37,700 nt of DNA from Cryomorphaceae bacterium (GTDB lineage: Bacteria; Bacteroidota; Bacteroidia; Flavobacteriales_D; SKUL01). This document shows positions 1 to 37,700 of the stretch, piece after piece (the stretch's first letter is position 1; each line of letters begins with the position of its first letter). The notes beneath the pieces are model-generated. The model made no database searches. It worked only from the letters and a program-made list of their open reading frames with translations, and had not been told where the DNA came from. The DNA lies in assembly GCA_007695365.1 (NCBI GenBank), contig REDV01000099.1:1-37700 (forward strand), written 5' to 3'. The position numbers and the translations under genes were made by a program.

Positions 1-1556
1 CCGCCAACGGTAAACATTTGCTGTTTTTTGGGTGTAACCAGCAGTACCACCGGCGAAAACCTGCCGCGTCGCACCACCTGACCGCCCAGGGTATCGGGGG
101 CTACCCACCTGAAAATCCTTCCGCTGGGCGCAAAGCCTTCCTGCACATAATCGCCGTTACCCTCACCCACGTTGGAGAAAGACAACCTGAACCGCGCAAG
201 CTCAGCATCGGTGCTGTACACAAACACGCTGTCGTAGCCGAGGCTATCGGTCATGAGGTAGAGCACCTGCTCTGCGTTAAAGGGCACACTGTCAATGGCG
301 GGCACCACCGCGTTTTGAATATCGTTCCCGATGCCCGCCAGAAAAGCGCGATCTTCGGGGGTAAGATCCTGCAGCAGGGGTTGATTTTTGGCGTCCTGCT
401 CAGAATAGACATTGACGTACGCGTCAAATTTCTCGGTGTTTACGCCTGCCGATGCCTGAAACATGGTTCGCGAGAAATTGCGTTCGGAATATTGAAATTC
501 CACCGTGATTCGGCGGTCTTTGGTGATGAGCTGCTGAGGGGTAAAGATGATTTCGGCTGAGTTGTAGTCTATGATGTAGTCGTATTCCTGACCGCGTTGC
601 AGCAAGCGGCCATCGATGTACACGTTTTCGGTACCGGCCAGCACAATGATAAAATCCTCGCCGTCGGCACCGCGCAAACGGTAGGGCCCCTGGTTTCCCT
701 CCTGCCCGAGAACCTGGTTTCGGGCCCACTTACCTTTGGAAATGGCTGCGCTTGCCTGGGTATACACCTGATTGTTTTTGGCAGACTCGGTCTTATCGTT
801 GTTCAGCGGACGCACGGTTTCGAACAGGGCTCCCTGCGCACGTTTGAAATAGGTCATAAAGTACCCGTCGGCGGGTCTGCGAAGCTGAAAATCTCCCACC
901 GTGAGTTTGTTCTGTTCGTTAAAAAACTGGATAAACACCTGATCAAAATCCTGAAGCTGTGCGGTATTTCCCTCGGGCTGAATGGGGATGTTGTTGTCGG
1001 TTACAGATGCCAGTATGTTGATGTCGTCGGTGAGTTTGCCAGCCAAGGAGAGGTTCAGACCTGAGTTCACGGATAGGTCCTGGTTGTTTCCGAAGCCCAC
1101 ACCGCGGGTGATACTTCCGCTTTTCTCAAGGCCGCCAAATGAAAAAATGTTGTTGTCTTCCTTTAGGTCTTCGGGGCGATAAACGAAAGGATTCACACTC
1201 TCTTGCACCGCAGCTTCGATGCGCTCAGCCGATTTATGAAACTGCGGCTGGGTAAAAGCCAGCGGAAACACCCGGTAGTCGAGTCGCAGGGAATCACCGG
1301 GCAAAGACTCATCGAGCCACACAAACAGAGCCTCCACAGGGTCCAGTTCAAAGCGCTCGGTGCTTACGGTATCATGGCCCAGCAGCACCACAAAAGTCTC
1401 AGGCACGATGCTCAGGGTATCAATAACCAATGTATCGTTCTGGCTGATGGCAACATAATGGCTGCGCAGGTTGGAGAAGTCCTGTGCCAGGCAATCCACC
1501 ACCGACCACAGCACCAACAGCACCGCAATTACACACCGACCAGAAAACCGCAACAA
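1..1556 (-). CDS. Large exported surface/outer-membrane protein, 5' part (partial)
   Basis: An uninterrupted reading frame of 518 codons runs off the left edge, so only the N-terminal part is present. It begins with a hydrophobic export signal ending in DCLAQ. The visible part has many beta-type segments and asymmetric motifs such as GTENVYIDGRLLQRG and YDYIIDYNSAEIIFTP, which recall the SprA-like and other large outer-membrane proteins of Bacteroidota. There is no in-frame ATG near the signal peptide: the best starts are TTG at 1556 or 1553, giving (M)LRFSGR. The first in-frame Met lies deep inside the mature protein. The gene is divergent from the TPR gene at 1757. Product identity is unknown to me; that it is exported is well supported, while outer-membrane location is inference. 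Confidence 0.7.
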   Translation of the reverse strand, partial: MLRFSGRCVIAVLLVLWSVVDCLAQDFSNLRSHYVAISQNDTLVIDTLSIVPETFVVLLGHDTVSTERFELDPVEALFVWLDESLPGDSLRLDYRVFPLAFTQPQFHKSAERIEAAVQESVNPFVYRPEDLKEDNNIFSFGGLEKSGSITRGVGFGNNQDLSVNSGLNLSLAGKLTDDINILASVTDNNIPIQPEGNTAQLQDFDQVFIQFFNEQNKLTVGDFQLRRPADGYFMTYFKRAQGALFETVRPLNNDKTESAKNNQVYTQASAAISKGKWARNQVLGQEGNQGPYRLRGADGEDFIIVLAGTENVYIDGRLLQRGQEYDYIIDYNSAEIIFTPQQLITKDRRITVEFQYSERNFSRTMFQASAGVNTEKFDAYVNVYSEQDAKNQPLLQDLTPEDRAFLAGIGNDIQNAVVPAIDSVPFNAEQVLYLMTDSLGYDSVFVYSTDAELARFRLSFSNVGEGNGDYVQEGFAPSGRIFRWVAPDTLGGQVVRRGRFSPVVLLVTPKKQQMFTVG

Positions 1557-1684
1557 ATCAATATTTAGAACTAAAGGTAAATCGAACCAATGGATTTTGG
1601 TGTAAGGGCAGGTTGGTTCGACTTTACTTACGCAGAAACAGGTGTAAAATTATGTTATTACGCCGCCGATTGGCCTTTCTTTTG

Positions 1685-1692
1685 TACCTTGT
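1685..1692 (+). promoter_or_regulatory. Possible -7 box for TPR gene
   Basis: TACCTTGT resembles the Bacteroidota -7 consensus TAnnTTTG and lies 64 nt before the ATG at 1757, in the 200-nt divergent gap. The match is imperfect and no clear -33 TTG is well spaced. Confidence 0.3.
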
Positions 1693-1756
1693 TGCAGTGC
1701 CAATCGCCCTGCGAACGGCGAACAATTGTATCTCTAAACGGGTTGATTTTATACTG

Positions 1757-3001
1757 ATGACCATGCGAATCTTCTTTATTCTCTCATTGGTTTTTGCGCT
1801 GATATCTCACGACCTCAGCGCACAATCTGCTGCGCGACGAACTGCCCGTGAGCTCCTTAAGGAAGCCGACGTGTACCTACGTTTTGGCGATTGGTGGACA
1901 GCACTAGACAAATACACGTCGGCCATTAACGCCGATCAAACATTTGCCGAGGCTTACATGAAAAGAGCCTTGCTCAATGAGAAAATAGGCCGTTTTGAGG
2001 ACGCCATGCGCGACTACAACCGAGCCATTGAAATCAACCCCTACTCGGAGTTTCACTACGACAGGCGGGCCAAACTCAAAATGGTTTCGGGCGATTACCG
2101 CGGAGCCATCGACGATATCACCACTGCCATTTCAATAGCCCCCGACAAACGTGAGTACCGTACCCGAAGGGTGGACGACTACATTGCCATCGGAGAGTAC
2201 CAACGTGCGCTGGAAGACCTCGACACCCTTGCCGTGTACGACACAACGGATGTGCTGGACGATATGCGTATGGCACTCGCCCTTATGCTGATGGGCGAGT
2301 TCAAAGACAGCCGCGATATTCTCCGGAAAATCAATGATACGCACCCCCGGTTTTCGATGGCACACGACATGATTGGCTTGCTATACCTGCGCGAAGGTGA
2401 GTACAAGGATGCTGAGCGCGCCTTCACGCGAGCCATCTCATTGAACCCGGGCTTTGCGCTGGCCTACTACAACCGCTCTGTTGCTTACCGACTGATGGAT
2501 CAACCCAAAAAAGCCATTGACGACCTAAACGAAGCCATTGAAATCGGGCGCAAGCCCTCCAGCGTATATTTCTCCAGAGCCATCATCCGCAAGGAAATGG
2601 GCGACCTCAAAGGCGCTAATGAGGATTACGGCCGTGCGTTGGACATGGACAGCACCTACACCGACGCGTTGTTTAACAGGGCTTTTACCCTGAAACTGCT
2701 GGGTGAATTTAATCACGCACTTGAAGACGCCATGGACCTGGTAGAACTGGAGCCCGAAAGCGCCGAAGCATGGAATCTCAAGGGCAACATCTACATGCTG
2801 TTCGGAAGGTATCAGGATGCCATTTCGGCGTACACCCGCGCCATCAACCTCAACCCCAACCTGCTGGATGCTTTTAGCAACCGCGGTGTAACGTATCTGA
2901 TGATTCATCACCAGCGCATGGCCTGCAACGATCTGGAGCGCGGGGCGTCGGGCGGTCATGCAAAATCACAGGAACTGATGCAGTATTTCTGTGGGAACTG
3001 A
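1757..3001 (+). CDS. Secreted TPR-repeat protein
   Basis: The protein has 414 residues. The frame is open far upstream, but the ATG at 1757 (or 1763) is chosen because it starts a clean signal peptide, MRIFFILSLVFALISHDLSAQ. The rest is about eleven tetratricopeptide repeats with the usual W/Y-A-F/Y pattern, for example repeated units of the form AFTRAISLNPGFALAYYNRS and AISAYTRAINLNPNLLDAFS. TPR arrays are protein-binding scaffolds, here probably in the periplasm or on the cell surface. The C-terminus carries a short Cys-containing tail ending QYFCGN. It is transcribed alone and converges with the ATPase gene at 3029, leaving 27 nt between them. The partner is unknown. Confidence 0.85.
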   Translation: MTMRIFFILSLVFALISHDLSAQSAARRTARELLKEADVYLRFGDWWTALDKYTSAINADQTFAEAYMKRALLNEKIGRFEDAMRDYNRAIEINPYSEFHYDRRAKLKMVSGDYRGAIDDITTAISIAPDKREYRTRRVDDYIAIGEYQRALEDLDTLAVYDTTDVLDDMRMALALMLMGEFKDSRDILRKINDTHPRFSMAHDMIGLLYLREGEYKDAERAFTRAISLNPGFALAYYNRSVAYRLMDQPKKAIDDLNEAIEIGRKPSSVYFSRAIIRKEMGDLKGANEDYGRALDMDSTYTDALFNRAFTLKLLGEFNHALEDAMDLVELEPESAEAWNLKGNIYMLFGRYQDAISAYTRAINLNPNLLDAFSNRGVTYLMIHHQRMACNDLERGASGGHAKSQELMQYFCGN

Positions 3002-3028
3002 TGGGCCAGGCCTCAGGTAAGGACTGGT

Positions 3029-4477
3029 CTACAACGCTATTTGTTCAAATCCCTCCTGCTGTTTCGCCGTGTTAAAACCTATGGAATAGGCATAAGTTGA
3101 AGCCGGAAGAAAGGTAAGTTCCACACCCTTGGCCCGCTTCTTCCCCATGGTTTGAATGGTGGTAACGAGCGCGTCGCTGATCTGGTTCTCTGCACAAAAG
3201 GCCAACAGTGATTTCAATTTAGTTGGGTTTTCAAAATGCTGATCACTCCACTTTATTTCAAGTGCCCACGAAGGCTTCATATTCAATGGGTTCAAATGAA
3301 CCATATCCACCTCACCCTGCGCCCAACGTGCGTAGTACGGAAGCATATTCTGGCGATGCATCCACTGTGCATAGACAGCTGTTTCAACAGACGCACCCAT
3401 CATTTCATTTAATGGGTCAATAGGTGCAAAAAGCGCGCTGCGAATAGACGGATTGGTGAGGTAGATTTTGAATACGTTGTCGCGTTTAAAACGTTTTCCG
3501 CTTTGGTCAATTCGTCTCACGATACGGATCAGAAACGCAGCCTCGAGGTACGACAAGTACTTTTTGATTTTTGACTTGTTTACACCACTTTGCTTACTCA
3601 GGGCCTCAGGCGAAAACTCCTGGGCCGTATTGTACGCGATGGATGTAAAAAAAGCATTCAATTCCTGCACGTCCGTTATCCCATACAAGCTTGGTAGATC
3701 GCGTAGTAAAACTTTGTCCACCAGATCCTGACGTATAAAACGCTGTGGGTCTTTGCGCACCGCTTCCGAAAAAACAGCTTCAGGATAACCACCGTAGTGT
3801 ATATAGTTCAAAAAATGCTCGTTGAACTGACGGATGTCCAAGGCTTCAAAAAAGGGTATTTCCCGGTTGGCATAAAGTATCTGTGCATGCTTAAGAATAG
3901 CTCCCAAGCCCTGCATTTCAATGAACTCATAGAAGGTAACCGGAGGCAGCAAAAAGTCTGAAAACCGCCCTGCTCCGCTTTCCTTGCTCTTGTACTGAAG
4001 TGTGGCCGCAGCTGATCCCGACACAACAAAACGCACATTTCTGTAACTGTCAACAAGGGTTTTCAGATGCACATCCCAATCACGCAGGTACTGAATCTCA
4101 TCAAACACTACGTACCAACCCTCCTGATCATCAGGGAACCCGGCAGCAGCTTTTGCCAATGAAAAAAGCTCCTCCAGCCCCATACCGGTATAGACAGGAC
4201 TTTCAATGGTGATGAAAATAATTTTGCGCGGCAACACTCCTTCTTCCAAAAGCGACTGAACCCAATGCTGAAGCAACACGGTTTTACCTACTCTACGCGG
4301 CCCCATTAGCACCACTGACCTGTTCACCTCGAGATTTCCAGCCAGCTTGCAGAAAGGTTGGAAATACATCCTGCGGGGCATGGAAGTGTAATGCTCGTCA
4401 ACCCTGGCAGTGCTCCACCAGGGGTTTTCAAAACGCAGTCGGTCGAGCACTTGCTCTTTGGCTATTTTCCGCAACAC
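3029..4477 (-). CDS. AAA_14/DUF4143 family ATPase
   Basis: The protein has 482 residues. A P-loop GPRRVGKT lies at 59-66, a Walker B VVFDE at 123-127 and a sensor-like SGSAA at 153-157, followed by a C-terminal half of the DUF4143 type with a nuclease-like ending that includes ALEIKWSD. This is the standard layout of the widespread bacterial and archaeal AAA_14-DUF4143 proteins, whose physiological role is not settled. It stands alone in opposite orientation to the TPR gene and is followed upstream by an AT-richer stretch (4478-4597). By eye its codon use is less GC-rich than its neighbours, so recent acquisition is possible but not computed. It is complete. Confidence 0.88.
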   Translation of the reverse strand: MLRKIAKEQVLDRLRFENPWWSTARVDEHYTSMPRRMYFQPFCKLAGNLEVNRSVVLMGPRRVGKTVLLQHWVQSLLEEGVLPRKIIFITIESPVYTGMGLEELFSLAKAAAGFPDDQEGWYVVFDEIQYLRDWDVHLKTLVDSYRNVRFVVSGSAAATLQYKSKESGAGRFSDFLLPPVTFYEFIEMQGLGAILKHAQILYANREIPFFEALDIRQFNEHFLNYIHYGGYPEAVFSEAVRKDPQRFIRQDLVDKVLLRDLPSLYGITDVQELNAFFTSIAYNTAQEFSPEALSKQSGVNKSKIKKYLSYLEAAFLIRIVRRIDQSGKRFKRDNVFKIYLTNPSIRSALFAPIDPLNEMMGASVETAVYAQWMHRQNMLPYYARWAQGEVDMVHLNPLNMKPSWALEIKWSDQHFENPTKLKSLLAFCAENQISDALVTTIQTMGKKRAKGVELTFLPASTYAYSIGFNTAKQQEGFEQIAL

Positions 4478-4597
4478 AATTGTTTATTTCCTCCAAAAAT
4501 ACGAAATAAGCATCTTTCACGGAGCTTATTTTGGCTTTTTTCGCGATTTAAGCAAAAACAGAGGGATTTTAATGTTTAGTTGCGGAAATCGCAGAGA

Positions 4598-6508
4598 CTA
4601 ATTTACAGGCTCTATTCGCTCAATGACATCGCCTTCGCAAAGCTCCCAAACCACATCCATTCCGGATACCACCGCACCGATAATACTGTAACGTCCGTCG
4701 AGGTGCGGCGTGGTTCGATGGGTGATAAACCACTGGGTGCTTTCGGTGTCTTTTCCGGCCGATGCCATACCCACCACTCCGGGCCCGTAGTGAATGGGAC
4801 TCAGCTCGGTGCGAAGCAATTCATTGCCGCTGCCGTAACCATCTCCCCGCGGACAACCTGCCTGCACCACAAAATTGGGAACCACGCGGTGAAACGCTTT
4901 TCCGTTGTAAAATCCCTGGTTCATCCATCGCAGGATGTTCGACACCGTGGCAGGCGCGTCCTGATCGAGCAGCACCACCCGAATGGTTCCGCGAGTGGTA
5001 TGGATATCCAGTTCCGGATGGGCGCCGGATGCCGCCAGCTCCTCCCAGCGAATGGGCGCATAACTCAGTTCAGGCTGAGGCATGGCCCTATGGCCCTGTA
5101 ATACACGCAGATCATTGAGAGCAAGCCAGGCTTCCACATCTTCGGGAAGAGTCATGGTATTCATCAACGGCAGGGCATCGAAATCTTCAAGGCATACCAA
5201 CAACTCCTGTTGTTCGGCAAGGTGCTGCGCGAGCATGGCCACCATACCGGGGTCTGCACGCTGCCATACCTTGTCTGCGACGTGCTGCAACGGTTCACAA
5301 CCCGGAGCGTTGTCCTTCCATCTGTACAATTGCACATTTAATGCCCGCGATGCCAACACAACATCGGGTTCGTGCAACAGGGAGTCAAGTACCGCATGAG
5401 CACCTTGCCACCAGCGCAAAGCGTGCATAAGGTGGAGTTTTTCGGGGGCATCTGAAACCTTCAATCTTCGGAGAAGTTCGTCGGGCTCTTCACCCGCGCG
5501 AAGCAGCGCTGCCAGCAAAGCGCTTCGCACCGAGGGCTCGGGATGCGCCACAGATTGCTGTCTTGCCCGCTGTATCGGCAGCAAATCGGGGTGTTCCACA
5601 AAAAAGCGCGCGGCCTCGTGAGCCACATTGGGGTTTCCGTCAAACAGGCTTTCTGCCACGGTTTCCTCACCCTGCCCTATTTGCGCCAGTGAGCGAATGG
5701 CGTGTACGCGCACCCCGGGGTGGCGGTCATGCACGGTAAGAGCCTCAAGCACTTCACGGCGGTCGGGAAGTTCGTGTTTTCCGAGCGCCAACGCAGCCGC
5801 CATGCGAACCTCTGCCGAAGGATCGGTTACGGCCACATTGAGCAGGCGCTCCAATCCACCCCAGGTTTCGGTAGCGGCAAAGCGACTGAAATACGACGCT
5901 GCGGCCAACCGCGAATCTTCAAAGTCGGAAGCGAGTACCGACGCCATCCACCGGGCATGGTCATCGTTTGTTGCCCCCCGCAGCGCAAGGTGATACATTC
6001 CCCATGCCATACCCGCCTCGTCGAACAAAAAGCGAGGCTGGTAATCCAACAGGAAATGGGCCGCCTCGGGCGAACCGGTTTTACCGAGGGCTTCCAGTGC
6101 TTCGGTGCGCACCACGGTGGTGGTGTCAGCCTGAATCAATTGTACCAGGGCAGGAGCGGCGTCCATATGAAAAAGCTGTCCCAACGCAAAGGCGGCCATC
6201 ATGCGCACCTCTGGTTCGGCATCCCGCGACGCCCCGGCCAGGGCCTCAAGCGCGCCGATGTCCTGCACAGAGCCAAAAGCCATAACTGCTTCAGAGCGGT
6301 AGTAGGGGTCGTCGTGATCCAGGTAGGTCAACAAGGCACGGGTTTGCCGCAGGTGCTTCAGGTTGTGAATATCGCGGAGCTGCTCATCAGCCCATTTTCC
6401 GGGATCTCTGTCTGGCGCAGGGTAATCGTCGTGTTCGGAAGAACCACAAGCGCTTAGCACTGCCATGAAGCACCCCAGCCAAAACCATCGGTATTGCATA
6501 TACAACAT
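4598..6508 (-). CDS. Lipoprotein with HEAT-like repeats and C-terminal cyclophilin domain
   Basis: The protein has 636 residues from ATG 6508; ATG 6499 is an equally good start. The N-terminus is a lipoprotein signal with LSAC and Cys21. Residues about 35-430 form HEAT-like helical repeats with patterns such as DPSAEVRMAAALALGK. Residues 499-636 are a peptidyl-prolyl cis-trans isomerase of the cyclophilin type. It keeps the key FHRVVPNFVVQAG segment, with the catalytic Arg near 541 and Gln near 549, and the LDGRYSIIG strand, with His in place of the usual Trp as in many bacterial forms. It probably assists folding of exported proteins at a membrane, with the repeats binding clients or partners; that role is inference. 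A longer frame to 6553 is rejected because the promoter lies inside it. Confidence 0.87.
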   Translation of the reverse strand: MLYMQYRWFWLGCFMAVLSACGSSEHDDYPAPDRDPGKWADEQLRDIHNLKHLRQTRALLTYLDHDDPYYRSEAVMAFGSVQDIGALEALAGASRDAEPEVRMMAAFALGQLFHMDAAPALVQLIQADTTTVVRTEALEALGKTGSPEAAHFLLDYQPRFLFDEAGMAWGMYHLALRGATNDDHARWMASVLASDFEDSRLAAASYFSRFAATETWGGLERLLNVAVTDPSAEVRMAAALALGKHELPDRREVLEALTVHDRHPGVRVHAIRSLAQIGQGEETVAESLFDGNPNVAHEAARFFVEHPDLLPIQRARQQSVAHPEPSVRSALLAALLRAGEEPDELLRRLKVSDAPEKLHLMHALRWWQGAHAVLDSLLHEPDVVLASRALNVQLYRWKDNAPGCEPLQHVADKVWQRADPGMVAMLAQHLAEQQELLVCLEDFDALPLMNTMTLPEDVEAWLALNDLRVLQGHRAMPQPELSYAPIRWEELAASGAHPELDIHTTRGTIRVVLLDQDAPATVSNILRWMNQGFYNGKAFHRVVPNFVVQAGCPRGDGYGSGNELLRTELSPIHYGPGVVGMASAGKDTESTQWFITHRTTPHLDGRYSIIGAVVSGMDVVWELCEGDVIERIEPVN

Positions 6509-6514
6509 TTTGGC

Positions 6515-6522
6515 GCAAGGTA
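6515..6522 (-). promoter_or_regulatory. -7 box for HEAT-cyclophilin gene
   Basis: TACCTTGC, a variant of TAnnTTTG, ends 6 nt before the ATG at 6508. Such spacing puts the transcript start at or next to the start codon. It is divergent from the box at 6599. Confidence 0.5.
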
Positions 6523-6598
6523 AGCCGAATGACCGACAAAACCCGCGGGCCACCTGAGATGTTAAACATCAAAAAGCACAAGCCACAGGCCTTTTCGC

Positions 6599-6606
6599 TA
6601 CCTTCG
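6599..6606 (+). promoter_or_regulatory. -7 box for epimerase gene
   Basis: TACCTTCG ends 5 nt before the ATG at 6612, so the mRNA is probably leaderless or nearly so. Confidence 0.5.
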
Positions 6607-6611
6607 CCACC

Positions 6612-7610
6612 ATGATTTTTGTAACCGGCGGCACCGGCATTCTGGGAGCACAATTGCTCTGCGACCTCGCCCAACAGGGCCACAGCATTCGCGCCATGAA
6701 GCGGAGCACAAGCGATGTGGACTGGGTGAGAAAGGTGTTTCACTTTAACCAACTAGAAGACCTTTGGAACCGCGTTGAATGGGTGGATGGCGACCTGTTG
6801 GATATCATCGGTTTAGAGGAGCTGACAAGCGGCTGCACACAAGTGTATCACGCGGCGGCAGTGGTGAGTTTTCAGGCCGGTGACGAACAAAAACTTCTCA
6901 CCCACAACATAGAAGGCACGGCCAACATGGTGAATGCCTGTATGGCCAGCGGCGTGCAAAAGCTCTGTTACGCCAGTTCCATTGCTGTGTTTGGTCGCGA
7001 GCCCAACCGCGGAGTGGTAAACGAAGAAGCCCAGTGGAAGCGAACCCCGCACAACAGCAACTACGCCATCAGCAAGTACGGCGCAGAGCGAGAAGTATGG
7101 CGCGGAACGGAAGAAGGCCTCAACGCTGTGATTGTGAATCCATCGGTAATTGTGGGCCCGTGTAAGTGGGATTACAGTTCCGGGGTGTTGTTCAGAAGCG
7201 TGCGAAACGGCCTTCCGTTTTATACCCTCGGCACCAACGGATTTGTGGATGTACGCGATGTAAGTAAAGCTATGATCTCGCTGATGAACAGTGATATCCG
7301 CAATGAGCGATTTATACTGAACGGCGGCAACGTGGTTTTTCAGGATTTCTTCAACATGGTGGCAGACTCGCTTCAGAAGAAACGTCCGCATATCTACGCC
7401 CGTCCGTGGATGAGTGCCATCGCCTGGAGGGTGATGAAACCATGGGGTTGGATTACCGGTAAATCCCCGGCCATAACCAAAGAATCGGTAGGTACGGCCC
7501 ACATGACCTCTCTATACAGCAGCCAAAAAATTGAAAAAAGGCTCGGGTTTGCGTTTACGCCCATTGAGGACGCTGTTGAGCGTACAGCGGGATTTTTGAC
7601 AATGCGGTGA
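6612..7610 (+). CDS. NAD(P)-dependent epimerase/dehydratase (extended SDR)
   Basis: The protein has 332 residues. It begins directly with the Rossmann fold: MIFVTGGTGILG gives the TGxxGxxG nucleotide motif. The catalytic set is visible, with Ser at 122-123 (YASSIAVFG) and Tyr151-x3-Lys155 (NYAISKYGAE). The layout resembles the dihydroflavonol-4-reductase / 3-beta-HSD-like branch of extended short-chain dehydrogenases. The substrate cannot be told; sugar nucleotides, sterol-like or polyketide-like alcohols are all possible. It is cytoplasmic, monocistronic and divergent from the HEAT-cyclophilin gene, with only 103 nt between start codons. The 283 nt after it hold no gene I can support, only the promoter of the next gene. 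Confidence 0.9.
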   Translation: MIFVTGGTGILGAQLLCDLAQQGHSIRAMKRSTSDVDWVRKVFHFNQLEDLWNRVEWVDGDLLDIIGLEELTSGCTQVYHAAAVVSFQAGDEQKLLTHNIEGTANMVNACMASGVQKLCYASSIAVFGREPNRGVVNEEAQWKRTPHNSNYAISKYGAEREVWRGTEEGLNAVIVNPSVIVGPCKWDYSSGVLFRSVRNGLPFYTLGTNGFVDVRDVSKAMISLMNSDIRNERFILNGGNVVFQDFFNMVADSLQKKRPHIYARPWMSAIAWRVMKPWGWITGKSPAITKESVGTAHMTSLYSSQKIEKRLGFAFTPIEDAVERTAGFLTMR

Positions 7611-7882
7611 TTGGGCGATTAGATGATGTTAAAAATTGACGATGTGCATATTAGCCGATTCCGGCATTCCATATGTGCGCCCTTTTGACTTGCCAATCCT
7701 GGAAAACTGCTCGTTTGGACCTTCACGATAATCAACACCGCAAATTTGTCCACTCAGAGCCTCAGCGAAGAGTCTCAGCGCACGATGTAATGATTTGATC
7801 AATCCTCAAGCAACTAATCCAACCGACATGAAAATTACGTTAACACCGAAGTCGGGCTATACTAACTTCATGCACCGATTAG

Positions 7883-7890
7883 TACCTTGC
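7883..7890 (+). promoter_or_regulatory. -7 box immediately before lipoprotein start
   Basis: TACCTTGC is followed by only three bases (ATC) and then ATG 7894. The same octamer precedes the cyclophilin and M61 genes. With this spacing transcription would begin at or near the A of the ATG. Confidence 0.45.
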
Positions 7891-7893
7891 ATC

Positions 7894-8856
7894 ATGTTTC
7901 ATTTTCGCCGGTTTTTTGTATTTGCAACAGTATTCGCAGTGTTGGTATCAGGGAGCTGCAAGCGCGACGAAGAAGACCCGGAGAACGCTCATATGTGGGT
8001 GTTCGATTACTCTGTAAACAACCTCGAAACACTCACCACCTTTGAGCACAACGCATCCATGGGAGGCCCCATCAATCAATCTGCTTTGGTGGAAGCCTCG
8101 GGTGTGGCAGTGAGCAGGCAGAATCCCAATTGGGTTTGGTCGCACAATGACGCCGGTCACCCCAACCGCATTTACCTGCTCGATGAATTTGGGCAAGACC
8201 GCGGAACCTTTGTTCTGAACGGAGCCCACAGCCGCGACTACGAAGATATTTGTATCGGGCCCGGACCGCAGGCAGGCGTAAACTACATTTACCTCGGAGA
8301 TATTGGCGACAACCACGCGCAATTCGAATACATTGTGGTGTACCGTTTTCCTGAACCGGATATCCAAACAGGATCACCGGGCGGACTCACGCAAATCAAC
8401 GCCGGCCAGATAGAGCGGTTTGAGTTTGTTTATCCCAACGGGCCTCGCGATGCAGAAACATTGATGATAGACCCGCTTACCCTAGACCTTTATATAGTGA
8501 GTAAGCGCGAAGCAAAATCGCTGATTTACCGAGCAAGCCACCCCTACAGTTTTACTCAGCGCAACACCCTTGAGTTGTTGGCTCAGTTGCCCTTTAACAG
8601 AGCGCTGGGCGGCGACATCTCGGATGATGGTCTTCACATTGCAGTCAAAGACGACGACCGCATTTTTTACTGGAACCGCGACCCAACAGAGAGCATTGTT
8701 CAGGCCATGTCGCGCCAACCGCGTTTACTGCCTTACATCCCGGAGCCACAGGGAGAAAGTTTTGGCTGGACTCCCGGTGCAACGGGTTATGTGACCCTGA
8801 GCGAACAAGCGGGTTCCACAGCGCCGGTGTTGTATCATTATACAGCTACGGATTAA
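7894..8856 (+). CDS. Predicted surface lipoprotein, beta-propeller-like
   Basis: The protein has 320 residues. The ATG at 7894 starts a signal peptide ending VSGSC (Cys22); the frame is open upstream, but a promoter lies there. The residues after the Cys, KRDEED, match the Lys plus acidic pattern of the lipoprotein export signal known from Capnocytophaga and Flavobacterium, which directs lipoproteins to the cell surface. The mature part has motifs WVWSHNDAG, RDYEDICIG and YLGDIGDNH, repeated acidic turns and aromatic strands that suggest a beta-propeller, perhaps metal-binding. I recognise the style (a conserved Bacteroidota hypothetical) but no function. It is followed by a 272-nt gap holding only an inverted repeat and the promoter of the next gene. 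Confidence 0.8.
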   Translation: MFHFRRFFVFATVFAVLVSGSCKRDEEDPENAHMWVFDYSVNNLETLTTFEHNASMGGPINQSALVEASGVAVSRQNPNWVWSHNDAGHPNRIYLLDEFGQDRGTFVLNGAHSRDYEDICIGPGPQAGVNYIYLGDIGDNHAQFEYIVVYRFPEPDIQTGSPGGLTQINAGQIERFEFVYPNGPRDAETLMIDPLTLDLYIVSKREAKSLIYRASHPYSFTQRNTLELLAQLPFNRALGGDISDDGLHIAVKDDDRIFYWNRDPTESIVQAMSRQPRLLPYIPEPQGESFGWTPGATGYVTLSEQAGSTAPVLYHYTATD

Positions 8857-8970
8857 GGCTCAGCCCCCTAAAGCACTGACAATTTCGGTTTTCGGTTGAA
8901 TGAAGAGTGCTATAGCAAAGGCTTAACGGGTGAAAAGATTGATAAGCCTCCGAACCCTGAGCACAAAAGC

Positions 8971-8984
8971 AGGCGGGACCGCCT
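8971..8984. repeat. Short GC-rich inverted repeat
   Basis: AGGCGGGACCGCCT is a perfect inverted repeat (arms AGGCGG and CCGCCT) in the gap before the MntP-like gene. No U-run follows, so it is not a typical terminator; it could be an operator or chance. Confidence 0.3.
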
Positions 8985-9113
8985 TGAATACTCCAGCGCA
9001 GCGGTACGCTTCGCCAAACAGAGTTTTTTGAATCTGTGAAGCGAACTACAATGCCCCACCTATTTACTTCCGGCACGGAGCAAAACCGGTTTGGAGATTC
9101 CGGTGGCAGTGTC

Positions 9114-9121
9114 TTTCTTTG
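9114..9121 (+). promoter_or_regulatory. Possible -7 box for MntP-like gene
   Basis: TTTCTTTG matches TAnnTTTG except at position 2 and ends 7 nt before the ATG at 9129, in line with the close spacing seen at other genes here. It supports 9129 over the upstream ATG at 9036. Confidence 0.35.
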
Positions 9122-9128
9122 GTCAGCG

Positions 9129-9680
9129 ATGGCGATAGCAGATCTGATGGTTTTAGGGGTGATTGTAGGCAGCAACAACCTCGCGGTATCCTTTGCGCTC
9201 GGTGCGATGAATACTGGGAAGTATCACGCGCGAATTCTGGTGACTTTCGGGCTTTTTGAGTTTTTTGTGCCCCTGGCAGGATTGCTTATCGGAAGGTATT
9301 TCTCGCAACTTATTGAGAGCTATGCTACCGCCCTGGGTGCGGCCCTCTTGATGGCGCTCGGACTTTTTGCTGTAGGAAAGTCGCTCATGGCCCGGGACCA
9401 AAGCCAACAACTCTCCCGACAAATCACCAGCTACCGGGGCATTTTTTGGTTGGCACTTGGAGTCAGCCTCGACAATTTAATAGTGGGTTTTAGCCTGGGG
9501 CTCAAAGATGTGCCTGCACTATTGCTGGCCGGAGTGATTGCTTTCTTTTCGGTTTGTTTCGCTTTCGTGGGTCTAAAGGCCGGCAGGTATCTCAGCCGTC
9601 GGTCGCGCACCATCACAGAGGTTTCAGCAGGTGTACTCCTGATTATGCTTGCCGTTGCGATTTACCTGGGTTGGTTTTAA
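9129..9680 (+). CDS. MntP-like (DUF204) membrane transporter
   Basis: The protein has 183 residues, the usual length of MntP-type manganese exporters, and six hydrophobic segments arranged as two homologous halves. The halves carry GSNNLAVSFALG (residues 14-25) and SLDNLIVGFSLG (113-124), corresponding to the paired Asp-containing motifs of the family; Glu44 in GLFEFF is also kept. In the first half the Asp equivalent to E. coli MntP Asp16 is Asn16, while Asp115 is kept in the second half. A change of ion or of mechanism is therefore possible. The start at 9129 is chosen for length and promoter position; 31 further codons are open back to 9036. No yybP-ykoY riboswitch core is seen upstream. 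Confidence 0.8.
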   Translation: MAIADLMVLGVIVGSNNLAVSFALGAMNTGKYHARILVTFGLFEFFVPLAGLLIGRYFSQLIESYATALGAALLMALGLFAVGKSLMARDQSQQLSRQITSYRGIFWLALGVSLDNLIVGFSLGLKDVPALLLAGVIAFFSVCFAFVGLKAGRYLSRRSRTITEVSAGVLLIMLAVAIYLGWF

Positions 9681-9750
9681 TGGATTATGAACTAAAAAAG
9701 TGGCTAAAGGCAAGTTTTGCAATGGCGCGGGTTTACAACACGTACCTGTT

Positions 9751-9758
9751 TACTTTTG
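9751..9758 (+). promoter_or_regulatory. -7 box for DUF3108 gene
   Basis: TACTTTTG is an exact match to TAnnTTTG, ending 26 nt before the ATG at 9785. It lies inside the open frame that extends upstream, which argues for the 9785 start. Confidence 0.55.
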
Positions 9759-9784
9759 GCCTGCTTTTTGAAATCTCCCATACC

Positions 9785-10609
9785 ATGAAAACATGGGCCA
9801 CTATATTTGCCTTGATGCTGATGCTTCCGCTGGCCGGTGAGGCGCAGAAGAACCATCCTCCCGTGGTGAGCCTCGATACCTTACAACGTATTACTCAACT
9901 CCCAGTGGTGACGCAAAACGCCTTTAAGCCCGGTGAAAAACTCACCTATCGCGTGCGCTACGGGTTTATTCAGGCCGGTGAAATTTCCATAGAAGTTAAA
10001 CCTACCAGCCGCGTGTTCAGCGGACGCAAGGCGCATCACATAGTGGGTGTGGGTCAGACCATCCGCGCATTCAGCTGGTTTTATAAAATGCGCGATCGCT
10101 ACGATTCTTACATAGATGCCGAGGGCCTGTTTCCGTGGGAGTTTGAGCGCGACCTCAAAGAGAGCAACTACGCCTCTCACAAAAAATACCGCTTTTACCC
10201 CGACCGCGGCGCTGTAGAAACCCACAAGGGTCAAACCTACGCAACTCCGCACGGTGTGCAGGATATGATTTCGGCCTTTTATTACGCCAGAACCTTTGAT
10301 TTCAGCAGGGCAAAACCGGGCGACGTGTTCAGCGTGGAGTCGTTTATGGACGAGGAAATCTTCAACCTTCAGGTGAAGTTTCTGGGCCGTGAAACCATCA
10401 AAACCAAAAAAGGCACCTTCCGTTGCATGAAGTTTGTCCCCCATGTACAGGAGGGCCGCGTCTTCAAAAAAGAAGAAAGCGTGGTAATCTGGATTTCCGA
10501 CGACGCCAACAAAATACCCGTGTTGGCACAGGCCGACATCGTGGTAGGCTCCATCAAAATTGAGTTGGAAGACTACGAAGGTATTGCCAATCCGTTGGCT
10601 ATGTACTAA
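9785..10609 (+). CDS. DUF3108 family exported protein
   Basis: The protein has 274 residues. The start at 9785 gives a clear signal peptide MKTWATIFALMLMLPLAGEA. The mature part has the DUF3108 pattern: FKPGEKLTYRVRYGFIQAGE near the start, then DRYDSYIDAEGLFPWEF, a YATPHGVQDMISAFYYART segment and a C-terminal strand VGSIKIELEDYEG. Members are periplasmic or outer-membrane-associated beta proteins of unknown function, common in Bacteroidota. It lies 104 nt after the transporter gene with its own promoter and converges with sucB at a distance of 14 nt. Family assignment is from pattern memory; no function is claimed. Confidence 0.85.
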   Translation: MKTWATIFALMLMLPLAGEAQKNHPPVVSLDTLQRITQLPVVTQNAFKPGEKLTYRVRYGFIQAGEISIEVKPTSRVFSGRKAHHIVGVGQTIRAFSWFYKMRDRYDSYIDAEGLFPWEFERDLKESNYASHKKYRFYPDRGAVETHKGQTYATPHGVQDMISAFYYARTFDFSRAKPGDVFSVESFMDEEIFNLQVKFLGRETIKTKKGTFRCMKFVPHVQEGRVFKKEESVVIWISDDANKIPVLAQADIVVGSIKIELEDYEGIANPLAMY

Positions 10610-10622
10610 ACCAGAATCTGGT
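10610..10622. terminator. Small inverted repeat between convergent genes
   Basis: ACCAGAATCTGGT fills most of the 14-nt gap between the ends of the DUF3108 gene and sucB. It could form a 5-bp hairpin in either transcript, but no U-run follows, so a role in termination is weakly supported. Confidence 0.25.
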
Positions 10623-10623
10623 G

Positions 10624-11916
10624 TTACAATCCGAGCAGCACTTCCTCGGGTGACTTGCCGCCAAAAATGAGGCGCGTCGGGTTCTCCAACATCTCCTTCA
10701 CCGCAACCAGGAAACTCACCGACTCTTTACCGTCAATGATGCGGTGGTCGTATGAGAGGGCCACATACATCACCGGGCGAATTACCACCTGACCGTTTTC
10801 TGCAATCGGGCGCTCTACGATGTTGTGCATACCCAGAATTGCGCTCTGCGGCGGGTTGATAATGGGCGTGCTCAACATGGAGCCAAACACCCCACCGTTG
10901 GTAATGGTGAAAGTCCCTCCGGTCATTTCTTCGATGCTGATCTTTCCGTCGCGCGCCTTAACAGCAAGGTCCTTGATGCCGGCTTCAATGTCGGCCAGGC
11001 TCATTTGCTCTGCATTGCGCAATACCGGCACCATCAGCCCTTTGGGCGAGCTTACCGCAATGCCAATGTCGGCGTAGTCGTGGTACACAATCTCCTGGCC
11101 ATCCAGCTGAGCATTGACGGCCGGAAACTGGCGCAGTGCTTCAGTCACCGCTTTGGTGAAGAATGACATAAACCCAAGCCCCACACCGTGTTGCTCCTTG
11201 AAAATGTCTTTGTAGCGATTGCGCACATCCATGACAGGCTGCATGTTCACCTCGTTAAAGGTGGTGAGCATGGCAGTATCGTTTTTCACCGATACAAGGC
11301 GCTCACTGATTTTGCGGCGCAGCATGGACATTTTTTCGCGCTTCGAATCACGAGTGCCTCCCCAACCGGTTGCGTGCTCTGCACTGAAACCGCCTGCCAT
11401 GGCTGCAAGCACATCCTGCTTGGTAATGCGCCCGTCTTTTCCTGTGCCGTTCACCTGATCCGAACGAACCTTGTTTTCGTCCATCAGCTTGCGGGCTGCG
11501 GGCGAGGGGTGTCCGGTAGCGTGGCCTGAAGCACTTTGCTCTTTGGCAGGGGCGGCGGTTTTAGAGGCTGCGGCCGAAGCGGATTCTTTCTTTTCCTCCT
11601 TAGCCGGAGCTTTTTCTTCTTTTTCTTCTTTCTTGGCTGCAGGGGCCTCTTCTTTTTTAGCCTCACCTGCGGGTTTTTCGGCGCTGGTATCAATCAGGCA
11701 AACCACGGCGCCAACGGCAACCGTGTCGCCTTCTTCCGCCTTGAGGGTAATAACACCGCTATCCTCTGCCGGAAGTTCCAGGGTTGCTTTGTCGGAATCT
11801 ACCTCGGCAATGGCCTGGTCTTTCTCAACATAATCTCCATCCTGCACCAGCCAGGTGGCAATTTCTACTTCCGAGATGGATTCACCCGGACTGGGCACTT
11901 TCATTTCTAATATCAT
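10624..11916 (-). CDS. sucB: 2-oxoglutarate dehydrogenase E2, dihydrolipoyl succinyltransferase
   Basis: The protein has 430 residues. It transfers the succinyl group from E1-bound thiamine diphosphate through a lipoyl arm to CoA in the TCA cycle. The lipoyl domain is residues 1-77, with the lipoylated Lys43 in DSDKA. An Ala/Lys/Glu-rich flexible linker follows (about 80-125), then a peripheral subunit-binding domain with [11 protein letters not shown] and [12 protein letters not shown]. The catalytic acyltransferase domain ends with DHRIIDG, catalytic His391 and Asp395. The start overlaps the sucA stop in ATGA, so translation is probably coupled. The succinyl rather than acetyl specificity is inferred mainly from pairing with sucA. 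E3 is not in the window. Confidence 0.96.
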
Positions 11917-14675
11917 GAAACCGTACTTTTCTTGTTGGATTTGGATTTTTTAGGGGCATAAGCAAACAGGTCTGACAACACCGTTTCCTGGCGGAAGCGG
12001 TGAATAATGGGCGAACCTCCTGCCGGGCTGGCGCTTTCCTCGCGACCTACATACTGCAGTTGCAGATCGCGCAGCTTGCGCATCACAAATGACCATGCGC
12101 CCATGTTTTCAGGTTCTTCCTGCAGCCACACAAAGTTTTTGGCCTGCTTGTATTTTTTAATCAACGCACGGAGCTGTTTCTCCGGGAAGGGATACAACTG
12201 CTCCAAACGGATGATGGCCATGTTGTGACCGCGTTCTTCGCTCTCGCGTTTTTCAATGGCGTCGTAGTAAATCTTTCCGGTGCAGAAAACCAGGGTATCC
12301 ACCTCTGCAACCTTCACCGTTTCGTCGTCAATCACCTCGCGGAAACCGCCCTGACTCATTTCTTTCAATGATGAAACCGCTCTGGGGTAACGCAACAGCT
12401 TTTTGGGAGTGAACACCACGAGGGGCTTTCGGAAAGGCCGGTGCAACTGTCGTCTGAGCAGATGGAAAAAGCTGGCTGGCGTGGTGGCGTTGCAAACCTG
12501 CATATTGTCTTCGGCACAAAGCGACAGGAATCGCTCAACGCGCGCGCTGCTATGCTCCGATCCCTGACCTTCGTAGCCATGGGGGAGCAGCATCACAATG
12601 CCGTTCATTGTGCGCCATTTTTCTTCAGCAGCACTGATAAACTGGTCAATGATGATTTGCGCGCCGTTGTTAAAATCGCCGAATTGAGCCTCCCAGATTG
12701 TAAGAGCGTGGGGTGAGGCAAACGAGTAGCCATAGTCAAAGCCCAACACGCCATATTCAGAAAGCAAGGAGTTGTACACATAGAAACGACCCTGCTCTTT
12801 ATGGAGATGGTTTAAGGGAAGGTACTCTTCTTCCGCATCTTCAGTTAGCACTACAGAATGGCGGTGAGAGAAAGTTCCGCGCTCCACGTCCTGACCGGAA
12901 AGCCGCACATTGTTCCCCTCGCGCAGCAATGTAGCGTAGGCGAGCAGTTCGCCCATCGCCCAATCCAGCCGGTCTTCATCAATCATCTTGAGGCGGTCAT
13001 CGAGCAGTTTCACCACCTTTCGGAAGAACTTTTTGTCTTTTGGAAGAGTGTTCATGTTCACCGCCAATTCCTTAAGCCCTTTCAGGCTGTAGGCTGTTTC
13101 CGGTGATTCGTCCATTTCTCCGGGCTTGGCCATTCGCAGTCCGTCCCAGGTATTTGCCAGAAATTGGGTAACACTGGCCTTTGCAATTTTCTTGGATGCG
13201 TCGAAAGCCTTATCCAAAATGGCTTCGTAATCCTCACGCATCGATTTGTTTTCGTCTGATGTGAGGAACCCTTCCTTCTCCAGTTGCTCGGCATAAATCT
13301 CCCGCGGATTGGGGTGCTTTGCGATGAGATTGTACAGTTTGGGTTGGGTAAATTTGGGTTCATCACCCTCGTTGTGCCCGTATTTACGGTAGCAAAGGAG
13401 GTCAATAAACACATCGCGTTTCCAGCGCTGGCGGTACTCCACGGCAATCATTACGGTTTGCACCATGGCCTCTACGTCGTCGCCGTTTACATGAAACACT
13501 GGCGAAAGGGTTACTTTACCCACATCGGTGCAATAGGTGCTTGAACGGCCGTCGAGGTAGTTTGTGGTAAAACCCACCTGGTTGTTCACCACAATGTGGA
13601 TGGTTCCACCGGTGGCGTATCCGTCGAGCTGTGCCATTTGTATCACTTCATACACCACACCCTGGGCAGCAATGGCGGCATCCCCATGCACCAGAATGGG
13701 TATCACTTTGGATGAGTCTTCGAGGTAGTTGTCGATTTTGGCGCGGGTGATACCTTGTACTACAGGGTCTACCGCCTCAAGATGAGACGGATTCGGAGCA
13801 AGAGTAAGGTGCACATTATGTCCGCTGAAGGTTTTAATCCCCGAAGACTGACCGAGGTGATATTTCACATCGCCATCGATGCGCTTTCCTTCGTCCTGAA
13901 ACTCTTTACCTTCAAACTCACTGAAAATATCTTCAAAGGGTTTTCCGAAAATGTTTGCCAGTACATTGAGTCGTCCGCGATGGGCCATCCCCATCACAAA
14001 CTCCTTGGCTCCCAGGGTTGCTCCGTGTTCAATAATGTGATCAATTCCCGGAATCAGGGCTTCTCCTCCTTCAACTGAAAAGCGTTTCTGACCCACAAAT
14101 TTTTTCTGCAGATACTGCTCAAAAACCGTTGCCTGGTTCAGTTTTTCAAAAATCTGCAGTTTTTCTTTCTTCCCGAATTTGGGCCGGTTTTCAATCTCAA
14201 TTTTGTTGCGAATCCAGCCCAAACGCTCCGGTTCGCGAATGTAGTTGTACTCGATACCAATGGATCGGCAGTAGGTTTCTTCCAAATGGTCAATGATATC
14301 GCGCAGGGTTGCCCTTCCAATTCCGATTTCCTGACCGGCTTCGAACTCCATATCGAGATGGGAGGTCTCCAGGTTAAAGTTTTCGAGAGCCAGTGTGGGC
14401 TCGTACTTTCTGCGCTCCCGCACAGGGTTGGTACGGGTAAAAAGGTGTCCTCTTGAGCGGTATCCGTTGATGAGATTCAGCACCCGAAACTCGAGGTACA
14501 CCGGCTCGCAAAAAGCGGCATCGGTGGCATCTTCAAAGTGGGTTCGGGCAAATTCAAAGCCCTTGAAAAAGTTTTGCCAGCTTTCATCAACACTGTTAGG
14601 GTCTTTCAGAAACTGCTGAAACTGTGCTTCAATCGCGCTCACATCGGCGTTGCCGAGAAAAGAAAATTTGTCCAT
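11913..14675 (-). CDS. sucA: 2-oxoglutarate dehydrogenase E1 component
   Basis: The protein has 920 residues, the usual size of OGDH E1. It decarboxylates 2-oxoglutarate with thiamine diphosphate and passes the succinyl group to E2. The N-terminus has the typical short segment [19 protein letters not shown] with [12 protein letters not shown]. Family blocks follow in order: [14 protein letters not shown] near residue 230, [14 protein letters not shown] near 330 (ThDP/Mg site) and the [17 protein letters not shown] region. The transketolase-like block with [21 protein letters not shown] and [10 protein letters not shown] comes next, ending in a conserved C-terminal domain with [10 protein letters not shown]. 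It is the first gene of a two-gene operon with sucB, driven by a good -7 box 25 nt upstream. The C-terminus is a Lys/Ser tail. Confidence 0.97.
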
Positions 14676-14700
14676 TATGGAAGTGTCCGTGTTGTGCGTG

Positions 14701-14708
14701 CAAAGTTA
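14701..14708 (-). promoter_or_regulatory. -7 box for sucAB
   Basis: TAACTTTG (reverse strand) matches TAnnTTTG exactly, 25 nt before the sucA ATG. No TTG sits at the preferred -33 spacing. Confidence 0.6.
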
Positions 14709-14746
14709 CGATTTTATTACGCATAGAGCGGAGCAAAGCGCAGCAA

Positions 14747-15094
14747 TCAGGTGTTGGATGGCCCTGAAAAACGACGGCGCAAAACGGCTTTTTGCAGACA
14801 GCGTTTGAGCACAAATTCGCTAAGGCGCGCCGCCGGATCAGGGTGCCGGAGGGCTTCGCGAAACTGGTTTTCCGGAAGGTCAACGCGATAAAAGGCTTGT
14901 TGTAACCCTGAGGAAGGGCCTTGTAGTAGCTCGTGTACAGCGTTGTACACCGTCTGCCAGATTTCCTGCCGATGCAGATCTGCCAATTCACCTTCGGGAA
15001 TGGCCAAAGGCTCAAGGTTCAAATCGCGCGCTACCTGGTTGAGGGTTTCGCGCAGCAACGCGCTACTCAAATCGTGCAGAACAGGCGCACCCAT
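14747..15094 (-). CDS. Small conserved-looking hypothetical protein
   Basis: The protein has 115 residues and no recognisable domain. It is predicted to be helical and cytoplasmic, with no signal or membrane segment, rich in Leu, Arg and Glu, and ends with a basic stretch LKRCLQKAVLRRRF. Its ATG lies two bases after the stop codon of the M61 protease gene (TGA-CC-ATG), which strongly suggests translation coupled to that gene and supports this frame over an overlapping alternative on the same strand (14629-15015) that would run into sucA. Function is unknown; a role tied to the protease is only suggested by position. Confidence 0.7.
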   Translation of the reverse strand: MGAPVLHDLSSALLRETLNQVARDLNLEPLAIPEGELADLHRQEIWQTVYNAVHELLQGPSSGLQQAFYRVDLPENQFREALRHPDPAARLSEFVLKRCLQKAVLRRRFSGPSNT

Positions 15095-15096
15095 GG

Positions 15097-16932
15097 TCAG
15101 TAATTAATCCATCTCTTGCGCACCAATCTCTGACGCTCATCAGGCTCGGGCATGTAACGGATTCGCAGGCTCACCGTGCGGTCAACACCCTGCGCTTTGG
15201 CCTTGAGCTTGTGTGTTTTCAACTGACCTTTTTCGTTTTCGCGCTCTACCACAAGGGTCACATTGTCGCCTTCCTTGTATCGCTGCTTGAACAGTTCAAC
15301 TCCGTCAGAAAAGTTCTCCGGGCTCAGGTCAATAGCGTTAATGCTCACCAGCATATCGCCTTTTTGAACGCCAAGTTCGCGCCCAAAGCTATTGATGCCG
15401 ATGGAGGTTACTATTTCCATTCGGTTGCGCTCTTTGTTTTTGCCCGGCAGGAATCCGCCCAATGTCAACTCACGAATTTGCAGATTACGTTGCAGCTGCA
15501 CGCCGGCTTTCAACAGGTATTCCTCCAGGGGCAGCGGTTCCGGCCCTTCCACGTATCGCCGGAAAAATTCGCGAACCTCGGGGAAAGTCATTTCAGCAAT
15601 CACGTCAAAAAGCTCTTCGTCCCAAAAGTGGCGGTCGGGCCCGTATCGCTCTGAGAGCCTCATCATCAGCTCAGGCAGTCCGTATGCCCCATCAGAAAGA
15701 TCGCACAGCAAAAGGTCGAGGCACATACCGATCAACGCCCCCTTCATGTACACGTTCATGTATTGGTTTTTGTGTACATCGAGTGCCCCCAAACTGAGTT
15801 CGGTAAAGGGCAGGGTGTCGTTAAATCCTGAGGCCTGGCTGATTTTTGAGCGGATGGTGCTTAAGAATTCATCGGGGTCAATCAGGCCCTGCTTCACCTG
15901 CATGTGGTGCGACGTGTATTCGGTAACCCCCTCGTAAAGCCAGAGATGACGTGACATTTGCGGATTGTTGAAGTCGTAATCGTGAATGTGCTCAGAGTGA
16001 ATGTTGAGCGGTGTCACAATGTGAAAAAACTCGTGCGCCACCACATCCTGAATGGTTTTGGAGAGATAATCCCGACCCATTTCGGGCATCACAAACACAG
16101 TGGAGTAAAAGTGCTCCAGCGCACCAAATCCGCCGGAGTTCCCCATACCTTGCATCAGGCTTATCAGCACCACGTACTTCGGAACGGGAAGCGCTCCACC
16201 CAGGTATTCCTTTGCGCCAAACATAATGGGCTCTAGTTTCTCCGACACGAAGGCAGCATCCAGTGAGCCTCCGGGCGAGTATATGGCCACCTGTACCTCG
16301 GTTTCGCCCACCATAAAGGAGGCCGTGTCGGGACGCGCGTACATAATGGGCGAATCGTGAAAATCAAAGTATCCCTGGGCCGTAAAAAGGTCGGTGGTAT
16401 CATTGAGCGCCTTGCGCTCCAGTGCCGAGGCCCCATAAAAATCGGCAGGTCGCACCACCTCAAAAGCGTAGTTTTCATCTTTCAGGCCTTCAAAATAGCC
16501 CACCATGGCAAAGGAGTTAAACAGGAAGGTGCGATCCAGCTCGAAGCGCGTACCGGCAGGTTCGAATACTTTCTTTCCGGCGGGGTCGGTAAAGGTGGGC
16601 GCAGCAAGATATGAGAGGTGGCTTAGTTTGTTGCCCTTCGGAATCATCCAGCGGTTTTCATCCAGCCGAACCACAGCGAGCGTATCGCCATGCAAATCGT
16701 AGGCCTTCACCTGACGGAGCATGTTTCCGAAATCGTAAATGCTGTAGGTGCCCGGAACGATTTTCGGCATGGCATAAATCAGGGTATCCATACCGTGATG
16801 ACCCGGCGCTACTGTAATGGCCAGCATGCCGTCCTGCAATTGCGTGATGTCGGTTTTTACGCTGACGGCGTTTTGCGCGTTGCCATAAAAAGCAACAGAG
16901 GCAACGAGGAGAGTAAGAATGAGTTTGCGCAT
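15097..16932 (-). CDS. M61 family metalloprotease with PDZ domain
   Basis: The protein has 611 residues. The start at 16932 gives the signal peptide MRKLILTLLVASVAFYGNAQ, and a promoter box lies 19 nt before it. The frame is open further up to 16998, but that part overlaps the promoter. The N-terminal beta domain (M61_N type) is followed by the peptidase core with HEFFH at 300-304 (His300, Glu301, His304) and the WLYEGVTEYTS segment that supplies the third zinc ligand Glu. A C-terminal PDZ domain has the binding-loop region INSFGRELGVQKGDMLVSIN. Family members are glycyl-type aminopeptidases; the enzyme probably acts in the periplasm on peptides. It is cotranscribed with the small gene at 15094. 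Confidence 0.92.
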   Translation of the reverse strand: MRKLILTLLVASVAFYGNAQNAVSVKTDITQLQDGMLAITVAPGHHGMDTLIYAMPKIVPGTYSIYDFGNMLRQVKAYDLHGDTLAVVRLDENRWMIPKGNKLSHLSYLAAPTFTDPAGKKVFEPAGTRFELDRTFLFNSFAMVGYFEGLKDENYAFEVVRPADFYGASALERKALNDTTDLFTAQGYFDFHDSPIMYARPDTASFMVGETEVQVAIYSPGGSLDAAFVSEKLEPIMFGAKEYLGGALPVPKYVVLISLMQGMGNSGGFGALEHFYSTVFVMPEMGRDYLSKTIQDVVAHEFFHIVTPLNIHSEHIHDYDFNNPQMSRHLWLYEGVTEYTSHHMQVKQGLIDPDEFLSTIRSKISQASGFNDTLPFTELSLGALDVHKNQYMNVYMKGALIGMCLDLLLCDLSDGAYGLPELMMRLSERYGPDRHFWDEELFDVIAEMTFPEVREFFRRYVEGPEPLPLEEYLLKAGVQLQRNLQIRELTLGGFLPGKNKERNRMEIVTSIGINSFGRELGVQKGDMLVSINAIDLSPENFSDGVELFKQRYKEGDNVTLVVERENEKGQLKTHKLKAKAQGVDRTVSLRIRYMPEPDERQRLVRKRWINY

Positions 16933-16951
16933 GACAACATTAAATTTTGAT

Positions 16952-16959
16952 GCAAGGTA
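16952..16959 (-). promoter_or_regulatory. -7 box for M61 protease gene
   Basis: TACCTTGC (reverse strand), the same octamer as before the genes at 6508 and 7894, ends 19 nt before ATG 16932. Confidence 0.5.
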
Positions 16960-17171
16960 GTTGGTGTGCTCGTGGCAAATGTCGTTTTTTGTTACCAAAG
17001 GCCACTCGCTTAGATTAGTGGTATGAACCCAAACTGGTCATTAGAGAATCTATTTCAGGCATAAATCAATTTGAAATCAGACGCTTCGAGAAACGGCTGA
17101 TTGCTTTTGTGCTTTCAGCAGTCATGACGAAATTTTAATGACCATTTCGGATTAAAACAAAAACAAGACCA

Positions 17172-17702
17172 ATGGCGGGAGGACGTCCACAACCCAAGGA
17201 ATACGGAGAATGGTACGCCGGTTATGTGGAGGCTGTAAAGGCAACTGATGCCCTGTCAGCCCTGCAGGAGGCCTCCGATGCTCTGGATAAGGCAATGGGT
17301 GATTTGGGCGACATGCCAGGGTCTTTCACCTATGCTGAAGGAAAATGGACACATGCTCAACTACTTCAGCACCTGATAGACGCCGAGTGGATTTTCTCGG
17401 TGAGGGCCTTGCGCACCGCCCGTGGCGACCAAACGCCTATGCCGGGGTACAACGAGAATGATTATGCCTCCGAGCCGGTGACCGTCGATGTCGCAACATT
17501 GCTCAACACTCTTCAACACTTGCGCTCATCAACCATGGCTCTGTTCGGGACTTTTACCGGTGAAGTCTTCACGCGAACCGGAACCGCAGATTGGCAGCAG
17601 GTCTCCGTTCGGGCGCTGGCATTTATCATTGCCGGACACCAGTTACACCACCTCAAGGTGTGGTATGAGCGCTATTTTTCCTTATTTCGCAAGATATCAT
17701 GA
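17172..17702 (+). CDS. DinB-like four-helix metal-binding protein
   Basis: The protein has 176 residues. It shows the DinB/YfiT-type pattern: four amphipathic helices with a histidine triad at His67 (LLQHLIDAEW), His156 and His160 (IAGHQLHHLKVW). Such proteins bind a divalent metal; many are thiol-dependent transferases or hydrolases, but most DinB-like members are uncharacterised. The KWTHAQLLQHL segment, with Trp before the first helix His, is typical. It is cytoplasmic. The stop codon overlaps the start of the following 51-residue gene (ATGA), so the two are translationally coupled. The 239 nt upstream, shared with the divergent M61 gene, show no clear -7 box for this gene. Confidence 0.87.
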   Translation: MAGGRPQPKEYGEWYAGYVEAVKATDALSALQEASDALDKAMGDLGDMPGSFTYAEGKWTHAQLLQHLIDAEWIFSVRALRTARGDQTPMPGYNENDYASEPVTVDVATLLNTLQHLRSSTMALFGTFTGEVFTRTGTADWQQVSVRALAFIIAGHQLHHLKVWYERYFSLFRKIS

Positions 17703-17854
17703 AATTGCTATCACACAGTTTTTTCAAATGGCTGGCGCGACTCAACAAGGCGCTCCTGCCCAGCTATTACAAGCGTGATTTGCGCAGGCTAAAAACGCGC
17801 GACAAAATCATCATCGCTTACAAGGTTTGGGTGGTAAAAAAGATTTTGCCCTGA
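17699..17854 (+). CDS. Small basic protein (51 aa), coupled to DinB-like gene
   Basis: A complete frame of 51 residues begins with an ATG that overlaps the upstream stop (ATGA, 17699-17702) and ends with TGA at 17852-17854, directly before the promoter of the next gene. The product starts MKLLSHSFFKWLARLNKALL and continues with PSYYKRDLRRLKTRDK; it is strongly basic (about a quarter Lys or Arg) with an aromatic, amphipathic C-terminal helix. I recall similar roughly 50-residue proteins with the core LNKALLPSY in other Flavobacteriia, sometimes labelled SsrA-binding protein without support. Nucleic-acid or membrane-surface binding is plausible. Its position and coupling make it a likely real gene. 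Confidence 0.72.
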   Translation: MKLLSHSFFKWLARLNKALLPSYYKRDLRRLKTRDKIIIAYKVWVVKKILP

Positions 17855-17862
17855 TATCTTTG
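17855..17862 (+). promoter_or_regulatory. -7 box for DUF2141 gene
   Basis: TATCTTTG matches TAnnTTTG exactly and abuts the stop codon of the small upstream gene, 25 nt before ATG 17888. Confidence 0.6.
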
Positions 17863-17887
17863 GCACCGCAATTGCGAATTCCGAATT

Positions 17888-18337
17888 ATGAAACCATGTT
17901 TATTTATTTTGTTGATATGTGCGCCGCTCTGGTCAATGGCCCAAAACCCTGTTGGTGATATTGTTGTGCGCATCAGCGGTATGCCAAACGGAAAAGGAGT
18001 GGTGAAGGCAGCGCTTTTTGCGGAGGCAGAGGGCTTTCCGAACGACTGGAGCAATGTATTGCAGAAAAACCAGGTTGGCGCGTCGGAAGATACCGTTCAG
18101 ATTGAGTTTCGGCAGCTTCCCTATGGTAGCTATGTGGTAAGCGTTTTTCACGATAAAAACATGGACGGTGAGCTCAATACCAATGAAAAAGGAGTACCTA
18201 CGGAGGCCATCGGATTCTCCACCAATCCCAAAATCCGTTTTGGCCCACCCAAATACGAGCGTGCCACGTTTGAATTGAATGAACCTGTGCTCCGCATGAA
18301 TGTAGAACTGCAGACCTACAAAACCCGCGAAGAGTAG
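17888..18337 (+). CDS. DUF2141 family secreted protein
   Basis: The protein has 149 residues with a signal peptide MKPCLFILLICAPLWSMAQ. The mature domain shows the DUF2141 pattern: a first strand GDIVVRISGMPNGKG, then KAALFAEAEGFP, a central LPYGSYVVSVFHDKNMDG, and GVPTEAIGFSTNP near the C-terminus. The fold is a transthyretin-like beta sandwich; the DKNMDGELNTNEKG segment looks like an acidic calcium-type loop, which is common in the family. It acts outside the cytoplasm and its function is unknown. It has its own promoter and lies 33 nt after the small basic gene, so it may also receive read-through from the DinB operon. Confidence 0.9.
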   Translation: MKPCLFILLICAPLWSMAQNPVGDIVVRISGMPNGKGVVKAALFAEAEGFPNDWSNVLQKNQVGASEDTVQIEFRQLPYGSYVVSVFHDKNMDGELNTNEKGVPTEAIGFSTNPKIRFGPPKYERATFELNEPVLRMNVELQTYKTREE

Positions 18338-18385
18338 AGACCGGGAAAATTTTTCACAAAACGGCTTGGATTGATTTCTTTTCGT

Positions 18386-18393
18386 TACATTTA
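18386..18393 (+). promoter_or_regulatory. Possible -7 box for a small RNA
   Basis: TACATTTA fits TAnnTTTG except the last base. A TTG lies at 18366-18368, with 17 nt between them, within the range of Bacteroidota -33/-7 spacing. Confidence 0.35.
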
Positions 18394-18397
18394 CAGT

Positions 18398-18520
18398 CCA
18401 ACCACTACACTACGCCCACCCAAAAAATACCAGCCGGGCGATTCTACTCTTCATTGACCGTTCTGGTTAATTGAGTTTTGGTTATGCTTATTGCTTTTGT
18501 TTCCGCCCGGCTGGTTTTTT
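18398..18520 (+). ncRNA. Candidate structured small RNA
   Basis: In the gap between the DUF2141 and amidohydrolase genes a perfect 12-bp GC-rich inverted repeat pairs ACCAGCCGGGCG (18429-18440) with CGCCCGGCTGGT (18504-18515). The right arm runs into six T and the left arm is preceded by an A-run. The 63-nt loop contains a second hairpin: TCATTGACC (18451-18459), loop GTTCT, GGTTAATTGA (18465-18474), with one bulge and one G-U pair. Together with the upstream promoter-like sequence this fits a transcript of about 120 nt ending in a terminator-like stem. It does not match tmRNA, 6S, SRP or RNase P RNA as I know them. The 5' end is estimated. It could instead be a bidirectional terminator or part of the amidohydrolase leader. 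Confidence 0.4.
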
Positions 18521-18550
18521 CCTCAAGCACTGACATCCCGCGAAAGGTTC

Positions 18551-18558
18551 TATTTTTG
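18551..18558 (+). promoter_or_regulatory. -7 box for amidohydrolase genes
   Basis: TATTTTTG matches TAnnTTTG exactly, 15 nt before ATG 18574. It lies 30 nt after the T-run ending the candidate small RNA. Confidence 0.6.
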
Positions 18559-18573
18559 GCCAAACGCACGCGC

Positions 18574-21500
18574 ATGATACAGCTCAGGGCTACCCTGTTT
18601 TTCATGATTTTTTCGGCGCCTGTTCTGGCGCAGGTTACCTTTCCGGTAAACGGTCCGCACGATGAGCGAAACATGCCGCACGTGCTGGTAAACGCTACGC
18701 TGCACATCAGTCCGGAAAAGGTAATTGAAGGCGGCACCCTTGTTATTCGCGGCGAACGCATTGAGTATGCCGGAGCAGATTTCAAAGCCACGGAAGGCGC
18801 ACGCATTACCGACATGAGCGGAAAACATGTGTACCCTGCCTTTATTGATCTTTACGCAGATTATGGCGTGCCGGAAGCCCCCAAAAAAGACCGTCCTTCC
18901 GGTCCGCAATACGAACGGAAAGCCAACCGCCCCACCGCCTGGAACGATGCCCTTCATCCGGAATTCGCTGCTGCGGAGCATTTTTCGCCCGACGAAAAAA
19001 AGGCAGAACAGCTCAGGAAGCTGGGGTTTGGTGCGGTGCTCTCCCATAGACACGACGGCATTTCCCGCGGAACAGGAGCTCTTGTGTTTACCGGCGATGG
19101 CAATGCCAACAAACAATTGATGCGCTCCCGGGCAGCATCGTTTTTCTCCTTTCGCAAAGGCAGCAGCACGCAGCGATACCCTTCGTCACTAATGGGAGCC
19201 ATCGCCCTGCTTAGACAAACGCATTACGACGCGCGCTGGTACACTGATTCAGGCCCCAAACTGGAGCGCAACACCTCCCTGGAAGCATGGAACCGCAACC
19301 TCGAGCTACCACAAGTTTTTACCATCACTGAGAAAAATGACATTCCCCGGGTGAAGAAAATCGCCGAGGAAACCGGAATCAACTTCATCGTGAAATCTGC
19401 CGGTGATGAGTATCAGTGGATGGACGAAACCGTTCGCTCCGGCTTCCCGCTGATTGTACCACTGAACTTTCCTGAAGCTTACGATGTTTCGGACCCTTAC
19501 AACGCACGACTGGTATCTCTGCAGGAGCTCCTTCACTGGGAAAAAGCCCCCGCCAACCCAGCATTGCTTCACGAACGCGGGCTGAAATTCGCCTTTACCG
19601 CTCACGGCCACGAAAAGCCCGCAGATTTTTTCACCCATCTGCGCCAAACCGTGCAGTATGGCCTGCCCGAGGATATTGCGCTGGCTGCCCTCACTACCGT
19701 GCCTGCACAAATGATGGGCGCCCGGGATGAACTGGGTACCCTGAACCCTGGCTCACGGGCAAACCTGCTGGTGATGACGGCCCCTCTTTTTGAAAAAACC
19801 TCGGAACTGCTCGAAACATGGGTACTAGGCGAAAGACATCAGCACCGGGATTTTGAGGCGCTGGACGTACGTGGTGTGTACAACCTGAATCTCGACAACC
19901 ACTTCTACACCATCGAGGTAAAAGGAAAAGCCAACAGTCCTGAGGCCCGCCTGATGAAGGTGGACGGAAGCGACACCACCTACAGCAAAGTTTCGTTTTC
20001 GGTGCAGCAAAACCTGGTGAGCCTGGCCTTCAATCCAAAAGATGAACACTACCGTGAAACCGTGCGTTTTTCTGGAAACATTCACACCGAAAGCCGCATT
20101 TGGGAGGGCAAAGCGCACCTGCCCGACGGCACCTGGTTTGCCTGGACAGCCATTCGTCAGCGCGTGGCCAAACCCACAGAGCGAAAACGAAAAGAGCCTG
20201 TATCCATTGACTCGCTTGCGGCCATGCGCAATCCCTATCGCGCCTGGGGCCTGGATACGCTTCCGAAAGCAGAAACACTCTGGCTGAAAGGGGCCACCAT
20301 CTGGACCTGCGACATTGAGGGAGTGATTGAAGGCGGCGAAATGCTCATTCACAACGGAAATATTGTGGCCGTAGGAAAGCGCCTCGATCCTACTGCGCTA
20401 ATCGGGGGTAAGAACATGTCTATTCGCACGGTTGAGCTCCGGGGTAAGCACATCACACCCGGTTTAATTGACGAACATTCGCATATTGCCATTTCGCGGG
20501 GAGTGAACGAGGGCACCAAGGCCAGTAGTGCAGAAGTGCGCATAGGAGATGCGATCAACCCGGACGACATCAATATTTTTCGTCATCTCTCGGGAGGTGT
20601 AACTACTGTTCAGCAGCTGCACGGATCGGCCAATCCCATCGGAGGGCAGTCGTCTATTGTAAAAATGCGCTGGGGCCAACCCGCTGCCGGACTTGTGTTT
20701 GAAGGCGCACCCGGCTTTATCAAATTTGCGCTGGGCGAAAATGTAAAACAAAGCAACTGGGGCGACCGCGAAACCATTCGCTATCCGCAAACGCGCATGG
20801 GTGTGGAGCAGGTCTTTTACGACCATTTCCTGCGGGCAAAGGCCTATCATGAGGAGCACAGCAGCGTGAGCCGGGAGCAAGGGCGGGGATTTCGTCTTTT
20901 CCGGCGCAAGGAACAGGAGCCGAATCACAGCATCCGCACGGACCTGGAACTAGAAGCCATTGCCGAAATTCTCCACTCCGAGCGATTTATCTCCTGCCAT
21001 AGTTATGTGCAAAGCGAAATCAATATGTTGATGCACGTAGCCGATTCATTCGGTTTCAGGGTAAACACCTTTACGCATGTGTTGGAGGGCTACAAGTTGG
21101 CCGACAAGATGCTGAAACACGGTGCAGCGGGATCTACTTTTTCCGACTGGTGGACCTACAAATTTGAAGTGAACGATGCCATTCCGTACAATGCAGCACT
21201 CATGCATGAGCAGGGTGTGCTGGTGGCCATGAACAGCGACGACGCCGAATTGGCGCGCAGACTGAACCACGAAGCCGCGAAGGCCGTGAAATACGGTAGT
21301 GTGAGCGAAGAGGAGGCCCTCAAAATGGTGACCCTCAACCCTGCCACCATGCTGCATCTCGAAGACCGCGTTGGAAGCCTCAAAGCCGGCAAGCACGCCG
21401 ATTTTGTAATCTGGAGCGACCACCCCCTCAGCATATACGCCAAAGCCGAGAAGACCTATGTTGATGGTCGGTGCTACTTTGACAGGAGTAAGCTCGACGT

Positions 21501-21642
21501 CATGGAAAAACGCGATCAGGCAGAAAGAACACGTATCCTCCTGAAAATGATGGATGCCAAAACAGGAGGAAGCGACAAAAAACCCTCTCCCAATCCAAAC
21601 GACAAAGACTATCACTGCGATGATGTGGACGAAGAGATTTAA
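18574..21642 (+). CDS. Exported double amidohydrolase (degenerate N-half, intact C-half)
   Basis: The protein has 1022 residues with signal peptide MIQLRATLFFMIFSAPVLAQ; the frame extends 32 codons upstream, but the promoter lies there. Two amidohydrolase-like halves are joined. In the N-terminal half (about 25-430) the HxH motif is replaced by Tyr94-Ala-Asp96 in AFIDLYADYG, yet the small beta sandwich and the C-terminal LNPGSRANLLVM block remain. The second half (about 560-1022) is intact: His635 and His637 in IDEHSHIA, His809, His835 in FTHVLEG and Asp889 in NSDDAE, the ligands of an imidazolonepropionase/prolidase-type metal site. The substrate is probably a peptide or cyclic amide in the periplasm. 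The end overlaps the next gene by 23 nt. Confidence 0.9.
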   Translation: MIQLRATLFFMIFSAPVLAQVTFPVNGPHDERNMPHVLVNATLHISPEKVIEGGTLVIRGERIEYAGADFKATEGARITDMSGKHVYPAFIDLYADYGVPEAPKKDRPSGPQYERKANRPTAWNDALHPEFAAAEHFSPDEKKAEQLRKLGFGAVLSHRHDGISRGTGALVFTGDGNANKQLMRSRAASFFSFRKGSSTQRYPSSLMGAIALLRQTHYDARWYTDSGPKLERNTSLEAWNRNLELPQVFTITEKNDIPRVKKIAEETGINFIVKSAGDEYQWMDETVRSGFPLIVPLNFPEAYDVSDPYNARLVSLQELLHWEKAPANPALLHERGLKFAFTAHGHEKPADFFTHLRQTVQYGLPEDIALAALTTVPAQMMGARDELGTLNPGSRANLLVMTAPLFEKTSELLETWVLGERHQHRDFEALDVRGVYNLNLDNHFYTIEVKGKANSPEARLMKVDGSDTTYSKVSFSVQQNLVSLAFNPKDEHYRETVRFSGNIHTESRIWEGKAHLPDGTWFAWTAIRQRVAKPTERKRKEPVSIDSLAAMRNPYRAWGLDTLPKAETLWLKGATIWTCDIEGVIEGGEMLIHNGNIVAVGKRLDPTALIGGKNMSIRTVELRGKHITPGLIDEHSHIAISRGVNEGTKASSAEVRIGDAINPDDINIFRHLSGGVTTVQQLHGSANPIGGQSSIVKMRWGQPAAGLVFEGAPGFIKFALGENVKQSNWGDRETIRYPQTRMGVEQVFYDHFLRAKAYHEEHSSVSREQGRGFRLFRRKEQEPNHSIRTDLELEAIAEILHSERFISCHSYVQSEINMLMHVADSFGFRVNTFTHVLEGYKLADKMLKHGAAGSTFSDWWTYKFEVNDAIPYNAALMHEQGVLVAMNSDDAELARRLNHEAAKAVKYGSVSEEEALKMVTLNPATMLHLEDRVGSLKAGKHADFVIWSDHPLSIYAKAEKTYVDGRCYFDRSKLDVMEKRDQAERTRILLKMMDAKTGGSDKKPSPNPNDKDYHCDDVDEEI

Positions 21643-22915
21643 GGCACTGCTTGCGATGGCCCTCGCTGCCCTTGCTGTACATGCACAACCCGCACCTCCT
21701 CAAAAAGGAAGCGTGCTGATTTTGGGTGCGCACGCCCATCTCGGCAACGGAACGGCCATAGAGCAAAGCGCTGTGGGCTTTAGAGATGGTGTGATTGATT
21801 TTGTTGGAACGGCCAATCGCGCACCACGCGACCAGTACGACGAGGTGATTGAAGCTGCAGGGAAACACCTGTATCCCGGTTTTATCGCTGCCAACACCAC
21901 CCTTGGCGTGAGTGAGATTGACGCCGTACGGGCCACGCGCGATTACAACGAAACAGGCGAATACAACCCGAATGTGCGGACGCTCATTGCCTACAATCCA
22001 GAGTCGGTGGTGATACCCACCACCGTTCGAAACGGAGTGCTCCTGGCGCAAATTTCACCGCGAGGAGGACGTATTGCCGGAACCTCATCGGTAGTGCAAC
22101 TCGACGCATGGAACTGGGAAGATGCCGTGGTTCGCGCCGACGACGGGGTACATATCAACTGGCCTGCGATGGTGAGTAAAACGGGCTGGTACGGTGATTT
22201 CGGAAAGTTGGAAGCCAACAAGGAATCGGAAAAAGAACTCGAAAAGCTCAATCGCTTTTTTAATGATGCAAAAGCTTATTGCGAGGCTCCTGGCAATCAG
22301 GTAAACCTAAGGTTAAAGGCCATGTGTGGTGTGCTTAAGGGCTCACAAAATCTGTACATCCACGCCGACCGTGTAAAGGACATCGCTGCGGCCATTCATT
22401 TTTCGCGCAGGCACAACATCCCCAACATGGTGATTGTAGGTGGCTACGACGCACACCTCATCCCCGAAATGTTCCGGGAACACAAATGCGGATTGATGCT
22501 GGGGCGGGTACACGCACTGCCTCAACTTCCCGGCGACCCCATTGAGCTCCCCTACCGCTTGCCTGCCATTTTGCGCGATAACGGCGTGTCATTTGGGTTG
22601 AGCAACCACGGCCCTCATGAAAGGATGCTTCTGCGCAATACACCCTTTAACGGGGGCACGGCAGTTGCTCACGGATTGCTCTACGAACAAGCCGTTCAGG
22701 CCATGAGTCTCGACCTTGCAGAAATTCTAGGAATTGCAGATCGCTACGGCTCCCTCGAAGTCGGAAAATCAGCCACTTTGTTTGTTTCAGATGGCGATGC
22801 ACTCGACGTGAGGGGAAATAACCTTACACACGCCTATATCGACGGAAGATCTATTTCATTGACTAACAGACAAGAAGAACTTTTTGAACGTTTTAAGCGT
22901 AAGTATTCAAAATAA
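21620..22915 (+). CDS. Exported amidohydrolase-like protein lacking metal ligands
   Basis: The protein has 431 residues, starting at ATG 21620 (or 21623) inside the end of the preceding gene. The signal peptide is MMWTKRFKALLAMALAALAVHAQ. It has the amidohydrolase outline: a beta-sandwich start KGSVLILGAHAHLGNG, the strand HLYPGFIAANTTLG, a barrel segment IPNMVIVGGYDAH and the C-terminal block GSLEVGKSATLFVSDG. In place of the HxH pair it has Asn92 and Thr94, and no clear later His/His/Asp set is seen, so it is probably catalytically inactive. With the fused upstream protein it makes three related domains in one operon. It may be a non-catalytic subunit of a heteromer, as inferred from the overlap and parallel domain order. 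Confidence 0.88.
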   Translation: MMWTKRFKALLAMALAALAVHAQPAPPQKGSVLILGAHAHLGNGTAIEQSAVGFRDGVIDFVGTANRAPRDQYDEVIEAAGKHLYPGFIAANTTLGVSEIDAVRATRDYNETGEYNPNVRTLIAYNPESVVIPTTVRNGVLLAQISPRGGRIAGTSSVVQLDAWNWEDAVVRADDGVHINWPAMVSKTGWYGDFGKLEANKESEKELEKLNRFFNDAKAYCEAPGNQVNLRLKAMCGVLKGSQNLYIHADRVKDIAAAIHFSRRHNIPNMVIVGGYDAHLIPEMFREHKCGLMLGRVHALPQLPGDPIELPYRLPAILRDNGVSFGLSNHGPHERMLLRNTPFNGGTAVAHGLLYEQAVQAMSLDLAEILGIADRYGSLEVGKSATLFVSDGDALDVRGNNLTHAYIDGRSISLTNRQEELFERFKRKYSK

Positions 22916-22921
22916 TTTGTA

Positions 22922-22929
22922 TAACTTAG
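22922..22929 (+). promoter_or_regulatory. Possible -7 box for HNH gene
   Basis: TAACTTAG is one base off TAnnTTTG, 37 nt before ATG 22967 and 6 nt after the amidohydrolase stop. Confidence 0.3.
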
Positions 22930-22966
22930 CCCATCTCGATTAGTAAACCAAAATAATTTTACACTG

Positions 22967-23536
22967 ATGGCTAGACGCAAAAAAGGTCCGACTGAAAGTT
23001 TGCCGGGCGAAAAATGGAAACGCCTCCACCATGTGGAAGGCGAGGAGATTGTTCCTATTTATGAAGTCTCTAATATGGGGCGTGTTCGCCGCCTGGAGAA
23101 AGACGGCGTGGTGCGCGTGATGGTTCAGGGAACCATAGCGGGTTATCCTTACGCGGTAATCAAGTATCCCGACGGACGGCAACGCAACCGCTACATTCAC
23201 AGGCTGGTGGCTCAGGAGTGGATCACACCCAAGGATCATTACCACAACTTTGTGATTCACAAGGATTATGATCGCAACAACAACAGGCTTGAAAACCTTG
23301 AGCTGGTGAACCGACGCTCCTTGTTTGAGCACCGTAAAAAGTCGCCCATTCCGCGCAAGCGGCGAGCGAAAGGCTACAAGCTGAACGAAACCAAGGTAGC
23401 CCGTATCAAAAAGCTACTGCAGGATGAGCATTTAAAATTGAGCATGATTGCCCGAATGTTCGGCATCACGCACACTCAGCTCAACCGCATACGCAACGGT
23501 GAAAACTGGGCGCATGTTGAGGCTGCCGAAGATTAA
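22967..23536 (+). CDS. NUMOD4-HNH protein with C-terminal HTH
   Basis: The protein has 189 residues and is strongly basic. Residues 17-45 are a NUMOD4 motif (EKWKRL with IYEVSNMGRVRRLE). Residues about 75-115 are an HNH_3-type fold with IHRLVAQEWI (His79), IHKDYDRNNNRLENL (His98, the Asn run and Asn110). Residues about 139-183 form a helix-turn-helix with LSMIARMFGITHTQLNRI. This is the domain order of phage and intron homing endonucleases. Here it is a stand-alone chromosomal gene between housekeeping genes with no phage genes around. It could be a domesticated DNA-binding regulator or an active nicking enzyme. The HNH histidines seem kept, so activity cannot be ruled out. Confidence 0.83.
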   Translation: MARRKKGPTESLPGEKWKRLHHVEGEEIVPIYEVSNMGRVRRLEKDGVVRVMVQGTIAGYPYAVIKYPDGRQRNRYIHRLVAQEWITPKDHYHNFVIHKDYDRNNNRLENLELVNRRSLFEHRKKSPIPRKRRAKGYKLNETKVARIKKLLQDEHLKLSMIARMFGITHTQLNRIRNGENWAHVEAAED

Positions 23537-23561
23537 TAATTAGCCTTTTTTAGTAACGCAT

Positions 23562-24548
23562 TTACACGCTGAAACCGAGCGCCTCACGCACTCGGTTCAG
23601 TGTGTTTTGTGCCGTAGTGCGGGCTTTGGCAGCACCCTCTGCCAGCTTTTCTTCTATCATGCCTGTGTCAGACATGTATCGATCAAAGTCAGTACGGGCT
23701 TCCCGAAATTGATCGAGCAGCAGTTCCAGAAGCTCTTTTTTGGCGTGGCCGTAACCCAGCCCACCCTGCAGGTAGCGGTCGCGAAGGGAATCTCTTTGTT
23801 CCTTCGTGGCAACCAGTTCATACAGCTTGAATACGTTGCAGCTATGCGGGTCTTTGGGCTCTTCCAGGGCAGTAGAGTCGGTAACAATGCCCATCACCTG
23901 TTTTTTCAATTCCTTTTCCGGGGCAAAGATTCCGAGGAAGTTGTTGTAGGATTTGCTCATTTTTTGTCCGTCGGTGCCAGGTACCACTTTAACCTGCTCG
24001 TTAATCACGGCTTCGGGCACCACGAGGGTATCATCACCATAGGCCCGGTTAAAAGCGCCGGCCAGGTCGCGGGTTATTTCAAGGTGCTGCTTCTGGTCCT
24101 TACCCACCGGTACCTCGTGGGCGTCGTACAACAGGATATCTGCCGCCATGAGTACGGGGTAGGTAAACAATCCTCCGTTTACCTCGGCCAATCGGTTTTG
24201 CCGGTCTTTAAACGAATGGGCGTTTGCCAGCATCGGAAAGGGTGCCATGCAGTTTAGGTACCAAGTTAGCTCCGTTACGAGGGTCACATCGCTTTGGCGG
24301 TAAAGCACGTTTTTGTGGGTGTCGAAACCCAGGGCCAGCCATGCAGCGGCCACGGAAAGGGTGTTGTTGCGCAGCGTTTCGGTATCGCGGATGGTGGTAA
24401 GCGAATGCAGGTCGGCGATAAACAGGTAGGCCTCTACATCGGGGCGGTTGCTCATTTCGATGGCAGGCAACATGGCTCCCAGCACATTTCCAAGATGCGG
24501 CACGCCCGTGCTTTGAATTCCTGTGAGTACGCGTTTCGTGTGCGACAT
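23562..24548 (-). CDS. trpS: Tryptophanyl-tRNA synthetase
   Basis: The protein has 328 residues, the usual size of bacterial TrpRS. It charges tRNA-Trp with tryptophan using ATP. The start at 24548 gives MSHTKRVLTGIQSTGVPHLG, which places the class I HIGH-type motif PHLGN at 17-21 right after the first strand, as in the family; a 51-codon upstream extension contains no conserved sequence and is rejected. KMSKS is exact at 196-200. Further family features include VGKDQKQHLEITRDLA before it. The gene is monocistronic, with a weak -7 box 20 nt upstream. It converges with the HNH gene, with 25 nt between them. It is complete with no oddity. Confidence 0.97.
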   Translation of the reverse strand: MSHTKRVLTGIQSTGVPHLGNVLGAMLPAIEMSNRPDVEAYLFIADLHSLTTIRDTETLRNNTLSVAAAWLALGFDTHKNVLYRQSDVTLVTELTWYLNCMAPFPMLANAHSFKDRQNRLAEVNGGLFTYPVLMAADILLYDAHEVPVGKDQKQHLEITRDLAGAFNRAYGDDTLVVPEAVINEQVKVVPGTDGQKMSKSYNNFLGIFAPEKELKKQVMGIVTDSTALEEPKDPHSCNVFKLYELVATKEQRDSLRDRYLQGGLGYGHAKKELLELLLDQFREARTDFDRYMSDTGMIEEKLAEGAAKARTTAQNTLNRVREALGFSV

Positions 24549-24568
24549 GGCCAAGGGTTTTGAGCGCG

Positions 24569-24576
24569 CTAAATTA
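24569..24576 (-). promoter_or_regulatory. Possible -7 box for trpS
   Basis: TAATTTAG on the reverse strand is one base off TAnnTTTG, 20 nt before ATG 24548. The remainder of the 235-nt gap up to galE shows no gene. Confidence 0.35.
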
Positions 24577-24783
24577 GAAAGTTCGGTTGTTTTGACGGTG
24601 GGTAGGAAAGGATACTGGTTGACCCGAGCCACCTTTGAGTGGTTGGCCTGAGAAGCCGCACCAAAGAACGGGTTAGGACGGCATTGGCAGCAGCCACACA
24701 TTTCAGCTCAAGTACAAAAGACCATTAGACACAGTGAGTCCTTACGCGCAACATCCCACGACCTCAGCAGGCAACCACACCCT

Positions 24784-25812
24784 TCAACCCTTCCCCTGCC
24801 CGATTCGCTGCTGCCAGTTCCACGCATCGCGGAGGGCATCGGCCATTGTGCGGGTGGCGCGCCAGTTCAGTTCTTTTTCCGCGCAGGATGCATCGGCATA
24901 AATGACAGGAACATCTCCCGGACGGCGCTGAGCATCCACACAGCGCACCTTTACTCCGGTCACTTCCTCAAAGGTATCTACCACTTCCTGCACGCTTTGC
25001 CCCTTGCCGGTGCCAACATTGAAGACCTCTACCCTGCCTTCCTCGGCTTTTGAAAGCCACCCAAGTGCGCGCACGTGTGCCTCGGCCAAATCCATCACAT
25101 GGATGTAGTCGCGGATACAGGTTCCGTCCGGGGTATCGTAATCGCGGCCAAAAATGCTCAGCTCCCTGCGCATGCCCGCGGCTGTTTGCGTAATAAAGGG
25201 AACGAGGTTGTTGGGCACCCCCAGTGGCAATTCACCAATCTCGCCCGAAGGATGCGCCCCGATGGGATTGAAATAGCGAAGCAAGGTTGAGCGAAGCTTT
25301 CCATCAGCCGCGGCCGCATAGTGAATGGCCTCTTCGCAAACCTGCTTGGTGTAACCGTAGGGCGACATGGCCGGTTTTACGGGTGCGTTTTCGGTAACAG
25401 GCAGCGAGTCGGGCACACCATAAACCGTACACGACGACGAGAAAACGAGGTCATTCACACTGAACTCAGGCATCACCTGAAGCAAGGCCGTGAGTGAGCC
25501 GATGTTGTTCTGAAAATACTTCACCGGCTGCTGCACCGACTCACCCACGGCCTTGAACGCCGCAAAGTGAATCACCCCCGCAGGCTGGTGATCACGGAAA
25601 ACGGTTCGCAGCGCTTCCACGTTGCAGCAATCGGCCTCCAATAAATGCACCGGGGTGGCAGCCAGCTTTCGGATACCCTGCATCACTGCGCGCTCAGAGT
25701 TGCTGAAATTATCCATGACCACCGGCTCATAGCCCGCCACCGAGAGCGCCACTGCCGTGTGCGACCCAATAAAACCAGCTCCACCAGTTACCAAAATCTT
25801 TTTAGCTGCCAT
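24784..25812 (-). CDS. galE: UDP-glucose 4-epimerase
   Basis: The protein has 342 residues. It interconverts UDP-glucose and UDP-galactose with bound NAD, feeding sugar-nucleotide pools for polysaccharide synthesis and the Leloir pathway. The Rossmann motif GGAGFIGSH starts at residue 10, the catalytic Ser is in FSSSCTVYG (125-132), and Tyr152-x3-Lys156 lies in SPYGYTKQ. The RYFNPIGAHPSGEIGE segment and IRDYIHVMDLA are GalE signatures. Residues AAMTRT-like at the C-terminus (NWRATRTMADA) also match. The start codon is fixed by the immediate Rossmann strand. A -7 box ends only 7 nt upstream. It is divergent from the DUF4301 gene. Confidence 0.96.
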   Translation of the reverse strand: MAAKKILVTGGAGFIGSHTAVALSVAGYEPVVMDNFSNSERAVMQGIRKLAATPVHLLEADCCNVEALRTVFRDHQPAGVIHFAAFKAVGESVQQPVKYFQNNIGSLTALLQVMPEFSVNDLVFSSSCTVYGVPDSLPVTENAPVKPAMSPYGYTKQVCEEAIHYAAAADGKLRSTLLRYFNPIGAHPSGEIGELPLGVPNNLVPFITQTAAGMRRELSIFGRDYDTPDGTCIRDYIHVMDLAEAHVRALGWLSKAEEGRVEVFNVGTGKGQSVQEVVDTFEEVTGVKVRCVDAQRRPGDVPVIYADASCAEKELNWRATRTMADALRDAWNWQQRIGQGKG

Positions 25813-25819
25813 TTGTCGC

Positions 25820-25827
25820 CAAAATTA
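25820..25827 (-). promoter_or_regulatory. -7 box for galE
   Basis: TAATTTTG on the reverse strand matches TAnnTTTG exactly and ends 7 nt before the galE ATG, so the 5' leader is 0 to about 3 nt. Confidence 0.6.
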
Positions 25828-25866
25828 GCATTTCTCCATCCTGCCGGCCAACATGGGCGAAAGTGT

Positions 25867-25874
25867 TAAATTCG
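25867..25874 (+). promoter_or_regulatory. Possible -7 box for DUF4301 gene
   Basis: TAAATTCG fits TAnnTTTG except position 7 and ends 18 nt before the chosen GTG at 25893. It lies inside the longer frame that starts at GTG 25863. Confidence 0.4.
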
Positions 25875-25892
25875 TGCGCTGAAACAGAAACA

Positions 25893-27398
25893 GTGCAGTT
25901 TACGGAAAAAGACATTCAGCAACTGGCCGCACGAGGCATCACGGCAAACCAGGCCGCTGAGCAGGTTACCCAGCTCCGCAAGGGCTTTCCGGGTATCAGA
26001 CTCACCGGTCCGGCCCTGGTGGGCGACGGTATTGTGGCCCTGAGCGAAAGCCGAGCAGATGAGTACATGGAGTCATTCAACGAGGCGGCAACCCATCTCA
26101 ACCTACTGAAGTTTGTGCCGGCATCGGGAGCTGCCACGCGCATGTTCAAGGCACTTTTTGAAGGTGGTGATGGGCAATCGGCCGAAAGAAAAGAGGTCCG
26201 CGAAAACATACGCGAGTTTGCTTTTTATCCCGCCTTGAAACAAGTTGCCGAAAAACAAGGAATCGGCGAAGGTCAATTGGCTTCCCTCCCCAGCCAGAAA
26301 TTGTTCAACCTGATGCTAGAACCCGACGGAATGGGATTTGGGCAGCTTCCCAAAGGAATGATTCCATTTCATCGCTACGGGAATACGGCCCGAACCGCCT
26401 TTGAGGAGCATTTGCACGAAGGGCTCCACCACAGTTGTGGGGTTGACGACAAAGTGCGGATCCATTTTACCGTTCAGCAGGATTTTCTGGCAGACATCCA
26501 GGCGAAGTTGCAAAGCGAAGCGGATGCCATCAGCAGCAAAACCAGCAAGCAGTTTGAGCTTTCGTTTTCGGTGCAATCATCGGCCACAGACACGCTCGCC
26601 ATTGACGCCAACGGAGAACCTGTGCGCAATCCTGACGGGAGCTTGCTTTTTAGGCCCGGCGGGCACGGGGCACTGATTCACAACCTCAACGCTTTGAGTG
26701 CAGAGCTCATCTTTGTTAAGAACATTGACAATGTGGTGAGCGATCGGCACAAGTATCAGGGCATTCGTTACAAGATGGTACTGGCGGGGCTGGCATTGGA
26801 TCTACACCGGCGCATTGTTAAATATCAGCGCGCCATTGCCCTTGGCAGAACGCCCGTGGAGCTTTGCCGCGAAATTCAGCATTTTTTGCAGGAATACTTC
26901 TTTTTGGAAACGCCCGAAGGAATGTGCAACCGGGGCTCTCGCCGCGAATTTGTCGCATGGGTGCATCCCATTTTAAACCGCCCCTTGCGCGTGTGCGGCA
27001 TGGTTCGCAACGAAGGTGAACCCGGGGGCGGGCCGTTTTGGGTGCACGATGAGCACACCGGGCGCAGTTTGCAGATTGTTGAGAAATCTCAAATCAATAC
27101 AACCGACGCCACCCAGCGGGATATGCTTGAGGCGGCCACCCACTTCAACCCGGTTGACCTTGTGTGTATGACCCGCGATTACACGGGTAAGGCCTACAAC
27201 CTGCTGCAATTTGTGGATCCGCAAACCGGCTTTGTGAGCGAAAAAAGCCACCAGGGTCAAACCATTCGCGCACTGGAGCTGCCCGGCCTCTGGAATGGCG
27301 CCATGGCCAACTGGAACACGGTTTTTGTGGAAGTTCCGGCCAGTACATTCAGCCCGGTAAAAACGGTAAACGACCTTTTGCGGCCGCTGCACGGCTAG
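25893..27398 (+). CDS. DUF4301 family protein
   Basis: The protein has 501 residues. The chosen start, GTG 25893, gives (M)QFTEKDIQQLAARGI, which matches the way DUF4301 proteins usually begin; GTG 25863 would put the promoter-like box inside the gene. Notable segments are LKFVPASGAATRMFKALFE, which looks like a nucleotide-sugar pyrophosphorylase-type substrate loop, LLFRPGGHGALIHNLN, and ETPEGMCNRGSRREFVAWVH. These glycine-rich blocks resemble nucleotidyltransferases, so a sugar-nucleotide role beside galE is conceivable, but the family's function is unknown. It is cytoplasmic, with no signal peptide, and monocistronic. The 123 nt after it before the next gene's end hold nothing I can support. 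Confidence 0.88.
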   Translation: MQFTEKDIQQLAARGITANQAAEQVTQLRKGFPGIRLTGPALVGDGIVALSESRADEYMESFNEAATHLNLLKFVPASGAATRMFKALFEGGDGQSAERKEVRENIREFAFYPALKQVAEKQGIGEGQLASLPSQKLFNLMLEPDGMGFGQLPKGMIPFHRYGNTARTAFEEHLHEGLHHSCGVDDKVRIHFTVQQDFLADIQAKLQSEADAISSKTSKQFELSFSVQSSATDTLAIDANGEPVRNPDGSLLFRPGGHGALIHNLNALSAELIFVKNIDNVVSDRHKYQGIRYKMVLAGLALDLHRRIVKYQRAIALGRTPVELCREIQHFLQEYFFLETPEGMCNRGSRREFVAWVHPILNRPLRVCGMVRNEGEPGGGPFWVHDEHTGRSLQIVEKSQINTTDATQRDMLEAATHFNPVDLVCMTRDYTGKAYNLLQFVDPQTGFVSEKSHQGQTIRALELPGLWNGAMANWNTVFVEVPASTFSPVKTVNDLLRPLHG

Positions 27399-27521
27399 GA
27401 TCGAGAATCTATCCGTTAATCAGCGTTCCACGTTGTGCGAAACCGTTTGAGGTGGTTAGCCGCTTCTCTTGAGAATAATACTCTCACAGAGCTATCTGAT
27501 GCTTATTGCAAAAAGCCATTA

Positions 27522-28214
27522 TTATTCCTCCAGATGTAGATAATGATCAGAGTGACCACAAACCAAGGGGCATGGATAATTCGAAACGATGCCCTCTGTA
27601 TCTCCTCGCATCGGACATTCTTCAGTCATGGCCTCCGGCAGTCTGTGAATTTTCATCAACATTGAATGAGCTTCACGCGGAGAACTTCCTGGCAAATCAA
27701 CCGTAACTCGGGTGAGTTCTACCGAAACCATGTTGCAATCTCCCATATCCAGAAAAGGACCGACTTCAGATAACATAAAGTCGGCACAGAAACTAAACAG
27801 GCTTGCAGCTTTCAGCCTTCTGCACGCTGCCTGAGCCGATTCGCGGTCCAGTGCTGATACGAGACCACCCCTTTCCATCAATAGGTAAGGTCTTGAATCG
27901 GGGTGTATTTCCTTGCTATCAGCATCAATAGCTACTGCCATGAGGGTAACATAGGCATCGCCGGTAGCTCCACTGATTGCCGATGCCGATTCAGTCATCA
28001 CATTGTAAATCCTCAATCCTTCAGCCCCATCAACAAGAGCCAATTGACGCAGAGCTTTAATACTCATGTCAATCGAGCTAAATCCAGGTATTGCATTTTC
28101 AATGGATTGATCATCTTCATCACTCGGTGGAGGATCTTTCGGACGATCTTCTGACCACTGGCACGCCTGCAACATCGACATTGCAAGCACCGCAAGAAAC
28201 AAAAGTTTACGCAT
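27522..28214 (-). CDS. Unknown lipoprotein with Cys-rich C-terminus
   Basis: The protein has 230 residues. The ATG at 28214 begins the lipoprotein signal MRKLLFLAVLAMSMLQAC with Cys18; a 26-codon upstream extension is rejected as it precedes the signal. A Pro/Asp/Glu-rich spacer follows (RPKDPPPSDEDDQS), then a mixed alpha/beta part, and a C-terminal segment with several Cys and His (EECPMRGD, YPCPLVCGHSDHYLH) that might bind metal or form disulfides. I recognise no family. It is divergent from the TPR-SpoIIE gene with about 100 nt between starts, so shared regulation is possible. It is probably anchored in the outer membrane. Confidence 0.75.
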   Translation of the reverse strand: MRKLLFLAVLAMSMLQACQWSEDRPKDPPPSDEDDQSIENAIPGFSSIDMSIKALRQLALVDGAEGLRIYNVMTESASAISGATGDAYVTLMAVAIDADSKEIHPDSRPYLLMERGGLVSALDRESAQAACRRLKAASLFSFCADFMLSEVGPFLDMGDCNMVSVELTRVTVDLPGSSPREAHSMLMKIHRLPEAMTEECPMRGDTEGIVSNYPCPLVCGHSDHYLHLEE

Positions 28215-28252
28215 GGCATTCAGTGTTAGGTTGGTAATTGGGTGAAAGTACG

Positions 28253-28260
28253 TATATTTC
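28253..28260 (+). promoter_or_regulatory. Possible -7 box for TPR-SpoIIE gene
   Basis: TATATTTC is one base off TAnnTTTG, 52 nt before GTG 28313, in the short divergent gap. Confidence 0.25.
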
Positions 28261-28312
28261 CTCAAATTCCAAGCTGGTGCAGCCAAAGACATTTCAAAGA
28301 CGAGGTTTCAAG

Positions 28313-30259
28313 GTGTCGGAACATTCCATTCGCACAATCATCGTTTTGACCTTTTGTATCATGCTGTTGCACCCTGTAAACTTATTTTCCCAACAGTCTG
28401 ACGCGGAATCCGATCCCATTGCAGACGCCAACATGGCCCGACGTGCCGGTGATTTTAAATCTTCCATTGCCATTCTAGAAAACGCGCTGAAAGCAATCGA
28501 CAATAAAACAACAGACCTTTATATCGTTGACCTTCAGCTGGAACTCGCAATGTCCTATCACTACGCCAACCATTACAGCAAGGCGCTTGGGGCCTTGCTC
28601 GAGGCCGAAACAGTATTGCAAACCCTAAACGCACCGGCACATACCGGGCAAATGCACAACCATATAGGCTCTCTTTTTCAGACTTTTGGCGAGCTAGATA
28701 AAGCCGCGCTTCGCTACCAACTTGCACTACAGTCCTTTCGAGAAATAAACCACGAGAAAAACCAGGCGCAGTGCTTCAACAATCTCGCTGTTCTGGCGCT
28801 CGATGGTGAAAACCCTCAACTCGCGCTGGCCTACCTGGATAGCAGTATGGTGCTTTGGCAATCACTCGGTGAGAAACACTGGCAGGCCCTAACTTCCATT
28901 CACCGGGGCTCTGCCTACCTACAGCAAAATGCACCGGAACGGGCGCTTCAGCACTTCGAAACCGCCCGGTTGTTTTTTCGCGAACACAAAGATGACATTT
29001 CGTACAGCATACTTCTGTGTAAACTGGGCGAAACCGAATCGGCACTCGGAAATCATCAGAATGCATTAAAATTGTGCGAAGAAGGGCTGGGAGTTGCTCA
29101 AAGAGTTGGTTTTCTGCGCATTCAACGCGACTGTTGCAACTGCCTGTACAACAGCAATGTTTTTCTGGGAAACAGCAAGCGTGCTCTCAATTACATCACG
29201 CTGGAGCTTATGCTGCGCGACTCCATTCAAAGCGAAGAAAAGGCCAAGGAAGTAGTGCGACTGGAAATGAGCCACGCGTTCAGGCAGAAACTGGTTACCG
29301 ACAGCCTGGCTTTTGTGCAGCAAATTGAAATAGAAAAATCGGAAGTGGCTCGACAAGATGCAGAGCTCCGCGCGCGAAGAAACCAGCAATACGGCCTCAG
29401 TGGCGGCTTGTTCCTGGCCGTGATTTTCGCAGGCGTGGTGTACAACCGCTACCGGATTATTGAGCGGCAAAAGGAAATCATCGAGCGGCAGAAAAAACTG
29501 GTTGACGACCGAAACGCCATGGTTACCGAGAGCATTCAATACGCCCGTAGGTTACAGCGCGCCATTTTGCCACAACAGTCACAATTTGAAGAACTTTTTC
29601 CCAAAAGTTTTTTGATTTATCGGCCGCGAGATATTGTGGCCGGCGACTTCTTCTGGGTACATCAATCAGGCAACACGGTCCTGTTCGCAGTGGCCGACTG
29701 TACCGGCCATGGTGTGCCCGCCGCTATGGTCAGTGTGATTTGCTGCAACGCGCTCAAACAAAGCATCCATCAATTTCCCGAAGCTAACCCGGCACAACTA
29801 CTCAATATGGTGAGAGAGGCCGTGATTCAGACATTTGCCCAAAGCGAGCGCGAAATGAACGAAGGCATGGACATTTCGCTCTGTGCTCTGAACGGCAATC
29901 AACTTCTCTGGGCGGGATCCAACAGACCGCTGTATGTTTTCCGCGGAGATCAATTTATCGAATTCAAGGGCGACAGGCAGCCCGTGGGCAACGCACCCAT
30001 TCAGCAGCCCTATGGCTTGCACCAGCACGAGGTACAACCGGGCGACAGAATCTATCTTTTCAGCGACGGTTTCAGCGATCAGTTTGGTGGCGAGTACGGT
30101 AAAAAATTCAAAACTGCCCATTTCAAGGCCATGCTACTCGAAATTCAATCTCAATCGATGTCGGCACAAGCAGTGCACATGAACCGCGTTTTTGACGAAT
30201 GGAAAGGCTCCCGATCGCAATTGGATGATGTGTGTGTGATGGGAGTGGAGGTTGGGTGA
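28313..30259 (+). CDS. TPR-transmembrane-SpoIIE (PP2C-type) phosphatase
   Basis: The protein has 648 residues from GTG 28313; the start is uncertain, and TTG 28238 or ATG 28361 are alternatives. GTG is preferred because it begins a signal-like segment (HSIRTIIVLTFCIMLLH) and is preceded by GAGG. Periplasmic TPR repeats (about 35-310) lead to a coiled segment, one membrane helix (about 361-378) and a second coiled coil with ERQKEIIERQKKL. A cytosolic SpoIIE phosphatase domain follows, with DIVAGDFFW, DCTGHGVPAAMVS near 460, FSDGFSDQFGG and QLDDVCVMG, which hold the Asp/Gly metal-site residues. It probably dephosphorylates an anti-sigma antagonist or similar Ser/Thr-phosphorylated partner on a periplasmic cue. 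No partner is in the window; the architecture is common in Bacteroidota. Confidence 0.9.
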   Translation: MSEHSIRTIIVLTFCIMLLHPVNLFSQQSDAESDPIADANMARRAGDFKSSIAILENALKAIDNKTTDLYIVDLQLELAMSYHYANHYSKALGALLEAETVLQTLNAPAHTGQMHNHIGSLFQTFGELDKAALRYQLALQSFREINHEKNQAQCFNNLAVLALDGENPQLALAYLDSSMVLWQSLGEKHWQALTSIHRGSAYLQQNAPERALQHFETARLFFREHKDDISYSILLCKLGETESALGNHQNALKLCEEGLGVAQRVGFLRIQRDCCNCLYNSNVFLGNSKRALNYITLELMLRDSIQSEEKAKEVVRLEMSHAFRQKLVTDSLAFVQQIEIEKSEVARQDAELRARRNQQYGLSGGLFLAVIFAGVVYNRYRIIERQKEIIERQKKLVDDRNAMVTESIQYARRLQRAILPQQSQFEELFPKSFLIYRPRDIVAGDFFWVHQSGNTVLFAVADCTGHGVPAAMVSVICCNALKQSIHQFPEANPAQLLNMVREAVIQTFAQSEREMNEGMDISLCALNGNQLLWAGSNRPLYVFRGDQFIEFKGDRQPVGNAPIQQPYGLHQHEVQPGDRIYLFSDGFSDQFGGEYGKKFKTAHFKAMLLEIQSQSMSAQAVHMNRVFDEWKGSRSQLDDVCVMGVEVG

Positions 30260-30490
30260 GGTGTTAATTCGACAAATTGGCCATTGTTCCGATGAGGACA
30301 AACCCGGACGGTACAGTAAGGCCTTTTCCTTTCCGTAAAAGAGCCCTGCCCGAAGAAGACAACTTCGCAACTCCTTTTATCATCCCTTCGTTGAGGCATT
30401 TCTGGGAAAAACCCAAATTCCTTCATGCGCCCATGCAACGAAACCCAACGTCATACTGTTCAGCCATCAGAATCCCGAAATGACCATCCG

Positions 30491-32287
30491 ATGAATTTCC
30501 TGAAAATTCACTTCAACAAACCCAATTTTCTCTGGATCTTCCTGATCCTTCTTTCCCTGACATCGTGTCGCAAAGACTATGACAAGTCCTCGGAGAACAC
30601 TCAATTCCCCGGTAATCAACCTTATGCCGTTACGGTCAACGGCTCGGTAATGGGCATGGTGCTCAACCAAAACAGCGTTCCTATGTCGGGCGCGGTGGTT
30701 AAAGCGGGCAATCACCAAACCACCACCAACACCGATGGTATCTACGTTTTTCACAACATTCCCCTCAACCAGAAAGGGATGAATATTCGCGCCAGCATCA
30801 ACGGCTTCTGGAGCTCCAGTCGTGTGGTGTATCCTCGCCACAACCACATGCACCACGTCACCCACACCATGTTACAGCGATTCCAAACCGGGCAATTCAG
30901 TGCTGCCGATGGCGGCGAAGTAGATCTCAGCGACGGCACTTCCCTGGTTTTTGGCCCCAACAGTATCGCCCAATCTACCGGCGAGCTATACAGCGGAACT
31001 GTATCCGTTGACAAGCGGCGCCTCAATCCTGACAACCCCCTCACGGTGCGTTATGTGCCCGGTATGCGCGGCATCAACCAGGATCAGCAAGAAGTAGCGC
31101 TGCAATCCTATGGCATTTTGGCCGTGGCATTGCAAACGCCCTCCGGCCAGCCCCTGAATCTCGCCGAGAACCAAACGGCCACCATCACCTTTCCGGTTCC
31201 GCAATCCATGGCAGGCTCCGCGCCCGCAACCCTCGGTTTGTACCGCCTGGATGAGGTCAACGGACAATGGCTTCACGAAGGCGAAGCGCAGTTGCAGGGC
31301 AGCAGCTATGTGGGCGAAGTGAGCCATTTCTCTTACTGGGGAATTTTTGACGACTTTGACGGTGTGATGCTTGAAGGTACACTTGTGAACCAGGCCGGAG
31401 CACCCGTGCCCAATACCACTGTGACCATTCTGGACGCCGACGGACCAGGATGGGAGACCACCCAAACCGATGCCGACGGAAACTTCAATGTACTCGTTCC
31501 GGAAAACCTCAATCTCAATTTGATGGTGAGCAACCTGTGCAACGTAACCATCTACGCACAGGCCCTCGGTTCCATTTCGTCCGATACCGACCTCGGAAAC
31601 ATTACCGTCAACGAGTCTGAAGCAGGCTTTTCACAGATATCCGGAAACCTCGTAAACTGCGATGGCAATCCCGTGTCGCTCGCGTCCGTTCAAATCTGCT
31701 GGCAGCAAGGTTGCCAGAGCCTCATGGTAATGAACGGCTCCTTCGACGTGGCCTTCTCATGGTGCGATGCTACTGCCTTTACGGTTTCGGTCTTTGATTT
31801 TGGAAGCGGCGAAACCGCTCAACTTACCGTCAATGCCGACAATACAATCAACCTCGGAACGGTGCAGCTTTGTGACAACCCCGCCGACGAGTTTATCAAC
31901 TTTACCATTGATGGGGTGAATGTGGCCTTGCCCAACCCCTACCAGAGCATTGTGGACAATCAGAGCCGTGTAAACGCGCAAAACTCAAGCTACTCTTTTG
32001 AAATGCGCTGGCCGGTGGAGGGTGTGACCAATTCGGTTTTCAGCAACAGCGAGGTACAATGGCAATACTCCTACTACACCACCCCCGATACCTCTTTGCA
32101 GTTTCAATATGCCTCCTGCGGGTTGGGCGAATGCGAAAATCTCACCTTCACGCTTACACAGGTAGAAGCTGTGGGAGGATATATTGAAGGAACCTTTGAA
32201 GGAACCCTCGATTTCAGCAACGGATTTCAGGGCGTAACACCCAATGCGCCGCTATCAGGATCATTTCGTGTACTCAGATCTCAATAA
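30491..32287 (+). CDS. Surface lipoprotein with carboxypeptidase-regulatory-like domains
   Basis: The protein has 598 residues. The ATG at 30491 starts a lipoprotein signal with LTSC (Cys26), followed by RKDYDKSSEN, which has a charged LES-like start. Residues about 50-130 form a carboxypeptidase-regulatory-like (peg) beta sandwich: VMGMVLNQNSVPMSGAVVKA with TNTDGIYVFHNI. A ZU5/GAIN-like central part follows (DGTSLVFGPNSI, YSGTVSV, VSHFSYWGIFDDFDG). A second regulatory-like domain has LEGTLVNQAGAPVPNTTV and TDADGNFNVLVPE, and the C-terminus contains a Cys-rich third copy. It is probably a cell-surface structural or binding protein. It sits 13 nt before the sigma factor gene, so it is likely in one operon. 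About 230 nt upstream holds no clear promoter. Confidence 0.84.
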   Translation: MNFLKIHFNKPNFLWIFLILLSLTSCRKDYDKSSENTQFPGNQPYAVTVNGSVMGMVLNQNSVPMSGAVVKAGNHQTTTNTDGIYVFHNIPLNQKGMNIRASINGFWSSSRVVYPRHNHMHHVTHTMLQRFQTGQFSAADGGEVDLSDGTSLVFGPNSIAQSTGELYSGTVSVDKRRLNPDNPLTVRYVPGMRGINQDQQEVALQSYGILAVALQTPSGQPLNLAENQTATITFPVPQSMAGSAPATLGLYRLDEVNGQWLHEGEAQLQGSSYVGEVSHFSYWGIFDDFDGVMLEGTLVNQAGAPVPNTTVTILDADGPGWETTQTDADGNFNVLVPENLNLNLMVSNLCNVTIYAQALGSISSDTDLGNITVNESEAGFSQISGNLVNCDGNPVSLASVQICWQQGCQSLMVMNGSFDVAFSWCDATAFTVSVFDFGSGETAQLTVNADNTINLGTVQLCDNPADEFINFTIDGVNVALPNPYQSIVDNQSRVNAQNSSYSFEMRWPVEGVTNSVFSNSEVQWQYSYYTTPDTSLQFQYASCGLGECENLTFTLTQVEAVGGYIEGTFEGTLDFSNGFQGVTPNAPLSGSFRVLRSQ

Positions 32288-32300
32288 CTGTTTTGGTTAA

Positions 32301-32840
32301 ATGACGGAAGTAGAGCTACTGAACGGGTGCATGAATGGCGAGGCGCACTGCCAGCAAGCACTGGTGGTGCGCTTTTCGCCCATGCTCTTTACGGTAGCAA
32401 AAAGGTACACCGGAAACGACAACGACGCCCACGACGTGCTGCAGGATGCACTGGTGAAAATACTTACGGCTTTGCAAAAGAACTACGAACACCGAAACAA
32501 ACTGGAGCCCTGGATGCGCTCTGTAGTCATTACCACCGCCCTCAATGCGCTCGACAGAAGCTGGGTGCGGCGGGAAAAGCAAAGTGAGGTGCTCAATGAC
32601 CTGGCGCAGGTAGAGCCCACAACCTACGCAAAACTCGGAGCCGAAGAACTCCTGAAACTGATCGCAGCCCTGCCCGATGGCTACCGGCAAATCTTTAACC
32701 TGAGTGTGATGGAAGGCTACTCACACGCCGAAATTGCCGACATGCTGCACATTACCGAAAGTACCTCGCGATCGCAACTGCTCCGCGCCCGTCGCATGCT
32801 TCAGGAAAAAATTACCGAACTTGAAACTGTACGATTATGA
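32301..32840 (+). CDS. ECF-type RNA polymerase sigma factor
   Basis: The protein has 179 residues. Region 2 (about 20-85) has RFSPMLFTVAKRYTGNDNDAHDVLQDALVKI, given here in two parts as RFSPMLFTVAKRY and DNDAHDVLQDALVKI, typical of the -10 recognition helices. Region 4 (about 115-172) carries LPDGYRQIFNLSVMEGYSHA and a helix-turn-helix with EIADMLHITESTSRSQL. There is no region 1 or 3, as expected for extracytoplasmic function sigma factors. It directs RNA polymerase to a small regulon, likely including its own operon. It lies 13 nt after a surface lipoprotein gene and overlaps the next gene in ATGA. The downstream gene product is its probable regulator. Confidence 0.94.
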   Translation: MTEVELLNGCMNGEAHCQQALVVRFSPMLFTVAKRYTGNDNDAHDVLQDALVKILTALQKNYEHRNKLEPWMRSVVITTALNALDRSWVRREKQSEVLNDLAQVEPTTYAKLGAEELLKLIAALPDGYRQIFNLSVMEGYSHAEIADMLHITESTSRSQLLRARRMLQEKITELETVRL

Positions 32841-34309
32841 GTGATTTTGAACAACATCTGCGCAACCAGCTCAGCCAATACGAAAGTCCGGTGGATACCG
32901 GCGCCGTATGGGCTGGCGTGCAACAAAAGATGGCAAGCGGAGTCAAGGGAGGCTTTGCTCTTTCATGGTACATGGGGGCCTTGCTGGTGCTGCTGATTGC
33001 CGGAGGAATTGGGTGGGGACTTCACGCAGCCCAAAACCATGCTACCGCCTTGTATGAGCCCCGCAATACAGAAGCGCTGGCGTGGCTCAACGTTGATGAT
33101 TTCGAAGCGGAAAGTTCCATCGCAACCCTGCCCGGGGAGTTGGAAAACGAACTGATTGCTTCAGCAGAACACACCCATGCTTCTGCACAACCCGCTTCAA
33201 CACGTATCGAAACAACAAACCATCACACTGACCATGCCGAGCCACAACCGGAAAAAAGGTTGAATACATTGCCATACACTCCCGGAGACGACGCGGAAAC
33301 CGTGGGCGGTTCCAAACCCATGATCAACCCCGAATCTGAATATGCAACCGGCCGGGCCACTAAACAGACAAGCGCTGAAAGTGGCGAAGCGAAAACGTCT
33401 GACCTGTCGTCAAAGGCTTCATCAGCTCCGTCAGCGCCGTCGGCTCCAACTCAGACTTCCGCATACAGTCGTTTGAACACCATGCCCACGCGGTGGGCCA
33501 CAGCTTTTGGCCTCAGCACCCGGGAACCATCGCTCATGGGCGGACCGTGGGAAATGCCCGAATGGGAGCACCCCGACAAAGAACCTGAGCCAACGGGAAA
33601 ATGGATGCTTCGCGGCGGCATTGGAGCCGGGCTGCCTGTACGCCAGCTCAGCGCTCAGGAAAGCGCCATGGAAAGCTATACGGAGCGCCGCAACCAAACC
33701 GAAACACCCCTCGATTTTATGAGCGCTCACCTGATGGTGGGCATGCGTCTTTCGGGCGGGTGGTACGCCATGACGGGACTCAACATCACGCAAATAACCG
33801 AGTCCTTTCACCTGCGCATGCGCACCGAAGAGAGCACCACCGTGCCCGTGATTTCGGAGATTTTTATCAACGCCAACGGCGATTCTCTGCTGACCTACCA
33901 GGACGCCGAAGCAACCATAGTGAGAGAAACAGAAATGAATCATTACAACCGCTACACCCTGATTGACGTGCCGCTCTTTGTAGGTCACGAGTGGCAACGC
34001 GGGCGCTGGTTTGTTGCGCTCGAAGGGGGAGTAATGTTCAATCTGTCGCTGCGCGCCTCGGGGAGCGTGCTGGCATACGATGAAGTACCTGTTCGCCTCG
34101 AAAATTCGGGCATGATTCGTTCAAGGGTCAACTTCAGCTATGCCGCACAATTGCGCCTCGGATACCAATGGTCTCCCCGCTGGCGCGCAGAGATCGCCGC
34201 TTCCTATCGCGCCATCCCCGGGTCTATGCTCTCAGATGATGCCCAAAAACAGAATTACCACCTTCCGGGACTGCAACTGGGATTGCGCTACCAGATTTTT
34301 AACCGCTAA
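32837..34309 (+). CDS. Membrane-anchored protein with C-terminal beta-barrel-like domain (putative anti-sigma)
   Basis: The protein has 490 residues. The first 35 residues are polar (FEQHLRNQLSQYESPVD), then a single membrane helix at 40-62, then a low-complexity Ala/Ser/Pro/Glu-rich linker (about 100-215). A C-terminal domain (about 255-490) resembles an outer-membrane beta-barrel, with WMLRGGIGAGLPV, alternating aromatic strands and an ending LPGLQLGLRYQIFNR. The start overlaps the sigma gene's stop in ATGA, so it is translated with it. By position and topology it is probably the sigma factor's regulator, with its N-terminus in the cytoplasm. There is no recognisable zinc anti-sigma motif. 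A helix plus barrel in one chain is unusual; an inner-membrane anchor that never forms a real barrel is an alternative. Confidence 0.8.
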   Translation: MSDFEQHLRNQLSQYESPVDTGAVWAGVQQKMASGVKGGFALSWYMGALLVLLIAGGIGWGLHAAQNHATALYEPRNTEALAWLNVDDFEAESSIATLPGELENELIASAEHTHASAQPASTRIETTNHHTDHAEPQPEKRLNTLPYTPGDDAETVGGSKPMINPESEYATGRATKQTSAESGEAKTSDLSSKASSAPSAPSAPTQTSAYSRLNTMPTRWATAFGLSTREPSLMGGPWEMPEWEHPDKEPEPTGKWMLRGGIGAGLPVRQLSAQESAMESYTERRNQTETPLDFMSAHLMVGMRLSGGWYAMTGLNITQITESFHLRMRTEESTTVPVISEIFINANGDSLLTYQDAEATIVRETEMNHYNRYTLIDVPLFVGHEWQRGRWFVALEGGVMFNLSLRASGSVLAYDEVPVRLENSGMIRSRVNFSYAAQLRLGYQWSPRWRAEIAASYRAIPGSMLSDDAQKQNYHLPGLQLGLRYQIFNR

Positions 34310-34366
34310 ACAACTTAATCCAACATAAACAGTCAATTTAGTATCCATCTTACCAAACCCAACAAC

Positions 34367-37300
34367 ATGAAACCACTACAACTCTTTTTCGCGCTGCTTT
34401 TCCTGAGTGGAACCGTATGCGCCCAACCCGGAATCTGGTTCTCAGGCCAGGTGACCTCACACCCCAATCAGGCATTCGACGTTATTCTTGCCGTTTACTC
34501 AGATCCGGTGGTGAGCACTACCCTCACCGTGGATGAAAACGGCGTGATCTCTCCAACCTTTGTAGAACTGCCTTCACCCCAGTGGACCGCCGCAGAAATC
34601 ATTTTCTCCAACTGCCAGGATGCCGTGGTTACCCACGTAATTCCCAACGATACAGTGCAGGATATGTACAACGTTTTCGTAACCTTCGACTACTGCTACA
34701 ACGCACCGATACCCGGCTGCACCGACCCCCAGGCCACCAACTACAATCCGGTGGCCACAATGGATGACGGTAGCTGCACCTACGAATGCGCCTTCAATGA
34801 ACTCACCCTCCAAATGACCGGTGGTGAAATGCTGCCCGACAGCGCAAACATTTTCTGGTTGTTTTTTGAGAACAACAGCATCCCCATCGCCGAAGGCCCA
34901 ACCTACGCAAACCAATCCCCGCAAACCATCTGTGCGCCCGACGGCTGTTACATGATGGCATTTGGCGCAGTTCCCTTTGGCTGGGACGGCGGCTACACCC
35001 TCTCCCTCAACGGGGTGGAAATCGTTTCCGGGGTGCTCGCAGGTGGGCAAGGCCCGCACACTGTGATTGTAGAAAGCGAATTGCTGGGCTGCGACCCCAA
35101 CAGCGCGGTTCCCGGTTGTACCGACCCGCTTGCCAACAACTACAACCCGCTTGCAACGGTGGACGATGGCAGTTGTGAATACAGCGATTGCGCCTTTACA
35201 CCGCTCACGCTGAGTATGACCGGTGGAGCAACCCTTGAAGATTCAGCCTACGTATATTGGTCGTTCTCGGTGGGCAACAGTGTGCCTGTGGCAATAGGAC
35301 CACACTATGTAAACGACACCACACATGCTATCTGTGCGCCCGATGGTTGCTACTTTTTGCACTTTGGTCCTGTACCCGAAGGTTGGGACGGTAGCTATTC
35401 CCTCTCCGCAAACGGGGTGGAAATCGCTTCCGGTGAACTGGCCGGTGGAGCAAGCCCGCAATCGGTTTCCGTTTTCTCAGATCTGCTCGGCTGCCCTCCA
35501 ACCGAAATCCCCGGCTGTACCGACCCCGCAGCCTACAACTTTCACCCCACTGCTACGGTGGACGATGGATCGTGTGAGTACCTTGACAACTGCACCTTAA
35601 ACCCGGTTCAATTGGTGATTGCCACGCAAATGTGGGCCAGTGAGGTTTCGTGGAATCTCGTGCTCGATGGCGAAACCATTCTCAGCGGAGGAGGCTATGA
35701 AGACTACTCAGGTTACGTGCACAACCTCTGCCTCACCGATGGCTGTTACCACCTTGAGATGTTCGACTCCTTTGGCGACGGCTGGAACGGTACAACCTAC
35801 ACGCTTCAGGACAGCCTTACCGGTGAAATTTACGCATCCGGAAGCCTCAATGCAGGCAGTAGCGGCATAGCACTCCTTCCCTTAAATGAAGAATGCGAAG
35901 TGGAATGTGGCGAGCTGTCATTTGAATTCATAACCTCCCCGGACTCCTTGCTGGGTTGTGTTGTGTTGACGGAAGCCTTCTACACGGGTGACGACCTCTC
36001 GGGCATTATTGAGTGGGATTTTGGCACCGGTTCTCCGCCGAACAACTGGTCAGGGTGGACGAGTGGATATCAATACAGCTTCAACGGAACGTACACCGTT
36101 TGTGTAACCTACACCACCGACTACTGCGTGTTGCAATACTGCGATGAATTTGTGGCCTCAGGCTGCGGAGGAACCCTGTTGGGCTGCACCGATCCCCTGG
36201 CACTCAACTACAACCCCAACGCCACCGCCGATGACGGTAGCTGTTTCTACGCCGATTCCTGCGCCACCAACACGGTGCTCTTTTCGCTCGAAACCGAACT
36301 CTGGGCACCCGAAATTTCATGGAGCCTGCTGCACAACGGCAATGAAGTGGCCTCGGGCGACAACTACCAGAACTTTATGACCTACACCGAGTGGCTCTGC
36401 CTGGAAGACGGCTGCTATACCCTGGTGATGCATGACTCCTGGGGCGACGGCTGGAACGGGGCACAGTACGAAATCACCCTCGGAAACGAGGTGCTCAGCG
36501 CAGGAACCCTCGACGACGGCAGCTTTGGATATGCTGAGTTCGACATCAATACCCTGAACTGCGAGCCCATCATTGCAGGTTGTACCGATCCCGAAGGAGA
36601 TAACTACAACCCCGATGCTATCCTCGACGACGGAAGCTGCACCTACGAAAACTGCAACCACAACGAATTGGTGCTCGAAATCAGCGTAAACACCACGAAT
36701 ACTGACACATCCTCTTTTGCGTGGATTTTTGGAGTCAACAACAGCGAACCTGCAGAATACGGGTACTTTTACGCCACCAGTGGCTCTCAAAGCTACGCCA
36801 TTTGCGCTCCCGACGGCTGCTATGGCTTGATTTTCTCGCCTGTGGACGAAGACTTTGAGGGGAGCTATACCCTGGTGATGAATGGTGCCGTGATTTCCTC
36901 AGGCGATTTTGACGGCGGCCAGTCGTTCTGGAACTTCCCCGTAGAGTTGGGCGACGATGTAGATTGCCCCACCTACGAATTTCCGGGTTGTATGGACCCC
37001 GCGGCGCTGAACTACAACCCCTACGCCAACGTGGACGACGGCACCTGCCAGTATATGTTTGGCTGCAACATTTACTTTGTGGTATCGCCCGACACCACCG
37101 GCGGCAACACCGTGTGGATTACGCCCTCGCCCAATATCTACAACGCCACTGAGTTGCTGTGGGACTTTGGCGACGGCAATACCAGCACCGACCTCTTCCC
37201 CATTCATACCTACAGCGGCGATGGTCCCTATTTGCTCTGCCTCACCGTAACGCTCGACGACCCCGACAACGCCGGTTTCTGCACCGTAACGTTCTGTGCC

Positions 37301-37654
37301 GAGCTCACCAACGAGATGATCAATCCGCCGGGCATGGGCGCGGGCTTTACCATCAATGTGGTAGATCCCGGAAACATTACCGGAACCGAGGAGCTTGCCA
37401 ATACCCTGGATATGAATCTATGGCCCAACCCCACGCGCGACATCACCACTGTGCAGTTCACGCTCAGCAGCCCCGACCTGGTGGCCCTGGAGTTGTACGA
37501 CGTATCCGGAAAGATGCTGCAGCAGCGCAGTTGGGCGGCCTCGGCGGGCGAGAACCTGCTTCAGCTTGACCTCGGCTCCCTGCCAGCGGGCATGTACCTG
37601 CTGCGCCTCACGGGCGACCAATACCAGCAAAGCGCCCGACTTGTAAAGCAATAA
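34367..37654 (+). CDS. T9SS-secreted repeat protein (GCTDP-type) with PKD-like domains
   Basis: The protein has 1095 residues with signal peptide MKPLQLFFALLFLSGTVCAQ. It contains six copies of the motif GCTDPxAxNYNPxAxxDDGSCxY, a Cys- and Asp-rich, probably calcium-binding, short repeat. Each is followed by a beta-sandwich unit with CAPDGCY or CLxDGCYxLxMxDSxGDGWNG blocks. Two PKD-like units are visible (IEWDFGTGSPPNNWSGW and LLWDFGDGNTSTDLFP). The last 80 residues are a type IX secretion sorting domain (NLWPNPTRDITTVQF ending LVKQ), so the protein is exported by T9SS and attached to or released from the cell surface. It is probably an adhesin-like protein. It follows the sigma/barrel pair by 57 nt. 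Confidence 0.92.
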   Translation: MKPLQLFFALLFLSGTVCAQPGIWFSGQVTSHPNQAFDVILAVYSDPVVSTTLTVDENGVISPTFVELPSPQWTAAEIIFSNCQDAVVTHVIPNDTVQDMYNVFVTFDYCYNAPIPGCTDPQATNYNPVATMDDGSCTYECAFNELTLQMTGGEMLPDSANIFWLFFENNSIPIAEGPTYANQSPQTICAPDGCYMMAFGAVPFGWDGGYTLSLNGVEIVSGVLAGGQGPHTVIVESELLGCDPNSAVPGCTDPLANNYNPLATVDDGSCEYSDCAFTPLTLSMTGGATLEDSAYVYWSFSVGNSVPVAIGPHYVNDTTHAICAPDGCYFLHFGPVPEGWDGSYSLSANGVEIASGELAGGASPQSVSVFSDLLGCPPTEIPGCTDPAAYNFHPTATVDDGSCEYLDNCTLNPVQLVIATQMWASEVSWNLVLDGETILSGGGYEDYSGYVHNLCLTDGCYHLEMFDSFGDGWNGTTYTLQDSLTGEIYASGSLNAGSSGIALLPLNEECEVECGELSFEFITSPDSLLGCVVLTEAFYTGDDLSGIIEWDFGTGSPPNNWSGWTSGYQYSFNGTYTVCVTYTTDYCVLQYCDEFVASGCGGTLLGCTDPLALNYNPNATADDGSCFYADSCATNTVLFSLETELWAPEISWSLLHNGNEVASGDNYQNFMTYTEWLCLEDGCYTLVMHDSWGDGWNGAQYEITLGNEVLSAGTLDDGSFGYAEFDINTLNCEPIIAGCTDPEGDNYNPDAILDDGSCTYENCNHNELVLEISVNTTNTDTSSFAWIFGVNNSEPAEYGYFYATSGSQSYAICAPDGCYGLIFSPVDEDFEGSYTLVMNGAVISSGDFDGGQSFWNFPVELGDDVDCPTYEFPGCMDPAALNYNPYANVDDGTCQYMFGCNIYFVVSPDTTGGNTVWITPSPNIYNATELLWDFGDGNTSTDLFPIHTYSGDGPYLLCLTVTLDDPDNAGFCTVTFCAELTNEMINPPGMGAGFTINVVDPGNITGTEELANTLDMNLWPNPTRDITTVQFTLSSPDLVALELYDVSGKMLQQRSWAASAGENLLQLDLGSLPAGMYLLRLTGDQYQQSARLVKQ
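34715..37054 (+). repeat. Six in-frame GCTDP...DDGSC repeats
   Basis: Copies run 34715-34783, 35114-35182, 35513-35581, 36182-36250, 36578-36646 and 36986-37054. Each is 69 nt (23 codons). Start-to-start distances are 133, 133, 223, 132 and 136 codons, so the unit is a domain of about 133 residues with a PKD-like insertion in the third interval. The nucleotide sequences differ, mostly at third positions, so the copies are old duplications. They are not CRISPR. Confidence 0.93.
37412..37651 (+). other. Type IX secretion sorting domain (Por-type CTD)
   Basis: The C-terminal 80 codons of the GCTDP protein encode LWPNPTRDITTVQF, then ALELYDVSGKMLQQ and LPAGMYLLRLTGD, ending LVKQ. This is the standard type A sorting domain pattern: NP near the start, ValSerGly in the middle and a Gly-x-Tyr strand near the end. 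It is cleaved during secretion in known members. Confidence 0.93.
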
Positions 37655-37700
37655 ACCCAAACCATTACCTACTACTCCTTAAGCCGGCCCTCCCCAACGA

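Follow-up and report, generated by a model that had tools for sequence, protein, structure and literature searches.

A conserved, structured intergenic element as a candidate small RNA in an uncultured Bacteroidota bacterium

What is the function, if any, of a long G+C-rich inverted repeat that sits between a DUF2141 gene and an amidohydrolase gene, both on the plus strand, in an uncultured Bacteroidota bacterium? An earlier note on the window—the whole 37,700-nucleotide stretch of DNA analyzed here—had proposed an undescribed structured small RNA. Fold, uniqueness and two-species conservation bear out a constrained RNA without an Rfam family, while its existence as a discrete transcript is something we infer. 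The element is real and probably functional, and we lean, by a modest measure, toward a small regulatory RNA of about 123 nt that is transcribed on its own, is confined to the genus and pairs with mRNAs. The features of the locus are collected in Table 1.

Table 1. Coordinates of the element and its neighbors in the window
Feature	Position	Strand	Basis or remark
Upstream gene, DUF2141 protein (PF09912)	17888..18337	+	
Candidate promoter: TTG 18366-18368, 17 nt, -7 box TACATTTA 18386-18393	18366..18393	+	motif match
Candidate small RNA, about 123 nt, ends inferred	18398..18520	+	folding, uniqueness, conservation
Unstructured C/A-rich 5' leader, A-run at its end	18398..18428	+	mean unpaired probability 0.88
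Left arm of 12-bp terminal stem (ACCAGCCGGGCG)	18429..18440	+	inverted repeat
Apical hairpin, 7 pairs 18453-18459/18465-18471	18453..18471	+	folding; G-U here, G-C in congener
U-rich, mostly single-stranded segment; 18475-18494 is the candidate mRNA-pairing part	18475..18503	+	identical in congener
Right arm of terminal stem (CGCCCGGCTGGT, 18504-18515) and T-run, predicted intrinsic terminator	18504..18520	+	identical in congener
Block 40/40 identical in both species, TATTTTTG box 18551-18558; likely amidohydrolase promoter	18530..18569	+	
Downstream gene, amidohydrolase-family protein (PF01979/PF07969), signal-peptide-like start	18574..21642	+	

The fold is the most tangible property of the element. 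Its terminal stem is perfect, as the earlier note had it: the two G+C-rich arms pair at 12 of 12 positions around a 63-nt loop, T6 follows at 18515-18520, and an A-run lies immediately 5' of the left arm. The inner hairpin of nine pairs described at 18451-18474 fared less well. A hairpin does exist there, but its nine-pair form contains one bulged base and one G-U pair. The energy model favors seven pairs plus ACTC/GAGT; in the window sequence the nine-pair form falls 3.8 kcal/mol short of the MFE-like fold. Folding leaves the U-rich segment mostly unpaired. The 145-nt stretch reaches a minimum free energy of -37.9 kcal/mol, whereas shuffles average -25.1 (z -3.74) and one in 200 of them does equally well.

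Within its own genome the element is single-copy. Among 403,434 bases sampled from the genome, the element is the one place where a 12-bp stem carries a loop of 40-90 nt and is followed by a T tail, and no other exact G+C-rich stem of at least 10 bp has such a loop and tail. This 11% sample (the window plus 19 stretches of the genome) is non-random, its contigs having been named by earlier matches, and it includes both candidate 3'UTRs considered below. Ten Markov-1 control sets yielded 12-bp cases with a tail in 0 of 10, and 10-bp cases with a tail once each in two sets. No plasmid or phage match was found, and an exact 26-mer of the element is not in the viral contigs.

How strongly is the element held by selection? 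The comparison involves two species, the source genome (G000) and its sole congener in the collection (G001), and the element is present in both of the two family genomes examined. The congener contig starts right after the left arm (position 1 of L060, the start of G001:C264, is the base directly following it), which points to the hairpin as the cause of a break in assembly or sequencing. The alignable part is thus 18441-18520, with the left arm, leader and promoter outside it and the leader known from the window only. Across this part 78 of 80 bases are identical (61 of 63 in the loop), with one base inserted just after the T-run, whereas the adjacent gene retains 246 of 448 fourfold-degenerate sites; conservation therefore exceeds the neutral rate. 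Two other intergenic stretches of the same contig pair retain 41 of 92 and 14 of 25 columns, a third 49 of 51, and between these species an ordinary terminator elsewhere is unchanged at 17 of 21 bases. Equally conserved 80-column windows number 60 of 7,303, in three places, so the element is among the most constrained DNA of the region and not alone in being so.

Strong conservation of the loop argues that the element is not a bare terminator, and the one-base insertion, which shifts the frame in the congener, that the constraint is not coding. A coding reading from the ATG at 18483 was considered and rejected: its frame, read by eye, has no stop 5' of the T-run in the window and enters the amidohydrolase gene, but in the congener the insertion brings a stop after 16 codons. 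The two substitutions lie in the loop. T to G at 18448 falls on a base that is unpaired in the nine-pair structure and paired in the minimum-energy one. At 18468, T to C replaces a G-U pair by G-C. In terms of covariation, the two sequences thus show a single consistent change, with no compensatory pair of changes; of the terminal stem the comparison covers the right arm, the congener contig beginning just past the left arm.

Two further observations came from the same alignment. The 49 of 51 identical columns lie at 22916-22966, upstream of a NUMOD4/HNH-type open reading frame (22967-23536; 517 of 570 identical), and form a second strongly constrained non-coding stretch that may be a promoter or another RNA. 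Separately, at 24603-24783, the frame called for a class I aminoacyl-tRNA synthetase (minus strand, to 24701) has its first roughly 100 bases unaligned with the congener; its true start is probably near 24602.

Does the element belong to a known family, and how far does it extend? The claim that no known RNA class fits holds for Rfam: nothing in the window matches at the gathering score, 6S families included. With the threshold relaxed to E 10, two minus-strand matches came up and no others, each below its gathering score and judged to be chance: HIV_GSL3 at 23.9 bits (gathering 42) and SNORD109A at 13 bits (gathering 35). A narrow literature search found no paper on this element. A covariance model, R1, built from the two sequences of the source and congener, recovered these two from 399 genomes of the order, along with weak matches in two more (26.1 and 27.2 bits) that overlap open reading frames and were judged chance; from 395 genomes of the class it recovered the source alone. 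In any search that spanned more than 40 genomes the filters were stricter and weak matches drop out, which means that diverged relatives could have escaped detection. Over 45 sequence sources—L025 and L030, which come without upstream DNA, being excluded—R1 gave 15 matches beyond its two building sequences, namely the element's own opposite strand at E 0.024 and 14 others at E of at least 0.19. By blastn at E 0.01 or below, 20 of the 399 genomes of the order gave matches, the source and congener among them. The other 18 were judged chance, being short and mostly in the U-rich loop; a crude scan found no exact inverted repeat of at least 8 bp near 17 of them, and the 10-bp repeat at the remaining one starts inside the match itself. 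The best reading is that the element is genus-restricted.

The case for a separate transcript with its own promoter begins at the 5' side, where the earlier note had drawn attention to a TTG-17-TACATTTA site. That site is present and is the sole TTG-N17-TANNTTTR match in the window, but 0.48 matches are expected by chance and 40 of 100 shuffles contain at least one, which makes the promoter weak on sequence alone. In Flavobacterium psychrophilum the TAnnTTTG box is reported at -12 to -5 (PMC9723704); applied to 18386-18393, that placing predicts an RNA start at 18398. At the other end, the G+C-rich stem runs directly into the T-run at 18504-18520 and so has the form of an intrinsic terminator, and the terminal stem with its U6 probably terminates transcription. 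Termination on the opposite strand is also possible, though it serves no visible gene there.

The main rival to an independent small RNA is that the hairpin ends the DUF2141 mRNA, as a 3'UTR and terminator possibly cut out as a 3'UTR-derived small RNA and without a promoter of its own. We regard this as rather improbable. In its favor, the hairpin has the orientation of DUF2141 and begins 92 nt past that gene's stop codon, and a search of 18337 to 18429 turned up no second hairpin resembling a terminator. Against it, termination does not need a conserved loop of 63 nt, and the promoter-like site lies between gene and hairpin. Less probable still, and unlikely in our judgment, is a conditional terminator—an attenuator or riboswitch—in the amidohydrolase leader. 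The element does lie upstream of that gene and is oriented like it, the CGCCC at 18413-18417 might pair competitively with GGGCG of the left arm (18436-18440), and the 40 bases past the terminator are identical in both species. Those 40 bases, however, carry a promoter-like box 3' of the terminator and are likely the gene's own promoter, and with such a conserved block between terminator and start codon the gene need not depend on read-through. (Boxes of the TATTTTTG type are not enriched in the window, with 16 observed against 18 expected by chance, and the amidohydrolase itself is identical between window and congener at 936 of 1022 residues.) The minimum-energy fold, moreover, retains the terminator and no competing fold was seen; no Rfam riboswitch or curated cis-regulatory model matches, the only hits being sub-threshold and to unrelated families; and the best R1 value in 23 (of 25) more distant amidohydrolase loci searched was E 4.

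Two other explanations we hold to be very improbable, each to about the same degree. A diverged 6S RNA, mimicking a promoter to bind RNA polymerase, would account for the closed stem and large internal loop, and no 6S family reaches its cut-off in this genome (the best RF01685 score is 19.5 bits, gathering 85). The element, however, matches neither RF01685 nor RF00013 even at E 10, its apical hairpin has just seven to nine pairs, and a sub-threshold candidate exists elsewhere. That candidate (L063, G000:C70:74854-75036) scores 26.8 bits over the full RF01693 model, gathering 60, and is possibly the 6S RNA of this genome; RF01693, Bacteroidales-1, is the suggested 6S RNA of Bacteroidales. In two genomes of one genus from the same order as the source, sub-threshold 6S-Flavo matches also appear (L054 1398-1518, 46.4 bits; L055 1501-1623, 41.4 bits; gathering 85), and look plausible; the Rfam model may be too narrow. 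As for a chance or mobile hairpin devoid of function, the narrow distribution and the break of the congener contig at the stem would suit it, but the single copy, the lack of any plasmid or phage match and a conservation far above that of fourfold sites speak against it.

If the element is an independent small RNA, its U-rich strand would be the natural place to look for targets. Two mRNAs of the source genome complement the loop in their 3'UTRs: a gene with a type IX secretion tail (C125; PF18962) at 18 of 19 bases and an MBL-fold/rhodanese gene (C140; PF00753/PF00581) at 16 of 16, the latter site being kept in the congener (C232). All three sites lie on the mRNA strand between stop codon and terminator, and the predicted loop/3'UTR duplexes reach -31.6 (C125), -24.9 (C140) and -27.2 kcal/mol (C232). 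For comparison, 359 slices of 60 nt from the shared region were scored, and the strongest value was -25.7 kcal/mol in the window and -17.2 in the congener. Pairing in cis with the neighboring gene was rejected on these figures, the best slice, 18721-18780, dropping from -25.7 in the window to -17.2 in the congener, so that such pairing is not kept.

Counts of similar sequences temper the target assignment. Allowing up to three mismatches, the 19-mer has nine matches in the source genome (one of them itself) against one for the reversed pattern, and four in the congener (again one itself) against none. By mechanical gene calls, the eight non-self matches in the source comprise two complementary sites in 3'UTRs and six sense matches inside reading frames; the three in the congener comprise one and two, respectively, and some of the sense matches fall in signal-peptide-like codons. 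A wider enrichment of targets was not found: in 403,434 bases, with up to three mismatches in 16, there are nine complementary sites (one of them the element) versus 13 for the reversed control. Since 288 of 32,200 intergenic 16-mers recur inside the 11% sample, complementarity over 16 nt is weak evidence. A near copy in that sample was seen for one of 400 intergenic 19-mers; a single near 19-mer match in the genome is thus unusual, but allowing for the full length of the element keeps it from being decisive. Cofolding of whole RNAs improves the energy by just 3 to 5 kcal/mol, and the site is left unpaired with its partner in the most stable dimer. The two 3'UTR sites constitute a testable target lead. 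The congener's MBL-fold/rhodanese 3'UTR additionally carries a 229-nt insert (L004 1517-1745) that adjoins the candidate pairing site, is absent from the source genome and has inverted ends of about 15 nt (GGACTTGCTGAAAA... / ...TTTTTCAGCAGGTCC); it is a MITE-like element.

Under the small-RNA reading, RNA polymerase would start near 18398, and the 12-bp stem would close the whole molecule before U6 ends transcription. Stem and apical hairpin would together present the U-rich strand at 18475-18503, which would pair with mRNAs, the best candidate sites being the 3'UTRs of the MBL-fold/rhodanese and type IX tail genes. Such pairing may alter the stability of those mRNAs or, conversely, the mRNAs may titrate the RNA.

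Known systems offer partial parallels. Rfp18 of Flavobacterium psychrophilum is an intergenic base-pairing small RNA of Bacteroidota (PMC9723704), and RNAs of that type share with the element an independent intergenic transcript, a strong fold and supposed pairing with mRNAs, the transcript and pairing being predicted here. The element departs from them in being enclosed entirely by a single terminal stem and in having its candidate sites in 3'UTRs; we claim no family link. 6S-Flavo RNA (RF01685) is of similar size, closed by pairing and from Bacteroidota, but its model does not match the element. An intrinsic, rho-independent terminator likewise shows a G+C-rich stem followed by T6 and preceded by an A-run, whereas its loop is short and variable and the element's is long and conserved.

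To our knowledge, the small RNAs of this phylum are little mapped. The element is probably one more bacterial small RNA and not a new kind of system. A more novel reading, which we consider unlikely, is a new genus-specific RNA whose stem-presented U-rich strand regulates a few mRNAs, or is titrated by them, through sites between stop codon and terminator; this would be a 3'UTR-directed pairing mode in Bacteroidota, where Shine-Dalgarno sites are scarce. These organisms are described as mostly lacking Shine-Dalgarno sequences (PMC6847099). If transcribed, the element adds to the phylum an RNA that has no Rfam entry and offers two concrete 3'UTR pairing sites; and if its action is indeed directed at 3'UTRs, it would suggest where small RNAs act when the usual target at the ribosome site is missing.
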